Below, piece by piece: positions 1 through 64,000 of a DNA stretch of 64,000 bases. The stretch spans positions 1-64,000 of the forward strand of contig CAIVED010000027.1 of the NCBI GenBank assembly GCA_903904885.1, written 5' to 3'. This stretch comes from an uncultured archaeon (lineage in GTDB: Archaea; Nanobdellota; Nanobdellia; Woesearchaeales; CAIVOO01). The notes beneath the pieces were generated by a model that saw only the letters and a program-made list of their open reading frames with translations, was not told where the DNA came from and searched no databases. The position numbers were made by a program, and so were the translations under genes. Each line of letters begins with the position of its first letter. The stretch's first letter is position 1.

Positions 1-3000
1 ACAAAGGACTGGTTGCACTGAAAGAAGTGTTAATTAAATTATTAGTTGAGTTGTAGATTCTTGTTGTGATGTTAAATGAGTTCGCGTCAGACGCAGTTGT
101 ATTCGCCTGGACATAGCTTCTTGCCACGAAAGTTCCTGATGCATCAGTCGGAGACACAAACTGCACCCCAGGCTTTATGCTGTCAACAGTAAAATTCAAG
201 GTTGCCGATGAATTTATATTCGTTGCATTATCCGAGCAGGTAACATTCCACCAATGCAAGCCGTTTGCGAATCCAGAGACAGTATAATTTGCTGCTGTGT
301 TGTTTGCAGAGGCAATATTTGAAGCATTCAGAGAATTGTCTATGCTCAAATTGCAGCTCATTGCCAATGCAATGTTGTCAGTTGCTGTCCAATTGAAATT
401 AAATGAAGTATTGCTTGTGAAAATTCCCCCCGGAGGATAGTTCAGATTCACAACCGGCTTCACCGCATCAACCGTGAAATTACTTGTTACAGACGTATTA
501 ACATTCGCAGCATCATCAATGCAGGTAACATTCCACAAAAACAAGCCGTTCGCAAAACCGCCAACACTGCGGTTAGTGGCTGTATTATTCAAAGAAGAAA
601 CATTCGAAATATTAACAACATTATTAATGGAAAGATTGCACGTCAAATTCAAATCCTGCCCATTGGTAGCAGTCCAATTAAAATTAATCGAATTAACATT
701 GGTGAAAAAGCCGCCAGCAGGAAGATTCAAAGTAACAGATGGCTTAACGGTATCAATTGTTATATTCCTTGTCTCGGTTGTATTCTTATTCCCAAACGAA
801 TCATAGCCCGTTGCATTGAAATAATAAATCCCATCCGCCAGAGAAGTATAATTCACAAAATCAGGCGAAGTTGCAGAGGATGTTGAATTTATCAGGAGAT
901 TGCTTAGATTATACAACTTGATTGTCACATTGAGCAGGTGCGCATCAATTGCAGTCGAATTCACAACAATGTTGTTTCTCGCTATGTAGGTTCCTGAAGT
1001 TTCCGAAGGCAAAACAAGAGTGACATTTGGAAGAGTTGCATCAACAGTGAAGTTTCTTGTGGCAGAGACATTTGTGTTTGGAGTGTCATCCCAGCAGGTT
1101 ACATTCCAGAGATATGTTGCATCTGCAAAGTTTGCCACAGAAAGATTTGTTGCAGTGTTATTGAGGGAAGAGACATTGGTTGCATTTACCGCGTTGCTTA
1201 CTGACAGGTTGCAGGTAAGGTTTGTGTCAATATTGTCTGTCGCAGTCCAGTTGAAATTAATTGACCTGCTGGAGCTGTTGAAATCATTCGCAGGAAGATT
1301 CAAGGTAACAGCCGGTTTGACAGCGTCACTAACCTGTATTGTGAAATTTGTTTTTACTGTGTTGTTTATGTTGTTGAATGAGTCGTTTGCAATTATTGTA
1401 ACATTGTACAATCCCGCCGCACTTGTGTTAGTGAAAGTCAGGTTGTAGCTTGATGAAGAATTGCTCATTGAAAGGAGAAGGCTTGTTGAGTCCCAGGTTA
1501 TGTTTGCAAATACCTTGTCAAGGGCGTAGTTGTCGGTTACGTTTGCTGTTATGTTCACAGAAGTTCCGCCAGTGTAGTTGTTGCCCGCAGCAGGAGTCAG
1601 GTTTAAAACAGTTGGAGCGATGTTTTCCATTATCAGAAGGCTGTTTGAGGTTAGTGTCGTTCCGTCCTGGGTGCCGTCATTGGGAGTTACCTTGCAGGTC
1701 CAGTTCTGCATCACAGCAAGATCCTGGGACAGCACCATGTTTGTTTTGTTCTGGTAAAGTGAATTTATCTGGGCAGGTGAAAGGGCGTAGCTATAGATAA
1801 CCGCATCGTCAATAGTTCCGTTGAACATTGCCGCAGGAGGAGCGAATGACTCCATTCCCATGACCAATGGAACAGGAGTCGCTGTGAGCGGGGGGGCAGT
1901 TGCATTGAGGCATGCTTCATTTGATGTGTTGCCCAGCCTGTCAAGCTGGCCGTTAATATATGTTGCAAGTATTCTTGAGCTGTTGTCATAAACACCCACC
2001 ACATAATACCAGTTTCCCGGAACAATATTAGTTCCGCCGGCAATGTCCCTGTTAAGGCAGGTAGCGCTGCTGGCATTTCTTACCTCCATCTCTGCCCTGA
2101 ACAGCGAGCCATTATTATAGATGCTAAGCTTGTATCCCCCGGAAGTGCTTCCCTGCTTTGCAAAAATCTTCATGTCGCTTGCATTGCTTGATACCTTTAC
2201 CCATGCTGCCAGGGTTATTGCAGTAGTTATGTTCAGCGAAGTGCTGTCTGTAATGTTTATCGAATCGTTTGTTAGCCCTCCGTCAAACATGTAGGCGCCT
2301 TTTCCGTCATGGCCGCCTGTGCTGTTCCAGGTTGCTCCCAAAACCACTCCGTTATTTGCAAATCCGGAATAATCCTTTGTAAATGTTGAATTGCTTCCTC
2401 CCTCAAAAGGAATGTTGAGCTCTGTTACCGATGTCCCGTTGATGAACCAGTTGTAGATGCTTTTTACAGGATTGCTCTCTGGGTCAGCTGTTGACTGGTT
2501 GTAGCAGGTAAGGTTTTCTGTCGTGAGATTTGTGCCGAAGGTTGAATTCAGGATTGGAGTTGACTGGGTTGGGGGGGAATTTACATTCACTGTGAAATTC
2601 AAAGGTGCAAATGCGCACTGGCTTTGGTTATTGCACGCATAGCAGTTCCACAATATTTTGCCGCTGAGGCTTGTTCGATTAAACGCTGTTGAATTCGCCG
2701 TCCCGCTTAGGCTGTTTGTTCCGTTTGCCTGCCAGGTTCCTGTGTAATTCCAGTAGAATGTTATGTTAGTTAGATTCGCGGCAGTGGTTGCATTGCAGGT
2801 GAAATTAACAGAGTTTATTGAGGTTACGCTGCCATCTGCGGGACTCACAAGGGATGTATTCACTCCCTGAACCTGGGCAGTATAGGAGACATTGAAATAG
2901 AGCGCATCCCAGATAGTGTATCTTGTGCCGCCCCCTGTGGAACGGCGGGCTTCCGACCTTATCATTGATTTGTTGCCTGAAGAACTGAAGAAATTTTCGC

Positions 3001-4264
3001 ATGCCCAGGTCTTGTTTAATGTTACATTTGTGCAGGTGAACGAAGGAGCTCCTACGGGACAGGTTGTAGTCATATTCGTGAAGTTTGTCCCATTCTGATT
3101 ATCAATTGCAATGTAGCAGTCTCCGCCGGGATCGGTTGTGTTCCATTTATAACAAAGATAAACACTGTCAACACTCTGGCAGTCGCTGACGCTCAGGTTG
3201 TACTGTTTTATCCTGACACCTGCATACCCTGTGCTCGTCATGCTGTGGGTTTCATTGTAGCCGTCAGCGCATCCCAAATAGCTCCCGCCGGAACCGCAGG
3301 CAGCAGGATAGGTTCCGTTGCAAACCGCGCCAAAGCTTCCCTTTGTAGCAGTTTGCTCTGCAGAGCAGTTGCTCGCCCCTGTATTAAATATTGCATCGTG
3401 CAGATAGTCAAATTCAAGATAGGCGTTTGAATCATTATCCGCGTTGAAAATCTTGAGGTCAAAGGTGTCGCTGCTGTCATTCATGTTTGACAGGGCAACA
3501 TCATACATCCCGGGCTCTGCTATTACAGGTGTTGATGCAAGAAGAACAGAGCCGTCTTTTTCATAAACCTCAATTGAAGTGTTCGAGCTTTGGTTGTTTC
3601 TGGCATAGATGTTAATCACATTCCCGTTGGTCATGTTTTCGCTGAACCACGCCCGGACGTACTGGTTCGCATAAACCGGCTCCGACCAGATGCCATCCTG
3701 CGCAGAAATCTGAGGGTAGATATCAGAAATAACCGAGCGGTTTTCATCAAGGTGCTGGGCGGTTGTTATGTTGATTTCAGCAAAACCAGGATCCCCCCGG
3801 GTCAAGGAAAAATCATAGCCCTGGCCTACAGAAAGTCCGTTCATTATCGTAACCCAGCTTCCGCTGCAGCTCTGCAAAGCAAAATCCCAGTCCTTGCACT
3901 TGAAAAGATAATTTCCTTTTGCAACCGCCTTGACATCTGCGCTTTTGAAATCAAGCCCGGACGCATCTATTGAATAGGCCTGGGCAAACCCAAATTTTGA
4001 GGGGCTCGGCGTTCCAATCTTCAGGTTGCCTATGCTGCTCCTGTTTGCCTTCGGGAAAATTACCGCGGGCGCCTGGCTTGAATTAACCGCATTTCTTATG
4101 GCATTTCCGGTAATTGACAAAACATTTGAAATGCCCCCAAGAATGCTGTGATTCGAGCCGGGAATGGAAACAATTGACGGGAAAACTGAGAATATTGCTA
4201 GCGCTAGGAAAACAACCAACACCGCCAAGATTGCAAATCTAACCCGCTTTCCCTTTTTTTTCAA
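1..4264 (-). CDS. Giant secreted LamG/Ig-like repeat surface protein (C-terminus beyond window)
   Basis: An uninterrupted reverse-strand frame of 1421 codons runs off the window edge, so the protein is larger. I place the start at a TTG (4262-4264) inside the upstream RHH gene, because it gives a basic N-terminus followed by a hydrophobic export segment (residues about 10-35). A region with LamG/concanavalin-like character (residues about 620-800, nucleotides 2400-1780) is followed by Ig-like repeats carrying a recurrent FNWTAT element (near nucleotides 1250, 680 and 390) and paired cysteines (WNVTC). Asn-X-Ser/Thr sequons are very dense, suggesting glycosylation. It is probably a cell-surface adhesin or S-layer-associated protein; ligand unknown. 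Translation is probably coupled to the RHH gene, since the two overlap by 26 nt in different frames. Frame and export are well supported; the exact start is not. Confidence 0.85.
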   Translation of the reverse strand, partial: MKKKGKRVRFAILAVLVVFLALAIFSVFPSIVSIPGSNHSILGGISNVLSITGNAIRNAVNSSQAPAVIFPKANRSSIGNLKIGTPSPSKFGFAQAYSIDASGLDFKSADVKAVAKGNYLFKCKDWDFALQSCSGSWVTIMNGLSVGQGYDFSLTRGDPGFAEINITTAQHLDENRSVISDIYPQISAQDGIWSEPVYANQYVRAWFSENMTNGNVINIYARNNQSSNTSIEVYEKDGSVLLASTPVIAEPGMYDVALSNMNDSSDTFDLKIFNADNDSNAYLEFDYLHDAIFNTGASNCSAEQTATKGSFGAVCNGTYPAACGSGGSYLGCADGYNETHSMTSTGYAGVRIKQYNLSVSDCQSVDSVYLCYKWNTTDPGGDCYIAIDNQNGTNFTNMTTTCPVGAPSFTCTNVTLNKTWACENFFSSSGNKSMIRSEARRSTGGGTRYTIWDALYFNVSYTAQVQGVNTSLVSPADGSVTSINSVNFTCNATTAANLTNITFYWNYTGTWQANGTNSLSGTANSTAFNRTSLSGKILWNCYACNNQSQCAFAPLNFTVNVNSPPTQSTPILNSTFGTNLTTENLTCYNQSTADPESNPVKSIYNWFINGTSVTELNIPFEGGSNSTFTKDYSGFANNGVVLGATWNSTGGHDGKGAYMFDGGLTNDSINITDSTSLNITTAITLAAWVKVSSNASDMKIFAKQGSTSGGYKLSIYNNGSLFRAEMEVRNASSATCLNRDIAGGTNIVPGNWYYVVGVYDNSSRILATYINGQLDRLGNTSNEACLNATAPPLTATPVPLVMGMESFAPPAAMFNGTIDDAVIYSYALSPAQINSLYQNKTNMVLSQDLAVMQNWTCKVTPNDGTQDGTTLTSNSLLIMENIAPTVLNLTPAAGNNYTGGTSVNITANVTDNYALDKVFANITWDSTSLLLSMSNSSSSYNLTFTNTSAAGLYNVTIIANDSFNNINNTVKTNFTIQVSDAVKPAVTLNLPANDFNSSSRSINFNWTATDNIDTNLTCNLSVSNAVNATNVSSLNNTATNLSVANFADATYLWNVTCWDDTPNTNVSATRNFTVDATLPNVTLVLPSETSGTYIARNNIVVNSTAIDAHLLNVTIKLYNLSNLLINSTSSATSPDFVNYTSLADGIYYFNATGYDSFGNKNTTETRNITIDTVKPSVTLNLPAGGFFTNVNSINFNWTATNGQDLNLTCNLSINNVVNISNVSSLNNTATNRSVGGFANGLFLWNVTCIDDAANVNTSVTSNFTVDAVKPVVNLNYPPGGIFTSNTSFNFNWTATDNIALAMSCNLSIDNSLNASNIASANNTAANYTVSGFANGLHWWNVTCSDNATNINSSATLNFTVDSIKPGVQFVSPTDASGTFVARSYVQANTTASDANSFNITTRIYNSTNNLINTSFSATSPL

Positions 4265-4388
4265 ATGCCTTTGCCTCTCTTTCAAGCAATTCTATTATCA
4301 AAGATTTTATCGTAACAGAATTTTCTGCGCAGTAAATCTTCGCCTTCCTGTGCAGCTCGTCGCTGAGTTCTATGTTTATGTTTCCCAT
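4239..4388 (-). CDS. Small ribbon-helix-helix (CopG/Arc-like) protein
   Basis: A 49-residue ORF begins MGNINIELSDELHRKAKIYC, the pattern of a ribbon-helix-helix DNA-binding domain: a short beta strand with alternating residues, then a helix. It ends with a basic Lys-rich tail. The stop lies 26 nt inside the next gene, the giant surface protein, so the two are almost certainly co-transcribed and translationally coupled. By analogy with RHH repressors it could autoregulate this locus, which would be an unusual partner for a surface adhesin. No toxin gene is adjacent. The DNA-binding call rests on the short motif alone. Confidence 0.65.
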   Translation of the reverse strand: MGNINIELSDELHRKAKIYCAENSVTIKSLIIELLEREAKAFEKKGKAG

Positions 4389-4455
4389 TTTCTAATTTAG
4401 TTTATTTAGTTCATCTAATTCAATTAGCTTATTAAGCTTAATTAACTTATTAAAC

Positions 4456-4486
4456 TTATTTAAAGTATATACTTTATATAAATTAC
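4456..4486 (-). promoter_or_regulatory. Promoter of the RHH/surface-protein operon
   Basis: On the reverse strand two overlapping TATA-like boxes (TTTATATAAAGT at about 4484-4473 and CTTTAAATAAG at about 4470-4460) precede the RHH start codon at 4388. They sit in an AT-only stretch with a self-complementary core (AAGTATATACTT) that could be an operator. The remaining 4487-4629 sequence, downstream of the coiled-coil gene, shows only T/A-rich tracts that may end its transcript. Confidence 0.4.
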
Positions 4487-4629
4487 TTACTTTTTCATTT
4501 ATAAAGTTTTCTGTTTTTTTAGAAAAAATGCAATCAAATCCTCTATTTGAAAATGCCACTAATTCCGCCCCATAAAAACCATCCCCACAATGGAAGAAAT
4601 AACTTTGTTTATTTAAAAATCTTTTGTAA

Positions 4630-5940
4630 TTATTTCCTTTTCCTTACAACAATCACTCTCAAAACAATCCCAAGAACAAATGCAGCAACAGCCCCGATTG
4701 TAAGGTAGTTTGTCAGCGCAGGCTCAAGAGCAAAATATGAAATAATCGCGCCTGCAAGGCCTGCGAATGCCGCAATGATTAGCAGTATTGAAATGACGGA
4801 TAAAACAGCAAGCCCTATTCCCTGAGTCCTTGGTGATTTTTCCCTGAAGAAATCCGGCTTGGCTTTTGCTTCTGCCCTTGCAGAGGGCTTTTCGTAAATC
4901 CTCTCAAGTTTCTCAATCTTCCGTTCATCACGGACAATCTCAGATTCCTGCCTTCTTTCAAATCTCTTAAGCGACATGACCTCTTTTTCCAAATCAAGAA
5001 TCTTTCTTGTAAGCAGGGACTCCATTCCCTTCATGTTTCTTTCGATGTCTGTGTACCGGGCATACAATCTTGAACTCTCCCTAATCTCCCTTATCTCCTT
5101 TTTCTCAAGGTCAATCTCTGACTGGATTCCTGCAAGCTGCTTTGCAAACTCTTTTTTTGACAATGATTCAGATTCAACAAGGCCTATGTATCTCCTGAGT
5201 TTTACCAGGTCGGAAAGCTCTGTTTTCATTACATCAAATTCATGGTTTATGCTTTCAACAATTGACTTTACCTGCTCTGAGGTTACATTCTGCGCCGTGC
5301 TCTGGTTTGTCTTCAGAATCTCCTTTGCAAGCAAATCAACCCTTGCGTTCAGCAACCCTGTCCTTTTTTCAAGCTCAGAGGCTGTGATTGTGTCCTTTAT
5401 TTTTTTGATTTCAGCAACTTCCCTTTTCATGGAGACAAGTTCCTGGGTGACATTTGCTGCCAGTTCTTTCATCTGGCCCTTTGTGGCAACTACCTTCATT
5501 TGCTCGGTTATTCTTGAGAATACCTTCGCGGTGTTATTATTGACATCTTCAATATTTCTGGTGAGAGAATTTGTGTATTCTACAACTTTCTTGTTTGTGC
5601 TTGAATTGATTTCAGAAAGCTTCCTGGCAATCTCATCCTTTAGTTTTTCGAATCTTGACTCAAAGTCCTTTTTGTCTATTTTCTTTTCATCGACTGCCTT
5701 GATTGATGCGTCAAGGTCCCAGATTTTCCTGAGATTGTCGTTTATCTCGCCTATTTTTATCTTGAGGGCGTTGATTTTTTCCTTTGGGGCGTAGTCCTCC
5801 CTAATCCTGTCAACATCCTCCTTAACCCTGAATGAAGCTGAAATTGATTCAGACTGCTTGGACTTGATTTCATCCATGTCGCTTTTTATGCCTGCAAAAG
5901 AATTTTTCAGTATAGCCTTAAGCTGTGATAGTTCGTCCAT
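4630..5940 (-). CDS. Coiled-coil protein with C-terminal membrane hairpin
   Basis: The 436-residue product has no recognisable enzyme motif. Residues about 1-355 are charged and heptad-like, rich in Glu, Lys, Leu and Ile, and predict long coiled coils. Residues about 375-430 form two hydrophobic segments separated by a short loop and end in a basic VVRKRK tail, so the rod probably lies in the cytoplasm anchored to the membrane. It sits alone downstream of the RNase P gene on the same strand, with a TATA-like CCTTTAAATACC near 5990 as its own promoter. It could be a scaffold or envelope-organising protein; I do not recognise a named family. Confidence 0.75.
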   Translation of the reverse strand: MDELSQLKAILKNSFAGIKSDMDEIKSKQSESISASFRVKEDVDRIREDYAPKEKINALKIKIGEINDNLRKIWDLDASIKAVDEKKIDKKDFESRFEKLKDEIARKLSEINSSTNKKVVEYTNSLTRNIEDVNNNTAKVFSRITEQMKVVATKGQMKELAANVTQELVSMKREVAEIKKIKDTITASELEKRTGLLNARVDLLAKEILKTNQSTAQNVTSEQVKSIVESINHEFDVMKTELSDLVKLRRYIGLVESESLSKKEFAKQLAGIQSEIDLEKKEIREIRESSRLYARYTDIERNMKGMESLLTRKILDLEKEVMSLKRFERRQESEIVRDERKIEKLERIYEKPSARAEAKAKPDFFREKSPRTQGIGLAVLSVISILLIIAAFAGLAGAIISYFALEPALTNYLTIGAVAAFVLGIVLRVIVVRKRK

Positions 5941-6030
5941 TTCAAGTACCCCAAATCACCCCTTAAGAGTGTAAAAAACATATCAGGTATTTAAAGGTTT
6001 TGTTTATTAAGTACTTTAGAATAGTAATAA

Positions 6031-6056
6031 TTATAGTTATAACTTTATAACTATAA
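6031..6056. repeat. Perfect 12-bp inverted repeat between rnp4 and the coiled-coil gene
   Basis: TTATAGTTATAA (6031-6042) and TTATAACTATAA (6045-6056) are exact reverse complements separated by only CT. It lies 9 nt past the RNase P protein stop codon and upstream of the promoter of the next same-strand gene. It could be a 3'-end stabilising hairpin or an operator; its pure A/T make-up favours a protein-binding site over a strong RNA hairpin. Confidence 0.5.
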
Positions 6057-6064
6057 TAGATACA

Positions 6065-6355
6065 TCATTTATAAACGAACCGTCTAAACGTCCTGCAATT
6101 CAGGCAGTAACAAACTACCTTTCCTTTGGAAACCCTGACCCTGCAGTTCCTGCCGGGAACAAAATAGCTCAGGCATTTCCTGCAGAACCTCCTTTTCAGC
6201 TCCCGGGGAATCGGGGTCTTGGTTTTTGTTGACAGCGACCAGGCAAGCTTCACATACCTGTCCGCAAGCTCCTGCCTGGCAGACTCCGCCTGCCTGAAAA
6301 GCTCCCTAATCTGGCGCTCAGCAGTTTCCCTGATTTTCGCATTTTTTTCTTTCAT
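6065..6355 (-). CDS. rnp4: Ribonuclease P protein component 4 (Rpp21/Rpr2 family)
   Basis: The 96-residue protein matches the archaeal Rpp21 (Rnp4) family: an N-terminal helical half with the ARQELADRYVKLAWSLSTK pattern, the conserved PIPRELKRRFCRKC segment (residues about 48-61), then PGRNCRVR and a closing CYCLNC. The CxxC and CxxC pairs form the zinc ribbon. In RNase P it binds Rpp29 and the catalytic RNA to help mature tRNA 5' ends. Length is normal for the family. It is divergently oriented to the 6409 gene, sharing a 53-nt intergenic promoter region. Confidence 0.9.
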   Translation of the reverse strand: MKEKNAKIRETAERQIRELFRQAESARQELADRYVKLAWSLSTKTKTPIPRELKRRFCRKCLSYFVPGRNCRVRVSKGKVVCYCLNCRTFRRFVYK

Positions 6356-6408
6356 CTGCCCGGCAAATTTCAGTTAAGTTTTAATATACCCTGTGATGTT
6401 CCAGTGAC

Positions 6409-7695
6409 ATGGGATTTATAAAAATGCTCTTTTTCAGGAAGGAGAAGGCAAAGCCGAGAAAAACAAGGGTAAGCGTTTCCGAGCTTCAGGAACAGTATCA
6501 GAATCTTCTGGGAGACAGCCTCAATGAATTTGAAACAGAGGTGTCGAGAATGCTGAGGGACACTGAAGACAGCAAGAGAGAGATAGTCCCCCTTCTTGAG
6601 GAGCTCAGGAACGCAGAGCTTAACAATGACAAGACCCCCATGAAAGAAAGGCATTTTATGGAGGGCAACCGCCTTTCCTACATAAAGACGGTGAATAATT
6701 TTGCATCAAAAATCAGCGAGCCTGAAGACATATCAGATGAAACAGCAAGGGTTTATCTTGCAGAATACGCTGAAAACGCCGATGAGTTCAAAAAAGCCTC
6801 ATTCAGGCCGGGCCAGATAACATCGCATTTCTTCGGGGACCTTCTCAAGAGAATAAATGCGCAGCTTGCAAGGATAGACAAAAATTCAAAGGACCTTCTT
6901 GCGCTTATGAAAAGCGACAGCGTAAAGCTCCTGTCAGAAACAAAAAACAGGATAACTGCGCTGCAGAAAGAGATTGAAAAAAATGAGGCCCATGCAAAGG
7001 CGCTGGAACAGGCGGAAATTGACTATGAAGAGCTGAAGAAAGAAAGGGCCTTTTTCGAGCAGAGGGTCAGTTCAATCAGAAAAAACAGCTCCTTCGCCCA
7101 GCTTGGGGAGCTCAGCAGCCTGCTTAGGCGGACAGAGGAGGAGCTAAAAATAACCGATGCAGAGTTCATTGACAATTTTCTCCAGATTGAAAAGGCGCTT
7201 AAGAAATTCTCAAAAAGCGATGATGAAACTCTCATAGGCAAATACATTGACGACCCGGTGTCAACTGTTCTCAGCGACCCCGACCTGAGGATTCTCGGAA
7301 TACTGGCCAAAACAAGCGAGGCTCTCAAAAGCGGCGCCCTTGAGATAGAGGAGAAAAAGAAGGAAAAGCTTGCCGAGAAAATAGCATCCCTCAGCAGGGA
7401 AAAGTTCACAAAATTCATAATATCCCATAACGACCTGACGCTAAAGATAAATGAGTTCAGCAGGCGGCTCAAGCAGAACAACTCCCAGAGGGAGCTTGAT
7501 GACATAAAATACAAGCTTGAGCACGTCCAAAAAAAGCAGGAGACTGCCGGAGAGAACATAAAAAAGCTCAACCAGCAGATTGAGAATTCGCGGATAGTTG
7601 AGTTCAAGGAAAGCATAGAGAATGCGTTTGAAACCATGAATTCGCCAATAGAGGTGGAGATTTATGAGGATAAGGATAAAAAAGGCGGAGTATAA
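6409..7695 (+). CDS. Coiled-coil protein, first gene of a four-gene cluster
   Basis: The product has 428 residues. A basic N-terminus (MGFIKMLFFRKEKAKPRKTR) is followed by alternating helical and coiled-coil segments (residues about 165-225 and 330-410, SMC-like in composition) but no Walker motifs. The C-terminus is acidic then basic. The gene overlaps the 38-codon membrane peptide gene at 7664, which itself overlaps 7777, so the cluster is an operon. Function unknown; a structural or adaptor role is plausible from composition only. Confidence 0.75.
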   Translation: MGFIKMLFFRKEKAKPRKTRVSVSELQEQYQNLLGDSLNEFETEVSRMLRDTEDSKREIVPLLEELRNAELNNDKTPMKERHFMEGNRLSYIKTVNNFASKISEPEDISDETARVYLAEYAENADEFKKASFRPGQITSHFFGDLLKRINAQLARIDKNSKDLLALMKSDSVKLLSETKNRITALQKEIEKNEAHAKALEQAEIDYEELKKERAFFEQRVSSIRKNSSFAQLGELSSLLRRTEEELKITDAEFIDNFLQIEKALKKFSKSDDETLIGKYIDDPVSTVLSDPDLRILGILAKTSEALKSGALEIEEKKKEKLAEKIASLSREKFTKFIISHNDLTLKINEFSRRLKQNNSQRELDDIKYKLEHVQKKQETAGENIKKLNQQIENSRIVEFKESIENAFETMNSPIEVEIYEDKDKKGGV

Positions 7696-7780
7696 GCTTA
7701 CAGGCATCATTGCGGTTGGAGTGGCTGCCTGGCTGACAAACAACTTTCTTTCGCTGATTGATTTGATACTGAAGCAATGA
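7664..7780 (+). CDS. 38-residue single-pass membrane peptide
   Basis: A short ORF reads MRIRIKKAEYKLTGIIAVGV, then AAWLTNNFLSLIDLILKQ: a basic N-terminus, a Gly/Ala-rich hydrophobic helix and a second short amphipathic helix. It starts 32 nt before the end of the upstream coiled-coil gene, preceded by a GGTGGAG Shine-Dalgarno, and its stop overlaps the next start as ATGA (7777-7780). Overlap at both ends and a membrane-peptide composition make it a credible real gene. Function unknown. Confidence 0.6.
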   Translation: MRIRIKKAEYKLTGIIAVGVAAWLTNNFLSLIDLILKQ

Positions 7781-8235
7781 AAACCCTGGAAGAATTCACC
7801 GGCTGTTTCACCAATGAAAAAATAGATGGCATCATAACCCTGAGAAACTGCTCCTTTCTGGCTGATGAAGAATTAATCAGCCTGAAAAACAGGGCAGGGC
7901 GGGAGCCGTTTTCAATCGGCCTTTTTCTTGGGGAGATTAAAAAAAACAATTTTGTTCCCGGCACCCCCCTTTTGGACATGATATCAAAAATGTCTGACAA
8001 AAAAATATTTGTGAACCGGAAAACCGCATGGCTGTTTTTGTGCGGCAGGGATATTTTCGGCAGGGGAATTGCAAAGTCAAACGTGAATAAAGGCCTTGCG
8101 CTGGTGCAGAATGAGGCTGACGAGAATCTCGGCTACGGGGAGATTATTGCAGACCTGGGCAATAAAGACAAGGTTGTTGTTAAGAATCTTTTTGACAGGG
8201 GGAATTTTCTTAGACGGGAGAGAAATGGAAGATAA
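7777..8235 (+). CDS. PUA-domain RNA-binding protein, Nip7-like
   Basis: The 152-residue protein ends in a PUA-like domain with the pattern ENLGYGEI, then VVVKNLFDRGNFLRRER (residues about 116-148), resembling the C-terminal half of Nip7/UPF0113 proteins. The N-terminal 80 residues could be the pre-PUA domain. In eukaryotes and archaea Nip7 binds rRNA during large- and small-subunit biogenesis. It is translationally coupled to the 38-residue peptide upstream (ATGA) and overlaps the gene downstream by 11 nt. The RNA-binding assignment is moderately secure; the exact Nip7 orthology is less so, because the sequence is divergent. Confidence 0.6.
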   Translation: MKTLEEFTGCFTNEKIDGIITLRNCSFLADEELISLKNRAGREPFSIGLFLGEIKKNNFVPGTPLLDMISKMSDKKIFVNRKTAWLFLCGRDIFGRGIAKSNVNKGLALVQNEADENLGYGEIIADLGNKDKVVVKNLFDRGNFLRRERNGR

Positions 8236-8650
8236 AACTATTCTTGTTGAGTATGGAACAAAAAAATTTCCTCCAGACCCAGGCAAAAACGACCTTTACA
8301 TATTTATCAGGCCGCTTCCCAGAAACCCGGTTATGAATGAAACTGTTTGCTCAATTGTTACCGCGGTGTCAGAAAGCAGCATCAGGCTGGTAATAGACCG
8401 GGAAGAGTGCATTGAACGAAAGCTGGATGCTGAGCTTGACGGAATTTTTATGAGAAGGATAAAAACCAATTCGCATGGGGATAATTCTCCGGATATTTTA
8501 GTTGGAATTGCTTTTATAGAAAAGTATGGGATTGATAGCGCTCAAAATCTTATCAGGCAGTACCTGCCTGACCAAAAATGCGAAATGCCTGAAGGCGATG
8601 GCACTGAGTTTCTTCACGAAGATCTGCCCCCAGACTTTTGGGGCAGATAA
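8225..8650 (+). CDS. Hypothetical 141-residue protein
   Basis: I choose the start at 8225 (MEDKTILVEYG), overlapping the upstream stop codon by 11 nt and preceded by GGGAGAGA. An earlier in-frame ATG at 8096 lies wholly inside the previous gene. The product is soluble, acidic, with no cysteine cluster or membrane segment and an Asp/Glu-rich C-terminus ending DLPPDFWGR. Last gene of the 6409-8650 operon. No family recognised. Confidence 0.65.
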   Translation: MEDKTILVEYGTKKFPPDPGKNDLYIFIRPLPRNPVMNETVCSIVTAVSESSIRLVIDREECIERKLDAELDGIFMRRIKTNSHGDNSPDILVGIAFIEKYGIDSAQNLIRQYLPDQKCEMPEGDGTEFLHEDLPPDFWGR

Positions 8651-8698
8651 CCAAAACCATTAAAAAGATTGAAGCTAAAGCGACAGTGAGGTGAGCAA

Positions 8699-8902
8699 AT
8701 GGCAAAAATAAAGCTGAAATGGGAATTTTCGCTTGTGATGTCCCTGCTTTTCGGATGGACCGGTGTTGACAGGTTCATGATGGGCCAGGTTGGCTGGGGC
8801 CTTCTGAAGCTGGTAACCTGCGGAGGGGTTATGGTCTGGTGGCTTGTCGACATGATTCTTGTTGCCACAAGGCACAAGTTCAGGGATGTTGAGTGGGTGT
8901 AA
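8699..8902 (+). CDS. TM2-domain membrane protein
   Basis: The 67-residue protein has the TM2 pattern: a first hydrophobic helix with LLFGWTGVDRFMMGQVGWG (Gly-x-x-G-x-D-R/H-F and the following G-x-x-G-W-G), then a second helix VMVWWLVDMILVATRHKFRD. These residues span nearly the whole protein. TM2 proteins are small two-helix membrane proteins of unclear function. A GAGGTGAG Shine-Dalgarno precedes the start. The family call is strong; nothing indicates its partner. Confidence 0.85.
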   Translation: MAKIKLKWEFSLVMSLLFGWTGVDRFMMGQVGWGLLKLVTCGGVMVWWLVDMILVATRHKFRDVEWV

Positions 8903-8923
8903 GCCCATTTTCTTTTTTTATTT

Positions 8924-9343
8924 TTACTGTTCTTTAAATTTAGGATTAAAATGAATGCTGTTATCCCTTTTATCCACATAACCCAAAATAAACTCAGGCC
9001 TTATGAAAAAAGACCCCCTAAGATAGGAAATTTTTTCGTCATTAAAAACATCAGACCAACTGACTTTTCCACTTTCTTCCTCCCTTAGCTTTTTCATAAT
9101 CTGCTCAAATAAGCCAACTGAAACCTGGATTATGATTACTGCATCGTTGCCTTTATGAGATTCATCAAATCTTGCCTTGGCCTCCGGCATATTTTTAGAT
9201 TGCAATGTTGCTGTTAAGAACAATTCATTAAATTTTAGCCCATTGTTCATTATGCCTTCAACACATAGCACAGATGTCCTGTGTATAACCCTCAAATATT
9301 TTGAAGTAGACACAATATAATCTTCGTAGTTTGGCGGGGCCAT
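8924..9343 (-). CDS. Hypothetical protein, 139 residues
   Basis: A soluble, mixed alpha/beta protein starting MAPPNYEDYIVSTSKYLRVI. There are no catalytic or metal motifs, and no membrane segment. It is convergent with the TM2 gene and lies downstream of, but on the same strand as, the pgk operon with a 36-nt gap. A TATA-like TTTATAATC lies just upstream of the start (9350-9358), too close for a canonical TATA spacing. Function not assigned. Confidence 0.6.
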   Translation of the reverse strand: MAPPNYEDYIVSTSKYLRVIHRTSVLCVEGIMNNGLKFNELFLTATLQSKNMPEAKARFDESHKGNDAVIIIQVSVGLFEQIMKKLREEESGKVSWSDVFNDEKISYLRGSFFIRPEFILGYVDKRDNSIHFNPKFKEQ

Positions 9344-9379
9344 AAAAAAAGATTATAAAAACAGGTATATAAACATTTC

Positions 9380-10537
9380 TTATTCGAATTTCTTCTCGCT
9401 CTCTTCCAGCGCCTTCAGCCCGGGCAGCTCCTTCCCCTCAAGAAATTCCAGCGCTGCGCCGCCGGCTGTTGAAACGAATGTGAACTTATCCCCAATGCCC
9501 AACTTGTCAATAACGCTGATTGTTTCCCCGCCGCCGACAATGGTTACTGCGCTAATGTCTGAGATATGGCGGGCAATCTCTTCTGTGCCCTTTGCGAATG
9601 AACCAATCTCTATGATCCCCATGGGCCCGTTCCAGATAACTGTCTTGGCGCTGTCAAGGATTTGATTGTAATACCTCACTGTTGATTCTCCGATATCAAC
9701 GCCTATGTCATCTTTTTTGATGGCATCAACGCTAACGTTTCGTGAGGCTGCGCCTTCCTCGATTTTCCCTGAAACAACGCAGTCAATCGGAAGCACAATC
9801 CTTTTTTTGTTTGCCTCCAGCAGTTTCTTCGCAATCCCAACATTGTCTGCCTCGTATTTGCTTTTCCCGACCTCAAAGCCCATTGCCTTCAGGAAAGTGA
9901 ACATCATCGCCCCTCCAATCAAAACAATGTCAACTTTTTTCAGCATGTTTCCTATCAGTCCGATTTTGGTTGACACCTTTGCGCCGCCCATCACTGCAAT
10001 CGCAGGCTTTGAGATATTCTCAAGATTAAGATTTATGATTTCTCTGATTAATTGGAATCCTGCGCATGATGGCAGCAATTTCGGAACCTGAAAAACAGAT
10101 GAATGGTCCCGATGGCAGACAGAAAAAGCGTCGTTGACAAAAATATCAGCATTCGCAGCCAATTTTCTTGCAAAGAAATCGTCATTCCCTTCCTCTTCAG
10201 GATAAAATCTCAGGTTTTCCAGCATGACAATCCGGTCGTTTGGGATTTTTATGTTAATGCAGTCATCCAGCTTTGGAACATTTACCCCCAGCAATTCGGA
10301 CAGCTTGTCTGCAACAGGGGTTAGCCGCATTTCCTCGACAACCCTCCCCTCAGGCCTTCCAAAATGCGAGATTATTATTATCTGCCTTGCGCCAGCATTG
10401 ACAATGTATCTTATTGTTTCGAGGCTTGCCTTTATCCTGGCATCGTCTGTAACTATGCCCTTGGCTATTGGAACATTATAGTCTGTCCGAAGAAGAACAA
10501 CCTGGTCTTTGAAATCAACGTCGGTTATTTTTAGCAT
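9380..10537 (-). CDS. pgk: Phosphoglycerate kinase
   Basis: The 385-residue protein carries classic PGK signatures: RTDYNVPI and the substrate-binding HFGRPEG region in the N-domain, VNDAFSVCHRDHSS (residues about 135-148), the GGAKVSTK hinge segment, and the C-terminal nucleotide-binding GGGETISVI and STAGGAALEFLEG. It interconverts 1,3-bisphosphoglycerate and 3-phosphoglycerate with ATP. It follows gap with a 1-nt gap and closes the ppsA-gap-pgk operon. Length is normal for archaeal and bacterial PGK (about 390-410). Confidence 0.97.
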   Translation of the reverse strand: MLKITDVDFKDQVVLLRTDYNVPIAKGIVTDDARIKASLETIRYIVNAGARQIIIISHFGRPEGRVVEEMRLTPVADKLSELLGVNVPKLDDCINIKIPNDRIVMLENLRFYPEEEGNDDFFARKLAANADIFVNDAFSVCHRDHSSVFQVPKLLPSCAGFQLIREIINLNLENISKPAIAVMGGAKVSTKIGLIGNMLKKVDIVLIGGAMMFTFLKAMGFEVGKSKYEADNVGIAKKLLEANKKRIVLPIDCVVSGKIEEGAASRNVSVDAIKKDDIGVDIGESTVRYYNQILDSAKTVIWNGPMGIIEIGSFAKGTEEIARHISDISAVTIVGGGETISVIDKLGIGDKFTFVSTAGGAALEFLEGKELPGLKALEESEKKFE

Positions 10538-10538
10538 T

Positions 10539-13944
<3,406 letters not shown>

Positions 13945-14007
13945 ACATTCGCCTCTATTTCACTCTAACTGAAAATATGCTCTCTTTTAAACCAGGATTT
14001 AGCCTAT

Positions 14008-14026
14008 TGGCATTTATAAAGGTTTG
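14008..14026 (-). promoter_or_regulatory. Promoter of the ppsA-gap-pgk operon
   Basis: A strong archaeal BRE/TATA element reads AAACCTTTATAAATG on the reverse strand (14025-14011). Transcription should start near 13985, giving a roughly 40-nt leader that contains the GAGGCGA ribosome-binding site of ppsA. Confidence 0.6.
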
Positions 14027-14048
14027 GTAGCATTTGAGAATGAAAAAT

Positions 14049-14918
14049 TTATTTGCCAAGTTTTTTTCTTTTCTCTTTTTCTGGTAGTTCAAGATAATTT
14101 TCTTTTGAAACTATTGGCCTGCCTATTGCTTTCTCTGCGTCTTTCCTTGCCCTTCCTGCAACCCCTCCTCCTTTGACAGAAGCGGTTTTACACTCATCAA
14201 AACCCCTGGAGTCCTCTTTCTTTGTTATTTCTTTAGTTACTTTCTCTCCAAGCATTGTAAAGATAAGCTCCAAATCATCCATGTGGTCCCTGAGATTTTG
14301 TTTAGCGATGCCTTTATATGCCATATACTCATCAACTGTCTTGCCGAATGTTGCCTTGCTTATTTCATTTGTTAGGATTGCAAACTCAACATTTTGCTTC
14401 ACTCCCCGATTTTTCCATTCATCTGTCAGTTCCTGCCTTACTGCTATGCCTCTGACCCGTTTTTCAACCCATTCATCAGAATACCCTTTTGCCCTGTAAA
14501 TTTCCTTCATTCTGGCCTGGGCCAATTCGGGGTTTTCTATTTCCTGCACTCTTTCATAGCCAACCTTGGCAAGCCAAAGCTTGAACGGCTCTGCCTTTTT
14601 TGATGGAATAGATTGTATGATTCTGAAAATTGCCGCAGTATTGGCACAGTTCACGCTCTGTTTACCCCCAGCAGTTTCAACTGAAAGGGTATGTACAATT
14701 TGTACCCACCCCTGCTCAAGGGATTCGTCCCTCTGCTTCATCTTCTGTATATACTGTTTAGTGTCCTTAGAATCAGTTAATGCATAGACAACATCCTCTA
14801 TGACAAACCACCACTGATTATCATGCCAAGTCCTTCTTATTTTCTTATCCTGGAAAACCACCAGGGCATTATTTGCATCCATTTTGGGTGAGAAAGCATT
14901 CTGGCTTATAAATTTCAC
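14049..14918 (-). CDS. Bro-N domain protein (DinD/phage antirepressor-like)
   Basis: The 289-residue protein starts with a Bro-N type domain: IRRTWHDNQWWFVIEDVVYALTDSKD, then a long linker and NCANTAAIFRIIQSIPS with the LAKVGYERVQEIENPELA region typical of DinD and Bro-N/KilA-like proteins. The C-terminus has DAEKAIGRPIVSKENYLELP, common in phage-derived antirepressors. Bro-N proteins bind DNA and are frequent on mobile elements. It lies 50 nt behind the DUF2779 nuclease gene on the same strand and may be the last gene of the Csa3 operon, or a separate insert with its own promoter in the AT-rich gap. Confidence 0.8.
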   Translation of the reverse strand: MKFISQNAFSPKMDANNALVVFQDKKIRRTWHDNQWWFVIEDVVYALTDSKDTKQYIQKMKQRDESLEQGWVQIVHTLSVETAGGKQSVNCANTAAIFRIIQSIPSKKAEPFKLWLAKVGYERVQEIENPELAQARMKEIYRAKGYSDEWVEKRVRGIAVRQELTDEWKNRGVKQNVEFAILTNEISKATFGKTVDEYMAYKGIAKQNLRDHMDDLELIFTMLGEKVTKEITKKEDSRGFDECKTASVKGGGVAGRARKDAEKAIGRPIVSKENYLELPEKEKRKKLGK

Positions 14919-14967
14919 GTCTGCATGACCAGTGAAGAATTCATATCGATATTAATATAGATAGAGT

Positions 14968-16419
14968 CTATTTAGCCATTCCCTTCAACTTCTCCACAAT
15001 CCATACCATTCCCTCGGTATCAAGACCACAGTATTTCTCTAAGTCTTTCCTTAGCTTCTCTTTCTCCGTTAAAGGTATCTTAGAGAAAGCTATGTCCAGG
15101 AAGGCCAGACTGGCGCTTCCGCCGTTGTTTATCTCCAAATCTGCATAACTCTTGCCGGTCAAGGCAGGCAGCACATGCTTGATTGAACAGCTGCCTTGCT
15201 GGACAGGATTGTAGTAATCAAAGTTTCTGAATGGAACAAGCAGGTCAACAACCCTTTTGATAACAGAATCTACCCATTTTTTATAAGAAGGGAATAATTT
15301 CCCCAGTTCCTTCATTCTCGCTATCTCAAATGACTGGTTGAAGACAATAATACTCCCTTTGCTGCCAAGAAGCCTCTTTAATTCAGAAACAAATTTCTTC
15401 CTCGGATCTTCCTTCCCCGAAGCTAAGAATGAATAATGTTTCACTTCTTTTCCATCATCAACATGCAAGGAAAACTGAAATGGAATCTGCTGGTAAGGTT
15501 TGCTTTTATCATAAAATGGAATAGCAGAACCGAATGTCTCAAAGTCCAAGTAATAAAGTGGATATTTCAAGGTAGAAAGAAACTTCTTTATTCCTTCCTT
15601 ATTCACATGAATCTGTCCTGTTTTAGCGCATTTAAGCTGTATCCCCTGCTTGTCATTCAGCTTGAAATCCGAAGGAATATCCTTAAGGGAAACAATCCCT
15701 CGTTCATAGAGCTCAAACTCCTTGCCTCTTGCATTATACAAATCAAAAACACTTCCGTCAGGAAGCTGCCAGCATTCTCCCTCAACAGGGCATTCGTAGG
15801 GCTTCTTGCATTGCCTGCCAAGAGCAGAAGAAGGGCACTTTTTTGAGTTTATGATATTAAACATCTCCTTAACCCTTGAAGGCACAGATTTAATCTCCTC
15901 AGCAACTTCTTTTGAGATATCCTCTTTTACAAACAGCTTTTTGACATTAATCTCCCCTTTTCTTACATATTCATTATTGATATGCATAAGAAAGCATTTG
16001 TTAATCTTTAATCCGGCGTGCTCATAAACATACTTCTGGAAAGCAACGTCCGGAATATGTTCTTTTTTTACTTCTGTTGACATTTTCACTTCAATAATGT
16101 CCCAGCCCTTTGGAATCGGATTAAGAATATCTGCCCTTGAATATAATTGGGTTACAGAAAAAGCTGCCTCAAACAGGGGCTTTTTCTTTGAAAGCAGTTC
16201 AGATGACTTTTTTAGATTCTCACCAAAAGGCTCTGTTGGAATATCAATGCCTTTGGGAAACAATTTCTTAGCCCATTCCCCAACCAAATTCCCTTCATCA
16301 AAAATATGCTGCTGGGCTTTGTCTGTCTTAGGGAGCTTATCTGGCTCATGAAATTCCATCCACAAATACTTCGGGCACTGCAAGCCGATCATGTATTTGG
16401 ATTTGGTTAGGAGGTTCAT
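14968..16419 (-). CDS. DUF2779 protein: Cas4-like nuclease fused to DnaQ-like exonuclease
   Basis: The 483 residues split into two parts. The N-terminal half is Cas4/RecB-like (PD-(D/E)XK): Asp97, Glu110-Val-Lys112 and a QKYVYEH motif (128-134), with cysteines 15, 195, 204, 210 and 216 in positions reminiscent of the Cas4 iron-sulfur cluster. The C-terminal half begins YYLDFETF (Asp292, Glu294), continues with FNQSFE and ends YCGLDTEGMVW, the ExoI/II/III pattern of DEDD exonucleases. This fits the DUF2779 family, whose biological role is, as far as I know, not established. It starts 1 nt after the DUF262 gene and must be co-transcribed with it and the Csa3-like regulator. Confidence 0.8.
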   Translation of the reverse strand: MNLLTKSKYMIGLQCPKYLWMEFHEPDKLPKTDKAQQHIFDEGNLVGEWAKKLFPKGIDIPTEPFGENLKKSSELLSKKKPLFEAAFSVTQLYSRADILNPIPKGWDIIEVKMSTEVKKEHIPDVAFQKYVYEHAGLKINKCFLMHINNEYVRKGEINVKKLFVKEDISKEVAEEIKSVPSRVKEMFNIINSKKCPSSALGRQCKKPYECPVEGECWQLPDGSVFDLYNARGKEFELYERGIVSLKDIPSDFKLNDKQGIQLKCAKTGQIHVNKEGIKKFLSTLKYPLYYLDFETFGSAIPFYDKSKPYQQIPFQFSLHVDDGKEVKHYSFLASGKEDPRKKFVSELKRLLGSKGSIIVFNQSFEIARMKELGKLFPSYKKWVDSVIKRVVDLLVPFRNFDYYNPVQQGSCSIKHVLPALTGKSYADLEINNGGSASLAFLDIAFSKIPLTEKEKLRKDLEKYCGLDTEGMVWIVEKLKGMAK

Positions 16420-16420
16420 T

Positions 16421-18073
16421 TTACCCGGATCTTTGCAATTTTTTTAACTCCTTGCTAAATAACTTAAACCGTTTATTCAAAAAATTCTCATAATACTTTG
16501 CTAGTATTTTTGGTTTAATTGCTCCAGATTTTCTTTTTAGTTTAAGTTCAACTTTTCTAAGATCCGATATGGAATTGAAGCAAAGAAGATTGCTTCTGAA
16601 AAAATTTTCTTCTTCTTTTTTCTTAGGTTTATATTCTTCACGTTTTTCTATCAGCCAGTCAGATGGCAAAAAATCTTGTTTTCCGGCATTTTCCCCTCTA
16701 GGCAAGAAAATCAAGTTTAATATGCTATTTACTTTATGCTCAGGTATTGAATTTTTAGACAGAAGGTTATGTGCATAAAAATGATCCCCTTCTCTCTTTG
16801 TTTTTTCGGACTCTGTTTCTATTAGACTGGGTGTGCCATTAAGCCAATAGGGTCTTTTGGATAATAGCATTAGTCTGATACAATTACCAACGCTTGACTT
16901 ACCGGTACCAAAACTTATTTTTACCAAATCCTCCTTTTTGATGTTTTGTATGGGAATATTTAATGATTTTATTTTATTTCTTGCTAAATTTCTCATTGAA
17001 GTTGGGTCCTTTCTAATATTTTGATTGTAACCAGAACCGACATATCGGGATCCCAAAGCAGACCTCCAAAACCATTTTCTTAGTTCTTTATTTTGACTTT
17101 TGGTAGGTGCTTTATTTTTGTTATAATAGAAGAAAATACTCAACACAGTTAGCATAGTTTGAGAAGGTAGCTCATCTGTACTATTTAATTTAAAATTGCT
17201 TTTCAAATAGGCCATAGCATATTTTACTGTCTCTAAAACATTCTTAAAAATCTGGTTATATCTTCTTGACTTTTTTTCTCTTATTTTTTCTGCAATTTCA
17301 CCCAATTTTCGTAAAGAAACATCAACTTCCGCTTCAGGGTCATAATCATTTTTTTCTTCCAGCTGCAAAATTATTGCGAATGCATGTATAAAAATTATGT
17401 CTTTAAGTTTACTAGATATCTTACCCTTATCTTTTTTCTTCCACTCTCTTAAAATTTTTCTTATACTTGATCTTCTACTCCATGAATCTGATAAGAAAAT
17501 TGCTTCAGTTGAAATTCTTGTACCTGCTTGATTTATTCTTTCAAATAGCTTTATTGCATCCTCAAAATTTCTTGTAGAAACGATGATCGCAGGAAATTTA
17601 TATCCCTTAAGCATTTTTTCAAATTGATTATAATCAAAATCGGGATTTCCGCGTTCATTTTGTTTTAATTCTGGTTTTTTATTAAAATAAAACTCCTTAA
17701 AATTAATTGGATTTTTCTGACTTCCTTCGTAATTCTCATCAAATTCTTCTTTGATAGTTCCTTCAAATCTATCTTGGTTACATAAGTAAAAAAGGGATAA
17801 CATCCTCTGTTGACCGTCCAATATGAAATATTTATTTCCGGATTTTAAAGGATTCACACCAAATAAATCTCGAGGGTTTATTTTTTTATTTGTTTTCCAG
17901 ATTGTAAAAACACCTATGGGATAATTCTTGACTAAGCTGTCAAAAAGAGCTTTTATTTGATTATTTTTCCAAACATAGCCTCTTTGAAACTCGGGGATTG
18001 AAACTTTTTTAGACTTAATAAATTTTAATAATCCGTCTAGTGTGAACGTTTTTATTTCTATTTTGTTTCTCAT
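16421..18073 (-). CDS. DUF262 family protein (GmrSD-type nuclease-like)
   Basis: The 550-residue protein has a DUF262 (ParB/Srx-like) N-domain: IPEFQRGYVW (residues 26-35) and ILDGQQR (84-90), the motifs used for NTP binding or hydrolysis in GmrSD-type enzymes. The C-terminal part has KREGDHFYAHNLLSK followed by NLIFLPRGEN, which looks like a degenerate DUF1524/HNH nuclease core. GmrSD proteins are type IV restriction enzymes acting on modified phage DNA. The gene is AT-rich compared with neighbours. Its ATG overlaps the regulator's stop (TAATG) and it is followed after 1 nt by the DUF2779 gene. The nuclease call is a family inference. Confidence 0.8.
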   Translation of the reverse strand: MRNKIEIKTFTLDGLLKFIKSKKVSIPEFQRGYVWKNNQIKALFDSLVKNYPIGVFTIWKTNKKINPRDLFGVNPLKSGNKYFILDGQQRMLSLFYLCNQDRFEGTIKEEFDENYEGSQKNPINFKEFYFNKKPELKQNERGNPDFDYNQFEKMLKGYKFPAIIVSTRNFEDAIKLFERINQAGTRISTEAIFLSDSWSRRSSIRKILREWKKKDKGKISSKLKDIIFIHAFAIILQLEEKNDYDPEAEVDVSLRKLGEIAEKIREKKSRRYNQIFKNVLETVKYAMAYLKSNFKLNSTDELPSQTMLTVLSIFFYYNKNKAPTKSQNKELRKWFWRSALGSRYVGSGYNQNIRKDPTSMRNLARNKIKSLNIPIQNIKKEDLVKISFGTGKSSVGNCIRLMLLSKRPYWLNGTPSLIETESEKTKREGDHFYAHNLLSKNSIPEHKVNSILNLIFLPRGENAGKQDFLPSDWLIEKREEYKPKKKEEENFFRSNLLCFNSISDLRKVELKLKRKSGAIKPKILAKYYENFLNKRFKLFSKELKKLQRSG

Positions 18074-18675
18074 TACAACCTCGCTATCTTCCCTGCATCT
18101 GTTAGTTTGATTCCATCTTCTGTGCTAACAAGATCCATGTCTTTCAGTTCGTCAAGAGCACGGTAAAGCATCGCACTTGATAATTCCACTTTCTTGGCTA
18201 AATCGCTTATGCTGTCGAACTTGCCTGATTCCAGCGCTTCAAGTATCTTTTTCTGGCTCTCGGTTAGTTTGAATGATAACTTTGGAAGATAAACAACAGA
18301 GCTTTTGTCCTCTTCAGGATTGTAAGCAATCTTCCTAACTCGGTCATGGCGAGCGTAAGCAGCAAAAAGAAGTCCAATTGCTTTTGTCTTTCTGCCGGAA
18401 GTAATATTCACAAATATCCAGTCATCTTTCGGTTGCAGGTCAATAATCTCAACGCACTTGCGAGCTACTTCAACAATGTCATAGACCTCTGTCTTGATTG
18501 CCTTGACATCAATAACCTTGCCCAAGGAGCCCTGGATAATCTTCAATGCCTCTGCCTGCTCCTTGTCAGGCTCTTTGTCAATAAGAAGTATTAATCTGTC
18601 AGGCCCAAGCCTTGTTGTAGCCAATATAACTGGCTCTGGACTATATAATGTTGCTATAAGTACCTTTTTAACCAT
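18073..18675 (-). CDS. csa3: Csa3-like CARF-domain winged-helix regulator
   Basis: From MVKKVLIATLYSPEP the protein (200 residues) shows a CARF fold: Rossmann-like first strand, TTRLGPDRLILLID, and the ligand-loop-like NITSGRKTKAIGLL. It ends in a winged helix-turn-helix domain (FKLTESQKKILEALES to SSAMLYRALDELKDMDLV). Csa3 proteins are CARF regulators of archaeal CRISPR loci that bind cyclic oligoadenylates. I prefer the ATG at 18675, preceded by AAGGGGGC and matching the family start; an ATG at 18726 would be leaderless and adds 17 residues. No cas gene or array is in the window, so here it probably controls the DUF262/DUF2779 operon. Confidence 0.75.
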   Translation of the reverse strand: MVKKVLIATLYSPEPVILATTRLGPDRLILLIDKEPDKEQAEALKIIQGSLGKVIDVKAIKTEVYDIVEVARKCVEIIDLQPKDDWIFVNITSGRKTKAIGLLFAAYARHDRVRKIAYNPEEDKSSVVYLPKLSFKLTESQKKILEALESGKFDSISDLAKKVELSSAMLYRALDELKDMDLVSTEDGIKLTDAGKIARL

Positions 18676-18744
18676 ATTTGCCCCCTTAGAATCAGTTGGC
18701 TCTTGTTTGTTTATAAACATTTCCATAGGAAACCCTCAAAACCT

Positions 18745-18812
18745 GCTTCTTTATATATCTTTCCATATATTAGTATAAATATATACCAAATAATAGAAAT
18801 GTTTAAATAGAA
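18745..18812. promoter_or_regulatory. Divergent promoter region of the two island operons
   Basis: Leftward, GATATATAAAG (reverse strand, 18759-18749) is correctly spaced for a start near 18727. Rightward, GTTTAAATAG (18801-18810) is 26-30 nt before the ATG at 18831, so that message is probably leaderless. The 60 nt between the boxes is almost pure A/T and is where a shared regulator such as the Csa3-like protein would have to bind. Confidence 0.5.
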
Positions 18813-18830
18813 GCGGGTTAGACTATTGCC

Positions 18831-19703
18831 ATGAAAAATGAAAAAATCAAAAAATATCTTCATAAAAAAATAAAGGGATTTCAGCCTATTTCTCAGTATA
18901 ATGAGGTGGTTTCAATAAAAACAATGATTGCATCAATAACAGCAATGGTTGAAAAAACAGGAAAGGTTAACTTTGACTTCTCTGATGTGAAATCAATTCT
19001 TGATAATGCAATAGAAATAAGTTTCTTTTCAGGAACTGAGAAAGATATTGCTACGATAAGTTGCCCTGAAGTAGATGGTGTTCTTTTGTCTATCGAAGGT
19101 CCCAAGACCCTGAGCCTGGATAAATGCAGAAATATTGTGAATAAATTTTCAAAAAAAATCAGTGAAAAGGCCAGAATAGTCTGGGGAGCAAAAATAAATA
19201 ATAAATTGAAAAAAATAAAATGTCTTGCCATATTAGCACAGATAAATAATAGGGATATAATTTATGATAAAAAGGATAAGCTAAAGTATATTAAAAAAGA
19301 AATTATTAATATAGACCGACCAATTAAGAAATTCATTTTAAAACTTAATGAAATTGATGGAATTATGACATATTCCTGCTGTGCGGGGCATTCCATGATT
19401 GATAAAGAACAAAAAAATCTTAATATATCTCCTACTTTTGAATCTAGTGATTATTGGATCATAAATCATCAAACAGGGGCGATATACGATAATCCTTTCA
19501 TAAAAATTAGATATGTTCCTAAATCAGAAAGGTTAGTATGTGAAAAAATAATTCCTTTTTTCATAGTTAGAGGCTTCGAGTTTTCATTTCCTCTGCGCAA
19601 TAATCGGGAAATTGTATTTTTTTCGAGATGTATTACCAAAATAAACTGGAGAAAACTGACAAAAGAGCTTTCATTAGAAAAGGAAAAATGGAGATTAAAA
19701 TGA
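18831..19703 (+). CDS. FtsZ C-terminal-domain-like protein without GTPase domain, plus SCxGH domain
   Basis: Residues about 31-140 align by eye with the second half of the FtsZ encoded at 45551: TMIASITAMVEKTG with NFDFSDVKSIL (47-57) matches the FtsZ T7-loop region NLDYADVKAIM, then GVLLSIEGPKTLSLD and RIVWGAKINNKLKKIKCLAI match GAIIQVNGGPDMTLD and NVIWGARVQDDMKGRITVMT. The whole nucleotide-binding half (GGGTGTG) is absent. Residues about 160-275 form another domain with KLNEIDGIMTYSCCAGHSM, a motif I associate loosely with phage and TYW3-like proteins. It is the first of four ATGA-coupled genes. A role in binding or capping FtsZ filaments is an inference. Confidence 0.7.
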   Translation: MKNEKIKKYLHKKIKGFQPISQYNEVVSIKTMIASITAMVEKTGKVNFDFSDVKSILDNAIEISFFSGTEKDIATISCPEVDGVLLSIEGPKTLSLDKCRNIVNKFSKKISEKARIVWGAKINNKLKKIKCLAILAQINNRDIIYDKKDKLKYIKKEIINIDRPIKKFILKLNEIDGIMTYSCCAGHSMIDKEQKNLNISPTFESSDYWIINHQTGAIYDNPFIKIRYVPKSERLVCEKIIPFFIVRGFEFSFPLRNNREIVFFSRCITKINWRKLTKELSLEKEKWRLK

Positions 19704-20146
19704 TGAACGTCATATCAAAAACAGAGCATCTGAACAAGAAGGGCTGGCTTTTAACAAAAGAAGAAGTTGAAAGCAAGGTAAAAGAATTTCTAAAGCTTGA
19801 CCCAAATGTAGAAATAATTAGGATTGACGGATTCCAGGCAGAATATGTCACTGTGTTATACAGCGAAAAACCCACCTATAAAAAAGAAAGAGATTTCATT
19901 CACGAGTTTGAGTTTGATGAAAAAAGAATAAGCATGAGTGACAAAACTTTTCTTAACATATTTGGCATAGAGCCAATACACAAAAAAATAATAGCCATAG
20001 AAGGAAGGACAAAAAAAGATGGTCTTTTTTTGTCGACATACAGACACCCAAACAAACATCTGTTTCCTGAAAAAGATATGTTCTACTTCTTCACAATAGA
20101 AGAGCCGTATCATGATATAATTGAAGAGGTAAAAGATGAATCTTGA
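19700..20146 (+). CDS. Hypothetical protein, second gene of the FtsZ-C operon
   Basis: I take the start at 19700, which overlaps the previous stop as ATGA and is preceded by GGAG; the longer in-frame ORF from 19628 lies inside the upstream gene. The product (148 residues) is soluble with a charged N-terminal helix (TKEEVESKVKEFLKLDP) and a beta-rich remainder, without catalytic motifs I recognise. Its gene overlaps the next by 11 nt. Unknown function; the context ties it to the FtsZ-domain proteins. Confidence 0.65.
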   Translation: MMNVISKTEHLNKKGWLLTKEEVESKVKEFLKLDPNVEIIRIDGFQAEYVTVLYSEKPTYKKERDFIHEFEFDEKRISMSDKTFLNIFGIEPIHKKIIAIEGRTKKDGLFLSTYRHPNKHLFPEKDMFYFFTIEEPYHDIIEEVKDES

Positions 20147-20837
20147 AGCAATTTATCCTCAAAGGCCGTTTGTTCTGATAAATGATTCGGGCTTTTATTT
20201 TGACGAAATCAATAAGGACTTGAAGGATGTATTGGAATATCCTGATTATGATTTCCTGCTGAAAAACATTGAGGAATTGAAAAATAGCAAGAAAGTGATA
20301 ATACTTTATCCAACCCAAAAAAGGGAGATTGAGCTGATGTCAGTTTATCTTCCTATTGCAAAAACCCCTGTTAACATGCTTCATCTTGCAGGAAAGTTCC
20401 TGCAAAATGCAAATAAATATGATGAGAATGAGATGCTCAAATTGGCAGAAAAAGAAAACAGATATGGGTGGCTGAGCATTTTTGTTTTTGGAAGACTGCA
20501 TAAAAAAATTAATCTGAACCCATCATACCTTTTGACAACAAAGCCTTTAATGAAAATGTGGGAGCATTATGACTTGAAAGGTATCGCTTTGCCTAATACA
20601 AAAGAATATATTAATTCAAATGAAGAATTCAGCCCTATCCTATTTCTTGAATTAGCAGCTGCCGAGCTTTTAGGAAAAGAAACAAGGGAAAGCATAGCTG
20701 TCAAAAAGCTATTAAGCCATAATATTGGCGAAGAGATAAAGTCAGATGAATTGGATTTGACTGAAAGTCTATTCAACAGCCTAATGAGTGCAGGACTGAT
20801 TTATCAAAAGGAAAAAGGAAAAATAGTAAGGATATGA
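20136..20837 (+). CDS. Hypothetical 233-residue protein, third gene of the FtsZ-C operon
   Basis: Starts MNLEAIYPQRPFVLINDSG, overlapping the gene before by 11 nt and the gene after by 4 nt (ATGA). The C-terminal 60 residues (SFEE-like acidic helix, then DLTESLFNSLMSAGLIYQKEKGKIVRI) resemble a winged-helix end, so DNA or protein binding is possible. The middle has helical repeats (ALPNTKEYINSNEEFSPILFLELAAAELLG). No signal peptide or membrane segment. No named family recognised. Confidence 0.65.
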   Translation: MNLEAIYPQRPFVLINDSGFYFDEINKDLKDVLEYPDYDFLLKNIEELKNSKKVIILYPTQKREIELMSVYLPIAKTPVNMLHLAGKFLQNANKYDENEMLKLAEKENRYGWLSIFVFGRLHKKINLNPSYLLTTKPLMKMWEHYDLKGIALPNTKEYINSNEEFSPILFLELAAAELLGKETRESIAVKKLLSHNIGEEIKSDELDLTESLFNSLMSAGLIYQKEKGKIVRI

Positions 20838-21157
20838 GACAGAAAATGAAAACAATACCTGAAAAATACATGAAAAAACTGACAGACTGGAGAAAATGCT
20901 GTACTGACCTCACAGAAAAAGAAATAAATGAAGTTGTAAGCTTAGGCAAAGAAATAACAATGCAGCCAAAGAAGAAAATGCTTGCCAAAGGGGCAATATT
21001 CTTTCTTCAAGGCAATGAACATCTTTCACTGGATAAAATAAATGAGATAGGCGGTTCAAAAACAAAATACTGCTCTGATGAATCAAAAATCATATGGGCT
21101 GCTGAAATAAAAAGCAGAACCGAAAAGCCAAAAATAACCTCTTTTTACATTTATTGA
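20834..21157 (+). CDS. Second FtsZ C-terminal-domain-like protein (minimal)
   Basis: The 107-residue product contains GAIFFLQGNEHLSLDKINEI (53-72) followed by KIIWAAEIKSRTEKPKITSFYI (85-106). Laid beside FtsZ from this window (GAIIQVNGGPDMTLDDINRI and NVIWGARVQDDMKGRITVMTII), spacing and hydrophobic pattern match strand for strand, so this looks like the core of the FtsZ C-terminal domain alone. There is no GTP-binding domain and no T7 loop. The N-terminal 50 residues are helical and basic. Start 20834 overlaps the previous stop; MKTIPEK a few codons later is an alternative start. Last gene of the operon. Confidence 0.65.
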   Translation: MRQKMKTIPEKYMKKLTDWRKCCTDLTEKEINEVVSLGKEITMQPKKKMLAKGAIFFLQGNEHLSLDKINEIGGSKTKYCSDESKIIWAAEIKSRTEKPKITSFYIY

Positions 21158-21185
21158 ACTTCAAACTGTCCAAAAACATTAACAA

Positions 21186-21218
21186 CCTTTAAATATTACT
21201 TCGTATATACAAAGTAAT
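21186..21218 (+). promoter_or_regulatory. Promoter with RHH-type operator
   Basis: CTTTAAATA (21188-21196) is a TATA box about 26-30 nt before the ATG at 21222. An exact 7-bp inverted repeat ATTACTT (21195-21201)/AAGTAAT (21212-21218) covers the TATA edge and presumed start site. This is the arrangement expected for autoregulation by the RHH protein it drives. The message would be leaderless or nearly so. Confidence 0.6.
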
Positions 21219-21221
21219 ACC

Positions 21222-21491
21222 ATGGAAACAGTCACATTGAAGATGGAGAAAGAGATGGTCAAAGAGATTGACAGCAAACTAAAAGAAAACAGGTACAGCA
21301 CAAGAACCGAATTCATAAGAGATGCTGTGAGGCATAAGCTAAGCCAGATGGAGAAAGAACTGATTTTCAAAAGGCTTGAACAGGCCAAGGGAAGTTTAAA
21401 AGGGAAAGCCAGAACAGATATAAGCGAAGAGGAAGCAAGGGAGCAGGCTGCAAGAGAAATAGCAAAGCAATTTGGAATTGAGTTAGATTAA
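21222..21491 (+). CDS. Ribbon-helix-helix antitoxin-like protein
   Basis: The 89 residues start METVTLKMEKEMVKEID, the RHH beta strand, then the helices KLKENRYSTRTEFIRDAVRHKLSQ, a classic CopG/RHH domain. The C-terminal acidic and helical tail (ISEEEAREQAAREIAKQFGIELD) is the usual toxin-neutralising extension. The partner is most likely the PIN protein at 21483-21893, but that gene is convergent and overlaps by 9 nt rather than following in the same operon. Confidence 0.8.
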   Translation: METVTLKMEKEMVKEIDSKLKENRYSTRTEFIRDAVRHKLSQMEKELIFKRLEQAKGSLKGKARTDISEEEAREQAAREIAKQFGIELD

Positions 21492-21893
21492 TTCTTCTGG
21501 TTTTTTGACAACAATTCCCATAACCCCATAAAAGTGAGCATCACGGCTTATCATCAACGCATCATTATCTTTCGCTAAAACAGCATGAAATGCGTCTCCG
21601 GAGGGTATTTTCAACTGGTTTTTCATTTTTAATGCATCTTCTGTTTGTTTTTCACTTGTACTAATATTCACTCTTAATTCCGGAGGCACTATTTCAAACA
21701 TACTGACTATTTGCTTATCAGTATAAAATTTTCTTAGCTCAACCAGAAGCATATCGCTTATCAGGAACAAACCCCCTTCATCCACAACCTTCTTTATAAA
21801 CCTAAACGCCCAATCTCCAAGCGGCCTGAGATTGTCTGAACGATTTTCAAAATAGTCACGCCATATGCAGGCGTCAATGTAGTATTTTTGCAT
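21483..21893 (-). CDS. PIN-domain ribonuclease (VapC-like toxin)
   Basis: The 136-residue protein shows PIN landmarks: YYIDACIWRDYF with Asp7, a Glu in LLVELRKFY, the GDAFHAVLA motif, and the last acidic SRDAHF followed by VVKKPEEL. These residues bind Mg2+ in VapC-type RNases that cut tRNA or rRNA. The gene is transcribed towards the RHH antitoxin gene and the two 3' ends overlap by 9 nt, so they are not in one operon and mutual antisense effects are possible. Confidence 0.85.
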   Translation of the reverse strand: MQKYYIDACIWRDYFENRSDNLRPLGDWAFRFIKKVVDEGGLFLISDMLLVELRKFYTDKQIVSMFEIVPPELRVNISTSEKQTEDALKMKNQLKIPSGDAFHAVLAKDNDALMISRDAHFYGVMGIVVKKPEELI

Positions 21894-21929
21894 TAATTCT
21901 TAATATATATGCAGTATAAATACTTTGGA

Positions 21930-21945
21930 CGTGGCGGCCGCCACG
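21930..21945. repeat. Perfect 16-bp GC palindrome
   Basis: The 16 bases centred on GGCGGCCGCC read the same on both strands, in an otherwise AT-rich intergenic region. It sits just upstream of the TATA box (TTTATAAAG, about 21960-21968) of the zinc-ribbon gene, so an operator or BRE-adjacent site is plausible. It is also upstream of the oppositely directed PIN gene, beyond its start. Confidence 0.5.
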
Positions 21946-21988
21946 GCGCATGGTTAAAATTTATAAAGCTCAATGCATTAAACAAACC

Positions 21989-22156
21989 ATGAACCTCAAA
22001 AAATGCCCCCAGTGCGGCTCTTTCAACCTTGTGCCCGAAATAGGCGGAGCAACAGGGCTGTGGAGATGCAAGAACTGCGGTTACGTTGGTTCATTCTTTG
22101 TTGAGCAGACGGTTGATGAAAAAATGTTAAAGAAAACTAAATTTGTAAAAAAATAA
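21989..22156 (+). CDS. Small zinc-ribbon protein
   Basis: From ATG 21989 the product has 55 residues: MNLKKCPQCGSFNLVP, then GLWRCKNCGYVGSFFVEQ. Two CxxC knuckles define a zinc ribbon. A longer frame from 21950 is unlikely because the TATA element TTTATAAAG at about 21960 predicts transcription starting at about 21987, making 21989 a leaderless start. Small zinc ribbons of this kind are often linked to transcription or RNA metabolism; no specific role can be given. Confidence 0.75.
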   Translation: MNLKKCPQCGSFNLVPEIGGATGLWRCKNCGYVGSFFVEQTVDEKMLKKTKFVKK

Positions 22157-22325
22157 TCCGTTTTCTGGGCAGTTCTTATTTTTGCTTCTTGCTTTTGATT
22201 GTTGCCTTGATTGCCAGGCCTGCGTTAACTTGCATTCTGCAAGTAACATCATATTCTTGCATGGCACTCGAGCAGAAGAAGCAGAAACAATATCCGGTTT
22301 AATGCAAGAACCAGAAAACTGGATT
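22155..22325 (+). repeat. Structured intergenic repeat, copy A
   Basis: A 171-nt element closed by imperfect terminal inverted repeats (left AATCCGTTTTCTGG, right CCAGAAAACTGGATT). Inside are nested pairs GCTTCTT/AAGAAGC and TTGCCA/TGGCA and an apical hairpin ACTTGCA-TTC-TGCAAGT. Copies B, C and D elsewhere share the right end (AATGCAAGAACCAGAAA) and internal blocks such as CTTGCATGGCACTCGAGCAG. No ORF. It lies between the zinc-ribbon gene and the 3' end of rubrerythrin. Confidence 0.75.
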
Positions 22326-22359
22326 TTGTAAGATTGAAAAATTAGGAAAAATGAAAAAT

Positions 22360-22908
22360 CTATTTGCACAATTCGCAATTATCCTCAAAGCACATGCACT
22401 CCGGCGCGTAGTACTCTTTTGCGTGATGGCACAGCGGGCATTTCTCCGGCGGCTCCTTTCCAACATGGATATAGCCGCATTTTGAGCATTTCCATGCTAT
22501 TGGCTTGCTTCTCTTGTAGAGTGTCCCATTCTCAAGCATCTCGAGAAGTTTCTTGTACCTTTTTTCATGATGGCTTTCAACTTCCCCTGTTTCCTTGAAC
22601 AATGTTGCAGCAGCCTTGTTCCCTTCTTTCTCAGCATCAACCTGGAAATCAGGGTACATCTGCGATGTCTCGTAATGCTCCCCTTCAATTGCCGCCTTGA
22701 GGTTTGCCTTTGTATCGCCAATCCCCTTCAAAAGCTTGAATTCCTGTTCACCATGCTCAAACTCGTTGTCAGCGGTCTCAAGAAATATCCTTGCAATGTA
22801 ATGGTAACCTTCCTTTATTGCAACATTTGCGAAAAAAGTGTACTTGTTCCTTGCCATTGATTCGCCAGCAAAGGCTTTTTTAAGATTATCTTCTGTCTTA
22901 CTAACCAT
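22360..22908 (-). CDS. rbr: Rubrerythrin
   Basis: The 182-residue protein has a ferritin-like di-iron domain with ESMARNKYTFFAN, ETADNEFEHGEQEF, EGEHYE and EVESHHEKRYKKLLE, giving the Glu and His iron ligands. It ends with a rubredoxin-like FeS4 domain: WKCSKCGYIH and EKCPLCHHAKEYY. It reduces hydrogen peroxide in anaerobes. Unusually, the tail adds ECMCFEDNCELCK with four more cysteines. It is monocistronic, with an A-rich leader and ATTTTATCCCC-like sequence upstream. Confidence 0.95.
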   Translation of the reverse strand: MVSKTEDNLKKAFAGESMARNKYTFFANVAIKEGYHYIARIFLETADNEFEHGEQEFKLLKGIGDTKANLKAAIEGEHYETSQMYPDFQVDAEKEGNKAAATLFKETGEVESHHEKRYKKLLEMLENGTLYKRSKPIAWKCSKCGYIHVGKEPPEKCPLCHHAKEYYAPECMCFEDNCELCK

Positions 22909-22952
22909 TTTATCCCCTTTAATTAAAAATAAAAAAAAAGTTTAAAAAAAAT

Positions 22953-24656
22953 TTAACCGCATCCGCCTGTTGCTGGCGCTGTTGAAGCTGTGCTTGCGGC
23001 TGCTATTGTTGAACCGCATTCAGCAGGCTTGGTTGAATCGTAGGCAGAGCACATCGCGCCAAGGATTGAGTTTGCATCCCTTGCACCGCTGTATTCCTGG
23101 CCCTCGATGAATATTGTCGGCGAGCCCTGGACTCCAAGCAAATTGCCAAGATTCTGCTCCTTTGCGAGCAATGCCTCTGCTTCGCTGGCCTGGCAGTCCT
23201 TTATCTTCTGGGTGTCAAGCCCCAAATCCTTTGCAACCGCTTCCCAGCAGCTGTCGGCATTCTGCGCAGAGCATTTTGAGTTCATTGCAACTGCAAATGC
23301 GAACCATTTGTCAATTCCCATGTACTTGTTGACGCACAGTTCCCTCACATCCTGGCGAAGCTCCTGGCCTCCGTGCATTGAGCAGTATTTCTGCGTGCTG
23401 TCAAGGCAGGAATCCGCGCTTCCGTAGTTGGAGTAAATCACATAGTGCGGGTTGAATATCGCCTTGCTTCCAAGCTTGTCGTAAACCTGTTTGACTATTT
23501 CTTCTGCCTGGTTTCCGTAAGGGCAGTAGGCCATCACAAAGAAATCAACCTGAGGCTTGTTGTCTCCGAGAGTAACGCCTATGCTCTTGAGCATCTCAGC
23601 CTGCTTTTCGGCGCTGATGTAATGATTTGCTCCTGTAACCTCATCAAGCAGCCTGTATTTTCCGTTTTCCGGCTCAAACAATGCGCTTACCTGGGCATTA
23701 TTCTGCCATACATAGGCCTGTTCTGCATTCTTGTCAAATATGAATGCAGGAACAACAGTAAGATTGTACTGTGAAACCAGTGCCTTGCCTTCATCAGAGC
23801 TGATGTCAACATTGTTTACATCCAGGTTAAGGAAAACCTGTTTTAAGGAGTCAACAATCTGCGAATCATCACACTGGGCGCATGTTTTGTCGTTAACAAC
23901 AGTCATTGAAACCTTTGCGTCATCAGTGTATTCGCATTTTGCTGCATTTGTCCCTGCATTTGCGCATTTCGGGATTTTCCCATTATTCTGCATGCAGTCA
24001 GCATCCGCAGTGCAGGCAGGAATATTGCTGCAGGCAGGGCTGTTCACGTTCTGGCACATTGCCCTTGTAAACGATGCCAGGTCTCTCTGGCCGCTGTAGT
24101 CCTTTCCGTTTATCTTGATTGTCGGGCTTCCCTGGGCTCCGGCAATGCCTGATGAGCTGAATGAAGCAGAAAGCAGCTGTTTTCCCTCTGCGCCTTCATA
24201 GCACTTTTTGATTGATGCCTTGTCAAGCTTTAGCTGGTCTGCGCACTGCTCCCAATTTGCTGGGATGCTTCCTGAATTCTGGTTCATGCACAGGATAAGG
24301 TCCATGTACTTTTTAGGCTCGTATTTTATTGCGCAAAGCTGGACAGTATCGCCATTTACCTCATTAACGCCATGAAGCGAGTTGAAGCTTCCGTCAGAAT
24401 TTGCAGTTCCTATGAAATTTAGATTGAAAACAACAGAATCCCCAAGATTCTTAAGCGCAGGGATGATTGCATCCTCTGCCTGAACTCCGTAAGGGCATTG
24501 GCTCATTACATACATGTCAACATTTACTGTGCCTGATTTTGGCGCCTGCATTTTTGCTGCAAACAGCCAGCCGGCCACAGCCACAACAACAACGATTATG
24601 GCCACAGCCCAATAAGCAGAATAATTTTTTTTAGTCTTATGTGTCTTTTTTTTCAT
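22953..24656 (-). CDS. Membrane-anchored protein with three thioredoxin-like folds
   Basis: 567 residues. A basic start and hydrophobic helix (residues 14-34) anchor it, with the rest outside. Three redox motifs follow: CPYG at 54-57 in VDMYVMSQCPYGVQAED, CAQC near 257 in a thioredoxin-like segment, and a second CPYG near 377 in VDFFVMAYCPYGNQAEE. The first and last domains are clear duplicates (each with QGSPTIKI/FI, GKDYSGQRD/GQEYSGARD and further paired cysteines), related to the DsbA/GILT-like group. The middle one lacks close similarity to them. The C-terminus ends GGCG. It probably makes or shuffles disulfides in the many Cys-containing surface proteins of this organism. Confidence 0.8.
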   Translation of the reverse strand: MKKKTHKTKKNYSAYWAVAIIVVVVAVAGWLFAAKMQAPKSGTVNVDMYVMSQCPYGVQAEDAIIPALKNLGDSVVFNLNFIGTANSDGSFNSLHGVNEVNGDTVQLCAIKYEPKKYMDLILCMNQNSGSIPANWEQCADQLKLDKASIKKCYEGAEGKQLLSASFSSSGIAGAQGSPTIKINGKDYSGQRDLASFTRAMCQNVNSPACSNIPACTADADCMQNNGKIPKCANAGTNAAKCEYTDDAKVSMTVVNDKTCAQCDDSQIVDSLKQVFLNLDVNNVDISSDEGKALVSQYNLTVVPAFIFDKNAEQAYVWQNNAQVSALFEPENGKYRLLDEVTGANHYISAEKQAEMLKSIGVTLGDNKPQVDFFVMAYCPYGNQAEEIVKQVYDKLGSKAIFNPHYVIYSNYGSADSCLDSTQKYCSMHGGQELRQDVRELCVNKYMGIDKWFAFAVAMNSKCSAQNADSCWEAVAKDLGLDTQKIKDCQASEAEALLAKEQNLGNLLGVQGSPTIFIEGQEYSGARDANSILGAMCSAYDSTKPAECGSTIAAASTASTAPATGGCG

Positions 24657-24779
24657 TATCTAAACCCCCTATTTTTTAAACTTCCTCAATAAGTTATATT
24701 TAAATTTTGCGAATTATGCACTGGTTTCCGGAGGTATATCCGACAGGTTTAAATATAACCTGAAGGTGAATCTGGCGCC

Positions 24780-25448
24780 ATGAAAAGGCTGTTTTTGCTC
24801 GCAATCGCACTTCTTTTAGTTCCAATAGTACTCGCATCAACCCCAATGAACTGCTACCAGAACTTCACTGCAATCAGATGCGGCGAGCAGGCAGAGTTTA
24901 ACTCAGCACAGTACTGCGCAGGCATTAACCTGACAATAGAGGACTGCTACAATGAAGGGGGCAAGTTCACAGTCGTTTTTTCAGGAGTCAAATATTTTAA
25001 GGCCCCTGACCCCGTGTCAAGAATAACATTCTTTTTTTACTCAAGAAACTGGGCCTGGCTTGGGGACGAGACAGACATACCCCTGCCTGATAACAGCACA
25101 GTAGCCCAGGTCAGCGATAACAGGTTCATAGTTGTTTCGCCTCTTGGAAGCAAGAAGGTTGAATCTGTCCAGATAACTATTCCTTTCTGCTACAACCAGA
25201 TGAACAGCGACCTTGAGAAAATTTACCTCAGAACCCAGGCAGGCAAGATTTGCAGGATAGTAACGCCTGAAGAGGTTCCCAGCGAGCCTGCTGCCCAATC
25301 CAGCAACCCTTCTGCGCCAGTCGCAGCTCCTGCCACCCAAAGCAAAGCAGACAACGGCTGGATTCTCGGAGTTCTGCTAGTGGTTGTTGTGATTGTAGCT
25401 GTAGTCTTTATCCTGAGAAAGCCGAAGGCTAGGAAGAAGAAGAAATAA
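24780..25448 (+). CDS. Secreted membrane-anchored protein, unknown function
   Basis: 222 residues. A signal peptide MKRLFLLAIALLLVPIVLAS is followed by an exported domain of about 160 residues with eight or so cysteines (NCYQNF, RCGEQ, YCAG, DCYNEGG, FCYNQ, ICR). A Ser/Ala/Pro linker follows, then a hydrophobic helix and a basic tail KPKARKKKK that holds it in the membrane. The TATA-like TTTAAATATAACC at 24749 and a start at 24780 suggest a leaderless message. No family recognised. Confidence 0.75.
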   Translation: MKRLFLLAIALLLVPIVLASTPMNCYQNFTAIRCGEQAEFNSAQYCAGINLTIEDCYNEGGKFTVVFSGVKYFKAPDPVSRITFFFYSRNWAWLGDETDIPLPDNSTVAQVSDNRFIVVSPLGSKKVESVQITIPFCYNQMNSDLEKIYLRTQAGKICRIVTPEEVPSEPAAQSSNPSAPVAAPATQSKADNGWILGVLLVVVVIVAVVFILRKPKARKKKK

Positions 25449-25497
25449 TTTTATTATTCTGTATTGTTTAAGAAACTTTTTAAAATAGACAATCATT

Positions 25498-25776
25498 ATG
25501 CTGCCCATGAACTACAATCTTGAACTGGAAAGGGCAGCCAAAGAAATCAGGAAAGCCAGGGCAAAGAATGTTTGCATCCAGCTGCCTGACGGGCTGAAGC
25601 CAAAATCAGATGAGATGGCAAATTATCTTGAAAAAAATACGAGTTCAAAAGTTACCATCTGGCTGGGGAGCTGCTTTGGGGCCTGCGACACGCCTTCTGG
25701 ACTGGAGAATCTCAAAATTGATTTGCTCCTGCAATGGGGGCATAATGAGTTTCAGTGGAAGAGGCAGCGAAAATGA
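25498..25776 (+). pseudogene. dph2: dph2 remnant (N-terminal quarter of diphthamide synthase subunit)
   Basis: The 92 residues match the start of archaeal Dph2: ARAKNVCIQLPDGLKPKSDEMANYL followed by IWLGSCFGACD, in which the first iron-sulfur cysteine lies, and LLLQWGHNEF. The family is about 320-350 residues with two more cluster cysteines, all missing here. The frame ends in WKRQRK at hairpin-rich sequence. Dph2 transfers 3-amino-3-carboxypropyl to a histidine of EF2. dphB, the next step of the pathway, is intact at 47721, so either an intact dph2 lies elsewhere or the pathway is decaying. Confidence 0.75.
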
Positions 25777-25874
25777 TAGAATCATTTTCTGGTCCTCCGT
25801 CGTCTTTTCAATTTGGCAACACCATAAAAGCCTCCGGAGGGCAGCGCAAATGACCGCGGTCATTTGCTGGTCTC
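25761..25874 (+). repeat. Two tandem related hairpins at the dph2 breakpoint
   Basis: Hairpin 1 (25761-25797): GAGG...CCTC enclosing GAAAATGAT-AGA-ATCATTTTC. Hairpin 2 (25837-25874): GAG...CTC enclosing the exact 22-nt palindrome at 25846-25867, centred on CCGCGG. Both have the same internal-loop pieces, GCAGC on the left and TGGTC on the right, but different paired stems, so they look like diverged duplicates of one structure. A third palindrome CCTCCGGAGG lies at 25831-25840. They replace the missing body of dph2. Confidence 0.6.
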
Positions 25875-25908
25875 TTTTCGCCAAAAGCTCAAAGAGGCAA
25901 AGTTCAGG

Positions 25909-26379
25909 ATGATTGACTACATCCTAGCCCTGGTTATTTCTTTCGCCGGCATAATTTTAGGAAGTATTCTCGCATTGATTGCCCCTGAAGAGCTGAAAGC
26001 CGGGAAAAAATGGTGGCAGCTTCTTGAATGGGCTGTTTTCATAGCAATAATCGCTGCAATGTTTTATTTTGCAAAAATAAACTTTCTCTGGACAGGCCTT
26101 ATTGCGGCACTGCTCGCTCTCCTTAAAATCGCAAAAATGGACTATCCTGCGCTTGCGTTTGTGCTGCTGCTTTCGTTTGCAGACGGATTTTTGTTCCTGG
26201 CAGCTTCGCTGATTTTCATCTACGGGCTTCCGAAGGGAACGCTTGAAGCCATGCCAATCGTTAATATGAGGAATTCCAAGAAATCAATCTTAAGGGTTTT
26301 GCTTGGCTGCGTTAAAAGAAACATCCTGTATCTTATTCTCGGCCTTGCTGTTCTACCATTTCTGGCTGCTTATCTTTGA
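25909..26379 (+). CDS. Multi-pass membrane protein
   Basis: From ATG 25909 (MIDYILALVISFAGIILGSI) the 156 residues form about five hydrophobic helices with a loop LIAPEELKAGKKWWQ and a later one IYGLPKGTLEAMPIVNMRNSKKS. The ORF from 25864 starts in the hairpin region and is less likely. Its 3' end overlaps carS convergently by 27 nt. No catalytic motif is clear. The neighbourhood with CarS and DUF212 genes hints at a membrane-lipid role, but they are on the opposite strand. Confidence 0.65.
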   Translation: MIDYILALVISFAGIILGSILALIAPEELKAGKKWWQLLEWAVFIAIIAAMFYFAKINFLWTGLIAALLALLKIAKMDYPALAFVLLLSFADGFLFLAASLIFIYGLPKGTLEAMPIVNMRNSKKSILRVLLGCVKRNILYLILGLAVLPFLAAYL

Positions 26380-26895
26380 GTAATATCCAATATGCTTGAC
26401 TATCATGTGAAGCGGTATTGTCACAAGGCACAGATAGATCCATATCCATAATGAGGGAACATAGAAGAACGATGAAAAAACAAGGGCCCCGATAACCAGG
26501 TCAATCTGGTCGAATGGAATCCAGCTCTTTCCGGGGGCTATGGCAAACCTTCTCTTGAAAAAGCTCTTCACCAAATCGCCGAAGATTGCGCCGAACCCGA
26601 GCAATGCACCGAACCAGACCGGAAAAGAGCTGTAGTCTATAAGGCTCAGTTCCGTGAAAATATCAGCTTTGTAAAAAAACTGCTGCAGGTAAAAAATCAG
26701 CAGCCCGCCAAGTGTTGCGAAAAAAAGCCCTCGCCATGTCTTGTGGCTGCCGAAAACCGGCTCACCGCCGAGCTTTTTCCTGAAATCCACAGGATAGGCA
26801 AGGAAATTTATCCTCTTGACAAGCACCGGCGCTATGTTTGCAAAATAGGCAGGGAGGATGAAATACAATGCCTGAAGCAAAATCATATAGTCCAT
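26353..26895 (-). CDS. carS: CDP-archaeol synthase
   Basis: The 180-residue protein shows the CarS (DUF46) signature: GSHKTWRG (residues 49-56), then GALLGFGAIFGDLVKSFFKRR, followed by PFDQIDLVIGALVF, spread over about five membrane helices. It transfers CMP from CTP to digeranylgeranylglycerol phosphate, giving the activated archaeal lipid precursor. Length is typical (about 170). It overlaps the upstream DUF212 gene by 13 nt, so the two form a small operon, and its 3' end overlaps the convergent 25909 gene. Confidence 0.9.
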   Translation of the reverse strand: MDYMILLQALYFILPAYFANIAPVLVKRINFLAYPVDFRKKLGGEPVFGSHKTWRGLFFATLGGLLIFYLQQFFYKADIFTELSLIDYSSFPVWFGALLGFGAIFGDLVKSFFKRRFAIAPGKSWIPFDQIDLVIGALVFSSFFYVPSLWIWIYLCLVTIPLHMIVKHIGYYSKISSQKW

Positions 26896-27293
26896 ATTAG
26901 CAATGCAACCCCTATTCCTATGGCAATCCCTGCCAGCACCTGAAGCGGTGTGTGGCCCTCAAAATACCTCAGCTTTTTCTTCAGCTTTTCATTCAGTGCA
27001 GTGGTTATTATCCCTATCTGCCTTCTTGATGTCATTGAATCATACATCACAATTATCGCAACAAAAAGGGCAAGCATGAAAAGGTTCGACACGCCTTCCA
27101 AAAGATAGATTGATGCTGCAACCGCAACTATTGTTGCAGTGTGGGAGCTTGGCATCTTGCCAGGCAGGAGAATCATCTTCAGATGGAAGTTTTTTGTCCT
27201 GATTCCGTCAATTATGAACTTCAAAAGCTGGGCAATGAACCAGGCAATTATTCCCGCGAGAAAGATTTTGTTGAGAAGGATATTCCAGAGCAT
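26883..27293 (-). CDS. Divergent PAP2-family (DUF212) membrane phosphatase-like protein
   Basis: The 136-residue protein has GKMPSSHTATIVAVA (residues about 45-59), the PSSH motif of phosphatidic acid phosphatase-type enzymes, YDSMTSRRQIG and FEGHTPLQVLAG, all in the DUF212 family pattern with four hydrophobic helices. It precedes carS with a 13-nt overlap, supporting a role in polar-lipid or polyprenyl-phosphate metabolism. The family's substrate is not established. Confidence 0.8.
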   Translation of the reverse strand: MLWNILLNKIFLAGIIAWFIAQLLKFIIDGIRTKNFHLKMILLPGKMPSSHTATIVAVAASIYLLEGVSNLFMLALFVAIIVMYDSMTSRRQIGIITTALNEKLKKKLRYFEGHTPLQVLAGIAIGIGVALLIWTI

Positions 27294-27339
27294 TTGCCGT
27301 ATTATTCCCAGACGGTTTAAAAACTTTTTCCCACAGAAA

Positions 27340-27351
27340 CCTTTATAAATG
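27340..27351 (+). promoter_or_regulatory. TATA box of tRNA-Asn
   Basis: CCTTTATAAATG is centred 28 nt before the first tRNA nucleotide at 27374, the normal archaeal spacing. It argues that the intron-containing gene is transcribed. Confidence 0.6.
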
Positions 27352-27373
27352 TGCTTCCTGAACGACCTTTTAC

Positions 27374-27501
27374 GCCCCCGTAGCTCAGCAGGTTCCTTGA
27401 GAGCCTAGCTTTCAGGGTTGCAAAGAGCGCATGGCTGTTAACCATGAGGTCACCAGACAGAAAGATAATCTTTCTGGGTGAATTCGAGTCTGGTCGGGGG
27501 C
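27374..27501 (+). tRNA. tRNA-Asn (GTT) with D-loop and T-loop introns
   Basis: Acceptor GCCCCCG (27374-27380) pairs with CGGGGGC (27495-27501). The anticodon arm CATGG-CTGTTAA-CCATG (27430-27446) gives GTT at 27437-27439, and the T stem ACCAG/CTGGT closes the loop TTCGAGT. The D-loop spans 38 nt instead of about 9 and holds a hairpin (CCTTGA/TCAGGG with AGC/GCT on top). The T-loop has 26 extra nt (about 27457-27482) forming an 8-bp hairpin CAGAAAGA-TAA-TCTTTCTG. There is no intron at the usual 37/38 site. Both extras must be spliced to give a normal tRNA; exact junctions are uncertain. No CCA is encoded. Confidence 0.85.
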
Positions 27502-27504
27502 GTA

Positions 27505-28275
27505 TTATTTTCTTAGTAAATTTTCTCGAATTGAAAGAGAAGTACCTGGAGGCACAAACCCTTGTTTTTTCCAGAGAAAGTACTTTGTTAACTGGACAGG
27601 CGAATTAAATCCAATTTCAGACATCCATTTATTCAGTCTTGGAACACCATTAATCTGAATGTAATAATTTCTGTGAACCTTCCCCTTTCTTGTCTGAAAT
27701 CTGGAATTTGAATAAAATTTAAATTTTAAATCTTCCAGTATTTTCTTTGTTGAATTATGTAAAACTTCGTCAGAAGTTTGATAATCAATAACTGGGTAAT
27801 AATTGATGTTTTTGTGCCTTGCCTTGAAAGCAAGGCTAAAATCAGCGTCAGCGAGACCTCTCAGGAATGACCTTTTAATTTCAGGATTGCTTTTAAGAAT
27901 TATGCTTGGAAACTCATAATTTGACTTTTTCCCTAAAGGCAATCCGCATTTTTCATGGAGAAATGAGAGTATTGTTTTTGAGTATATTGTTATATTAGCT
28001 GTTGTCTTTTTTGATAAAACTTTTACATTTTTATTAAACAGCTTTTTTATTAATGGACATAAGAAGGATTTATACCATTTTAGCTCTTCAGAAAGATTTC
28101 CATCATATGAAATATAGTAATTAACCCCATTCCTCTTTTTATAAACACTCATCGATCCGTCTCCAAGATGAAACCCGAGCAGATAAGCTAATTCTAGATT
28201 TAGTGTTTCGGGCAGTTTTATTTTTTGTTTCAAGTCTAAATCACTAAAAGAGATATCTGAGGAGTCAAATTTCAT
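27505..28275 (-). CDS. LAGLIDADG homing endonuclease
   Basis: The 256-residue protein has two LAGLIDADG helices: LAYLLGFHLGDGSM (residues 29-42) and FLRGLADADFSL (about 138-149), so it would act as a pseudo-symmetric monomer. Between and after them are the usual beta-rich DNA-contact segments (YYIQINGVPRLNKWM). Its stop codon is 3 nt from the end of tRNA-Asn on the opposite strand, and the message, driven by TATTTAAAT (about 28303-28295), is probably leaderless. Closeness to a multi-intron tRNA suggests it spreads tRNA introns, but it is not itself inside a tRNA intron as laid out here. Confidence 0.85.
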   Translation of the reverse strand: MKFDSSDISFSDLDLKQKIKLPETLNLELAYLLGFHLGDGSMSVYKKRNGVNYYISYDGNLSEELKWYKSFLCPLIKKLFNKNVKVLSKKTTANITIYSKTILSFLHEKCGLPLGKKSNYEFPSIILKSNPEIKRSFLRGLADADFSLAFKARHKNINYYPVIDYQTSDEVLHNSTKKILEDLKFKFYSNSRFQTRKGKVHRNYYIQINGVPRLNKWMSEIGFNSPVQLTKYFLWKKQGFVPPGTSLSIRENLLRK

Positions 28276-28343
28276 AACTTGAATATAGACTGACCATTTA
28301 AATACTCATCGTCGAGGGATGTCCAGTGAACTTTTGAGGGAAA

Positions 28344-28355
28344 GGTTTATAAAAC
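28344..28355 (+). promoter_or_regulatory. TATA box of tRNA-Ile
   Basis: GGTTTATAAAAC lies about 29 nt before the tRNA-Ile start at 28379, standard spacing. Confidence 0.6.
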
Positions 28356-28378
28356 ATTTCTTTGTGCAGTTATTCATC

Positions 28379-28453
28379 GGGCCCGTAGCTTAGTTTGGCT
28401 GGAGCGTACGACTGATAATCGTAAGGTCCCGCGTTCAAATCGCGGCGGGCCCA
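28379..28453 (+). tRNA. tRNA-Ile (GAT)
   Basis: GGGCCCG pairs with CGGGCCC (28446-28452), discriminator A at 28453. The anticodon arm TACGA-CTGATAA-TCGTA shows GAT. The T arm is CGCG-rich with loop TTCAAAT. No intron and no encoded CCA. It is an ordinary-length gene in contrast to the tRNAs on either side. Confidence 0.95.
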
Positions 28454-28472
28454 TTTAACGCTTTCAAAAGGT

Positions 28473-28550
28473 AATAATTGTTTCTTGCGTGGCAATATAG
28501 CAAAAGAAGTGAAAACAATATCAAGCTTAACGCAAGAACCAGAAACCGGG
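28473..28550 (+). repeat. Structured intergenic repeat, truncated copy D
   Basis: This segment aligns with the right half of copy A: TTCTTGC-TGGCA, then AGCAAAAGAAG, AAAACAATATC and CGCAAGAACCAGAAACCGGG. The left half and the apical hairpin are missing. It follows tRNA-Ile directly, so tRNA 3' processing would release it. Confidence 0.55.
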
Positions 28551-28597
28551 AATTTTATTAAAAAGCTTTAAAAAACCGCTGGGTAACTAATAATTCG

Positions 28598-28675
28598 GAT
28601 GTGACCAAAAGCTGATGATTTAGATATCCCCGTCTGATTACAAATGAAGATGGAAATCTTATGAAGCTGGTCAAA
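28598..28675 (+). ncRNA. Candidate box C/D-like small RNA
   Basis: A TATA-like CTTTAAAAAACC (28566-28577) predicts a start near 28600. The predicted transcript begins with GACCA (28603-28607), which pairs with TGGTC (28668-28672) as a terminal stem. Inside are a C-like box TGATGA (28613-28618), a D'-like CTGA (28634-28637) and a C'-like ATGAAGA (28644-28650); the final D box would be ATGA (28661-28664), one base off the CTGA consensus. Box order, spacing and terminal stem fit an archaeal C/D guide RNA; the imperfect D box lowers confidence. The target is not known. Confidence 0.4.
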
Positions 28676-28695
28676 ATCCAAAGGTTAAAACGTAG

Positions 28696-29568
28696 TTAGT
28701 CTAGTCTTACATATCGCCCGATTTGGGCTACAAGGTCGCTGATTTTTATATGCCTTGGTTTGCCCGGCGTTCCCTTGTCATAGCCAAGCACTTCTCTGTT
28801 ATCCAGTTCTAACGAAACTCTTCCATGATTTGGAACTCCAACCGTGCTTGTGCATTCCTGCGCCTCTCCTGTTCCGGTTGAAACCCCCAGAATTTTCTCC
28901 CGACTGGGGTCCAGTTTAACTAGGAGAATCTCAAGATTGCCCCCTTTTCTTAGACTCAAAGAAAATGCACCTTTTTTGTGCTCGCTGCGGCTTCCTATTT
29001 TGACAGATTGATTGTCCCAAGAATTAGTTAGCAACAACTCTTCTTCAGGACCAGTGATAATTCTATAGTTTGATTTTCTCATGAAATCAAACCTGCTGTT
29101 TATTCTTTCAAGATTTTCGTCAGGATCTCCATCGCCTCTGTAAGAAAAACTACTGAAGGCACACTGATCCACAGGTATTCTTCCAACAACCACCGGTTCT
29201 TTGCTTCTCATAAGACATACTTCATCTCCACTGTACTGCAAAGAATATGGCTGGTTTTTTGCAGAAAGATAATCATTTATCTGGGCAATCACAGCTTGCC
29301 CCCTTTCAGAAGTCAACCTCTCCTTAAGGTAAGGTTTTAGGTTCGCTCTTAGAGTAGTTGCTGCATTAAAAGGTGCGATAGGAGCAAGCACTTTTGGGTG
29401 ATACTCTTCTCTTTTTCTTGGCCCATCATCTGGAGGCTCGTTCTTTACAACCTTCTCTTCACTGCCAGATGAAGCATAGTGTCTTAAACTCTCGGTAAGA
29501 AAATAACTTCTGCGCCTAGAATCAACATCATCTCCATATCCCATAAAAAAATATTTTATGGTACTCAT
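28696..29568 (-). CDS. Hypothetical protein, 290 residues
   Basis: No recognised domain. The N-terminal 70 residues are polar and probably disordered (EEKVVKNEPPDDGPRKREEY). The rest alternates short helices with a beta-rich C-terminal half (SLSLRKGGNLEILLVKLDPS to RVSLELDNREVLGYDKGTPG). There is no signal peptide or metal motif. It is single-gene, divergent from the HD-domain gene with a shared AT-rich promoter region at 29569-29646. Confidence 0.65.
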   Translation of the reverse strand: MSTIKYFFMGYGDDVDSRRRSYFLTESLRHYASSGSEEKVVKNEPPDDGPRKREEYHPKVLAPIAPFNAATTLRANLKPYLKERLTSERGQAVIAQINDYLSAKNQPYSLQYSGDEVCLMRSKEPVVVGRIPVDQCAFSSFSYRGDGDPDENLERINSRFDFMRKSNYRIITGPEEELLLTNSWDNQSVKIGSRSEHKKGAFSLSLRKGGNLEILLVKLDPSREKILGVSTGTGEAQECTSTVGVPNHGRVSLELDNREVLGYDKGTPGKPRHIKISDLVAQIGRYVRLD

Positions 29569-29646
29569 TTATAAACATTTCTCTTGTTACCATTTAAAAA
29601 TAGAAAATACAGAAAACTATATAAAAAACCCTGATTGCAGTGAAAT

Positions 29647-30270
29647 ATGGACGACAAAACATTTGCTAATTTTCTGAAAATATTGGTATTATACAAGCTT
29701 AAACAGATTCCGAGAAATTCATCAAATCAGTATCATGATGAAAAAGAGGGCGTTTTTTATCGGAGAAGAGAAACAGATGCAGAGCATGTTTATTCTAGTT
29801 TAAGGCTTGCGGATTTTTTTCTCACGTCTGAAACTGAATTTGCAGATTTAAGCAGGCTAAGAGTATACGAACTGATTATGTACCATGAGGATGTTGAAAT
29901 CATCGCCAGAGATACAGGAATTTCTGAAATAGAAAAAAGAAAAAATAAGGAAAAAAAAGAACGAGAAGCTTTGAAGATATTGCATCCAAGATATCCTGCT
30001 CATTTAGATGACAAACTTATTCTTTTGGATGCTGAATACAGGGAAAGACATACTGAAGAATCCAAATTTGCAAAGGGAATCGACAAACTGGATGCGTTGG
30101 TGCATGAGCTTCAATATCCCACAGATTGGGGCCCGAAAGGATTTGATGAAAAAAATGTCAGGGCATGGTTCCAGCCGGCTTTTGAATATTCCCCGACATT
30201 TATGGCATATTTTGAAAAAATTATTGAGCATTTGAATCAGAATGGGTATTTCAATACAAACAGAGAATAG
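29647..30270 (+). CDS. HD-domain phosphohydrolase-like protein
   Basis: 207 residues with an HD-superfamily core: TDAEHVYSSLRLADF (His47), YELIMYHEDVEIIA (His80 followed by Glu81 instead of the classical Asp) and a late Asp in AKGIDKLDALVHELQYP. This resembles YfbR/HDDC2-type 5'-deoxynucleotidases, which act on deoxynucleoside monophosphates. The HE variant could alter metal binding. It overlaps the start of the Hel308-like frame by 29 nt, and sits where the first half of that helicase would be expected. Confidence 0.75.
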   Translation: MDDKTFANFLKILVLYKLKQIPRNSSNQYHDEKEGVFYRRRETDAEHVYSSLRLADFFLTSETEFADLSRLRVYELIMYHEDVEIIARDTGISEIEKRKNKEKKEREALKILHPRYPAHLDDKLILLDAEYRERHTEESKFAKGIDKLDALVHELQYPTDWGPKGFDEKNVRAWFQPAFEYSPTFMAYFEKIIEHLNQNGYFNTNRE

Positions 30271-31864
30271 AAAATACAACTTTTATAAACAGAGCAGAAA
30301 CAATAGATTTGTGCCAAAAACAATCAAAATCCCGGAGATTTCTGAAGAGGAGGTTGTCAACCTTGCTGTTGACACAATAGGCAGGAAAAAGCAGGCCCTT
30401 GTTTTTGTTGCAACCAAGTCAAGCGCTGAGGCAACTGCTGACAAGATTGCAGCCAAAATAAAAGATAACATTGATGTTGAATTGTCAGAAAAGCTTCTGC
30501 ATGCGCTGCCAAGGCCAACAAAGCAGTGCCAGCGCCTTGCAAGGAATGCAAAAAAGGGCGTTGTTTTCCATCACTCAGGATTGCATCACCACCAGAGGGA
30601 ATTGATAGAAGACAAATTCCGGGATGGTACAATCAAAATAATCTGCTGCACTCCGACATTGGCAGCAGGGCTTGACTTGCCGGCATTCCGCGCAATTCTC
30701 AAGGATTTGAAACGATACAACGGCAGGTGGGGAACTTCATGGATTCCTGTTTTGGAGTACCAGCAGATGTGCGGCCGTGCAGGAAGGCCGGGAAAAGAGG
30801 ATTTCGGCGAGGCAATAATAATTGCATCAACAGAAGCTGACAAGGAAGAGATTTACGAAAAATATGTTATCGGGGACGTGGAGCCGATTTACTCCAAGCT
30901 TGCTGTTGAACCGGTTCTTCGAACCTATGTCCTCTCTCTTATCGCAACCGAAGTCGTCAATTCAAGGCAGAAGCTGATTGATTTTTTCAAGAAAACATTC
31001 TGGGCCCAGCAGTACAAGGACATGGAAAAGCTTGAAAAGATAATGATGAAAATGGCAAACCTCCTTGAGGAGTTTGATTTCATTGCGATTTCATCAAAAA
31101 AATCGGATTTCAGGGCCGCAAGCGACATAGAGGATGACAGGATAATTTCAACTCCCATTGGCAAGAGGGTTGCTGAGCTTTACATTGACCCAATAACCGC
31201 CCATAATATTATTCTCGGGCTGAAAAAAGCGGGCAACAAGCCGTCGGCATTTGCCCTTTTGCAGCTAATAAGCAACCAGCTTGAGCTGAGGCCGAAGCTG
31301 GCTGTGAGAAAAAATGACTATGAAACAGTAAGCGAGAAACTTCTGCAGGAGGAGCTTCTTGCAAATGAGCCAGCAATATACGACCCGGAATACGGCGACT
31401 TCCTTGACTCGGTAAAAACAGCAATGTTCCTTGAGGAATGGATAAGCGAGAAAACCGAAGAAGAAATACTTGAGAAATTCAATGTCCGCCCGGGCGAAAT
31501 CAAAACAAAAATAGACAGCGCAGACTGGCTGCTCTATGCGATGGAAGAGCTTGCAAGAATGATTCAAAGGCAGGAACTGCTCAAAGAGATTGCGAAATTA
31601 AGATTGCGGGTAAAGCACGGGATAAAAGAAGATATTCTCCAGCTAATGCAGCTTAAAGGAATAGGCAGGGTGAAGGCAAGAAAATTATTTGCCAACAAGA
31701 TAAAGGCCTTGGAAGACGTGAGGCAGGCAAGCTTCGGAGCCCTTGCCCAGGTAATAGGAGCGAAAACAGCGGCCAGCGTTAAAGAGCAGCTGGGAGAAAA
31801 GATTGAGGCTGTGCCGGAAAAAAAGAGAAAGGGGCAGCTGAGTTTATTGGGGTATAAGGATTAA
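30242..31864 (+). pseudogene. hel308: Hel308 helicase lacking the N-terminal RecA lobe
   Basis: The 540 residues match Hel308/Ski2-like helicases from the second RecA lobe on: ALVFVATKSSAEATADKIA, VVFHHSGLHHHQRELIEDKFRDG, CTPTLAAGLDLPAFRAI and QMCGRAGRPG (motifs IV-VI), then the winged-helix and ratchet domains and a C-terminal HhH (LMQLKGIGRVKARKLFANKI). Walker A, the DEAH box and the first about 200 residues are absent, so it cannot hydrolyse ATP alone. A TATA-like CTTTTATAAAC at about 30278 would give a leaderless start at GTG 30311 (VPKTIKIPE). It may be a decaying gene, or a split one whose other half lies elsewhere. Confidence 0.8.
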
Positions 31865-31894
31865 AGGGTTAAATATAAAAAGAAGCTAATAAAG

Positions 31895-32689
31895 ATGGGT
31901 TCCATGAATTTCAAACCGGCAATATTCCAGAAGCCAAATGCCAGCATTCTCAAAAAAGAGGGGTTTATGTGCATTGACTGCCACTGCCATACAAATTATT
32001 CTGACGGGGCAAAGCTGGACGAGGTTCTAAAAGCGTGCAGAAAGAAAGGGATTGGCGTCGCAATAACAGACCACAATGAAATAAAAGGCGCTGTGGAAGC
32101 GTTGAAGCAAAAGGAAATTATGGTAATCCCAGGCATGGAAATAAACACCAGCGACGGCCCACACCTGCTGGCATATTTCTACAACATAGCAGAGCTGGAG
32201 GATTTCCACAATAAGTTCATTGAACCGAGAAGGGTCTTCAAGCCCAGGATGATGGTAAAGCTCACAATGCTTGAAACTCTAGACAAGCTTGAAAGCTATA
32301 ACTGCGTTACAGCCCTGGCTCATCCCTATGCCCCGCTCTGGACAAATTTCAATTTCGCGCTCATGAAAAATCCCGAAAACCGGGAGGTTGTGAAAAGGGT
32401 TGATGCAATAGAGGTAATCTCCGGCCTGCAGAGGAAAATCTCAAACCTCAACGCAAGGGAGCTTCAGGTGCTTTTTGACAAGGCCGCAACAGGCGGAAGC
32501 GATGCCCACTCGGCAAAGGACGTCGGCAACTGCCTGACCCTGGCAGAAACAAACAATGCAGAGGATTTCCTTGAAGAGATAAGAAAAAAGAGAACCATTG
32601 CCATAGGAAAAGAAAAAATAAGGCAGAAAGCCCGGCTTGCATCCAAATTCATCAGGAAGACGATAAAGATAGCAGTGACCGGAAAATGA
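31895..32689 (+). CDS. PHP-domain metal-dependent phosphoesterase
   Basis: 264 residues. The PHP motifs are clear: IDCHCHTNYSDGAKLDEVL, GVAITDHNEI, IPGMEINTSDGPHLLAYF, ALAHPYAP and GGSDAHSAKDVG, giving the His/Asp cluster for a trinuclear metal site. Such proteins hydrolyse phosphoesters, in some cases 3',5'-nucleoside bisphosphates or RNA ends. The start could also be ATG 31967 (MCIDCHCH), closer to the usual family start, but TTAAATATAAAA at 31867 spaces well for a leaderless 31895. Its stop overlaps the next gene by 4 nt. Confidence 0.9.
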   Translation: MGSMNFKPAIFQKPNASILKKEGFMCIDCHCHTNYSDGAKLDEVLKACRKKGIGVAITDHNEIKGAVEALKQKEIMVIPGMEINTSDGPHLLAYFYNIAELEDFHNKFIEPRRVFKPRMMVKLTMLETLDKLESYNCVTALAHPYAPLWTNFNFALMKNPENREVVKRVDAIEVISGLQRKISNLNARELQVLFDKAATGGSDAHSAKDVGNCLTLAETNNAEDFLEEIRKKRTIAIGKEKIRQKARLASKFIRKTIKIAVTGK

Positions 32690-33195
32690 AAATTGCAAAT
32701 ATTCTTACAGTTTCACGGATTGTCCTTGCGCCAATAATACTGGTTTTGATATTGTATAAAATCTGGGCTGCTGCGATAATCCTTCTTGCAGCTGCGTTTC
32801 TTACAGACATATTTGACGGTTATCTGGCCAGGAAGCTGAAGCAGGAGTCCCATTTCGGGAAGGTGCTTGACCCTGTTGCTGACAAGATGCTTGCTTTCTG
32901 CGCAATTTTCGGGCTGCTTTATGTCTTCGGGAAGGCAGAAACAAACTGGATTTACGGGATAATGTTTTTTTCAAAGGACATTCTGAACTTCGCATTTCTC
33001 ATTTTCAAAAACGCCTACAGGCTCAAAAAAATTCACCCCAGGCCTCTCGGGAAAATAACCTCCGTATTCCAGGCAATAACTCTTTTCTGGATCATTTTAG
33101 GGCTGCCAAACGATTTGATGTGGATTTATCTTGTATTCTTTTTGGGGATAGCATCAAGCATAGATTATTACCTGGCTTTCAGGAAGAGAAAATAA
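32686..33195 (+). CDS. CDP-alcohol phosphatidyltransferase
   Basis: 169 residues, four to six membrane helices. The diagnostic motif D-x2-DG-x2-AR-x7-8-G-x3-D-x3-D appears as DIFDGYLARK...GKVLDPVADK (residues about 41-67), which binds CDP-lipid and two metals. It joins a head-group alcohol (glycerol phosphate, inositol phosphate or serine) to CDP-archaeol, the product of CarS, whose gene is 6 kb away. The substrate cannot be told from the sequence; similarity to PgsA is closest. ATGA overlap with the PHP gene shows co-translation. Confidence 0.88.
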   Translation: MKIANILTVSRIVLAPIILVLILYKIWAAAIILLAAAFLTDIFDGYLARKLKQESHFGKVLDPVADKMLAFCAIFGLLYVFGKAETNWIYGIMFFSKDILNFAFLIFKNAYRLKKIHPRPLGKITSVFQAITLFWIILGLPNDLMWIYLVFFLGIASSIDYYLAFRKRK

Positions 33196-33241
33196 ATTTC
33201 AGCTTCATAATATTTTTAAACCCGCAGGCCAGAAAAAATGC

Positions 33242-33511
33242 ATGAACCCGCTCAGAATAAACTACATTGCCGACGCAGGGCTGGCCCTGGCTTTTGTTGT
33301 TAATTGCCTAACTGGACTGCTGAAATTCTCCTGGTTTTGGAATTTCACTCATCTGAATTACAGGGCAGTCAATTTCAGGCTTCTTGGTTTTGTCCATGAC
33401 TGGAGCGGGATAATCCTGCTTATTCTGATTCTGGCCCATCTTGTTTTGCACTGGAGATGGATTGTTTCATCAACAAAAGCGATATTCTCAAAAAAACAGA
33501 TTGCCAATTGA
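33242..33511 (+). CDS. DUF4405-like membrane protein
   Basis: 89 residues with two or three hydrophobic helices and histidines in the pattern FVHDWSGIILLILILAHLVLHWRWI, as in DUF4405/cytochrome b561-like small membrane proteins that may bind haem. A leading helix reads YIADAGLALAFVVNCLTGLL. Expressed alone after the CDP-alcohol transferase. Function unknown; haem binding would be an inference from the His spacing. Confidence 0.7.
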   Translation: MNPLRINYIADAGLALAFVVNCLTGLLKFSWFWNFTHLNYRAVNFRLLGFVHDWSGIILLILILAHLVLHWRWIVSSTKAIFSKKQIAN

Positions 33512-33526
33512 GCCGGCAGGGCAAAC

Positions 33527-33537
33527 CCTTAAAAAAC
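33527..33537 (+). promoter_or_regulatory. TATA box of tRNA-Arg
   Basis: CCTTAAAAAAC lies 28 nt upstream of the tRNA-Arg start at 33560 and is the only well-spaced box. Confidence 0.5.
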
Positions 33538-33559
33538 AGCGCTGATTGTGATAAGCTGT

Positions 33560-33677
33560 GCCCCTGTAGTATAGCTTGGATAGAATACGGGCTTGCGGTA
33601 GCGGCGAACAATGTTCGCCTGAGTTTACAGCTCACTGCAAACAGCCTGTGACCCGGGTTCGAATCCCGGCGGGGGCG
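33560..33677 (+). tRNA. tRNA-Arg (GCG) with a 44-nt intron at 37/38
   Basis: GCCCCTG (33560-33566) pairs with CGGGGGC (33670-33676). The T arm is CCGGG-TTCGAAT-CCCGG. Anticodon stem CGGGC (33588-33592) pairs with GCCTG (33644-33648); joining TTGCGG to A33643 gives the loop TTGCGGA, anticodon GCG. The intron (about 33599-33642) has the long hairpin GGCGAAC-AAT-GTTCGCC and forms a bulge-helix-bulge-like junction: TTGC pairs with GCAA next to the 3-nt bulge ACA. The D stem is weak in this reading, which leaves some doubt about the exact isoacceptor. Confidence 0.75.
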
Positions 33678-33680
33678 TTC

Positions 33681-34937
33681 TTACTCATACCTCAGCGCAT
33701 CAACAGGATTAAGCTTGGAAGCGCGATATGCAGGTATCGCACCGGCTATCATTCCGATTCCGACAGAAACAACAATTGCCACAATCAGGATAGTCGGGCT
33801 GACAAATGACGTGCCGCCCAGGCCAAATGCCCCTCTTCCCCCTCCGGTAAGCTGTATCCCGCCAAGAGAGCTTATTGTTTCCGAGGAGATGACCCCGACT
33901 ATTATTCCGCCTATTCCCCCAACCAGCCCAATCAAACCGGAATTAAACAGGAATATCAGCAGAATGTCCCTGTTCTTCGCCCCTATTGCTTTCATCATGC
34001 CTATCTCCCTTGTTTTTTCAAGCACAGATGTGAACATCGTATTTGCTATCCCCACTGCGCCGACTATGAGCGATATTCCTGCTATTGCCCCCAGAAACAG
34101 GGCAAGCGCATTCATTGTCTGCTGAATTGTCTGCTGGAAAGATGTGGGAGAAGAAACGCTGAAATCCTGCTTGTTCGCCTGCAGAATCCCCCTTGAGAGC
34201 ATCAGCTTGGAGGTAATAAGATTCATGGTGTCGTTTGCAAGATCAACATTCGCTATTTTTACCTGTATTGAATTAAGCTCAGTCTGCCCCACATTCGGCA
34301 AAACATCCCTTGCAACAGCAAGGGGAATGTAAATGGAAGAGCCTTCTGAAAGTATTCCAACAACATTAAACGACTTGCCCTCAATTGTTATTTTGTTGTT
34401 CAGCGCAATTGTCTTGCCAAAAACTGAATTTGCAACATTTGCCCCTATGACCGCAGAATAGGTGTCTCCCTGCAAAAGGAACCTTCCGGAGCTGAGAGTT
34501 GATGTGGTAATATCTTTCCATACAGAAGTGTCAACGCCAGTAACTGAAAGCGTGGCGGTCTTGGCCGAAAACACAACACTCGGACGGTCAGAAACTTGGC
34601 CAAGGACATAATCAACATTCGGTATGCTTTTCAGGACAGTTATATCTCTCGATGTCAGATTTTTCCCCTGGAGGGACGTGCCTCCTCCTTCAGGTCCTCC
34701 TGGACCCCCGCCAAAACCAGCGCCCCTTGCCCTTGAAAATCCGGGGCTGACTGTTATTATGTTTGCACCCAACCCCCCAAGCCGCTCTGACAATGTCCTT
34801 TGGGCTCCCTCGCTGATGGAAACAATCGCAACCACTGCGCCGATTCCTATTATGATTCCGATGATGGTCAGCCAGCTTCTCAGCTTGCTGTGAAAAAGTA
34901 TATTAAGCGCCAGCTGGACTGATTTTCTTAGCCTCAT
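33681..34937 (-). CDS. MacB-type ABC transporter permease
   Basis: 418 residues: an N-terminal helix (SWLTIIGIIIGIGAVVAIVS), a large extracytoplasmic MacB_PCD-like domain of about 220 residues, and a C-terminal three-helix FtsX domain with EKTREIGMMKAIGAKNRDILLIFL and PAYRASKLNPVDALRYE, the hallmark last segment. It is the permease partner of the ATPase at 36007. Gly-rich stretch GGGPGGPEGGG in the exposed part is unusual. MacB-type machines couple ATP use to periplasmic conformational change (mechanotransmission); cargo unknown. Its start overlaps the secreted-protein stop by 4 nt. 3' end abuts tRNA-Arg convergently. Confidence 0.9.
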   Translation of the reverse strand: MRLRKSVQLALNILFHSKLRSWLTIIGIIIGIGAVVAIVSISEGAQRTLSERLGGLGANIITVSPGFSRARGAGFGGGPGGPEGGGTSLQGKNLTSRDITVLKSIPNVDYVLGQVSDRPSVVFSAKTATLSVTGVDTSVWKDITTSTLSSGRFLLQGDTYSAVIGANVANSVFGKTIALNNKITIEGKSFNVVGILSEGSSIYIPLAVARDVLPNVGQTELNSIQVKIANVDLANDTMNLITSKLMLSRGILQANKQDFSVSSPTSFQQTIQQTMNALALFLGAIAGISLIVGAVGIANTMFTSVLEKTREIGMMKAIGAKNRDILLIFLFNSGLIGLVGGIGGIIVGVISSETISSLGGIQLTGGGRGAFGLGGTSFVSPTILIVAIVVSVGIGMIAGAIPAYRASKLNPVDALRYE

Positions 34938-36010
34938 TTTTTGGATTTTGCATTTCTAACCCAGTCGGGGGTCTCACCCTTTTCCTGATGATGCTTTTCT
35001 GCTTTCCTCCTGAAAAATTTCATGTAGACCAGGAACACCACAATAATGCAAACTATGCCGATAATCAGCAAAGTGCCGCTTCCAAATGCCGAAGTTCCAT
35101 TGGTTCTCCCTGCGCCCTGGAAATTTCCTGCTGCAGAAGAATTCCTCAGCCTTGTGAAATTGCCGCTGCTGCTTATTGCATACGGAAGCTCCATGTTGGC
35201 AACCCTCCTAATCCCTATATTGTCAGTGTAGTAAACATCAAATTTCAGGTTTTTGGAAACAGGACCGAAGCTTTCATTGCCAAAGTTCCTCGGGGAGCTT
35301 GCGTTCCTAAATCCTGCTGGCTGCGCAAGTTTCGGTGTAATTGTGAACCCGACCACGGTGTAATCCCCGCTTGCAAGATTCCCCACCATCTGGCCGCTGG
35401 TTCCGGTAGTTGAAAAGTCCTGCTGGTCAGGAATTCTTACCACCACCGAGTTTGCAGTGTATTTTCCGGCATTTGCTATGGCAATTGAAACCTGGGAACC
35501 GGTTATGTCCTGCATCACTGCGTCAAATGCTGTTCTCGCATCCTGTATTGTGATATTGAAGTGCCTTATCATGGGAGTTGAATTGCTCCATATGCCCGGG
35601 CTAAGCTGAACTTCTACGTCCGACTCACCATCAAGAGCATCCTTGTCCACCCTAAGGTGATAGGGAACCATCCAGTCTTTTTTGTAATCCTGTATGTATG
35701 TATCATCGGGAAGTGTCCTCAATCCGCTGGCATTGCCGTCAAGGGAAAAGGGATAGCTCATTAGCATCTCAAATCTTGAGCCGTTGCAGACATAGTTCTG
35801 CATCCAGTTTACCTGGAACACAACATCAACATAGCTGTCCGGCTGGGCAGGATAGGGATTCTGGTTAACCAAAGTAACATTCAGGGCACAGTCTGCGTAA
35901 TAGCTGTCAGCCACTGAACTCGCTGAATTTGATGAGCCTGGCGCATATGCAATGTTAGCCAAAAGCAAAACTAATCCTGCAATAATCATTAAATTTCCCA
36001 AGATTTTCAT
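34934..36010 (-). CDS. Extracytoplasmic protein of the MacB-type operon
   Basis: 358 residues. A signal peptide ([23 protein letters not shown]) leads into an exported part with the COG1361/S-layer-like pattern (VSIAIANAGKYTANSVVVRIPDQQDF, then GQMVGNLASGDYTVVGFTITP). A hydrophobic helix (LLIIGIVCIIVVFLVYMKFF) and basic tail anchor it. It sits between ATPase and permease with 4-nt overlaps on each side, so it is stoichiometrically co-translated and likely the third component, comparable in position to MacA-type adaptors though unrelated in sequence. Confidence 0.8.
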   Translation of the reverse strand: MKILGNLMIIAGLVLLLANIAYAPGSSNSASSVADSYYADCALNVTLVNQNPYPAQPDSYVDVVFQVNWMQNYVCNGSRFEMLMSYPFSLDGNASGLRTLPDDTYIQDYKKDWMVPYHLRVDKDALDGESDVEVQLSPGIWSNSTPMIRHFNITIQDARTAFDAVMQDITGSQVSIAIANAGKYTANSVVVRIPDQQDFSTTGTSGQMVGNLASGDYTVVGFTITPKLAQPAGFRNASSPRNFGNESFGPVSKNLKFDVYYTDNIGIRRVANMELPYAISSSGNFTRLRNSSAAGNFQGAGRTNGTSAFGSGTLLIIGIVCIIVVFLVYMKFFRRKAEKHHQEKGETPDWVRNAKSKK

Positions 36011-36738
36011 TTCTTCCGTCCCTCCTTTCTATTTACTGTTTCTTTTTCTATTTTTCCGTCTTTCATGTAAATAATCCTCTTTGCATATTTCACAAGATTT
36101 AATTCATGGGTTATAAGCACTACGGTTTTGCCTTCCCTGTTCATCCTGCTAAGGAAGTCTATCACAAATTTCCCTGTTTCGCTGTCAAGGTTTCCCGTGG
36201 GCTCATCTGCCAGTATTATTTCAGGGTCGTTTGCCAGCGCCCTTGCGATAGCAACCCTCTGCTGCTGCCCGCCGCTCAGCTGTCCGGGCCTGTGACGCAT
36301 CCTGTTCCCCAGCCCAAGGGTGGTAAGCAGTTCCTGGGCCCTGCTTTTGGCAAGCCGCTCAGGAGCATCCACTATTTCCATTGGAAGCATGACATTTTCA
36401 ACTGCGCTTAATGTTGGAAGCAAATTAAATTGCTGGAATATGAAGCCCACGGTCTTGCCTCTCAAAAAAGCAAGCGAAGACTCGGACATTTCGGATATGT
36501 TCTTGTCCTTGAGATAAATTGCGCCCCACGATGGCTTGTCCAGCGCCCCAATCATGTTCACCATTGTTGATTTGCCGGAGCCTGACGGGCCTGTTATGGC
36601 TACAAAATCTCCCTGATTTATGTCCAGGTTTATTTCTTTTAGCACAACAAGAGGCTCTGCCTCGCCCATATCATATTTCTTCCATACATTTTTGAGGCTA
36701 AGCACTGGTTTTTGGTTCATTTTGATTTCATCTCCCAA
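36007..36738 (-). CDS. ABC transporter ATP-binding protein (LolD/MacB family)
   Basis: 243 residues with Walker [12 protein letters not shown]-loop [21 protein letters not shown], signature [15 protein letters not shown], Walker [17 protein letters not shown] and switch His in [11 protein letters not shown]. The whole pattern, including EPTGNLD, is typical of LolD/MacB ATPases. It powers the permease at 33681. Start overlaps the upstream gene by 11 nt. Confidence 0.95.
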
Positions 36739-37174
36739 AAAAAGGCCCGGGGCCTGCTCTTGGAGGCTCGGTGTGGGTTTGGTTTTCCATCCATCCGTAA
36801 AAATCAGTTTCTGAGCGCATAACTATGTCGCCTGAGTCCGCATCAACAAGATACAGATATCTCCTGGATGAGTCGTAGAGAGAAACCTGAATTATGTTTT
36901 TATTCTGCCCCTCTCTTGCAAATCCCCTTGCCATGTCAGATATCTGAATCTTGTAATCTGAAATATTTTCCCCGCTGATAGACAAATCTTTGGCAACAGC
37001 GCTTTTTGCCAACTCCACCTGGGAAGGGTTGGCAGCAATTCTATGGGGCTCTGAATGGTTCAGCCTGACCAGGCCAAATATGACTATTGCGCAAAAAACA
37101 GCTACAAATGCCAGGGCCACTCCTTTCCAGAACAGGTTTCCATGAGATTCTTTATTTCTTTTTTCTTTTGCCAT
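36728..37174 (-). CDS. Membrane-anchored PepSY-like protein, first gene of the MacB-type operon
   Basis: 148 residues: a basic tail, a membrane helix (GVALAFVAVFCAIVIFGLVRL) and an outside domain with SQVELAKSAVAKDLSISGENISDYKIQ and RRYLYLVDADSGDIV, a fold hint of PepSY-like domains (Y-L-V-D-A-x-[ST]-G-x-I). A Pro/Gly-rich end ([14 protein letters not shown]) follows. Co-transcribed with the ABC genes by overlap. It might inhibit or sense something for the exporter; not assigned to a named family. Confidence 0.65.
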   Translation of the reverse strand: MAKEKRNKESHGNLFWKGVALAFVAVFCAIVIFGLVRLNHSEPHRIAANPSQVELAKSAVAKDLSISGENISDYKIQISDMARGFAREGQNKNIIQVSLYDSSRRYLYLVDADSGDIVMRSETDFYGWMENQTHTEPPRAGPGPFFGR

Positions 37175-37197
37175 ATCAGCTTAATAATATGAAACAG

Positions 37198-37356
37198 CAT
37201 ATAAAAGTTTCTGTAACTGGTTTCATTTTTGTGAAACGTCAGAAATTGCTCTGAATAAAAGCTTCTTTGCTTGATGGAACTAAAAACCAGCAATTTCTGA
37301 GCGTGCTCAAGAACCACTTTACAAGCAAGTGGTTCTTGACACCAATGGAAACATTT
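37198..37356. promoter_or_regulatory. Divergent regulatory region with three inverted repeats
   Basis: Leftward TATA CTTTTATATG (reverse strand, about 37208-37199) serves the MacB-type operon; rightward ATTTAAAAT (about 37348-37356) serves the HTH gene at 37384. Between them: GTTTCA-GTGAAAC (37220-37237, beside the leftward box), AGAAATTGCT (37241-37250)/AGCAATTTCT (37289-37298), and a 13-bp stem, 7-nt loop hairpin at 37307-37339 (arms TCAAGAACCACTT and its complement). The first is well placed as an operator for the neighbouring HTH regulator. Confidence 0.55.
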
Positions 37357-37383
37357 AAAATCCAGCATTGAAAAACATGGAGC

Positions 37384-37872
37384 ATGAAGAGGTACAAGCT
37401 CGTAATCGCTGTGGTCCTGATGGCAAGTTCAATAGTGCTGCTTCTAAGCAAGCTATTCACACCCCAGCCAATACAGATAATCCTGGAAACCGGACAGGAG
37501 GTTACAACCCAAAATCCAAGCTATTATGGCCTTTCAGAAGTCCTGCTGCTTGTGGTTGCATCATTTGTCATAGGCGCCACGGCCATATACCTTTTTTACA
37601 ATTCAGAGCAGGTCGCAGTAATTGCATCCAATGGCCAGAAAATTGACAAAAGCAAATACAGGCATATCTCCAATATTCTAAAAAGCGATGAAAAAAAGAT
37701 ATTTGATGCCCTTGTGGATGAAAATGGCGAGATGCTCCAAAACAGGCTGGTTGTTAAAACGGGGCTTTCAAAGGTTTCTGTTACGAGAGCCCTGGCAAAA
37801 CTTGGAGAAAAAAGCATAGTAACCAGGGAAAGGCACGGGCTTACAAATAAAATACGAGTTAAACTAGAATAA
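37384..37872 (+). CDS. Membrane-anchored winged-helix regulator
   Basis: 162 residues: two membrane helices (LVIAVVLMASSIVLLLSKLF and LSEVLLLVVASFVIGATAIYLF) with a short outside loop, then a cytoplasmic wHTH (KSDEKKIFDALVDENGEMLQ to TGLSKVSVTRALAKLGEKSIVTRERHG). Such proteins are common next to archaeal ABC exporters and probably sense envelope state and control the divergent MacB-type operon. The regulatory target is inferred from divergence. Confidence 0.75.
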   Translation: MKRYKLVIAVVLMASSIVLLLSKLFTPQPIQIILETGQEVTTQNPSYYGLSEVLLLVVASFVIGATAIYLFYNSEQVAVIASNGQKIDKSKYRHISNILKSDEKKIFDALVDENGEMLQNRLVVKTGLSKVSVTRALAKLGEKSIVTRERHGLTNKIRVKLE

Positions 37873-37883
37873 GCCTATGAAAA

Positions 37884-39434
37884 TCATGACACCTTAGCTG
37901 CACTGAAGGTTATTGTCGCATTCTTTGCCCCTGCGCCAACATTGCTCGGGACAACAAGCCTTGAAGGAACCTTAAAATTATCTGCAGGGTTCATGTACTG
38001 AAGAAGAGGGCATAGGACATTCGGTGTCTCTGAAGAATTCGGAACCTCTGCATAGGTCGTGTTCAAATCAGAACAGGCCCCTGATTCGGCAGCAACACCC
38101 TTTATCCGGAAACTAGGGCTGGTTCCGCCAATAAACTGCCCCGCATTTTTGTTTGATGTGTAGTTTATGCTGATATTATCCGTGCCATCATTCTCGATGG
38201 TTATGAAACCCCTCTGGAAGTACCAGCTTCCGTTTATGGCTGCGCTCGAATTGAAATCTTCCTCAGCAACATCATACTCCCAGGTTTCATTGAGATAGAG
38301 TTGACTATACCCCGGGGTAATGTAATATCCATAGGAAATCAGCGTCTTGTTTATTGAGGTGTCAAAAGCGGCGTACGGGTACATGATATAATGCAGGGAA
38401 GACTTGTTGACCCAGCCCGTTCCGTTATATTCAAATACCTTGTTTGAAGCATAGGGTATGGCTGGCAAATAGCCGCCAACCAGAACTATTTTTTTCCTTA
38501 GGGAATCATAAACCATTGCCCCCAGGGATCTCTGTGCCGGAGGAGACTCCCCTGATAGCGAAGGGGTAACATTTGTCCAGGAGTTTCCATCATACTCCCA
38601 GGTTTCATTTAAATAGTTGCTGCCATAGTCCCCGAAGAAGACAGTTACATTCCTGCCGGCATCATAGGCCATAGCGGAATAAAGTGCCTGTGTAGGATGG
38701 GTTCCGCTTGTCCTGTTGGTCCAGGTATTTGCGCTTGCATTATACTCCCAGGTTTCAGAACCAGAGCACAGCACAGTAACATTTCTCTTGCTGTCAAAAG
38801 CCATGGGAGCATCGCCAGTGGGCAAAGGGCTGGTCGGTGGAAACAGCTGCTCCCAATCCCCTGATGAATTGAATTTCCAGGTCTCATTTAAATAGGTTCC
38901 ATTGGTCCCTCCAAAAAGTATTATTGCGCCTATGGACTTGTCATAGGCCATTGAATGGCCCTCAAAAGCATTTGGATGATGCGTGATGATTAAATTTGTC
39001 CACTGCCTGTTGCTGTAATTAAACTGCCATGTTTGGACGTTGAAATCCGGCGAAGGAAAGTCAGGCGCAGTAGTCTCTGTTCCGTACATTATGGACACTC
39101 CAAGCGTATCATCATATATAAAATTAACATGCCCATTATATGGCCTCTCTTCCGAGACATCAGTTAGATTTGTCACGTTGTGCAAATCCACATAACCAAG
39201 CTCGCTGTCAAGAATAGCCTCAGAGGCATTCGCATTAACCCTGCCGGCGCCGAAATTAACAGAGCCGGTCACAAGAACTGAAACCTCCTCGGTGAGATTG
39301 AAAGAAGTGCTTGAAGAGCCCGCAGATGAAAAACCAGCAATTTGCACCATCCTGGAAGGCGTAATTAACAAGGATGCCAGCATGACAATGATTAAAATTC
39401 CAATCAAAAGCGCCAGGGTTTTATTTTTCAGCAA
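37884..39434 (-). CDS. Exported kelch-like beta-propeller surface protein
   Basis: 516 residues. An N-terminal hydrophobic stretch (LALLIGILIIVMLASLLI) is a signal or anchor. Residues about 95-390 contain kelch-like blades: repeats of MAYD or MAFD, then a strand with FGG or an equivalent, then LNETWEYN(GN)SW, four to six times. The C-terminal 120 residues are a beta-sandwich-like domain with one paired cysteine motif. N-linked glycosylation sequons are dense. It is a surface protein of unknown ligand, in the same general class as the giant protein at 1-4264. Confidence 0.75.
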   Translation of the reverse strand: MLKNKTLALLIGILIIVMLASLLITPSRMVQIAGFSSAGSSSTSFNLTEEVSVLVTGSVNFGAGRVNANASEAILDSELGYVDLHNVTNLTDVSEERPYNGHVNFIYDDTLGVSIMYGTETTAPDFPSPDFNVQTWQFNYSNRQWTNLIITHHPNAFEGHSMAYDKSIGAIILFGGTNGTYLNETWKFNSSGDWEQLFPPTSPLPTGDAPMAFDSKRNVTVLCSGSETWEYNASANTWTNRTSGTHPTQALYSAMAYDAGRNVTVFFGDYGSNYLNETWEYDGNSWTNVTPSLSGESPPAQRSLGAMVYDSLRKKIVLVGGYLPAIPYASNKVFEYNGTGWVNKSSLHYIMYPYAAFDTSINKTLISYGYYITPGYSQLYLNETWEYDVAEEDFNSSAAINGSWYFQRGFITIENDGTDNISINYTSNKNAGQFIGGTSPSFRIKGVAAESGACSDLNTTYAEVPNSSETPNVLCPLLQYMNPADNFKVPSRLVVPSNVGAGAKNATITFSAAKVS

Positions 39435-39476
39435 AGACTATCACCATGCCTGGTTTTGGCTTGGTAGTTTATAAAA

Positions 39477-40268
39477 TTATCCTTTGCCCGCATGCTTTTT
39501 GCGCCTGTAAAAAAGAAGCGATGCAGCAATTATCACAGCCAAAACAGCAAGCGGCAGCAGCCACCCATTGTCAAATGCCCCGCCTATGAAAAACGCAAGC
39601 CCTGCCGGCGAGAACTTGGAATATGCGCAGCATGGCATCTGGATTCCGGCAAGCTCGTCCTTTGTGAAATGGCTGTAAAACGCCCCGCAGTATCTCAGCT
39701 GGAAAGAAACAGGGCAATTGACAGCCCCGCCATTAAAAACATAGTTTGAGGGAAAAATGTAATAGTCACTGTTCCTTTTTTCTGTCAGGAACTTTTTCGG
39801 GTCTGAGCGGAACTCGAGGAGGGAGTTATATGAATTGAATTTCACAATTATGTTGTTCTGGTTCGGTTCTGCGCAGTATTTTTCAGTTATCAGCGGCTGT
39901 CCCTTGTATTTCAGCAGTTCATAGTAGTATGCATTATTGCTGCCGGCTTCAACAACTATGCAGAAAGCCGCGCCGTCGCCAAGTGAAGCAAATGATTTGT
40001 CTTCCACCAGGCTTTGTATCACCGCTCCAACCTCCTCGCTCGAGGCAGCAGGAATCTCTGCTTCAACAGGAGTTTCAGCAGGGGTTTCGGCAGAAATGGG
40101 AACTGGCTCCTCTGCCGCAGTCTCCTCAACAAAAGTGTTGTTGCCTGCGGAAATAACATCATAGGACTGAAGCCCGGTAATAGCGGGATAAGAATATTTA
40201 TTGTAAATGAAAGAGACTGCCATTAGCGCGGTCAGAAGAAACAACAAAACAACCAGCGCCCCTTTCAT
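39477..40268 (-). CDS. Membrane protein with exposed Cys-containing domain
   Basis: 263 residues: N-terminal helix (ALVVLLFLLTALMAVSFIYN), an Ala/Glu/Pro-rich linker (VPISAETPAETPVEAEIPAAS), an extracytoplasmic domain with YYFELL-like strands and four cysteines (FCIVVEAG, YCAEPNQ, NCPVSFQLRYC, PCCAYS), then a second helix (LLPLAVLAVIIAASLLFY) and basic tail. It precedes DNA ligase in sequence, 4 nt away, but is downstream in transcription. No named family. Confidence 0.7.
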   Translation of the reverse strand: MKGALVVLLFLLTALMAVSFIYNKYSYPAITGLQSYDVISAGNNTFVEETAAEEPVPISAETPAETPVEAEIPAASSEEVGAVIQSLVEDKSFASLGDGAAFCIVVEAGSNNAYYYELLKYKGQPLITEKYCAEPNQNNIIVKFNSYNSLLEFRSDPKKFLTEKRNSDYYIFPSNYVFNGGAVNCPVSFQLRYCGAFYSHFTKDELAGIQMPCCAYSKFSPAGLAFFIGGAFDNGWLLPLAVLAVIIAASLLFYRRKKHAGKG

Positions 40269-40271
40269 TCC

Positions 40272-42038
40272 CTACCTCTTTTTCTGCTCATTGAAATATT
40301 CCTCAACCATCTGCAATGTGCTAACCTCTTCCGGCGAGCGATCGTCCCTCAGCCGCCTGACCCTCGGGAACCTAAGCGCGTAGCCTGAATTGTATGTGGG
40401 TGATTTCTGTATTTCCTCATAGGTCACCTCAACAACAATCTCCGGCTTTATTTTCACTTCCTTGCCTTTCTCAGAGATTACATGCTTTTTAAGCATTTGC
40501 GTCAATTGCTCAAATGAAACGCCCTCCTCCTCTTTTTCTTTTATCCCTGTTCCAACCTTGCCGACTTCCATGTATTCCCCGGAATCCTCATCAAGGCAGG
40601 CAAGAGTGAAGCTTGAAAGCCAGCCGGCCCTTTTCCCTGAGCCCCATTCCCCTCCGACAATGACCAAATCCAGTTCTTTCATTGTGGGCTTTAGCTTTAT
40701 CATGAATCCAACTCTTGAGCCGGGCTTGTAGGGTGCTTTCAGGTTTTTCATCATGACACCTTCATTGCCAGCATTCAAAGACTGCCGGTAGAATTTCTCT
40801 GCATCGGTTTTGCTTTCAGTTATGATTTGCTCTGCCAAAACAATGGCCCATTTTTTCGGCTTTACGATTTTCTCAATCAGCTTCCTTCTTTCCTCAAAAG
40901 GGGTTTTAATTGTGGTTTTGTTATTGTAATAAAGAATGTCAAAAACATTAAGCTCAACAGGAAACTCTTTTGCCGTCTTTTCGATGTCATATTTTCTTTT
41001 TATTCTCTGGGAAACATCCTGGAACGGCCGGTATTTTTTTGTTTTCGGGTTGTAGCCAACAGCCTCGGAATCAAGAATGAATGATGCATTCTGGGTGTTT
41101 TCTTTTATTGCCTCGACAACATCAGGGAACTGGTGCGTGACATTTTCCAGCCTTCTTGTGTAAAGCATTATTTTGTCCCTATTCCTGTGAACCTGGATTC
41201 TGAAACCGTCATATTTGTATTCTATTGCTGCAGGTGTTTCGACACGCTCAAAACCCTCATTGAAATCCGCAACTTTCTGGGCGAGCATAACCTTGACAGG
41301 CCTCCCCACCTCAAACTCGATTTCAGCCAGTCCCTTTTCTCCTGATTTTTTCGCCGCCTTTGCAACAATGGAGAAATCATTGGCAACATCATAGGCATTC
41401 TGCACAATCTCCAGAAAATGATTGTACCTGTCCCGGTTTTTCTCAGGAAATGCCACATTGTTCAGCTTTTTGTCATAGTCCAGCCCGATTTCCTTTCCAA
41501 AAACAGACCACACAATTGCATCCCTTATCGTTCCCTCGCCAAGGCCAACCCTCAAATCCTCAAGAACAGTCCTTATTATGTACCTTGCCTCATTTGGCTT
41601 TGCGCTTGTCAGCAATTCGGCAACAAGCTTGACTTTCACGTCAACACTGCCCAGGCCCTCGATTGTTGCAAGCTTCCTGATATTTTCAAAAACCTTTGAG
41701 ACGGTCAATTCAGATGAGAATAAAGTTCTTTGGTGCTTTTTTCCAATGAGATCCTCTGCTGTTGCGCCCAAATCCCCTGTTTTCTTCAGGCTCTTTTCTA
41801 TCAAATCTTTCGAGAGGCCTGTTGCGGTTTCAAGGGCCTTAAGCACCATCTTGGAAGCAAAACCGATTTTTCTCTCATCCCAGGGAGGAAAAACCTTCCC
41901 CCCGGCAAGAAGAACAACCTTGTCAATGTCGTCCGCAGGGACCTCCTTCAGAAACTCGGATAAAATATGTGTTTTTTCCAAACGCTTTGTCGTATTGTCC
42001 AGCTGTTCATACAGCTCTGCCAGTTTGGAGTATTTCAT
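40272..42038 (-). CDS. lig: ATP-dependent DNA ligase (archaeal type)
   Basis: 588 residues. The nucleotidyltransferase motif I is [13 protein letters not shown] with Lys near residue 253; [44 protein letters not shown] are motifs III-V. The N-terminal helical DNA-binding domain ([22 protein letters not shown]) and the C-terminal OB domain with [34 protein letters not shown] complete the archaeal ligase. It seals nicks in replication and repair. Confidence 0.95.
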   Translation of the reverse strand: [588 protein letters not shown]

Positions 42039-42071
42039 TGGCTTAAAAAAGGAGTTTTCGTTTAAAAAGGT

Positions 42072-44231
42072 TTATTTTTTGCGTGAGGATTTTGAAAGTT
42101 TGACATCCCGCTTGGCGTCCTTGAGCATTTTTTTTATTGCAGCAATATGCGAAAGTGAATGCAAGTCAGTGCTTACTATATCCTTCAAGGTAGCTTCATT
42201 TTTCGCGTACCTTTCCAGTGTTTGCTTGAGACTTACTAAGAAATATTTGAATTGCTCTGCCTGAGTGGCATAGATTTTTCTCCGTCTAAATGACACGTCC
42301 TCAGATTCAGGCTCATCAGCAAATAAACCCGGCTGGCTGGTATTTGCCCCAAGACGGTCTATAAACGCGCTTATATCCTGCCTTATTTCACTTTGTGTTG
42401 TTTTGCCTCTGATAACCGCATCATATGCTATCTCCAGCTGTTCGTCAAAAGTAAGTTTCCTTCTCTCAACTCCTCCTCTTCCTTCAACCGGGACAGTTAA
42501 ATTTTCATTTGCAAACAGCATGGCCGCAGAATAGCTAAGAAGGCCTTCCCCGACTAAAGTTTTTACCTCTGGTGCAACCAGTTTAGCAAAACTTAAAACA
42601 TCCAGACCGGTCCTTCTGCTGATTTTGAGCATTTTAACAACATCATTCAGTCCTTCTGCTCCGGCAAGTTCATAAACTTCAATCAAAGCATTTCCCCTCT
42701 CTTCTGCAGTAAATGGTTCCTGGGTATTTTCATCATTCTGCAGCCAGGACCTTAATTCCCTGCTGAGATTTTGGATTTCGATTACCCGCACGGTATCCAC
42801 TCCTGCGTGCTTGCAGGCCTCATATCTTCTGTGACCACAAATAAGTTTGTATTCCTTTCGTCCTATTTTTTCTACCAGGAGCGCATTGAACAGTCCGGCC
42901 ATCTTAATAGATTCACCCAAAGATTCTACTTCATTATCCGCAACAGGGCCTCTTGGATTTTCAGGGTCAGGGGTAATGTATTCCAATTTCACAACTTTAA
43001 TTTTTCTGGTTGCTTTTCTTTGAACAGTCGGCCGATCTCTTGACTCAATTTCTCTCAGTTTTTTAGCAATGGTCACATGGCATATTGAACCACCATTGGC
43101 TGCAGTTCCATTAGTGAGCGCGTCCAGGTACTCTGTATGCTTCGCAACGGCAGTTTCAAGCATACTGAGGCTTTTTAGGCAGGAGTCTACTTTTTCCTCA
43201 AGCGAACCCTGCACATTTGCCTTGTAATCATCATCAATCCTGCTGAGTTTCCAGGTTCTGGAAATATAATCTCTTGCCATTCCCAGACTCTCCCTGACCT
43301 CGAGAATGTTTTGTTTTCTGCAGGCTGCTCTGCGCTCTGCCTGGCTTTGCCTGTTAATCTGCGCCAGGTCTGTTTCGTCTTCAACCTCAGGAATATTCTC
43401 CAAATCCCGCCTCCTTTTTTGCTGGGCAATTATGCGCTTTGCCATAGCGGATAATTCCTTTGGAACAGACGCCTGGCGTGAGGCCTTCAAAATATCCCTA
43501 TAAATTATTTCTTTAAATTTTTCAAAAGGGGTATTTGCATATTTCAGGGCAAGCTCATGCTGTTCTGTCTTGCCTGGAATCCAGGATAACAAAACTGCCC
43601 TTTCATAGCTCAGACCTTCCTCTGCAACTATTTTCTTTACTCTATATGCACAGTTATACACATATCTGTATGCGTCCCGGATAGCTCTTTCAGGCACACT
43701 GGCATATTTGCTGAATTCTTTTACAGTAAAAGGCGGCTTGCTCTGGTATTCTCTTGCCTTATTTTCATCGTTCATCAGTCTTACAATTTCCTCTGCCCTC
43801 CTGAAAGGAGGCGGAGCAACCTGGCTGTCCTCCTGGATTTGGATTATCCTCCTCTCAAGAATTGGCAAAGGTATTTTGGAATTCCTGACATCTATTTCTA
43901 TGTCTGCAAATCCTGCTTCCTTTGCTGCAAGAAGTCTTCTATGGCCATAAATCAGAAAAAGAATATCATCATCATCTGAAACACCTTTAAGAACAGTATT
44001 TTTATCCTCTTCCTTGACGTCATGCCTCCCGAGAATATATTCCCGGTATACCCTGCCTTTAACCCATTCAGCCAGGGGGTATGATATCTGCCCGTGACTC
44101 GCCATGGATTTAGAAAGCTGCGTTAATTTGTCCTCTTTAACCGTTTTTCTCGGCTGGCCAAGGTCAGGCTTAACAGTCTCTAAAGACGCGACAAATCTCG
44201 TTGAAGTTAAATCAATTCTGGCAACATCCAT
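42072..44231 (-). CDS. Tandem ParB-like domain protein
   Basis: 719 residues. Two ParB/Srx-like units: the first has LSKSMASHGQISYPL and IYGHRRLLAAKEAGF with RIIQIQEDSQVAPP, followed by an HTH-like VKEFSKYASVPERAIRD (residues about 20-190). The second has LGESIKMAGLFNALLV, ICGHRRYEACKHAGV and WLQNDENTQEPFTAEERGNAL then LKISRRTGLDVL (about 420-580). ParB uses GHRR for CTP binding in sliding clamps. A 200-residue helical link separates them. No ParA gene is adjacent, and no parS candidate was identified. Likely DNA-binding; role unknown. Confidence 0.8.
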   Translation of the reverse strand: MDVARIDLTSTRFVASLETVKPDLGQPRKTVKEDKLTQLSKSMASHGQISYPLAEWVKGRVYREYILGRHDVKEEDKNTVLKGVSDDDDILFLIYGHRRLLAAKEAGFADIEIDVRNSKIPLPILERRIIQIQEDSQVAPPPFRRAEEIVRLMNDENKAREYQSKPPFTVKEFSKYASVPERAIRDAYRYVYNCAYRVKKIVAEEGLSYERAVLLSWIPGKTEQHELALKYANTPFEKFKEIIYRDILKASRQASVPKELSAMAKRIIAQQKRRRDLENIPEVEDETDLAQINRQSQAERRAACRKQNILEVRESLGMARDYISRTWKLSRIDDDYKANVQGSLEEKVDSCLKSLSMLETAVAKHTEYLDALTNGTAANGGSICHVTIAKKLREIESRDRPTVQRKATRKIKVVKLEYITPDPENPRGPVADNEVESLGESIKMAGLFNALLVEKIGRKEYKLICGHRRYEACKHAGVDTVRVIEIQNLSRELRSWLQNDENTQEPFTAEERGNALIEVYELAGAEGLNDVVKMLKISRRTGLDVLSFAKLVAPEVKTLVGEGLLSYSAAMLFANENLTVPVEGRGGVERRKLTFDEQLEIAYDAVIRGKTTQSEIRQDISAFIDRLGANTSQPGLFADEPESEDVSFRRRKIYATQAEQFKYFLVSLKQTLERYAKNEATLKDIVSTDLHSLSHIAAIKKMLKDAKRDVKLSKSSRKK

Positions 44232-44333
44232 CCAACATCCCCCAATAGTAGCAAACTAGATTGAAGCAGTTTATAACGATTATTGTTCTTTAAAATAGAT
44301 AATTTTAAATAGAGATTTTTGTTTAAAAACCAA

Positions 44334-45005
44334 ATGGATGTCGAAGAATGCATCAAAACGAGGAGGGCCATAAGGAAGTTTCTTGATATTGATTTGCCAA
44401 AAGACAAGATTGTTGCAATTCTTGAGGCGGGGAGGATGGCACCGACTGCAGGCAATCTCCAGAATCATGAAGTAATTGTTGTTACAGACAAGGCATTGAG
44501 AAGGGCGGTTGCAGAGGCGTGCCTGCAGCAGTACTGGATTGCCCATGCGCCTGTTATCCTGGTTGTTGTCGCAGAGCACGAGGTGCAGAAAATGCACTAC
44601 GGAAAAAGAGGGGAAACGTATTCAATACAAAGCGCCGCAAACGTGGCAATGAACATGATTCTGCAGGCCCATGCGCTCGGCGTTTCCAGCTGCTGGGTGG
44701 GCGCATTTGACGAGGAAATGATGAGGCGTTCGCTTGGAATCCCCGGAAAGGTAACTCCCCTGACAGTGATTCCGCTAGGATATGCGGATGAACAGGTTCC
44801 AATTCCGCCGAGAAAATCCTTCTATTCAACAATCTGGCTTGAGCAGTACGGCAACCAGATAAGGGATGTAAATCTTGCGCTGGGGGAATACGGCGCATTC
44901 CTGCAGGGAAAAATAAATAAGGCAAAGGCAGGGACAGAAGAGCAGGTCAGCAGGATTGTGAGGCATCTGGCCAAGATAATTCCCAAGAAGAAGCCTAAGA
45001 AGTAA
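44334..45005 (+). CDS. Nitroreductase family FMN protein
   Basis: From ATG 44334 (223 residues) the protein starts DVEECIKTRRAIRKF, with the FMN-binding RR pattern, then GRMAPTAGNLQNHEV, and DFGAVV-like SIQSAANVAMNMILQAHALGVSSCWVG, all of the nitroreductase family. The C-terminal 50 residues are an extra basic helix. The start at 44334 is leaderless to the TATA-like TTTTAAATAGAG around 44303; the ATG at 44319 lies before the predicted transcription start. It reduces nitro or quinone compounds, or serves a specific pathway, with NAD(P)H. Confidence 0.85.
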   Translation: MDVEECIKTRRAIRKFLDIDLPKDKIVAILEAGRMAPTAGNLQNHEVIVVTDKALRRAVAEACLQQYWIAHAPVILVVVAEHEVQKMHYGKRGETYSIQSAANVAMNMILQAHALGVSSCWVGAFDEEMMRRSLGIPGKVTPLTVIPLGYADEQVPIPPRKSFYSTIWLEQYGNQIRDVNLALGEYGAFLQGKINKAKAGTEEQVSRIVRHLAKIIPKKKPKK

Positions 45006-45021
45006 CATCTCTCCTGAAACA

Positions 45022-45306
45022 AAATTCCGTTTTCTGGTTCTTGCATTACCCTCCAGGTTTATTCTGCTTCTTTTGCTCGAGTGCCATGCAAGAATAAAAC
45101 GCAAGAAAATGCTACGCATTTTCTGCGCGCAGAAAATCCCTCTGGGATTTTCTTGCGTATTAACTGCCGAAGGCAGTTTAAATGCAGGCCTGGCAATCCA
45201 GAACAACAGCAAAAGCAAGAAGCTAGTTTAAGCGCAAGAGAAGCATAGCTTCTCTGCGCGCAGAAAATGCCATAGCATTTTCTTGCGGCCTGCCCAGCAA
45301 ACGGGA
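45022..45306 (-). repeat. Structured intergenic repeat, copy B (long form)
   Basis: Inverted relative to copies A and C. On the reverse strand it runs from TTTGCTGGGCAGG through CTTCTTGCTTTTGCTG, an apical hairpin AACTGCC-TTC-GGCAGTT, TTCTTGCATGGCACTCGAGC, to AATGCAAGAACCAGAAAACGG. It carries two double-hairpin modules of the form GCAAGAAAAT-stem-CTGCGCGCAG-stem-CTTGCG: one shared almost base for base with copy C over about 80 nt, and one unique between the apical hairpin and the right end. No ORF. Confidence 0.75.
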
Positions 45307-45348
45307 TTTTTATAGCGGAAAATCATGTAAAGAAAAAAAAAGAATTCT

Positions 45349-45366
45349 CCATGCCCCGGAGGGCAT
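45349..45366 (-). terminator. Hairpin followed by T-run behind ftsZ
   Basis: CATGCCC-CGGA-GGGCATG is a 7-bp hairpin. On the reverse strand it is followed by GAGAATTC and a run of nine T residues interrupted by no purine (about 45342-45333), a plausible transcription end for a long ftsZ 3' region that includes the cloverleaf at 45422-45520. Confidence 0.5.
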
Positions 45367-45421
45367 GAAGACCCTTACTGCCTTCATCTCTTAATTTGTT
45401 GGGGGTGGTTAAAAAACGAAG

Positions 45422-45520
45422 GCAAGAAAACGCACCGTGAACCGGTGAGCGTAAAGATAATGCCGACTTCATCGGCATTATCAGACTTGCAAATCCAGAG
45501 ATTTGCAAGTGATTTCTTGC
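45422..45520 (-). ncRNA. Cloverleaf-shaped structured element downstream of ftsZ
   Basis: Outer stem GCAAGAAA (45422-45429)/TTTCTTGC (45513-45520) encloses three hairpins: CACCG-loop-CGGTG (45433-45447), an 11-bp stem with 5-nt loop (45456-45482, arm GATAATGCCGA) and an 11-bp stem with 4-nt loop (45485-45510, arm ACTTGCAAATC). No ORF of note. The outer-stem sequence is the same GCAAGAAA used in the hairpin modules of repeat copies B and C. Strand is assigned from ftsZ, 31 nt upstream. Confidence 0.55.
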
Positions 45521-45550
45521 ACAAATATCATTAAACCACAAGGTAATTGC

Positions 45551-46627
45551 TTACCTTATGATTTCTATCCCAAGCTCCCTGCTTACCTGTACTTGCTTTG
45601 TGGACGGCTTGCTGTAGTCCTGCTTTCCAAGTATCCAAGGCGACTGGACTCCTGTTATGATTGTCATAACGGTTATCCTGCCCTTCATATCATCCTGGAC
45701 TCTTGCGCCCCAGATGACATTTGCGTCCTCATCCATTGTCTCGGTTACCAATTCGCCAATCCTGTTAATGTCGTCAAGCGTCATGTCAGGACCGCCGTTA
45801 ACCTGGATGATTGCACCTGTTGCTCCTGTGTATGTTATGTCAAGCAATGGGTTTGCCAATGCTCCTCTTACCGCCTCTTCTACCCGGTTAGTTGTGTCCG
45901 AGCTTCCTACTCCAATTGCCGCAACTCCTCCGTTGCTCATGATTGCCTTGACATCTGCGTAGTCAAGGTTAACCAATGATGGTATTGCAATTGTTTCGAC
46001 AATTCCTTTGATCATTGTTGAAATCAGTTCGTTTGCAACTGCGAATGCCTGGGTAACCGGAAGGTTACCTGCAATCTGGACAAGCCTGTTGTTGTCAATC
46101 ACAATTACTGTGTCTGACACCTGCCTAAGCTGCTGCAATCCGAATTCTGCCTTGTCAATTCTTGCCCTTTCAATCTTGAAAGGCATTGTGACTGTTCCTA
46201 TGACGATTGCGCCAACATCCTTTGAAAGCTGGGCAATTACAGGAGCTGCTCCTGTTCCTGTTCCGCCGCCCATACCGGCGCATACGAATACCATGTCAGC
46301 GTCCTTAAGTGTTTCCTTAAGCTGCTGAAGTGATTCCTTTGCTGCCTCGGATCCTTTTTCAGGGAATCCTCCGCATCCAAGACCCTTAGTTACATTTCTT
46401 CCCAAAAGAAACTTTCGGTCTGACTCTGTTATCTGCAAGTGCTGCTGGTCTGTGTTAACTGCGATGACCTCAGCTCCCTTGACACCTTTCTTGTAGAGCC
46501 AGTTAACCATGTTATTACCTGCTCCGCCAACGCCAATAACCTTAATATTAGCCTGGCCGATGTCAACTCCTTCGAATTGTGTTGTTTGTTCCTGCGCCCT
46601 TAAAGCGTTTTGCACCAAAAAGTCCAT
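45551..46627 (-). CDS. ftsZ: Cell division protein FtsZ
   Basis: 358 residues from ATG 46625-46627, preceded by the strong ribosome-binding site GGGGGAGG; an upstream in-frame ATG would place the start before the promoter. IGVGGAGNNMVNWL, the tubulin signature GGGTGTGAAP (about 121-130), the T7 loop NLDYADV (220-226) and the C-terminal domain GAIIQVNGGPDMTLDD (271-286) and VIWGARVQDD are intact, with a conserved end SRELGIEIIR. It forms the division ring. Its C-terminal domain is the template against which two truncated homologues at 18831 and 20834 were recognised. Flanked by structured elements on both sides. Confidence 0.97.
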   Translation of the reverse strand: MDFLVQNALRAQEQTTQFEGVDIGQANIKVIGVGGAGNNMVNWLYKKGVKGAEVIAVNTDQQHLQITESDRKFLLGRNVTKGLGCGGFPEKGSEAAKESLQQLKETLKDADMVFVCAGMGGGTGTGAAPVIAQLSKDVGAIVIGTVTMPFKIERARIDKAEFGLQQLRQVSDTVIVIDNNRLVQIAGNLPVTQAFAVANELISTMIKGIVETIAIPSLVNLDYADVKAIMSNGGVAAIGVGSSDTTNRVEEAVRGALANPLLDITYTGATGAIIQVNGGPDMTLDDINRIGELVTETMDEDANVIWGARVQDDMKGRITVMTIITGVQSPWILGKQDYSKPSTKQVQVSRELGIEIIR

Positions 46628-46705
46628 TTTAGTCCTCCCCCAGTTTTGCTCTCTTTTGGGAAATTGATTTTTTTGTTTTATCGGGATAGCGTGAACTAAC
46701 GAAAG

Positions 46706-46722
46706 CTTTATATAGTAGTTCA
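46706..46722 (-). promoter_or_regulatory. ftsZ promoter (near-symmetrical TATA box)
   Basis: CTATATAAAG on the reverse strand (46719-46710) predicts an ftsZ transcript start near 46687 and a leader of about 60 nt ending in the GGGGGAGG ribosome-binding site. Read on the plus strand the same bases are CTTTATATAG, also a valid box, which would start a plus-strand RNA near 46738, just before the three hairpins. Confidence 0.55.
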
Positions 46723-46748
46723 TACTATACTCTATTCCAGAAACAGTT

Positions 46749-46823
46749 ATTTCGTCGCCAAAACGAAATCGATTTGGTTTAAGTCGCCAAACTTAAACTC
46801 GTTGTGTTTCGCCAAAAACACAA
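46749..46823 (+). ncRNA. Three tandem hairpins with an identical TCGCCAAA loop
   Basis: Hairpin 1 (46749-46769): ATTTCG...CGAAAT. Hairpin 2 (46777-46798): GTTTAAG...CTTAAAC. Hairpin 3 (46802-46823): TTGTGTT...AACACAA. Stems are perfect and unrelated in sequence, but every loop is TCGCCAAA (with one extra A in the first). T-rich sequence ATTTTAATTTTTC follows directly, as for an archaeal terminator. A plus-strand TATA-like box (CTTTATATAG at about 46710) is correctly placed. It looks like a small RNA or multi-copy protein-binding element; strand is inferred from the terminator. Confidence 0.65.
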
Positions 46824-47000
46824 TTTTAATTTTTCTATATATTATATATCTTATATTTAAACACTTCTGTGAATGAATGTATATTTTGCAGTATACAGAT
46901 GTGTATACTGGGAGATGAAATACATTCTTTACTGGAGAGTGGTTTTAATAACAAATTCAATAGAGAAAGTTTTATTACTGAATGAAAACCTCTCAGAAAA

Positions 47001-47714
47001 ATGAAAAACAAGGAATTCTTTTATCTGCAGTATAATAAAATAAACTGGCAGAATCAGGAGAAGACGAAGATAAATGCTTTGGTGAATAATCATATCATTC
47101 AAAATATCATTCTAAAGAACAAGCGCCAAAGTATTAAGATATTTGACATTGGTTTCGGCATAGGTTTTTTTATGAAAATGCTATCTGAAGCTTTAACCCG
47201 ATCTTACAATGAGATTACTCTGGCAGGGTGTGAACCTTCCAAAAAGAATTACGATTATTTCATTGAGAGAAATTCGCTGAAAAAATTGGAAACATACAAC
47301 AAAACATTTCAGGAAATAAAAACCAGCAAAAAATTTGATTTCATTACCGCAATTTACGTGTTCCCTCATTTCACTTTGGAAGATTTGGATAGTATTGCAA
47401 AAAAAATCAATTCTATGCTTGAAACTGCGGGGAAATTTATTCTAGTCGTTGCCAATGAAAAATATCTAAAGGGAAAGCTAAGAGACAAAAGAGACCTGTT
47501 TATAGAAAAAAATACATTTCGGTGGAACGGGAAAGAATATTGGGAGGTCCTGCATTATTCGGATATACCTGAGATAGGCAAGGTCATAGACTATAATAGG
47601 GAAGAATCTTTTTATATTGACTTGTTTGAAAAGTATAATTTTAGGCTGGCAGAGAGAAAGAATTTAGACGACAAGGGTTTTATCTGCACAGTATTTGTAT
47701 TCGAGAAAAAATAA
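47001..47714 (+). CDS. Class I SAM-dependent methyltransferase
   Basis: 237 residues. Motif I is IKIFDIGFGIGFFMKML (about residues 45-61), motif II-like region LAGCEPSKKNYDYF gives the acidic ribose-binding residue, and FDFITAIYVFPHFTLEDL (motif IV/post-I) follows, then FILVVANEKYL. The remainder, with many aromatic residues, is a substrate domain. The gene is AT-rich compared with dphB, which follows after 6 nt and is probably co-transcribed. Substrate unknown. Confidence 0.8.
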   Translation: MKNKEFFYLQYNKINWQNQEKTKINALVNNHIIQNIILKNKRQSIKIFDIGFGIGFFMKMLSEALTRSYNEITLAGCEPSKKNYDYFIERNSLKKLETYNKTFQEIKTSKKFDFITAIYVFPHFTLEDLDSIAKKINSMLETAGKFILVVANEKYLKGKLRDKRDLFIEKNTFRWNGKEYWEVLHYSDIPEIGKVIDYNREESFYIDLFEKYNFRLAERKNLDDKGFICTVFVFEKK

Positions 47715-47720
47715 AAGAAA

Positions 47721-48470
47721 ATGCTATCCATAATCGGCATCGGACTGAACGACGAAAAGGACATAACCCTGAAAGGATTGGAGTTAATCAAGCAATCTGA
47801 TTTTGTCTACTTGGAAAGCTACACATCAATCCTGCAGTGCGATGTTTCTGCTCTTGAGAAATTATATGGAAAGAAAATTATTTTGGCAGACAGGACTCTT
47901 GTCGAGCAGAAAGCAGAGGAAACGATTCTCAAGAATGCAAAAACAAAAAATGTTTCATTTCTGGTTATCGGTGATGCGCTTTCTGCAACAACACACACTG
48001 ATTTGCTGAAGAGAGCAAAGGATTTGGGAATCAAAGTCAACATTGTCCATAACGCTTCCATTTTGACAGCTGTCGCTGAAACAGGCCTGCAGCTGTACAA
48101 ATTCGGCAAGACAACAAGCATGCCGTTTCCTGAGAAGAATTTCCAGCCGGAAACGGCCTATGAGGTAATTAAAGATAATTTATCATCAGGTCTGCACACT
48201 TTGGTGTTGCTAGATCTCCGCCCGCAGGAAAACAAGTTTATGACAGTAAACCAGGCAATTAATATCTTATTGGAGATACAGGAAAAAAGAAAGGAAAAAA
48301 CAATAACTAAAATTATTGGCTGCGCACGTCTTGGAAGTGAAAAACCAACAATCAAATTTGGCACAGCAAAAGAACTGAAAGACTTCAACTTCGGCAAGCC
48401 GCCCCACTGCTTAATAATCCCGGGAAAAATGCATTTTGCTGAAGAGGAATTTGTTGGGCAATTCAAATAA
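47721..48470 (+). CDS. dphB: Diphthine synthase
   Basis: 249 residues of the Dph5/DphB family: MLSIIGIGLNDEKDITLKGLE, DFVYLESYTS, VIGDALSATTHTDLL (the SAM-binding G-D-P/A-x-x-A-T-T-H), HNASILTAVAETGLQLYKFG and the C-terminal PPHCLIIPGKMHFAEEEF. It methylates the diphthamide intermediate on EF2 histidine. The pathway's first-step gene dph2 is seen only as a fragment at 25498 in this window. Confidence 0.95.
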   Translation: MLSIIGIGLNDEKDITLKGLELIKQSDFVYLESYTSILQCDVSALEKLYGKKIILADRTLVEQKAEETILKNAKTKNVSFLVIGDALSATTHTDLLKRAKDLGIKVNIVHNASILTAVAETGLQLYKFGKTTSMPFPEKNFQPETAYEVIKDNLSSGLHTLVLLDLRPQENKFMTVNQAINILLEIQEKRKEKTITKIIGCARLGSEKPTIKFGTAKELKDFNFGKPPHCLIIPGKMHFAEEEFVGQFK

Positions 48471-48485
48471 ATGTTTCAAACAAAA

Positions 48486-48708
48486 ACCTTTTTTCTGGGC
48501 AGACCGCAAGAAAATGCTATGGCATTTTCTGCGCGCAGAGAAGCTATGCTTCTCTTGCGCTTAAACTAGCTTCTTGCTTTTGCTGTCTGCCCCGATTGCC
48601 CAGCCTGCCATAAATTGCTTTCAGCAATTAATATCATTTCCTGCATGGCAGTTGAGCAGAAGAAGCCAAAACAACATCAAATGTAATGCAAGAACCAGAA
48701 ATCGGTTT
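48486..48708 (+). repeat. Structured intergenic repeat, copy C
   Basis: Same orientation as copy A. Left end AACCTTTTTTCTGGGCAG, then the double-hairpin module (GCAAGAAAATGC...GCATTTTC-TGCGCGCAGAG-AAGCTATGCTT-CTCTTGCGC), CTTCTTGCTTTTGCTG, an apical hairpin AATTGCT-TTC-AGCAATT, CCTGCATGGCAGTTGAGCAG, and the right end AATGCAAGAACCAGAAATCGGTTTT. Apical stems in A, B and C differ in sequence but all keep 7 bp and a TTC loop. No ORF. Confidence 0.75.
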
Positions 48709-48733
48709 TAATTATGCAATTGCCAAGAAATAC

Positions 48734-49306
48734 CTACTTCTGATTTGTAGCTGCTTCTTCCTCGCATGCGCCTGCGCTGCACTTGCATGTTTCCTTCTCA
48801 GAAAATGCCCTTTCATCAGTTGAGCAGTAATATTCCATCAAAGTTTGGTCATCCTTGCAGTAATCCTCATAGACACGAAGATCATTTGTCAAAACCTTGC
48901 CTTTAACCGTGAAATTCATCCCGCCGTCTGTATCGTTGCAGTTTGCATAAGAAACACATGCACCTTTTTGGCAGAACGTTGTATCACCGCACTGGGCAAT
49001 TGAGCCGCTCTTGTGAATCTCTTTGCATCTCGCCTTTGCCGTTCCGGGATTCTCGCACTTTGGCTCGTACAAATCCCCCACAGGATTGTCCTGGAAGCAG
49101 TAGGCATTCTCAGCCCTCGGAACCCCGCAGTCTGAATCAGAAGTGCAGGCAATCTTTGCCGGCGCTGCTGCAGGAGTCTCATTGACCGCTACAGGCTGTG
49201 CTGCTGTTGCATTCTGCTGTATCTGCGGCAGATTATCCTGAACCTGCTTCTGGCTGCATGCAAAAAGCAGAACAGAAAGAAGAATCATCACGATTATTAT
49301 ACGCAT
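48734..49306 (-). CDS. Cys-rich lipoprotein, third of three
   Basis: 190 residues with a lipoprotein-type start MRIIIVMILLSVLLFACSQ, where the lipobox Cys would be at position 17. A Gln/Ala/Pro linker is followed by two Cys-rich parts: IACTSDSDCGVPRAENAYCFQDNP and a shared domain CNDTDGGMNFTVKGKVLTN to CKCSAGAC. The gene overlaps the CARDB lipoprotein by 10 nt and is last in the operon. Confidence 0.75.
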   Translation of the reverse strand: MRIIIVMILLSVLLFACSQKQVQDNLPQIQQNATAAQPVAVNETPAAAPAKIACTSDSDCGVPRAENAYCFQDNPVGDLYEPKCENPGTAKARCKEIHKSGSIAQCGDTTFCQKGACVSYANCNDTDGGMNFTVKGKVLTNDLRVYEDYCKDDQTLMEYYCSTDERAFSEKETCKCSAGACEEEAATNQK

Positions 49307-50151
49307 TTTCCCTCAAGGCATGAGCACGTGTGCTCCGCATATACACATCTCCCGCTCACACAGCTCCATTCCCAGAGCTTATTTACATCAAGGCAGATAT
49401 CGCCTATGTTCTGCCCGAATCGGTCTGTGCATATTCCCTTAACATTATAGTTTGCCCCGCCATCGGTGTCTGTGCATCCGCTGTTACTGCTTGAGTTTGA
49501 TGAGGAGGAATTCCTGCTTGAATTTGAAGATGAATGGGTTGCTGTCGATGACTCATTTGATGATATGACCTGCTGGGCGCTGAATGTCTGCTTTTTTATG
49601 TTGTTGCTCTCATCAGGCTCCTTAAAAGCATTGCCTGAATCCAGGGTAAGGGTAAGCGCATAAATTCCCTCATTCAGGTTGTATGTATTTCCTATCTTGC
49701 TGGTCAGCCCACCGGCATCTATTGTTGTATTGTAGGGATAGTCCTCTGATTTGATCACATCATTCCCCTTCATTATTTTTATATTGTAAGCAAAATTTTT
49801 TATGCTCTCTGTTCCCACATTCTTGATTTTAAATGAAACATCAAAATCCTCCCCGGGAAGGGGATAGATTGTGCTCATAAGGAAATTCGAAACTGCCAAG
49901 TCTGCTTTAGTTGGTGTTCCCTGGCCCGCAGGAGCTGTTGCATTAGAAGCAGGCGCAGTACTCTGGTTTGCTGCGGTCTGATTCGCTGTCTGGTTCGAAG
50001 AAGGCGCCGGCTGGGCTGCTGTGTTGTTTGAAGGCGCAACTACCGGAACAGTTCCGCCGCCGTTGGTAACATGGATTACCTTGATTCCCTGCTCCACGCA
50101 TCCCAGAAGGAATAGCAAAGCAATGCAAACTATTATTATGTGGATACGCAT
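49297..50151 (-). CDS. CARDB-domain Cys-rich lipoprotein, second of three
   Basis: 284 residues from ATG 50149-50151 (preceded by AAAGGGAC): signal MRIHIIIVCIALLFLLGCVEQ with lipobox Cys. A low-complexity Asn/Thr/Ala/Pro linker follows, then a CARDB-like beta domain (KADLAVSNFLMSTIYPLPGE to YALTLTLDSGNAFKEPDESNN), then a Ser-rich linker and the shared Cys domain CTDTDGGANYNVKG...CSCLEGKC. An earlier ATG at 50208 would overlap the preceding gene much more. Exported and lipid-anchored, binding partner unknown. Confidence 0.8.
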   Translation of the reverse strand: MRIHIIIVCIALLFLLGCVEQGIKVIHVTNGGGTVPVVAPSNNTAAQPAPSSNQTANQTAANQSTAPASNATAPAGQGTPTKADLAVSNFLMSTIYPLPGEDFDVSFKIKNVGTESIKNFAYNIKIMKGNDVIKSEDYPYNTTIDAGGLTSKIGNTYNLNEGIYALTLTLDSGNAFKEPDESNNIKKQTFSAQQVISSNESSTATHSSSNSSRNSSSSNSSSNSGCTDTDGGANYNVKGICTDRFGQNIGDICLDVNKLWEWSCVSGRCVYAEHTCSCLEGKCV

Positions 50152-50486
50152 TGTCCCTTTGAACACTCGCATCTTATGTTTTTGCTTGTCATCTTGCCGT
50201 CTTCGCAATAATATTCAACAAGGAACGGGCCAACGCATTTGTCAGCATAGCCTGTTCCGCCAACTGTAACTATCCCCTTTACGCTTTGGTCAATTCCGTT
50301 ATCAGAATCAGAGCATCCTGCCTGGACTGGTGCGCTGTTGCCAAGAGCTGATGTTGCCTTGCCCTGAACAGGAGCAGATACTGTATTTCCTGAGCAGCCT
50401 GTAAACGTAAGCGAAAGCACAAGCGCCATGCTCAACAGCATCAGAATCCATAAAAACAGAAAATTTCTCTGAATAGGGTGCATCAT
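50136..50486 (-). CDS. Cys-rich lipoprotein, first of three
   Basis: 116 residues: signal helix FLFLWILMLLSMALVLSLTFTGCSG with lipobox Cys, a short linker and the shared domain CSDSDNGIDQSVKGIVTVGG...CECSKGQC. It is the smallest member of the set and almost only the shared domain. The start lies about 20 nt from the predicted transcription start of a TATA box at 50520-50507 (reverse strand), so the message is close to leaderless. It overlaps the next gene by 16 nt. Confidence 0.75.
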   Translation of the reverse strand: MMHPIQRNFLFLWILMLLSMALVLSLTFTGCSGNTVSAPVQGKATSALGNSAPVQAGCSDSDNGIDQSVKGIVTVGGTGYADKCVGPFLVEYYCEDGKMTSKNIRCECSKGQCVST

Positions 50487-50533
50487 GGCATAATTTAAGA
50501 CAAGGGTATATTTAAATATTTCCCTTTAAAAGA

Positions 50534-50646
50534 GGCTGCAACAGTGCCGCCTAGCGAAGTTATCCATTTAAACATAAAACTCCAAGTAAATCGGATAGAC
50601 ATCATAATACATATCCAGACGGAGCGCGGCACTGGTAAAAACAGCC
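50534..50646 (+). ncRNA. Candidate rod-shaped structured RNA
   Basis: GGCTG (50534-50538)/CAGCC (50642-50646) and CAGTGCCGC (50542-50550)/GCGGCACTG (50626-50634) form a long closing stem, inside which TATCCATTTA (50561-50570) pairs with TAAAT-C-GGATA (50587-50597). A 28-nt purine-rich internal loop (about 50598-50625) has no partner. AT-rich TATA-like sequence just before (TATTTAAATATTTCCC) could start it. It ends just before the tRNA-Gln promoter. No known RNA family recognised. Confidence 0.4.
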
Positions 50647-50650
50647 AAAG

Positions 50651-50662
50651 GTTTTAAAAACA
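50651..50662 (+). promoter_or_regulatory. TATA box upstream of the first tRNA-Gln 5' copy
   Basis: GTTTTAAAAACA lies about 28 nt before the first copy of the tRNA-Gln 5' end (50685), the same spacing as at the other tRNA genes here. The complete tRNA at 51652 has no comparable box in front of it. Confidence 0.55.
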
Positions 50663-50683
50663 AGCATAATACAGAATATTTCA

Positions 50684-50706
50684 CAGCCCCGTGGTGTAGT
50701 GGTCAA
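50684..50706 (+). repeat. Direct repeat: duplicated 5' end of tRNA-Gln (first copy)
   Basis: These 23 bases (CAGCCCCGTGGTG then TAGTGGTCAA) are identical to 51651-51673, which begin the complete tRNA-Gln. They cover the acceptor 5' strand, D stem and most of the D-loop. The copies are 967 nt apart and flank the homing-endonuclease gene. Confidence 0.95.
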
Positions 50707-50744
50707 GCAAAAATATTTAAATACTCCCAAACTGAATTTATTCA

Positions 50745-51704
50745 ATGAGAATTAAACTAAAAAAATTAAAACAAAAAGAACTGATTAATAATTTCAAAAA
50801 AGAAAACAGTCTCACCTGGGCAGAACTTTCTGATGTACTAGGCGTCAAAAAGGGGGCATTGCTGAACTGGTATTATGAAAGAACACTATTACCCCGTTCA
50901 GTTTATAAAAAGATAGACCCAAGAGGCATTTATAGAAAGTTCATAATACAAGAATATAGTGAAAAGTGGGGAAAAAGTAAAGGGGGCCACAATTCAAAGG
51001 GGAATACTAAGTATGTAAAAGCCCCTCAATATTCCGAAAAATTAGCGGAGCTTGTAGGAATAATTCTTGGTGATGGAAATTTGAATTTGTACAATAAAAA
51101 CGGCTTTGGAACTTATTCAATTAGAATAACTGGCGATGCCAACAAAGACGCGGAATACTTAAGAGTTTACATACCCCATTTATTTAGAGATATTTTTAAC
51201 GTAGAAGCAAAAATATACAAACCAAAAAACAATAATGGGTTAGTAGTGCTAGTTCATAGCAGGATGGTCCTAGAGCATATGGAAAAAATGGGTTTAAAGA
51301 ATGGAAATAAGCTTAAAAATCAGATTACGATACCCAAATGGATATGGAGTTCTGATTCTTATTTGAGAGCATGCACAAGAGGATTAATCGATACGGATGG
51401 TTCAATTTATGAGCTTAAAACACACTGGCCAGGCACTTATCAGATAAATTTTGAGAATAGCAATATGACCCTACTAAAAGACTTCAGAAAAGCTCTGATT
51501 CACATAGGGTTTATTGTATCAAAAATCTGCTCTAACCGGTCCAAGATAAGAGGGAAAAAGATATATATAACTCGTAAAGACCAGATAGAAAAATATTATA
51601 AAGAGATAGGTTCTTCAAATCCTAGAAAGAGAGAAATACTTAAAAGAAGCCAGCCCCGTGGTGTAGTGGTCAAATTTCTCTCTGAAAAGAAAGACCAGGC
51701 ATAG
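50745..51704 (+). CDS. LAGLIDADG homing endonuclease with N-terminal HTH
   Basis: 319 residues. N-terminal helix-turn-helix-like segment (SLTWAELSDVLGVKKGALLNWYY, about 22-44), then LAELVGIILGDGNLN (100-114) and RACTRGLIDTDGSI (about 208-221), the two LAGLIDADG helices. The last 17 residues are encoded by the first half of tRNA-Gln, because the stop codon lies at 51702-51704 inside the tRNA. A TATA-like ATTTAAATACTCC at 50714 gives a leaderless start. The element is bordered by a 23-bp repeat of the tRNA 5' end, so it behaves as a mobile intron or tRNA-targeting element. Confidence 0.85.
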   Translation: MRIKLKKLKQKELINNFKKENSLTWAELSDVLGVKKGALLNWYYERTLLPRSVYKKIDPRGIYRKFIIQEYSEKWGKSKGGHNSKGNTKYVKAPQYSEKLAELVGIILGDGNLNLYNKNGFGTYSIRITGDANKDAEYLRVYIPHLFRDIFNVEAKIYKPKNNNGLVVLVHSRMVLEHMEKMGLKNGNKLKNQITIPKWIWSSDSYLRACTRGLIDTDGSIYELKTHWPGTYQINFENSNMTLLKDFRKALIHIGFIVSKICSNRSKIRGKKIYITRKDQIEKYYKEIGSSNPRKREILKRSQPRGVVVKFLSEKKDQA

Positions 51705-51767
51705 TGGCCTTTGGCAGTCTGAAACTGAAGACAGCCATTGACGGCGGTTCGAATCCGCCCGGGGCTA
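51652..51767 (+). tRNA. tRNA-Gln (TTG) with D-loop and 37/38 introns
   Basis: Acceptor AGCCCCG/CGGGGCT (51652-51658, 51760-51766), discriminator A. Anticodon stem GTGGC/GCCAT; joining CTTTGG (51709-51714) to A51733 gives loop CTTTGGA, anticodon TTG. The 18-nt intron at 51715-51732 has GTCT/AGAC ends. The D-loop holds about 25 extra nt (about 51674-51698) with GGTC/GACC and TTTCT/AGAAA pairings, so a second intron is likely. T arm GGCGG-TTCGAAT-CCGCC. The endonuclease gene ends inside this tRNA. Intron borders are approximate. Confidence 0.85.
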
Positions 51768-51823
51768 TTATTTGCTGTTAAAAAACCCCAAGTATTTTAA
51801 AATATGGCTGACTTGGCTCAAAC

Positions 51824-53437
51824 ATGAGACAGTACCTGTTTTTTACGCTATTCCCGATTTTGCTGCCTATTTTTATTATTGCTGCAATCTTTCTGCCAAT
51901 TTTTTTGCAGAACCCTTACATAAGCAGTGTAAAATTTTCCGCGAACATCAGCAATAGCTCTGATATTTATGTTGAAGAAATCATTTCAATTGACTCATTC
52001 AGCAATTATTACCGTTCTGATTTCAGGGAGTTTGAGGGAAATGCCATTGTAGAAGATATAAATGTCTATGACACAACGGAAAATGTTCCCGTGCAGTTTG
52101 AGTTGGCGCAAAAGGATGGGAAAATAAAGGGCGTTAAATGGACATTTCTAACAAACGGAAAAAGCAACAGAATAGTCCTGTCCTACCGGTTGAAAAATGC
52201 CATTGCTCTTTATTCTGATGTGGCAGACTTTGAATGGAACTACAAAATATCCCGCAAGACAGGGCCGGGCATTCGCGCCCTTTCCAATATGCCTGAGGTC
52301 ATAGCATCATATATTGAAGGGGCGAGAACTGATTTCAAATTTTATCTGCCAAGTGCGGGAATCCATGCCTGGTCCTATCCGCTTAAACAAAGGGACATCA
52401 AAATTGGCAACAATACGGTGGATTACGGGGGGCAAACAGGCCGGTTCAGCAGCAGTGTCAGCCTGGCAAGGGGGATTGATTTCAGGATTGCATTTCCTTC
52501 GGGAATAATGGCAGGAAATAAAATTGATGCAGAAGGACTCTCAAAAATAGAAAACGAGGAAAAAATCATCGGAATAACCAGGCCGTTGGTTAAATTTGCC
52601 GCGCCGGTGTTAATTGCAATCCTGCTCTTCCTATTGGTCTATTTTGCTGTTGGCAGGGAATACAAGACTGAGGGATATGAAGCGGTTTATGAACGGGATA
52701 TCCCCTACGATTATTCGCCGGCCATAGTAAGCGCTCTTGTCAATCAGGACACAAAAGAGCCCAAGCAAGAAGACTTCATAGCGGTCATTCTCAATCTCAG
52801 CACAAAGGGCTACCTCAAATTCCAGCGGGAAAAAAATGACTATGAAATAACATTCATAAACAAGGACATTTCCGCCCTTGCCCGGCACGAACAGCATGCA
52901 ATCGAAATACTTAAGGAATATTCAACAAACGGAAAGTTGTCGTTTAATTTCCTGAAAGGCCTTATTGAAAAAGACCAGACAGCATTCAGGATAATGTTTC
53001 GCGAGTGGCAGGGCAATGTGAAAAAAGAAGCGGTTGGCATGAACTTTTTTTCAGCTGCCCCGGCCATAAGGTTGCTGTTCTACATTTTCTGCTTCGGATT
53101 TTTAATTTACGGAATGGGCCTCGGGCCATTTTCGCTGATGATACGGGACACTGTTCTTTTCCTGGGAATACTCTGCGCAATAATTCTTGTTTTCGCCATG
53201 AACATAATTTTCAGGCAGGCGCTGCCTAAAAGAACAAGGAATGGCTCGCTTCATTACGCAAGGTGGATGAACTTCAAGAAATTCCTTGAGGATTTCAGCG
53301 AGCTTAAGCGCCATCCTCCGGAATCAATAGTGGTGTGGGAAAGGTACCTTGCCTATGCACTGTCTCTTGGCGTTGCTGACACTGTGAAGAAAACGATGAG
53401 TCTGTCCAAAAAGACAAAAGTGCCGCCAGTTATATGA
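51824..53437 (+). CDS. DUF2207-family membrane protein
   Basis: 537 residues: N-terminal signal helix, an extracytoplasmic beta-domain (VKFSANISNSSDIYVEEIISID to AFPSGIMAGN-like), membrane helix (PVLIAILLFLLVYFAVGREY), then the family segment [22 protein letters not shown], a cytoplasmic domain, two more helices and WMNFKKFLEDFSEL with HPPESIVVWERYLAYALSLGVAD, all DUF2207 landmarks. A paralogue lies at 54176. Likely a membrane scaffold; function not established. Probably leaderless to the TATA-like TATTTTAAAATATG around 51793. Confidence 0.85.
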   Translation: MRQYLFFTLFPILLPIFIIAAIFLPIFLQNPYISSVKFSANISNSSDIYVEEIISIDSFSNYYRSDFREFEGNAIVEDINVYDTTENVPVQFELAQKDGKIKGVKWTFLTNGKSNRIVLSYRLKNAIALYSDVADFEWNYKISRKTGPGIRALSNMPEVIASYIEGARTDFKFYLPSAGIHAWSYPLKQRDIKIGNNTVDYGGQTGRFSSSVSLARGIDFRIAFPSGIMAGNKIDAEGLSKIENEEKIIGITRPLVKFAAPVLIAILLFLLVYFAVGREYKTEGYEAVYERDIPYDYSPAIVSALVNQDTKEPKQEDFIAVILNLSTKGYLKFQREKNDYEITFINKDISALARHEQHAIEILKEYSTNGKLSFNFLKGLIEKDQTAFRIMFREWQGNVKKEAVGMNFFSAAPAIRLLFYIFCFGFLIYGMGLGPFSLMIRDTVLFLGILCAIILVFAMNIIFRQALPKRTRNGSLHYARWMNFKKFLEDFSELKRHPPESIVVWERYLAYALSLGVADTVKKTMSLSKKTKVPPVI

Positions 53438-53457
53438 GAACTCAGTTATAAAATTTC

Positions 53458-54084
53458 TTAACGTGCAACCGCAATGGTGCTTGGGCTTCTTCTTCCGATT
53501 ATTGGACCGTCAAGAACTTCAAAGCCCGCCTTTCGCAAATTTTCCCTGACCCATCCGGCATAGCTGTAGGTGCTGAGCTTTCCGCCGGTTTTCATTTTAT
53601 TCCTGATATTCCTGAAGAATTCTTCGGTCCACAGTTCAGGGACTTTCGCAGGGCTGAAGGGCGCGAAAAAAACATAGTCTGCTTTTTCTCCGGCTTCCAG
53701 GATTTTTTCCCTTGCATCCCCAAACATCATGACAAGTTTGCATCCTTTTGATTCGTAGACATTTTTGCCCTCAAAAAATCCCCTTACAAATTCCTTTATC
53801 ATTTCAAAGCTTTTGAAATCCGCATCAATCTCAAGAATTTTTTTTAATATCGTTTCATCATTCTCAAAACAATAAACTGTTGAAGGCCCCAGATCCAGCG
53901 CAGCCGCAGCACTGTACCCCAAACCGAAGCAGATATCAAAAATCACCTTTCCGGGAACAACATCCAATGCCCTGACATGCTTTTCAATGGCCTCCTGTTT
54001 AGCTCCATAAAGCGTGTGATAATTATCTCCCACTTCATCACTATGGTAAGTTATTGATCCGTCCCGGGTGATTATTTTGTTCAT
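53458..54084 (-). CDS. MnmC-like (DUF752) tRNA methyltransferase
   Basis: 208 residues: FDICFGLGYSAAAAL is the SAM-binding motif I (about residues 49-63), CFENDETIL the acidic post-motif, and DYVFFAPFSPAKVPELWTEEFFRNI with GGKLSTYSYAGWVRENLRKAGF and GPIIGRRSPSTIA match the MnmC2/DUF752 family (D-x-F-S-P-x-K-x-P-x-L-W). In bacteria MnmC2 methylates 5-aminomethyl-2-thiouridine at tRNA position 34; archaeal members may act on the same or related nucleosides. It lies between the two DUF2207 genes on the opposite strand. Confidence 0.8.
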   Translation of the reverse strand: MNKIITRDGSITYHSDEVGDNYHTLYGAKQEAIEKHVRALDVVPGKVIFDICFGLGYSAAAALDLGPSTVYCFENDETILKKILEIDADFKSFEMIKEFVRGFFEGKNVYESKGCKLVMMFGDAREKILEAGEKADYVFFAPFSPAKVPELWTEEFFRNIRNKMKTGGKLSTYSYAGWVRENLRKAGFEVLDGPIIGRRSPSTIAVAR

Positions 54085-54175
54085 GAGTGTGATTCAATTT
54101 AGTAACCCTAATAAAGTTATTCCTTACCCATAAAAAACGCTGCTTTTTTAAGCAAATAGTTCATTTATCCTAAGA

Positions 54176-55930
54176 ATGAACAAGAAAATCCTGCTTTTGC
54201 TGTTTCTGTTAATAATCCCTTTCGTATCCGCAAAATCCTACACCCTTGACAAAGCTAACATTGATGTTATTGTTAATGATGACTCAAGTTTGTCTGTAAG
54301 TGAATTGATAACATTCAATTTCAACGGGCCTTTCACGTTTGCCTACAGGGATTTCGTTTATGATAAGGAAGTTATTGAAAATCTTAGTGCCTATGAGTAT
54401 TCAAACAACCAGACAACTGAACTAAAATCAGAAATAACTTCGGTTAATGGCGGCGAAAGGATTACATGGCATTATTCCGCGGAAAATGAAAAAAAGCAGT
54501 TTCTAATAACATACACGCTGAAAAACGCATTGAAAGTCTACAATGACGTTGCAGAATTCAACTGGAAAATCTGGGGCGACGGCTGGGACCATTCCCTGAA
54601 AGAAATGGTTGGCACATTTAAGCTTCCAAAAGCGGCTGAAAAGCCAACAGATGTTTATTCCTGGGGGCATCCCGCATTAGACGGAAAGATTGCAATACAA
54701 AACAACCAAAAAGTGATCTTCCAGGCATTTGACATCCCTGCACAGCAGTGGGTTGAATTGAGGGTTATTTTTCCGGCTAGCCTGATTTCAAACGCAGATT
54801 CTGCGAGCAGGATTAATTCAGACGGGCTCCAAAACATAATAAACGAAGAAGCCAATTACGGCAAGAAATCAGAATCCGCAAAAAAATTCGAGGCGCTTAT
54901 TGCAAAGTTGTTATTCTGGTTCATTGTAGGGCCAATCATATTAATTATAGTATTGTTCATTATCCTTTACCTTGCCTACGGCCGGGAGCCGGCTGTAAAT
55001 TACGAACAGGAATATGAAAGGGAAATTCCCTATGACTATTCCCCTGCAATTGTAAGCGCGCTGATAGAGCAGGCCAGCAAAAAGCCGAATGCAAGGGATT
55101 TTGTCGCAGTCCTCCTCAATTTATGCACCAAGGGCCATCTTAAGCTTCAGGTTATCCAGAAGAAAAAATTTCTCGGCATTTTCGGCAAGGATTCAGATTA
55201 CGAAATAATCCTGCAAAAGAAGGACCGCTCAAAACTTGCAGGCCATGAAAAAACAGTCCTTGGAATAATTGAAGGTTATGCAACAGAAAATAAAATCGCT
55301 TTTGAAGAGCTTAAGAGCGAGATACGAAGCGACAGCATGGATTTCAGGATGAAATTCATGGACTGGCAGAAGGAAGTTAAGGATGAAGCAACAAAACAGG
55401 GCTTTTTTGCAAAAAGCAGCGTTCACCTCATCTTCAATATTATTTGCATAGCGCTGATTGTAATTGGCATATTTGTCTTCTCTTTTGGCTTTGGAATTGC
55501 AGGTTTCATCGGGCTTTTCATGAACAACGCCATATTCCGGCAGGCTCTTCCAAGGAGAACAGAAAAAGGGGCATTGCATTACAAAAGGTGGATGAACCTT
55601 AAAAAATTCATAAAAGACTTCAGCGCAATGGAGGAGCACCCGCCGGAGTCCATTGTTTTGTGGGAGAAATATCTTGTTTACGCTGTAACTCTCGGCGTTG
55701 CAGATGAAGTGCAGAAAAGCATGAAACTGATTCTGCCGGATAAAAACTACACCAATTCCACCATATTCATTGGCGCTGTTAATTACCACGCGCTTAGCAC
55801 AGCAGGATTTGTAAATTCTGTCAACACATTCAGCTCCTCATTCGCAACTGCCTCAGGCACATCCGGCTCAGGAGGATTCGGAGGAGGCGGTGGCGGCGGT
55901 GGAGGAGGAGGCGGAGGGGGAGCTGGGTAA
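54176..55930 (+). CDS. DUF2207-family membrane protein with Gly-rich tail
   Basis: 584 residues, paralogue of the 51824 protein: signal peptide, beta-domain with [16 protein letters not shown], membrane helix before [31 protein letters not shown], then [40 protein letters not shown]. The last 25 residues are an almost pure Gly run (GFGGGGG and on), common at the ends of DUF2207 proteins. Neighbour 55931 begins immediately after the stop codon. Envelope role unknown. Confidence 0.85.
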
Positions 55931-56857
55931 ATGAAAGTCTTGGTAACCGGCGGGGCCGGTTTCATTGGAAGCCATATTGTTGATTTTCTTGTTGCTAAAG
56001 GAAATGATGTTGTTATCATAGACAATTTAAGCACAGGCAAAAAAGAACATCTGAACAAAAAAGCCAAATTCTATGAAGCGGACATAACCAAGGATATAGA
56101 CTTCATTTTCCAAAAAGAAAAACCGGACATTGTAATTCATACAGCTGCTCAGGTAATGCTGAGGGAATCCATTAAAGACCCGCTTAATGACGCAAAGATA
56201 AATATTCTGGGAACGATAAATGTTCTTGAGTCCTGCCGGAAGAATAATGTTAAAAAAATAATTTATACATCAACAGGAGGCGCGCGCGTCGGAGAGCCGG
56301 AATATCTGCCTGTTGATGAAAAACACCCGCTAAATCCCTGCTCTCCCTACGGCATATCAAAGCATACTGCCGAGCATTATGTCTGGATGTACCGCCAATT
56401 ATATGATTTGGACTATCTCATATTTTGCTTTGGAAATGTCTACGGCCCAAGAGATGACCCAAAATGCAAAAGAGTGATTTCAGTTTTCATCGACAGCATG
56501 CTCAGGAATGAACCCCCTTTAATATTTGGCGACGGAAACCAGACAAGGGATTTCATCTATGTTCTTGATTTGGCTGAATTCATTGTAGAAAACATTGGAA
56601 AAAATCCAAAGCAAAAATTATTCCATCTTGCAAACAGTGAGCAGATAAGCGTAAATGAAATTTTCAGGATATTAAAGGAAGTTTCTGGATTCAGGGAAGA
56701 AGCCAAACATATTGAAGCAATAAAAGGAGAAGTAAGAGATATTGTTCTTGACACTTCTCTTGTTAAAAAAGAACTCGGATGGAACCCAAAGCACAGCTTC
56801 AATGAAGGGCTAAAAGAAACATTTGAGTGGTTCAAGAAAAATCAATCAGTCCAGTAA
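55931..56857 (+). CDS. NAD-dependent sugar-nucleotide epimerase (GalE-like)
   Basis: 308 residues of the extended SDR family: [16 protein letters not shown] (NAD site, about 5-20), [24 protein letters not shown], and the catalytic Tyr-x-x-x-Lys in [16 protein letters not shown]. Close to UDP-glucose/UDP-GlcNAc 4-epimerases; could equally be a dehydratase-like enzyme. It would supply sugars for the heavily glycosylated surface proteins here. It starts directly after the upstream stop codon. Its own stop overlaps a gene fragment on the other strand by 12 nt. Confidence 0.9.
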
Positions 56858-56962
56858 GCCTTTTCTCACAAACCTTTCCTCGTCAAACTGGTTCTTTAAG
56901 AATTTTGAGCACTCTGACTTGTTCTCCCAGAAATACATGCACTTGTTCTTGAACGCTGAAAA
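56846..56962 (-). pseudogene. Fragment of a small Cys-containing protein gene
   Basis: About 38 codons (FSAFKNKCMYFWENKSECSK then [18 protein letters not shown]) duplicate the C-terminal half of the gene at 57651-57860. The copies share 95 identical or nearly identical bases (56868-56962 and 57673-57767). The N-terminal half with CASCW is missing and the frame opens into unrelated AT-rich sequence, so this copy is dead or truncated. Confidence 0.75.
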
Positions 56963-57024
56963 AATAGTTTTTAAATTTTGCTTAAAAATGCGCCTTTTAC
57001 GGCAGGGGTTTTAGCGCCAAAAAA

Positions 57025-57606
57025 CTAGGTTGGACTTGCCAGGCATTGAAAATCCTGCGCTGGATGCCAGCAGGACGGGTTTCCCGGACTACAGCAGAAT
57101 TGTCTGGTGGTATCGCAACATTCATCCCCGCATGGGTCTTCATTAGGGGAATCGCCGCATACATGAGCTGCTGGGGCTGTTTCCTGAGGCTTAGAACCTG
57201 AAAAACAGGAAGGATAGCTCTGCTTCAAATTCAGGGCGGCATCCTGCAATTCCGGGGGCAGCAAATCAAAAGCGCCAGGCAAAGGCAAGTCCCGCTTCCT
57301 AACCTCCTTAATTACAAAAACCTTCTTCCCATCCTTCTCCACTGGAACTATTTCAAACTCATAATACTGCAAAAACTTAACAAGCTCATCCTTGCTCGGA
57401 ACAAAAGCCCTCCAATTATTATCTGCAGTTAAATGGTTAAAATCAAAAAGAGGAACATTATTAAAACCCCACTCATTCGAAAGCAAAACAATCGTCCCAT
57501 CATCAATGCTGCCCCAGTCAATCTTGTCCAAAGCGCCCTGCTCACTATATGCATAAACAATTCCAGCAAAAACAACAATAATCAAAATCAATAACAGCCT
57601 CTTCAT
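57025..57606 (-). CDS. Exported Cys-rich protein, unknown function
   Basis: 193 residues: signal helix (LLLILIIVVFAGIVYAYS), an exposed part with GTIVLLSNEWGFNNVPLFDF and a PEDEEDKVFVIKEV-like strand, then a C-terminal Cys cluster HVCGDSPNEDPCGDECCDTTRQFCCSPGNPSCW of eight cysteines, a disulfide-stabilised knob. It lies between the two copies of the 95-bp duplication, suggesting that it was inserted with it or that the flanking gene was duplicated around it. Confidence 0.7.
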   Translation of the reverse strand: MKRLLLILIIVVFAGIVYAYSEQGALDKIDWGSIDDGTIVLLSNEWGFNNVPLFDFNHLTADNNWRAFVPSKDELVKFLQYYEFEIVPVEKDGKKVFVIKEVRKRDLPLPGAFDLLPPELQDAALNLKQSYPSCFSGSKPQETAPAAHVCGDSPNEDPCGDECCDTTRQFCCSPGNPSCWHPAQDFQCLASPT

Positions 57607-57650
57607 TTTCCCTATTATGTCATTTAAAGCTTTTAAATCTTACTGAAAAA

Positions 57651-57860
57651 TCAGTTTAGCAAACCCTTCCTGACAAACCTTTCCTCGTCAAACTGGTTCT
57701 TTAAGAATTTTGAGCACTCTGACTTGTTCTCCCAGAAATACATGCACTTGTTCTTGAACGCTGAAAATCTCCAGCAGCTGGCGCATACTCCACTCTCTGG
57801 CTTTTCTTTTTTTGGTGATTTTTCCCTGCTCATTTTTTTCTGATTCGCCTTCTTTTTCAT
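57651..57860 (-). CDS. Small Cys-containing basic protein
   Basis: 69 residues from ATG 57858-57860 (MKKKANQKKMSREKSPKKEK): a very basic N-terminus, then CASCWRFSAFKNKCMYFWENKSECSKFLKNQF with CxxC and two further cysteines that could bind zinc or Fe-S. Function unknown; the basic tail suggests nucleic-acid binding. A truncated copy is at 56846-56962. Confidence 0.65.
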   Translation of the reverse strand: MKKKANQKKMSREKSPKKEKPESGVCASCWRFSAFKNKCMYFWENKSECSKFLKNQFDEERFVRKGLLN

Positions 57861-57934
57861 TAGCCCATGAAAGGGGGGAGGATTTAAAAAGCTTATGTGC
57901 AACATTTATAAATAACCATTCCCTAACCGGACCT

Positions 57935-58711
57935 GTGAAAAACGTAAAAGGCCAGATAACCCTTTTTGTTATTATTGGCATTGTTATCATAGCAATTATC
58001 GCAATTTTCCTTTCTATGCGGTCCCAGGTTTCAGAGACGAAACCAGTTTCAAAGGGCGTTGATGTTGAACCAGTGCAGCTCTATGTTGAATCCTGCATAA
58101 AGTCGGTTGGTGAGGATGCGATTGTTTTCACAAGCAGGCAGGGCGGCTATTTTGAGCTGCCGGAGCTTTCAACAACGGATTATTTTTCAAATACTGCTTA
58201 TTACTTTAGCATTGACAAAAACCTGATGCCCTCGCAGGAAAGGGTTGAAAAGGAAATTTCAAAATACATGGACAATGAGTTGTTTTTTTGCCTTAAAAAT
58301 TTTGAGGATTTCAGAAAGGAAGGGATGGATATAAAAATAGCAAACATAAGCACAACAACACTGATTCTGCCCTCAAGCGTGCTGTTCAAAGTGAACATGC
58401 CCCTGACAATTAAAACACAGCAGGCTAAAACAGGGCTAAGCGATTTCAGCGGCTCGCTTGAGAATATAAGGCTTAAAACTATTTACAACATCACAAAGGA
58501 CATGACAGAAGAGCAGATGAAAAAATTTGATTCGATATGCGTAAGCTGCATATTAAGAATGGCAATTGAAAATGATGTATATATTGACATTCAAAGGCTT
58601 GGCAATGACACCATCTTGTTTACAATCACAGACTATAACTCCAAAATAAAAGATGAACCGTTCGAATACATGTTTGCAAATAAATACAACCTAACCGGTG
58701 CAACCAGATGA
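57935..58711 (+). CDS. Exported membrane-anchored protein (KGQxTxF type)
   Basis: 258 residues from GTG 57935 (VKNVKGQITLFVIIGIVIIA): a single N-terminal helix then an exposed helical/beta domain with SCIKSVGEDAIVF, FFCLKNFEDFR and SICVSCILRMA. TATTTATAAATA at about 57903 makes GTG 57935 a leaderless start, while the longer frame from 57812 lies upstream of that box and opposite the small Cys protein gene. The start sequence KGQ-x-T-x-F is a recurrent one for exported proteins of this kind. First gene of the cluster of HExxH paralogues; ATGA overlap with the next. Confidence 0.7.
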   Translation: MKNVKGQITLFVIIGIVIIAIIAIFLSMRSQVSETKPVSKGVDVEPVQLYVESCIKSVGEDAIVFTSRQGGYFELPELSTTDYFSNTAYYFSIDKNLMPSQERVEKEISKYMDNELFFCLKNFEDFRKEGMDIKIANISTTTLILPSSVLFKVNMPLTIKTQQAKTGLSDFSGSLENIRLKTIYNITKDMTEEQMKKFDSICVSCILRMAIENDVYIDIQRLGNDTILFTITDYNSKIKDEPFEYMFANKYNLTGATR

Positions 58712-60795
58712 AAAAGCAGTTTATTTTCATTGCAGTTATTTTTTTAGTGTGCTCTATTTATGTTTGCGCAGCCTGCCCTCCGGAATGCTCAACACAGGCA
58801 AGCATAACCCCTGACTCTTATAGCAATCAGGCTTCATACTCAAATTCTGATTTCTATGCAAACTCAGACCCCGCAAAATGGAAGTGGAATCTTGTGGACT
58901 GGAACAATCAGGGACTGCAGCAGGCGCTTAATACAAACCCGGAAGCCAGCAAAAGGTACATGGAGAGCAAAGGCTGCCTGAAATGCAGCATTGGCAACAC
59001 AGGCAATGTAAACCTGGCATTTTCACAAAATGGAATAAGCCACCCTAACGGGGGCTTTGTTTCAGCAAATTCAAATTATCCGCAGGGAACCTCATTTGAG
59101 GCCACAGCGGATAACATAATTGCCCACTACCCTGCATCTTCAACCATCTCTGTCCCAGTCACAGACACAGTGACTATTGACACTGGGGGTGAAACATTGA
59201 CTTTAACCGGCTCAAACATGCCTCCGGACACAAACGTCTTCGGAAAAATAACATTCAAAAACGGCCAGGCCTATTTTAGAACAGACGAGGACCTTTACAT
59301 AAACTATGTGCAGATAAGCCGTTCAGCCATGACAGGCGAAACCCCATCAAGCAATGAAGCAATGATATTTTTTACGGGCAATTATGTGCCGGGGGTAACT
59401 ACGGACTATGTATCAATTAATCCCGCAAGCAAGAACTTTTTTGTCTATGCTGATGATGAGCCAGGGGGAATCATCATGAATTTCGGCCCAGGAAACCCTT
59501 TTTTTCAATCAAACGATGCTAAGGGGCATCCTATTTTAAGAGATACTGACAAGGTTAGCCTCTTTGCGGCCTATAACAATGAGATGTACTATGTTGCACC
59601 TTCTACAGTTGCGGGGTATCCCGTAGTCAAGGTGAAAGAAACAAGCGACGATAAGCTTGTTTATTCGGTAACTAATGGACCGTTTAGTTTTTCCAAGAAT
59701 TATGACAGCAATATAGAGGGCCAAGTAAATGAGATTTTTGCTGAACTCGACCCAAACCTAAAACTAACAACCACACCGATGCTTATAAATCCTATAGACA
59801 GCAGCGACAACCCAATTATGTCAGCATATGCAAATGGAAAACAGGTCAATCTAACATCAATCTCAATCGATGGCCATAACAGGGTATTCTTCATCACAGA
59901 CACGGGAAGCCTGTCTTTGGACTATGATTTTTATCTTCAGCAGGGTCTTCAGCCAGGCCAGACACTGCCGCCGCTTGAAATAAATGGCCGCCAGACTAGA
60001 ACATTTCAGGTTGGCGATTCAAAAATAATAATAACAACTAAAACATATAGTGAAAACGACCTGAGGGACATTGTTCAAATGAATCCCGATTACAAGATTA
60101 TATCAGGGGTTCCTGCAAACAAGATAGATATTTTTAAACAATTTATTGAAGAACTCCCGGAGGAGATGCTGAATAGTTTCCGAGGCATAGCTGTACAGCC
60201 CAATGTGGCTTATACATATGCTGCTGTAACCGAAAGCAAAAAGTTGAGCTATTTTAACACCGGCGCACTTAGCAAAGAAGGAGGCATTATTACTGCTCCT
60301 GACACTTACTTTTGGTGTGAAGAATGCTCAGATGAATACATTTTCGACAGGATTAACGGGCTTCTCATCCATGAGATAGGGCATGAGTTTGTCATGAGAA
60401 AAAGAAATGAAGAAGGCCTTGCATGGTATGAATCAGACTCAACATTTGACAAGAAATGGGAGGCTACATACGGAAACACGCCTCCGCCCTATGGGAAACT
60501 AAGCAAACAAGAAAATCCTTTTACAGTGTCTCTGAAGTGGATAAAGTCAATAGATGTGCGTAGCGACGACCCCTATGACAGTTTTCTAAACGCCTATGCC
60601 AACACAAATAATGATGAATATAAAGCAGTGGCTTTCGAGACATTCAACTCTGACGCTGAGTATGTTAAAAGCACGTTCCTGGACCCAAATTCAAAGTTTT
60701 ATGACGCAAGATATTTAAAGCAAATTGAACTCCTCTGCGAAGAAGGCGGGATAAAGGCTAAGAATTGCCAGGCTTTTGGAGTGCCGTACAAATGA
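58708..60795 (+). CDS. Exported zinc-metallopeptidase-like protein, paralogue 1
   Basis: 695 residues. Signal peptide (FIFIAVIFLVCSIYVCA), then a family-specific N-terminal region (SNSDFYANSDPAKWKWNLVDW, CLKCSIGN, AFSQNGISHPNGGFV). A beta-rich middle and, near the end, LLIHEIGHEF with HEIGH at 555-559, the zincin HExxH motif. The motif lies in a 130-residue C-terminal domain. Two paralogues follow (61393 and 63405). An extracellular protease acting on surface proteins is plausible, but the third zinc ligand was not identified. Confidence 0.75.
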   Translation: MKKQFIFIAVIFLVCSIYVCAACPPECSTQASITPDSYSNQASYSNSDFYANSDPAKWKWNLVDWNNQGLQQALNTNPEASKRYMESKGCLKCSIGNTGNVNLAFSQNGISHPNGGFVSANSNYPQGTSFEATADNIIAHYPASSTISVPVTDTVTIDTGGETLTLTGSNMPPDTNVFGKITFKNGQAYFRTDEDLYINYVQISRSAMTGETPSSNEAMIFFTGNYVPGVTTDYVSINPASKNFFVYADDEPGGIIMNFGPGNPFFQSNDAKGHPILRDTDKVSLFAAYNNEMYYVAPSTVAGYPVVKVKETSDDKLVYSVTNGPFSFSKNYDSNIEGQVNEIFAELDPNLKLTTTPMLINPIDSSDNPIMSAYANGKQVNLTSISIDGHNRVFFITDTGSLSLDYDFYLQQGLQPGQTLPPLEINGRQTRTFQVGDSKIIITTKTYSENDLRDIVQMNPDYKIISGVPANKIDIFKQFIEELPEEMLNSFRGIAVQPNVAYTYAAVTESKKLSYFNTGALSKEGGIITAPDTYFWCEECSDEYIFDRINGLLIHEIGHEFVMRKRNEEGLAWYESDSTFDKKWEATYGNTPPPYGKLSKQENPFTVSLKWIKSIDVRSDDPYDSFLNAYANTNNDEYKAVAFETFNSDAEYVKSTFLDPNSKFYDARYLKQIELLCEEGGIKAKNCQAFGVPYK

Positions 60796-61385
60796 AAAAA
60801 ACAATATTATTACTGCCCTTTATTTTGCTGTTTACAAACCTTGCGCTGGCAGAGACAGTGCATTATTACGAATTTAATGTGGTGTACAACAACAGTTATT
60901 TCTCGTATAATTCGCTTTCAGTCCAAACACTGCAGGAAGGCCAGGAAATCTGGAATTTTCCGGGATTGTACCAAGCAGAAGTGGTGTCATCTGACCAAAA
61001 GGTGCTAAACTACAGCAAATTTGACCTGCCAAGAGGAGTTTTTTTTGATAATTTCGATGAAAACGGGAGTGCCGTATCAGGAGGCAGCATAATTCTAAAT
61101 GAAACAGAAGCAAGAATCCACCTGCCATACTTCGACAACGCAAAAGAAATAAACATCTACGACGAAAACGACATAAAGAAGCTGACAATTGACGTTTCAA
61201 TGTACTCAAAAAACATAACTGCGGCAGTTTGGGAATTGAAACCTGCGCCAATTGAAAGCATAATCGGAAAACCGATAACCTCGGAAAAGGACAGGCTCAA
61301 CAGAATTGTTGCAGTTGTAATAATCTCAGTACTTGTAATAATCGTTGAAGTAATCATAATCAAAACAAGAAAAAAAGAAGAATAA
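60792..61385 (+). CDS. Exported membrane-anchored protein between paralogues
   Basis: 197 residues from ATG 60792 (ATGA overlap with the previous stop): signal peptide MKKTILLLPFILLFTNLALA, a beta-rich exposed domain of about 140 residues without cysteines, then a C-terminal membrane helix (IVAVVIISVLVIIVEVIIIK) and a basic/acidic tail. Likely a partner or anchor of the HExxH proteins, by operon position only. No named family. Confidence 0.7.
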   Translation: MKKTILLLPFILLFTNLALAETVHYYEFNVVYNNSYFSYNSLSVQTLQEGQEIWNFPGLYQAEVVSSDQKVLNYSKFDLPRGVFFDNFDENGSAVSGGSIILNETEARIHLPYFDNAKEINIYDENDIKKLTIDVSMYSKNITAAVWELKPAPIESIIGKPITSEKDRLNRIVAVVIISVLVIIVEVIIIKTRKKEE

Positions 61386-61392
61386 ACTTGAA

Positions 61393-63396
61393 ATGAAATG
61401 GACCCTGGCGCTATTTATTCTGCTGATTTTAATCCCCATAGCCCAGGCCCCCTGCGACACATCAAAGCCGACAGCAGAATGCTACAATGATGCATCATTC
61501 TATTCCAACTCAGACCCTGCCAGATGGGACTGGAACTATGTAAACCTTCAAAAAATCGACTGGAGCAACAACCCAAAACTGCAGGACGAGCTGAACAGAA
61601 ACCCGGAGAGCGCCAAAAAATACCTTCAAAAAACCGGATGCCCAACCTGCAGCCTTGATAACACCCAAAACACAGGAAGACTGGCTTTTTCTGAAAGAGG
61701 CATAATGCACCCAAATGGAGATTTTGTTTCACCAGCCAGCTATTATGCCGGCACAAAATTTACTGCAACTGACAAGGGCATTGTTGTAACTCCATCAATA
61801 TCAAGAACAAACACAATAAATGTCCCTCCAAAAACAGACACTGTTACAATCGACACAGGAGGAAACTCATTTTTCATTATGGAAGGCAGCAAAGAACTTA
61901 CAGCAGACATCAATGGAAAAATTACTTTCAGGAACGGACAGGCCTACCTGAACGTAGGCGATAATGTTATCATAGGCCAGGTAAAGGTGGAACCCCTCAC
62001 CATACTTGGGGAAAATCCCGTGAACAAAGATGTAAGAATATTTTTTGACGGGCTTCCCCACACTGGAACAAGTGAAGATTACCTTTCCATAAACACCAAC
62101 CCTGATTCAAAGAAATTTTTTGTACACGCCGACAGCAATGCGGGGGGAATCGGGCTGACATTCCTGAAAAACAACCCTTTTTTTGACATGAAGAGGGACA
62201 CGGACAGGGTGCGCATCTTTGCGGACTACAATGCCAACATTGCCTATCTGCCGGTTTCCCTGGAAAACCAGTACCCCAAAGTCCAGGTGACAGAAACCAG
62301 CAACGACAAAGTCGGCTACGGCATTGACAACGGCCCGCTGAACTTTTACAAGGAATACAACAAAGCAGGGGGGAAAGGCTACTCAACAAGCAACGAGCTG
62401 CTTTCTTCTTTTGACACAGACCCGAAGCTTACAACTGCAAGAATGGCCATAACCCTTGCCGACAGCAGCGGAAACCCAATCATTACTGCAGCAAATTTGA
62501 ACGGGAAACAGGTCAGCCTGAAAACAATAACTATAAATGAGAATAAGCAGGCATTTTTTGTAACAGACCAAGGAGAAATGATAAAATTTGACCAGGGCGC
62601 ATTTCAGCCCGGGCAGCCGCTGCCACTTATGCAAATGCTCAATAATCCAACTGTAATGAATGTTCGCTCATCAACCGGAAATGCAAAAGTTCTCATCACA
62701 GAAAAAGAGCTAAACGAAGATGAAATGCGGGCTTTGCTGCAAAGTTATCCCGACTACAAAATTATAAGTGGGGTTCCGCCAGAAAAATTAAGTGGGATTA
62801 TGAAAATACTAGACAATCTTCCTCCGGAAATGATAAACAGTCTCAGAGGGGTAAATGTTTTTAAGGATGACAAGTACTATGCGGATTACATAAAGGATAA
62901 ATATAAGATTGCTCCTAAAGGTGTCGCTGGCATTGCTCTGGATGGGGGAGTTGTTCTGATTCCGCCACTGGCGCTTGAGTGCTCTGGAGAGTGCACAGAT
63001 GCAGAGTTTAAAAGCCAATACAAGCTTTTCTATCATGAGATAGGGCATGAATTTGAGTCCCGCCTTAAAGCAGAGGCAAGCCAAAGCGGATTGCCAACGA
63101 TTGATGAAGAATGGGGGAGACTGAAGATCCCCTATGGTAAAGAAGCGAAGGGTGTAAATGACAAGGACATCTCAGACTTTGCCCCCCATGGCGGCTGCAT
63201 AACTAACTATGCCTGCAAGAACCCTGGAGAGAATTTTGCAGAGACCATAAGCATAGCAGAAGCATACCCCGAGAAATTCAAAGCTTTGGTGGACTGCAGC
63301 AAGACAAAAGAGTGCAGAATATACGAAGAAGAAATCAAAATCGCATGCAAATACGGCGCATTGAGCACTGAAAGGTGCAAGTCTTTTGGGATGTGA
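61393..63396 (+). CDS. Exported zinc-metallopeptidase-like protein, paralogue 2
   Basis: 667 residues with the same plan as the 58708 protein: signal peptide, YSNSDPARWDWNYVNLQ, CPTCSLDN, SERGIMHPNGDFV, then beta-rich repeats and FYHEIGHEFESR (HEIGH 548-552). A late Glu cluster NPGENFAETISIAEAYP, about 75 residues on, may hold the third zinc ligand and catalytic helper. Cysteines end the chain in pairs (CKTKECRIY-type and ACKYGALSTERCKSF). Confidence 0.75.
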   Translation: MKWTLALFILLILIPIAQAPCDTSKPTAECYNDASFYSNSDPARWDWNYVNLQKIDWSNNPKLQDELNRNPESAKKYLQKTGCPTCSLDNTQNTGRLAFSERGIMHPNGDFVSPASYYAGTKFTATDKGIVVTPSISRTNTINVPPKTDTVTIDTGGNSFFIMEGSKELTADINGKITFRNGQAYLNVGDNVIIGQVKVEPLTILGENPVNKDVRIFFDGLPHTGTSEDYLSINTNPDSKKFFVHADSNAGGIGLTFLKNNPFFDMKRDTDRVRIFADYNANIAYLPVSLENQYPKVQVTETSNDKVGYGIDNGPLNFYKEYNKAGGKGYSTSNELLSSFDTDPKLTTARMAITLADSSGNPIITAANLNGKQVSLKTITINENKQAFFVTDQGEMIKFDQGAFQPGQPLPLMQMLNNPTVMNVRSSTGNAKVLITEKELNEDEMRALLQSYPDYKIISGVPPEKLSGIMKILDNLPPEMINSLRGVNVFKDDKYYADYIKDKYKIAPKGVAGIALDGGVVLIPPLALECSGECTDAEFKSQYKLFYHEIGHEFESRLKAEASQSGLPTIDEEWGRLKIPYGKEAKGVNDKDISDFAPHGGCITNYACKNPGENFAETISIAEAYPEKFKALVDCSKTKECRIYEEEIKIACKYGALSTERCKSFGM

Positions 63397-63404
63397 AAGA
63401 AAAA

Positions 63405-64000
63405 ATGAATAAAAAAATCTTAATTTGCTTTATTGCATTGATTCTTTTAGCTGCGACTGCCCATGCAGCATGCGACTATTCCGCAAAGGAAAAAATAACT
63501 GCAGAATGCTATGACAGCGCTGAATTCTACCAAAAATCAAACCCTGCGCTGTGGAACTTTGCACAGGTAAAATGGGACAACCCTGCTATATGGAGCAACC
63601 CCAAAATACAGAACACATTAAACACAAACGAGAACGCAAGAAACGAATACTTCAAAAAAACAGGATGCGCAGGATGCACATTTGTTAAGATAACTGATAT
63701 CTATTGTGACGCCAAAAAAGTCCCAAGTTGCGCATCCGCCAATGCTGCGATGGCAAATTTTCTTACTTTTTCCAGCACAGGAATCAAGCACCAAAACGGC
63801 GACTTTGTAACACCAAAAAACTATCCAGAAGGAACAGCGATAAGGGCAGACAAAAATGGCATAACAGTTTTCCTGACAAGCAAGGCCAAATCAATAAATG
63901 TTCCAGCAACTGACACTCTTACCATAAATACAGCACTCTCTAATAATCCCACATTGACTGGGGCAGGAATTCCTACGGGAGTTATCGTAAAAGGTTCTCT
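63405..64000 (+). CDS. HExxH-family exported protein, paralogue 3 (C-terminus beyond window)
   Basis: 198 complete codons are visible: signal peptide MNKKILICFIALILLAATAH, the family N-terminal region SAEFYQKSNPALWNFAQVKW, CAGCTF and STGIKHQNGDFVTPKNYPEG, then the first beta repeats (SINVPATDTLTINTALS). The catalytic end lies beyond the window. Starts 8 nt after the previous stop codon, so the three paralogues and the small anchor gene look like one operon. Confidence 0.75.
   Translation, partial: MNKKILICFIALILLAATAHAACDYSAKEKITAECYDSAEFYQKSNPALWNFAQVKWDNPAIWSNPKIQNTLNTNENARNEYFKKTGCAGCTFVKITDIYCDAKKVPSCASANAAMANFLTFSSTGIKHQNGDFVTPKNYPEGTAIRADKNGITVFLTSKAKSINVPATDTLTINTALSNNPTLTGAGIPTGVIVKGS

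Follow-up and report, generated by a model that had tools for sequence, protein, structure and literature searches.

In an operon of an uncultured archaeon, under a CARF regulator, we find an FtsZ cut down to the domain that bears its catalytic T7 face. We propose that this protein acts either as a false FtsZ subunit, which would arrest division and fire the GTP of FtsZ, or as a bait for viral division inhibitors, an account that we place a little short of even odds. The best explanation, at a rough probability of 0.4, is an inducible stand-in that would dock on FtsZ and arrest division. That judgement is drawn from sequence comparison and predicted structure.

Table 1. Features of the window, by position in the stretch.
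Feature	Position	Strand	Basis or remark
Bro-N domain protein, 289 aa, last gene of the CARF-side operon	14049..14918	-	Clustering
DUF2779 protein, weak Cas4/RecB-like region	14968..16419	-	Pfam DUF2779 E=2.4e-41
GmrSD_N (DUF262) protein	16421..18073	-	Pfam E=1.4e-28
CARF-winged HTH regulator, Csa3 family	18073..18726	-	PADLOC PDLC01849 E=3.4e-70; TIGR01884
38-nt inverted repeat enclosing the operator	arms 18740-18777 and 18782-18819		
TATA box	18750-18757	-	
Palindromic operator between two divergent archaeal promoters	18761..18799	.	Profile from other CARF loci
TATA box	18802-18809	+	
Gene 1, FtsZ_C (residues about 29-138) plus C-terminal ~145 aa	18831..19703	+	Pfam, NCBIfam, AlphaFold, Foldseek
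T7 synergy-loop motif NFDFSD of gene 1 (N47, D49, D52)	18969..18986	+	Alignments with FtsZ
Taw3/TYW3-like stretch of gene 1 with T-x-SCxG motif	19296..19403	+	Sub-threshold profile match
Gene 2, 148 aa	19700 (or 19703)..20146	+	FtsZ_C partner conserved at both loci
Gene 3, 233 aa	20136..20837	+	Relatives sought, none found
Gene 4, 107 aa, second FtsZ_C remnant (S8-H10-S9-S10)	20834..21157	+	Profile and pairwise matches
Complete host FtsZ	45551..46723	-	TIGR00065 393 bits; start perhaps 46627

The operon lies within the window, the whole 64-kb stretch of DNA that was analysed, and consists of four plus-strand genes (18831-21157), adjacent ones being coupled via ATGA or 11-base overlaps. The initial annotation had described two of these overlapping genes as carrying FtsZ C-domains, and the coordinates, the overlaps and the Pfam and NCBIfam matches agree with it. 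The Pfam FtsZ_C profile (PF12327) matches gene 1 with E=3.2e-7 and 31 bits, against a gathering score of 27 bits, and the NCBIfam ftsZ model is matched at positions 171-339 only (E=3.9e-12). Assignment by profile thus stands for gene 1 and fails for gene 4, whose weak match lies under the cut-off (E=0.0015, 19.2 versus 27 bits). Gene 4 nevertheless matches gene 1, the FtsZ_C protein of a second locus and FtsZ independently in pairwise searches, with alignment scores reached by 0 of 3000 shuffles. It effectively starts at strand S8 and has no T7 loop. The absence of the GTPase half from both genes, also claimed earlier, is borne out, as neither matches PF00091; the ORFs tested between 15 and 22 kb gave no FtsZ/tubulin GTPase domain either. 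Against the FtsZ equivalog TIGR00065, which takes at least 295 bits, genes 1 and 4 score 46.2 and 16.7 bits.

A multiple alignment set gene 1 beside the window FtsZ and 24 C-domains of FtsZ drawn from other genomes in the order. The elements of gene 1 run in the order end of H7, T7 loop, H8, S7, a deletion that removes most of helix H9, S8, H10, S9 and S10. The T7 loop, which had been placed in this larger gene, is indeed kept, and the triad N-x-D-F-x-D reads N47-F-D49-F-S-D52. In an FtsZ filament, the GTPase site of each subunit is made complete by the T7 aspartates of its neighbour (PMC8936486). Structure prediction also upheld the assignment: AlphaFold gives residues 29-138 the FtsZ C-terminal-domain fold (pLDDT mostly 80-93), with the same element order as the alignment, and the best 50 PDB matches of the model in Foldseek are all FtsZ (E down to 2.5e-9). 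Since the input alignment contained FtsZ rows, this fold is a confirmation and not independent proof. The last ~145 residues form a non-FtsZ region that is weakly Taw3-like. Pfam TYW3 gives a sub-threshold match there (E=0.0012, 18.7 bits across 36 residues), and the stretch reaches a profile score of 29.6, where 40 shuffles gave 21.5 at most. Taw3/TYW3 membership takes a full-length match above 27 bits and is not assigned; a genuine Taw3 is on contig C34.

Family profile searches gave no match for gene 2 or gene 3, and PADLOC models gave none below E=0.02 for genes 1-4. The structure model of gene 2 has a pLDDT of 53 and no fold match, and a single borderline match, to FabZ, was obtained for this gene (E=0.0028). 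A JAB/MPN protease (Prok-JAB) identity for gene 2 was rejected, as its hhalign score of 13.3 falls under the best shuffled controls. Downstream of the operon, a ribbon-helix-helix antitoxin-like gene (21222-21491, plus strand) and a PIN-domain toxin-like gene (21483-21893, minus strand) converge and share 9 bases, an arrangement that differs from the usual VapBC operon. The flanking genes of the island, as found in genome G002, sit on separate contigs in an empty-site check.

The host genome encodes two FtsZ, the window copy and one on contig C12, as placed in a tree of 64 FtsZ proteins. Profile scores lean towards pairing gene 1 with the C12 FtsZ and gene 4 with the window FtsZ. Because AU tests reject no alternative, and the diagnostic columns are split, we do not claim one decoy per host FtsZ.

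A search of the assembly with gene 1 found a second locus on a 3.6-kb contig, C23. There, a CARF regulator 86% identical to that of the window is divergent from genes for a membrane protein (69 aa, the first of the divergent genes), a double-AAA ATPase (482 aa) whose closest solved structures are Cdc48/p97, a stand-alone FtsZ_C protein and a gene 2 homologue. A last ORF is truncated and unlike gene 3. The four-gene order, sought elsewhere, was not found, whereas FtsZ_C with gene 2 beside a CARF gene recurs once, within the same assembly. The C23 FtsZ_C protein has 123 residues and 63% identity with gene 1, matches PF12327 (E=3.1e-12, 47 bits) and solved FtsZ structures (M. jannaschii, E=4e-13), and keeps the T7 triad. 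The two gene 2 proteins are 74% identical. In place of the GTPase domain, gene 1 and C23 FtsZ_C have a common N-terminal helix (p=0.0005), of which gene 4 carries a weaker trace (p=0.008). Between the window and C23 copies, dN/dS is 0.32 for FtsZ_C, 0.17 for gene 2 and 0.11 for the CARF gene, with dS of 0.75-0.85. These low ratios indicate purifying selection, and so the three are functional proteins and not debris. C23 could derive from a co-binned relative, since the bin has 2.2% estimated contamination and the contig is unlinked to the rest. TGA recoding in C23 was ruled out: the frame is ordinary, and an apparent extension ran beyond the gene end.

The operon opposite the FtsZ_C genes contains the CARF/Csa3, GmrSD_N (DUF262) and DUF2779 genes that the initial annotation had listed, followed by a Bro-N gene that we add. 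The regulator scores 85.2 bits against TIGR01884 (cut-off 60.2), as a Csa3 regulator with CARF plus winged HTH. The Bro-N name comes from the Pfam match of a cluster mate, the protein clustering with Bro-N proteins from other CARF loci; relatives of the DUF2779 protein are present at 6 other CARF loci. Between the divergent TATA boxes lies an imperfect palindrome of the approximate form TTTCTATTATTTAGTA-n-TACTAAATAATAGAAA, conserved across CARF intergenic regions. An operator profile was made from 37 other CARF loci, of which the 25 best sites were used, with the window and C23 left out. At the window site it scores 32.1 on the plus strand and 30.7 on the minus strand, and such similar values befit a palindrome; no other site in the 64 kb scores above 8.2, and the score at C23 is 27.9. 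The plus-strand TATA box is about 26 bases from the gene 1 ATG, a spacing typical of leaderless archaeal transcripts. From the constant association of regulator and site, we infer that the CARF protein itself binds the operator.

CARF regulators of the window's family are present in 42 of the 353 genomes of the order, and 40 loci around CARF regulators of the order were compared. Their divergent genes vary: nine loci have relatives of the C23-type AAA ATPase, several of them with a 177-aa partner, and others have unrelated genes. The CARF-side genes vary as well, among DUF262/GmrSD, DUF2779, Bro-N, ORF6N, PD-(D/E)XK, UvrD and RhuM. Neither FtsZ_C nor gene 2 was found in the 40 loci. Since the operator is common to CARF loci with other cargo, the FtsZ_C operon is read most simply as CARF-controlled exchangeable cargo.

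Several observations on these loci can be set down on their own account. A two-gene cargo recurs at L069, L072, L076, L084 and L086: a ~177-aa protein (MKGY...) without known family and, after it, a single-AAA ATPase of ~440 aa. Double-AAA ATPases related to that of C23 are divergent from CARF at L079 (6094-8583), L068 (8321-10556) and L071 (9297-11496), with differing partners, either a coiled-coil protein of ~165 aa or 235-aa and 117-aa unknowns. At L094 (1367-2491), the CARF reading frame of 375 aa is longer than its relatives and is possibly a fusion. The conserved palindrome holds the same position in ~25 CARF loci (L065-L094) and could serve to find exchangeable cargo operons.

Cas1 was not found in the window's genome. 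No Cas10 palm domain was found in that genome, and none above the cut-off across 30 CARF-bearing genomes, all counts being of incomplete bins. Type III CRISPR ancillary membership is not assigned to the operon, as its genome, an incomplete bin, has no detected Cas10 cyclase. The usual source of a CARF ligand is thus missing, and the ligand need not come from a host type III system. The initial annotation had suggested that the operon could stop division during infection, and these results weaken the words "during infection".

To ask which surface of FtsZ is kept, the polymerisation face was taken as T7, S8, H10 and S9; H10, S8 and S9 have been named for MinC binding (PMC11938149). On this face, gene 1 and C23 FtsZ_C share 48 of 86 positions (56%) with the FtsZ consensus; elsewhere they share 16 of 110 (15%). 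These archaea have two clades of complete FtsZ paralogues, and the same comparison between the clades gives 60% and 47%. The gap between face and remainder is far wider in the FtsZ_C proteins than in these true paralogues, so the polymerisation face has been kept while the rest drifted. The T7/H10/S8-S9 face of FtsZ is bound by SulA, MciZ, MinC and phage T7 Gp0.4 (PMC11938149, PMC13423816).

We suggest the following sequence of events. The CARF-HTH regulator, via one palindromic operator between divergent promoters, would control its own operon and a cargo operon. The cargo would be an FtsZ-directed module in which gene 1, or its C23 counterpart, is FtsZ cut to the activation (C-terminal) domain. 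Once the regulator switched, the stand-in would be made and would turn its T7/H10/S8-S9 face towards host FtsZ, on the side of the nucleotide face. A dead-end FtsZ:stand-in pair would form, and the removal of monomers or the blocking of filament ends would lead to division arrest. Since the T7 catalytic triad is kept, the stand-in perhaps triggers GTP hydrolysis. In the C23 version, the adjoining Cdc48-like AAA ATPase might assist in taking FtsZ apart. The domain content, the predicted fold, the second copy, the selection, the operator and the kept face are results of the analysis; we infer the direction of regulation, the binding of FtsZ, the arrest and the link to infection. As to polarity, the T7 face of the stand-in would dock at the nucleotide face of FtsZ, on a free monomer or at the minus end, and this docking side would be opposite from that of MciZ, SulA, MinC and Gp0.4. 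The initial annotation's idea of filament capping is compatible with a stand-in so placed.

The stand-in is supported by a C-domain without GTPase, the T7 triad in both copies, the face identity, purifying selection, the second locus and the shared operator. Counted against it are that a decoy would keep the same face, that gene 4 has no T7 loop, that the evidence comes from a single genome assembly, that known FtsZ inhibitors bind the T7 face and do not imitate it, and that no Cas10 was found as a source for a CARF ligand.

The decoy reading, absent from the initial annotation, fits roughly as well. It holds that FtsZ_C imitates the FtsZ surface attacked by viral division inhibitors, either soaking up the inhibitor or, once bound, signalling via partner genes as in effector-triggered immunity. 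The selectively kept face is the very one that SulA, MciZ, MinC and T7 Gp0.4 bind, and there is a precedent in the Enterobacter defence protein CapRel-Ebc, which senses the Gp0.4-FtsZ complex (PMC13423816). The setting is one of defence, with CARF loci among GmrSD, PD-(D/E)XK, UvrD, Bro-N/ORF6N and RhuM genes. However, bait would have no need of strictly retained catalytic T7 aspartates, constant expression would be more expected of a sensor than regulated expression, and no archaeal viral FtsZ inhibitor was identified here. We regard the decoy as possible if doubtful, and favour the stand-in because the catalytic triad is kept and the control is switch-like.

The domain may instead no longer meet FtsZ at all, its fold now serving the partner genes as a dimerisation domain, a ligand domain or a scaffold. 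The fusion of gene 1 to an unrelated C-terminal region, the loss of H9 and the lack of a T7 loop in gene 4 point this way, but what has survived belongs to the polymerisation face and goes beyond a mere core, and we think this reading unlikely. Less probable again is an adaptor, in which FtsZ_C with gene 2 would deliver FtsZ filaments to the Cdc48-like AAA ATPase for dismantling. The double-AAA gene of C23 is immediately upstream of FtsZ_C and gene 2; the window operon, however, has no AAA gene, and near relatives of the C23 AAA adjoin CARF without FtsZ_C, or adjoin Bro-N genes. That genes 1 and 4 are fragments of a degenerating FtsZ gene, as the missing N-terminal half and the weak match of gene 4 might suggest, is already disfavoured and highly improbable, given two copies under purifying selection (FtsZ_C dN/dS 0.32), their common N-terminal helix, an operator and promoter, and a coupled operon.

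Neither FtsZ_C nor gene 2 turned up in any other genome searched. The order's remaining 352 genomes gave no gene 2, and in a 371-genome sample of the phylum its matches are weak and at chance level only (E about 0.001-0.01). For FtsZ_C in this sample, among the matches listed, only ordinary FtsZ scores besides the two copies of this assembly. Pattern scans of 84,980 genomes and viral contigs, which reach near relatives only, and tblastn of phages with gene 1 and of plasmids with gene 2 gave no relative except an apparently ordinary FtsZ. A stand-alone FtsZ_C candidate in genome G234 was rejected as a full FtsZ with a frameshift; the frameshift splits the gene near the T7 loop (L133, 6579-7668), as an assembly error or a pseudogene. 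Two further FtsZ genes were seen in passing. One in G359 (L136, 1858-4092) has an open frame of 745 aa, roughly double the normal length, possibly with an intein or large insertion. The other is a 311-aa homologue (E=1e-66 to the window FtsZ) on a contig of a viral collection (L064, 7443-8375), which is a virus or a misassigned cellular contig.

We know of no described natural FtsZ homologue consisting of the C-domain alone, and the accessible portions of the literature searched describe no GTPase-less FtsZ. The Csa3/CARF kind of regulator is already known; we know of no earlier account of cargo like FtsZ_C. With the FtsZ activation domain PF12327, the FtsZ_C proteins have in common the fold, the T7 triad and the S8-H10-S9 sequence; they differ from FtsZ in lacking the GTPase domain, in a reduced H9, in the fusion of gene 1 to another region and in belonging to a CARF-controlled operon. 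SulA, MciZ, MinC and T7 Gp0.4 resemble the proposed role in their target, FtsZ, and their outcome, a block of assembly. Their sequences are unrelated, however, and they bind the T7 face, whereas FtsZ_C is the T7 face. With Csa3/CARF-HTH operons, the window shares the regulator family and a palindromic operator in AT-rich promoters, but it has no adjoining cas genes, the genome gave no Cas1, the genomes checked here gave no Cas10, and the cargo is FtsZ_C. CapRel-Ebc likewise links the FtsZ synergy-loop face with antiviral defence; it monitors the host's own FtsZ, whereas in our case a fragment of FtsZ is encoded separately. FtsZl1 and FtsZl2 are, like FtsZ_C, divergent proteins of the FtsZ superfamily, but they keep the GTPase domain, and FtsZl1 has no recognisable FtsZ C-domain, the reverse of FtsZ_C (PMC2875224).

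Should FtsZ_C block FtsZ, evolution would have made an inhibitor out of the very protein that it targets and placed it under an immunity-type regulator as its switch, and division control would be tied to signalling in small-genome archaea. If the decoy reading is true, FtsZ-centred effector-triggered immunity would be extended to archaea. Under either the false-subunit or the bait reading, this would be the first dominant negative or decoy known in nature to derive from FtsZ. The CARF operator, for its part, offers a handle for locating other exchangeable cargo operons.

Follow-up and report, generated by a model that had tools for sequence, protein, structure and literature searches.

An array of hairpins displaying one fixed loop beside ftsZ in Woesearchaeales, a candidate small RNA that may serve as a platform for an RNA-binding protein

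The window (the whole stretch of DNA that was analysed, 64,000 nucleotides from an uncultured archaeon of the Woesearchaeales) carries ftsZ on its minus strand, and the region upstream of this gene contains three tandem hairpins together with putative transcription signals. The features of the locus are as follows:

45551 to 46627, minus strand: ftsZ (Pfam Tubulin/FtsZ and FtsZ_C), divergent from the putative small RNA
46700 to 46714, plus strand: BRE (CGAAAG) and TATA box (TTTATATA) of the putative small RNA, between ftsZ and the array and facing the hairpins
46733 to 46748, plus strand: predicted transcript start, placed by its spacing from the TATA box, and leader CCAGAAACAG, with AGAA at 46739-46742
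46749 to 46769, plus strand: hairpin 1, with a 7 bp stem and the 7-nt loop CGCCAAA (CGCCAA at 46756-46761)
46776 to 46799, plus strand: hairpin 2, with a 9 bp stem and the 6-nt loop CGCCAA at 46785-46790
46801 to 46824, plus strand: hairpin 3, with a 9 bp stem and the 6-nt loop CGCCAA at 46810-46815
46830 to 46834, plus strand: T-run in the window sequence, likely the 3' end of the putative small RNA
46854 to 46868, minus strand: convergent TATA/BRE (TTTAAATA, with AGAAGTG ahead), which would transcribe the array antisense towards ftsZ

The original prediction had placed three tandem hairpins beside ftsZ, and all three were found there on the plus strand, preceded by the symmetrical TATA box (46707-46714, palindromic in the window sequence) and followed by the T-run that it had also described. 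Its stem lengths of 6-7 bp had to be corrected to 7, 9, and 9 bp. The shared loop held in its common CGCCAA core, but the proposed 8-nt "TCGCCAAA loop" had counted the closing U-A pair, the true loops being 7, 6, and 6 nt long. Read as RNA, the plus strand of the array folded better than all of 200 dinucleotide shuffles (z = −3.0), and the minus strand was less unusual (z = −2.4; 5 of 200 shuffles were as good). The octamer TCGCCAAA taken alone was not enriched in the window (5 observed, 3.6 expected); what stands out is how its copies cluster in hairpins, not their frequency. Each strand of the window has one pair of hairpins with a common 6-nt loop within 90 nt, presumably the array itself in both cases. 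A chance origin was rejected, as two same-loop hairpins were found in none of 20 first-order Markov windows and in none of 3,000 random 120-mers of local composition. Near-identical repeats including the stems, as in CRISPR or tandem repeats, were not found either, the stems being unrelated within and between arrays.

When 40 relatives were searched at the DNA level, a similar locus appeared in another family of the order (L004), with a divergent ftsZ, the leader CAGAAACAG as in the window, and four hairpins that have unrelated stems and CGCCA(A) loops and are followed by T-runs. Across the order, the triple-CGCCAA pattern occurred in 58 of 352 genomes, against 6 for the reversed pattern (counted from the table). 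We inspected the 45 nonduplicate triple-motif loci among L045-L090 (the window's own is not among them) and removed by eye 16 that were coding or unrelated (L047-L049, L051-L054, L056, L058, L062, L068-L071, L088, and L090). The 29 retained loci, together with the window and L004, gave 31 arrays, and FtsZ was encoded directly to the left in 30 of them, the sole exception (L075) being cut by a contig end.

The association was also seen in a sample drawn blind to the array. From a named collection, in which most records bear the title Candidatus Woesearchaeota or Nanoarchaeota, the 80 loci with the closest FtsZ were taken, and 5 with less than 300 nt of upstream sequence were excluded. Of the remaining 75 loci, 54 carried at least two copies of CGCCAA and 55 carried at least one CGCCAA hairpin with a stem of at least 4 bp, both counts being 0 for the reversed motif. 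A scan of all 6-mers upstream of ftsZ ranked CGCCAA first by repetition, with 54 of 75 loci, and in a scan of all loops closed by stems of at least 6 bp it was the commonest six-nucleotide loop (83 of 162). The motif is one-sided, with 150 copies of CGCCAA and a single TTGGCG upstream of ftsZ in these loci. Its copy number per locus was 0 in 14 loci, 1 in 7, 2 in 28, 3 in 17, and 4 in 9. A stem of at least 5 bp surrounded 100 of 143 copies, compared with 83 of 3,240 random positions, and the remaining copies lay in weak or linear contexts. That the loop should recur in related species was one of the two checks on which the original prediction had been made to depend; the CGCCAA array is conserved, and on this count the claim stands.

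Some arrays depart from the usual motif. In L156 and L166, upstream of ftsZ, the leader is kept and the 5-6 copies of the motif read ACCAA; such a change in concert would fit coevolution with a partner. Single copies of UGCCAA, UACCAA, and CACCAA are scattered in otherwise normal arrays, and taken together the variants define a family motif of approximately YRCCAA with the core CCAA. No recognizable array was found in L092, L096-L101, L145, L146, L153, and others, and these losses are real. L125 and L163, also upstream of ftsZ, retain the leader TTTAGAAC and hairpins and have no CGCCAA; they are possibly decaying copies.

Outside the order but within the same class, the array was present in 9 of 37 ftsZ upstream regions, an uneven sample since the 37 genomes came from about 117 candidates and the second 20 were chosen for the most similar FtsZ. 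By family, these were 6 of 6 loci in f102, 1 of 2 in f107, and single loci of f111 and f120. With such a distribution, the array is either older than the order or has been passed on, and it has been lost many times. The right-hand neighbor varies: the 70 readable loci formed one group of 24, six smaller groups, and 19 singletons (BLAST groups of the longest frame, some of which may not be genes). The group of 24 resembles the window's gene of the tetrapyrrole-methylase family (47721-48470, Pfam). The array stays with ftsZ while the right-hand gene changes. A whole-genome search with a hairpin model (R1) gave matches in 57 of 118 genomes of the order at E ≤ 0.01, where absences mean little because only part of the candidates was scored and one hairpin of the window's own genome (L011, described below) was missed. 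Of 20 stretches around R1 matches, 15 lay beside ftsZ, one (L205) was at a contig end, and four (L199-L202) were not arrays, suggesting that a genome usually has a single array and has it at ftsZ.

The signals around the hairpins are conserved as well. The usual form of the leader is TTAGAA, and a BRE/TATA element about 25 nt ahead of the AGAA leader was found in 45 of the 54 arrays, where shuffled sequences gave 1.2 on average and 5 at most. A T-run stood behind the last hairpin in 41 of the 54, against 7 with an A-run in the same position. On the right-hand side of the array, 46 of the 54 have a minus-oriented TATA/BRE (2.9 on average and at most 8 after shuffling), and 11 have the plus-oriented form. 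This convergent element is found even in L004, whose right-hand gene is itself convergent and has no need of such a promoter. A transcript starting there would be the exact antisense of the array and could extend into ftsZ as a long leader; alternatively, the convergent promoter may be an off-switch for the small RNA. We considered whether the inverted flanks could be the terminal inverted repeats of a mobile element and rejected this, since they read as promoters instead. Separately, a hairpin that is long but imperfect (GAATGTAT ... ATACATTC, its inner part being AGTATAC/GTATACT) lies to the right of the array in the window (46864-46940); many relatives have AT-rich dyads in the same position, which probably serve the right-hand gene as promoter elements.

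The imperfections of the stems are informative about the strand. The non-Watson-Crick positions inside the stems of 126 distinct hairpins, drawn from 94 arrays, comprised 25 G-U, 5 A-C, and 25 others, a bias of G-U over A-C (P = 3e−4) where base composition predicts nearly equal numbers and the statistic ignores kinship. Since each plus-strand G-U pair corresponds to a mismatched A-C on the opposite strand, it is the plus-strand RNA whose fold is under selection. Changes on both sides of a pair were observed at 12 of 18 consensus pairs in an alignment of nine related arrays and at 3 of 40 pairs in a tighter alignment of eleven. In the pooled hairpin alignment, the covariation score was 1.09, against 0.21 after shuffling, a comparison that is partly circular because members had been selected for stems of at least 6 bp. 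Selection on a displayed single-stranded motif, as originally proposed, is supported by stems that vary and covary around a CGCCAA that is kept, most of its copies (the 100 of 143 given above) lying in stems of at least 5 bp.

The only fixed feature of the array is a loop shown several times, the stems merely holding it open, which gives it the look of a multivalent platform. We see roughly an even chance that the array encodes a small noncoding RNA that serves as such a platform, probably a sponge, for a sequence-specific RNA-binding protein. In the window, this RNA would be a plus-strand transcript of about 100 nt that points away from ftsZ; the estimated motif-bearing span in relatives is 81-170 nt. 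Its string of short hairpins would hold CGCCAA (approximately YRCCAA) open in loops, and sometimes in linear stretches, and a single sequence-specific RNA-binding protein would dock on the copies. The likeliest effect would be titration of this putative protein, as CsrB titrates CsrA, and the genes thereby controlled may concern growth or division. Two counts speak against this interpretation, namely, the 2-4 copies of the motif, a low number for a sponge, and the 14 of 75 ftsZ loci lacking any CGCCAA. The sponge or platform reading also leaves the conserved convergent promoter without explanation.

That promoter is central to a rival explanation in which array and ftsZ form a cis-antisense module: the convergent promoter would produce a long ftsZ leader containing the complement of the array, and a loop-loop contact between CGCCAA and UUGGCG would start the pairing and tune ftsZ. 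Such a module would account for promoters on both strands (the convergent one in 46 of 54 arrays) and for an array that adjoins ftsZ in nearly all loci read. Its antisense loops would start with UUGG, the complement of CCAA, matching the YUNR motif described for fast sense/antisense pairing in the excerpted text of PMC6562991. However, a cis pair needs no loop that is fixed between species, yet CGCCAA is fixed, and the two strands would be expected to fold equally well, whereas G-U outnumbers A-C by 25 to 5. With a fixed loop and a G-U bias of this kind, the module is unlikely to be the whole story. Identical single-stranded seeds repeated on one strand only are also what a trans-acting base-pairing RNA would show, its loops being directed at UUGGCG or UUGGYR sites of mRNAs or of other RNAs. 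We regard this as decidedly unlikely: the complement of CGCCAA is not Shine-Dalgarno-like, the pairing does not extend beyond the hexamer (the flanks are mostly U and A), and TTGGCG, which we read there as GVGG codons, occurs early in ftsZ in no more than 14 of 47 loci.

We give little credence to an element acting at the DNA level, either a repeated binding site, as the original prediction had offered in the alternative, or a cruciform serving the divergent promoters. The array does lie between promoters and its repeated motif is strand specific, but a duplex site needs no hairpins and a DNA site explains neither these nor the G-U bias; tolerance of G-U on one strand and the transcript-like order of promoter, leader, hairpins, and T-run suggest an RNA. 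Very little credence is left for pairing with 16S rRNA, perhaps during ribosome assembly, through the UUGGCG of a conserved segment (GGAAUUGGCGGGGG) that we take to be the archaeal 915 region. This hexamer is present in that segment in the 16S rRNA of 8 of 8 relatives, but 503 of all 4,096 hexamers, and 10 of 60 with the same composition, are equally conserved in 16S or 23S rRNA, which puts the match at a chance level of 12-17%. Moreover, UUUGGCG, the commonest extension, is missing from the 16S rRNA of all 8, and the ACCAA arrays break the match.

Two further occurrences of the hairpin in the window's genome were considered as possible targets. L011 (G000:C1:1400-1820, minus strand) has a single CGCCAA hairpin with the leader CAGAAACAG and T6, followed by a second strong hairpin with T7; both directly precede a PhoU/AbrB-like gene, named by sequence resemblance. 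The genome contains a second, partial copy of this PhoU-like protein (G000:C36:11112-11429; 88% identical over 106 aa). At L020/L172 (G000:C12, around 172458), an nrdR-like gene, presumably with a ribonucleotide-reductase-like gene behind it, has a CGCCAA hairpin in its leader, and this hairpin could be hidden by pairing with a downstream GGCGAAA. Conservation of these mRNA targets was rejected, since among 30 loci each for nrdR and the PhoU-like 5' UTR (two of the latter with less than 60 nt upstream) the hairpin occurred only in the window's own genome. For ftsZ, CGCCAA was absent from the 90 nt before the gene in all 47 loci, and pairing with its mRNA was rejected because TTGGCG falls within the first 150 nt of the coding sequence in only those 14, as an effect of the GVGG codons.

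Several known RNAs resemble the array in part. LhrC-type small RNAs display the same C-rich seed motif in several loops and pair with Shine-Dalgarno sequences, to which CGCCAA is not complementary. ColE1 RNA I is a plasmid antisense RNA with kissing loops. The TwoAYGGAY motif shares with the array a layout of tandem hairpins with one conserved hexaloop. It is, however, bacterial and has a different loop, and the array has no Rfam match: the search of positions 46000-48000 of the window at E up to 5 gave only hits far below the gathering scores, and ten loci carrying the array gave none. TwoAYGGAY itself is listed in a table of PMC2864571. Among antisense RNAs, hok/Sok and bsrG/SR4, the plasmid and toxin-antitoxin kissing-loop pairs treated in excerpts of PMC6562991, also combine several hairpins with promoters on both strands, whereas the loop of the array is fixed across species and G-U is tolerated on the plus strand only. 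The closest likeness is to bacterial CsrB/CsrC and RsmX/Y/Z: according to the excerpted text of PMC7652899, CsrB has repeated motifs in hairpin loops and other single-stranded stretches, and this repetition of one short motif is common to the group and to the array. Likewise, the array has one motif in the loops of sequence-unrelated stems in what is predicted to be a free-standing RNA. It differs in that its repeated loop is CGCCAA and not GGA, in its 2-4 copies instead of about 20, in its linkage to ftsZ with a convergent promoter behind, and in being archaeal, with CsrA (PF02599) detected in 0 of 40 genomes and in 3 of 14 control genomes. Of the CsrB-type sponge architecture originally proposed, the repeated-loop, free-standing plan with its own promoter and T-run is therefore retained, but the absence of CsrA from those 40 genomes and the lack of a conserved mRNA site are not in its favor.

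Among excerpts of the open-licence literature on Woesearchaeota noncoding RNA, the motif, ftsZ-linked archaeal small RNAs, and archaeal sponges, no such report was found. The RNA family appears to be new, with a working mode that resembles that of the bacterial sponge RNAs without membership among them. A fuller version of the platform reading is possible, and we hold it only tentatively: the arrays may constitute the first archaeal sponge or platform family, titrating a protein that binds YRCCAA loops from a position beside ftsZ in Woesearchaeales and neighboring orders, with the antisense promoter as an off-switch or as a coupling to ftsZ. If so, it would link RNA-level control and cell division. 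The candidate is a conserved noncoding RNA beside ftsZ in a large and mostly uncultured archaeal order, and its CGCCAA hairpin offers a short, sequence-defined bait for an archaeal loop-binding regulatory protein, making the question of sponge-type RNAs in archaea directly testable.

Close to ftsZ, the window also encodes on the minus strand (42072-44231) a protein of 719 aa whose second half contains a ParB N-terminal domain and whose first half reads like another ParB-type domain.

What the first reader, a model, noticed from the sequence alone, without database searches (positions are those of the whole stretch)
50651..51767. Homing endonuclease flanked by a duplicated tRNA-Gln 5' end, with its stop codon inside the tRNA
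A 23-bp exact copy of the tRNA-Gln 5' end sits under the only well-spaced tRNA-type TATA box (50651), while the complete tRNA follows 967 nt later. Between them is a LAGLIDADG gene whose last 17 codons are the tRNA's own first half. Either the RNA is one transcript with a 1-kb intron in the D-loop, with the first copy as exon 1, or the element inserted by duplicating half the tRNA and regenerating a full gene. Protein and tRNA share nucleotides, which forces co-evolution.
Basis: partly seen in the sequence, partly recalled or inferred. Interest (0 to 1): 0.8.

Follow-up and report, generated by a model that had tools for sequence, protein, structure and literature searches.

The report
Homing gene that swaps tRNA halves
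A selfish DNA-cutting gene sits inside an essential tRNA gene and has brought its own replacement front half of that tRNA plus a tiny intron; relatives at the same kind of site occur across many small archaea, which offers a testable origin for their odd tRNA introns.

Summary
A 25-nt tRNA-Gln 5' half (50685-50709) lies 967 nt upstream of a complete tRNA-Gln(UUG) gene (51652-51767), with a LAGLIDADG gene (50745-51704) between them that ends inside the tRNA. The left copy reads GTCAAGCA: it crosses the exon junction without the 25-nt D-loop intron that the complete gene carries between nt 21 and 22. It therefore looks like the leftover start of an intronless resident gene. Cutting out 992 nt (50710-51701) restores that gene exactly.

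The layout recurs. In 70 of 129 related endonuclease loci a same-strand tRNA starts within 100 nt of the stop codon. In 14 of 68 tested loci a 5'-half remnant lies upstream at p<0.01 (0.7 expected). One genus holds occupied, empty and intron-only versions of one locus. In some relatives the remnant differs from the functional half, so that half came with the element.

Best reading: a homing element made of endonuclease gene, replacement tRNA 5' half and short BHB intron, not a 1-kb intron. Cleavage and splicing are inferred. Precedents: one Caldiarchaeum tRNA-Thr case, read as a recombinase insertion, and fungal mitochondrial genes with endonuclease-borne gene ends.

The parts
50652..50661 (+). 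TATA-like box TTTTAAAAAC, probable original promoter element of the resident tRNA-Gln gene
   Evidence: 23 nt before the left copy; the genome's tRNA-Gln(CTG) gene on C3 has TTTAAAAAC at the same spacing
50685..50709 (+). displaced 5' half of the resident tRNA-Gln gene (nt 1-24 and no intron), the remnant left copy
   Evidence: identical to nt 1-25 of the spliced 73-mer; exact repeat
50710..51701 (+). inserted unit, 992 nt (ambiguous by 3 nt because GCA is present at both ends)
   Evidence: removing it restores the uninterrupted tRNA gene exactly
50714..50723 (+). TATA-like box TATTTAAATA of the endonuclease gene
   Evidence: about 26 nt before the ATG; direct sequence
50745..51704 (+). LAGLIDADG homing endonuclease gene, 319 aa, HTH-like N-terminal part plus two LAGLIDADG motifs; stop codon inside the tRNA
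51652..51673 (+). exon 1 of the functional tRNA-Gln: 5' half provided by the element
51674..51698 (+). 25-nt D-loop BHB intron between tRNA nt 21 and 22: helix GGTC/GACC, bulges AA^A and AG^G, inner helix TTTCT/AGAAA
   Evidence: absent in intronless relatives
51699..51714 (+). exon 2 of tRNA-Gln up to the anticodon intron
51715..51732 (+). 18-nt intron in the anticodon loop after nt 37
   Evidence: boundary fixed by alignment to intronless tRNA-Gln
51733..51767 (+). exon 3 of tRNA-Gln, 3' half of the resident gene

Best explanation
This is a homing element inserted in the D-arm of the tRNA-Gln(UUG) gene. SHOWN by sequence: the unit is 992 nt and consists of an endonuclease gene, then a tRNA 5' half, then a 25-nt BHB-type intron. 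It splits an intronless resident tRNA gene 3 nt past the intron site. The resident 5' half is left behind, under what looks like its own promoter, as a remnant, and the element's half completes the gene. INFERRED: the LAGLIDADG enzyme cuts intronless tRNA-Gln genes near nt 24-25. Repair of the break from an occupied copy then inserts the whole unit. The short intron (or a changed sequence) destroys the cut site, which protects the carrier, and the host splicing endonuclease removes the intron so the tRNA still works. The tRNA is probably transcribed through the endonuclease gene from the upstream promoter(s), with its 5' end made by RNase P. Loss of the endonuclease gene can leave the short intron behind as a scar.
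For: Left copy = uninterrupted exon junction and exact restoration of the empty gene. Same layout in G001 and G142 with the same 3-nt overshoot. 70 of 129 related endonucleases have a same-strand tRNA starting within 100 nt of their stop. 5'-half remnants in 14 of 68 loci at p<0.01, 0.7 expected. BHB motif in 27 of 42 adjacent D-loop inserts, 2.0 expected. The endonuclease tree follows tRNA isotype, 9 changes against 25.7 shuffled, across mixed hosts. Occupied, empty and intron-only versions of a syntenic locus in one genus, with a remnant that carries a different intron from the functional half. Invariant catalytic aspartates and an I-DmoI-like fold. Host splicing endonuclease gene present.
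Against: No cleavage, splicing or transcript data. In the window itself the two 5' halves are identical, so replacement by foreign sequence is shown only in relatives. No empty version of this exact locus was found. About a quarter of adjacent tRNAs have no intron, so the intron cannot be the only immunity device. Related loci are not independent, and relatives were gathered with an alignment whose members mostly adjoin tRNAs.
Confidence: 0.8

Rival explanations
1. One transcript with a ~1-kb D-loop intron: left copy = exon 1, endonuclease inside the intron, spliced to exon 2 at 51699.
For: The left copy sits under the well-placed TATA box, and its last bases can pair with GACC before the 3' splice site.
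Against: 0 inner-helix pairs for the left splice site here against 5 for the proximal one, and the same in four other loci; remnants decay in relatives; some loci have a remnant but no intron.
Confidence: 0.05
2. Integrase-type insertion of a plasmid or virus remnant into a tRNA att site, as proposed for the Caldiarchaeum tRNA-Thr locus.
For: Such elements also regenerate a tRNA and leave a partial copy (PMC3293823).
Against: The unit holds only a LAGLIDADG gene; no integrase; left and right halves differ in relatives; the enzyme's phylogeny follows the tRNA isotype.
Confidence: 0.06
3. A free-standing endonuclease gene that happens to lie beside a tRNA, with an unrelated local duplication of the tRNA 5' end and an independently gained intron.
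For: About half of the related genes are not next to a same-strand tRNA.
Against: The repeated association of endonuclease, tRNA 5' end, remnant and intron site in many genomes and presence/absence within one genus.
Confidence: 0.05
4. Split tRNA: the left copy is a 5'-half gene whose RNA is joined in trans to a 3' half.
For: A half-tRNA sequence with its own promoter-like box.
Against: A complete tRNA gene lies downstream; the sequence after the left copy folds no better than shuffles and shows no partner.
Confidence: 0.02

Closest known systems
Caldiarchaeum subterraneum tRNA-Thr(GGU) insertion (Sugahara et al. 2012, PMC3293823)
   Same: 5' tRNA fragment (nt 1-27), ORF directly upstream of a complete tRNA on the same strand, new intron (24/25) in the complete copy; fragment runs 3 nt past the intron site, as here
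   Different: One locus; 1,868-bp insert with a repeat region; the 813-bp ORF was called a putative DNA recombinase and linked to pNOB8-type plasmids; homing endonucleases are not mentioned
Fungal mitochondrial mobile ORFs with replacement gene ends (Allomyces atp6; Glomus atp6, atp9, cox2, nad3; PMC3630166)
   Same: A LAGLIDADG or GIY-YIG gene inserted in a host gene together with a foreign copy of one gene end; the native end is displaced and left as a remnant
   Different: Protein genes and 3' ends there; a tRNA gene, the 5' end and an added BHB intron here
HE-encoding archaeal rRNA introns (I-DmoI, I-Tsp061I)
   Same: Protein fold and archaeal introns
   Different: There the gene lies inside the intron; here it lies outside a 25-nt intron
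Collaborative homing by free-standing endonucleases in phages (reviewed in PMC3984707 and PMC2988022; my knowledge for details)
   Same: Endonuclease gene outside the intron, thought to cut the intron-less site
   Different: Group I introns in phage protein genes; no replacement gene half
tRNA-targeting integrative elements (SSV1, pNOB8 types, as described in PMC3293823)
   Same: Regenerate a tRNA gene and leave a partial copy
   Different: They use an integrase and att recombination; no integrase in this unit

Membership tests
LAGLIDADG homing endonuclease (PF14528) | significant family match and two LAGLIDADG motifs with conserved acidic residues | tested here: met
   4.4e-11 over cut-off; D110 and D218 columns invariant in 26 relatives; I-DmoI-like fold
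LAGLIDADG homing endonuclease (PF14528) | site-specific DNA cleavage of the empty target | not testable with these tools
   needs biochemistry; insertion junctions are consistent with a cut near nt 24-25
Archaeal BHB tRNA intron | central 4-bp helix, two 3-nt bulges, inner helix | tested here: met
   GGTC/GACC with AA^A and AG^G and 5 inner pairs; 27 of 42 relatives' inserts against 2.0 expected
Archaeal BHB tRNA intron | host encodes the tRNA splicing endonuclease | tested here: met
   PF01974 at 1.4e-29 on contig C10
Archaeal BHB tRNA intron | removal from the transcript | not testable with these tools
   no RNA data
HE-encoding intron (I-DmoI type) | endonuclease gene lies inside the spliced intron | tested here: not met
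   the intron is 25 nt and the gene lies upstream; the long-intron BHB is not formed
Gene-end replacing mobile ORF (fungal mitochondrial type) | endonuclease gene between the displaced native gene part and a complete hybrid gene | tested here: met
   window anatomy and relatives
Gene-end replacing mobile ORF (fungal mitochondrial type) | the inserted gene part is of foreign origin | tested here: inconclusive
   clear in relatives (L126, L078, L080, L135; G155); in the window the two halves are identical
Caldiarchaeum tRNA-Thr element | ORF 'b' homologous to this protein | not tested
   its sequence could not be reached with these tools
Integrase-type tRNA integration | integrase gene within or beside the unit | tested here: not met
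   only the LAGLIDADG gene lies in the 992-nt unit
Split tRNA gene | separate half gene with a pairing leader and no complete gene | tested here: not met
   complete gene present; no stable fold after the left copy
Collaborative homing | endonuclease outside the intron cuts the intron insertion site | not testable with these tools
   position fits; cutting not measured

The most novel reading that the evidence does not exclude
A cross-domain family of homing elements works by swapping tRNA 5' halves: in archaea usually with a short BHB intron as immunity device, in CPR and related bacteria without one. It is a major source of non-canonical tRNA introns in DPANN archaea, and the Caldiarchaeum tRNA-Thr 'recombinase' insertion is one of its members.
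Probability: 0.45. Interest if true: 0.9.

Novelty: new variant of a known kind. Interest (0 to 1): 0.8.

Why it matters
How archaeal tRNA genes gain introns at odd positions is an open question. The published model that I found rests on a single population and an assumed recombinase (PMC3293823), and a separate proposal says that tRNA introns protect against mobile DNA (Randau and Soell 2008, as cited in PMC4090602). This element type joins the two: the intron arrives with the mobile gene and would protect its carrier. It gives a directly testable prediction: the enzyme should cut the intronless tRNA gene and not the intron-bearing one. It also shows how an essential tRNA gene can host a 1-kb selfish gene without a 1-kb intron, and it explains many LAGLIDADG proteins with tRNA-encoded tails.

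Tried and rejected
A protein scan of genome contigs with the single sequence found nothing; the six-sequence alignment then found 400 relatives, 80 kept. ARAGORN missed this tRNA, presumably because of its introns. The downstream DUF2207 gene did not help to find an empty site in relatives. Viral contigs gave only weak relatives, up to 34% identity. A 3'-half counterpart for endonucleases that converge on tRNA 3' ends was found in only 1 of 14 loci at p<0.01, plus one case seen by eye (L029), so it is not claimed as a rule. I expected bacterial relatives to be a negative control for tRNA adjacency; they were not. No remnant beside the second endonuclease of the window could be told apart from the neighbouring tRNA-Ile.

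Full report
WHAT IS THERE. The window holds a complete tRNA-Gln(UUG) gene at 51652-51767 (Rfam 45.2 bits). It is interrupted by a 25-nt insert in the D-loop (51674-51698) and an 18-nt insert in the anticodon loop (51715-51732). Removing both gives a 73-nt tRNA that aligns end to end with intronless tRNA-Gln genes of other genomes, up to 90% identical. 967 nt upstream lies an exact copy of the 5' half. Aligned to the spliced tRNA, the left copy matches nt 1-25 of the query (50685-50709), whereas the right copy matches only nt 1-22 before its intron starts. So the left copy reads GGTCAAGCA straight across the exon junction: it is the start of a gene that had no D-loop intron. Deleting 50710-51701 (992 nt) rebuilds that gene exactly.

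THE PROTEIN. The ORF 50745-51704 (319 aa) is a double-LAGLIDADG protein (PF14528). The catalytic aspartate columns are invariant in 26 relatives. The AlphaFold model is confident (pLDDT 89.6) and matches the archaeal enzymes I-Tsp061I and I-DmoI. The last residues, which are read from the tRNA, are predicted disordered. Relatives stop at different points of their tRNAs, very often at a stop codon 14 or 9 nt into the tRNA, that is at tRNA nt 13-15 or 8-10. The overlap is real, but I see no sign that it constrains the protein's core.

PROMOTERS. The box TTTTAAAAAC lies exactly 23 nt before the left copy. The genome's other tRNA-Gln gene (anticodon CTG, contig C3) has TTTAAAAAC at the same 23-nt spacing. 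This marks the left copy as the original gene start. Directly after the left copy comes TATTTAAATA, about 26 nt before the ATG of the endonuclease gene, which fits a leaderless archaeal mRNA (direct sequence). No well-spaced box precedes the right tRNA copy; the nearest starts at 51596-51597, about 55 nt upstream, so read-through from upstream is likely (inference). I found no second UUG tRNA-Gln gene in this genome, so the gene is presumably needed.

RELATIVES WITH THE SAME LAYOUT. In G001 (same family, other genus) the order is left copy AGCCCCGTAGTCTAGCGGTCAA|GGA, endonuclease 43% identical, then a tRNA-Gln(CUG) with a 20-nt BHB intron at the same site. Here too the left copy runs 3 nt past the intron site; in L071 (G142) it runs GGTCAA|TCA, again 3 nt. 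Surveying 352 genomes of the order and a named collection, I compared 129 distinct endonuclease ORFs with tRNA genes found by a purpose-built covariance model. In 70, a same-strand tRNA starts within 100 nt of the stop codon. From 31 tRNA genes per 1.3 Mb I estimate 0.3 expected by chance. Hosts named in the records include Woesearchaeota, Pacearchaeota, Diapherotrites, Micrarchaeota and Aenigmatarchaeota. The tRNAs are mostly Gln (34), then Glu, Gly, Val, Pro and Asp. The endonuclease tree follows the tRNA isotype (9 changes against 25.7 in shuffles, none of 200 as low) while host lineages are mixed, as expected for site-specific elements that move between lineages.

REMNANTS AND INTRONS. Upstream of the ATG, a 5'-half remnant of the adjacent tRNA is found at p<0.01 in 14 of 68 loci (0.7 expected) and at p<0.05 in 19 (3.4 expected), often 48-68 nt before the ATG. 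Some remnants are identical to the right copy (recent or conserved), others clearly different (L126, L078, L080, L135). Of 42 D-loop inserts in adjacent tRNAs, 27 form a BHB motif at the right place against 2.0 expected from shuffled inserts. By length cut-offs, 17 of the 68 adjacent tRNAs have no intron at all.

OCCUPIED, EMPTY, SCAR. Within one genus the tRNA-Gln locus between dph5 (diphthine synthase) and rpsO, both named by my reading of the translations, exists in three states. G155 has endonuclease plus D-loop intron, and so has G161. G147 has neither, with both flanks aligned. G160 has a D-loop intron and no room for the endonuclease. In G155 the left remnant carries another, older tRNA intron (AGCCCCGTGGAAGAATT...) typical of sister species, while the functional 5' half lacks it. 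That is direct evidence that the 5' half was replaced.

MECHANISM. Shown: insertion position, composition of the unit, recurrence, and presence/absence polymorphism. Inferred: the enzyme cuts the uninterrupted tRNA gene near nt 24-25; repair from an occupied copy inserts the unit; the intron, or a changed sequence, blocks recutting; the host splicing endonuclease, present in this genome, removes the intron.

THE 1-KB INTRON IDEA. The left copy's splice site has 0-1 pairs available for the inner helix against 4-10 at the proximal site in five loci, remnants decay, and some loci have a remnant but no D-loop intron in the right copy. I rate it at 5%.

PRIOR WORK. Sugahara et al. 2012 (PMC3293823) described one Caldiarchaeum tRNA-Thr locus with the same anatomy: 5' fragment nt 1-27, ORF directly upstream, new intron at 24/25. 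The 3-nt overshoot is the same. They attributed it to a putative recombinase of plasmid origin; the term homing endonuclease does not occur in the paper. Fungal mitochondria have LAGLIDADG elements that bring replacement gene ends (PMC3630166). The papers found did not describe endonuclease elements that swap tRNA halves; most subscription literature was not searchable. I therefore file it as a new variant of a known kind.

BEYOND ARCHAEA. Relatives of the protein in CPR bacteria and Omnitrophota also sit directly upstream of tRNA genes (21 of 23 loci checked, mostly serine and tyrosine tRNAs by my reading, without archaeal-type introns), with three plausible 5' remnants, L156, L160 and L161. 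The remnant statistics there are weak (0 of 21 at p<0.01, 2 at p<0.05), so this is a lead only.

CAVEATS. Related loci are not independent. Relatives were gathered by similarity to an alignment whose members mostly adjoin tRNAs. The genomes are mostly metagenome assemblies. No biochemical step has been observed.

Noticed in passing
L138-L175 (bacterial loci): Bacterial relatives of the endonuclease (CPR, Omnitrophota) also end at or inside same-strand tRNA genes (21 of 23), mostly long-variable-arm tRNAs; L156, L160 and L161 have plausible tRNA 5'-half remnants before the endonuclease start.
   Followed up: partly
window 27374-28275: A second LAGLIDADG gene (27505-28275, minus strand) converges on the 3' end of a tRNA-Asn (about 27374-27502, read by eye) that appears to carry a D-loop and a T-loop insert.
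   Followed up: partly
L008, L029, L220, L225, L236, L241, L244, L250, L256: Another group of endonucleases runs antisense into tRNA 3' ends, with the stop codon made by the T-loop (C-termini like GDAGI); L029 and L220 have a duplicated tRNA 3' end on the far side.
   Followed up: partly
L020:593-1230: An ORF resembling a Fic/Doc-type toxin (by eye) lies between two 23-nt copies of a tRNA 3' end, next to a tRNA with a T-arm insert and a LAGLIDADG gene on the other side.
   Followed up: no
L270, L276, L278, L285, L287; also L040, L045: A short segment (GGCAGATTCG and similar) complementary to the tRNA's own T-arm lies just upstream of many tRNA-Gln genes, most with a second, different D-arm intron.
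   Followed up: no
L282, L292, L295, L297: tRNA-Gln genes in one genus preceded by a second short copy of the acceptor 5' strand (AGCCCCG...AGCCCCGTAGGG), perhaps an intron in the acceptor stem or another kind of insertion.
   Followed up: no
L005:1244-1274 (G001): The displaced tRNA 5' half runs straight into the endonuclease start (GGTCAAGGAGAAATG), so the tRNA remnant supplies a Shine-Dalgarno-like AAGGAG.
   Followed up: no
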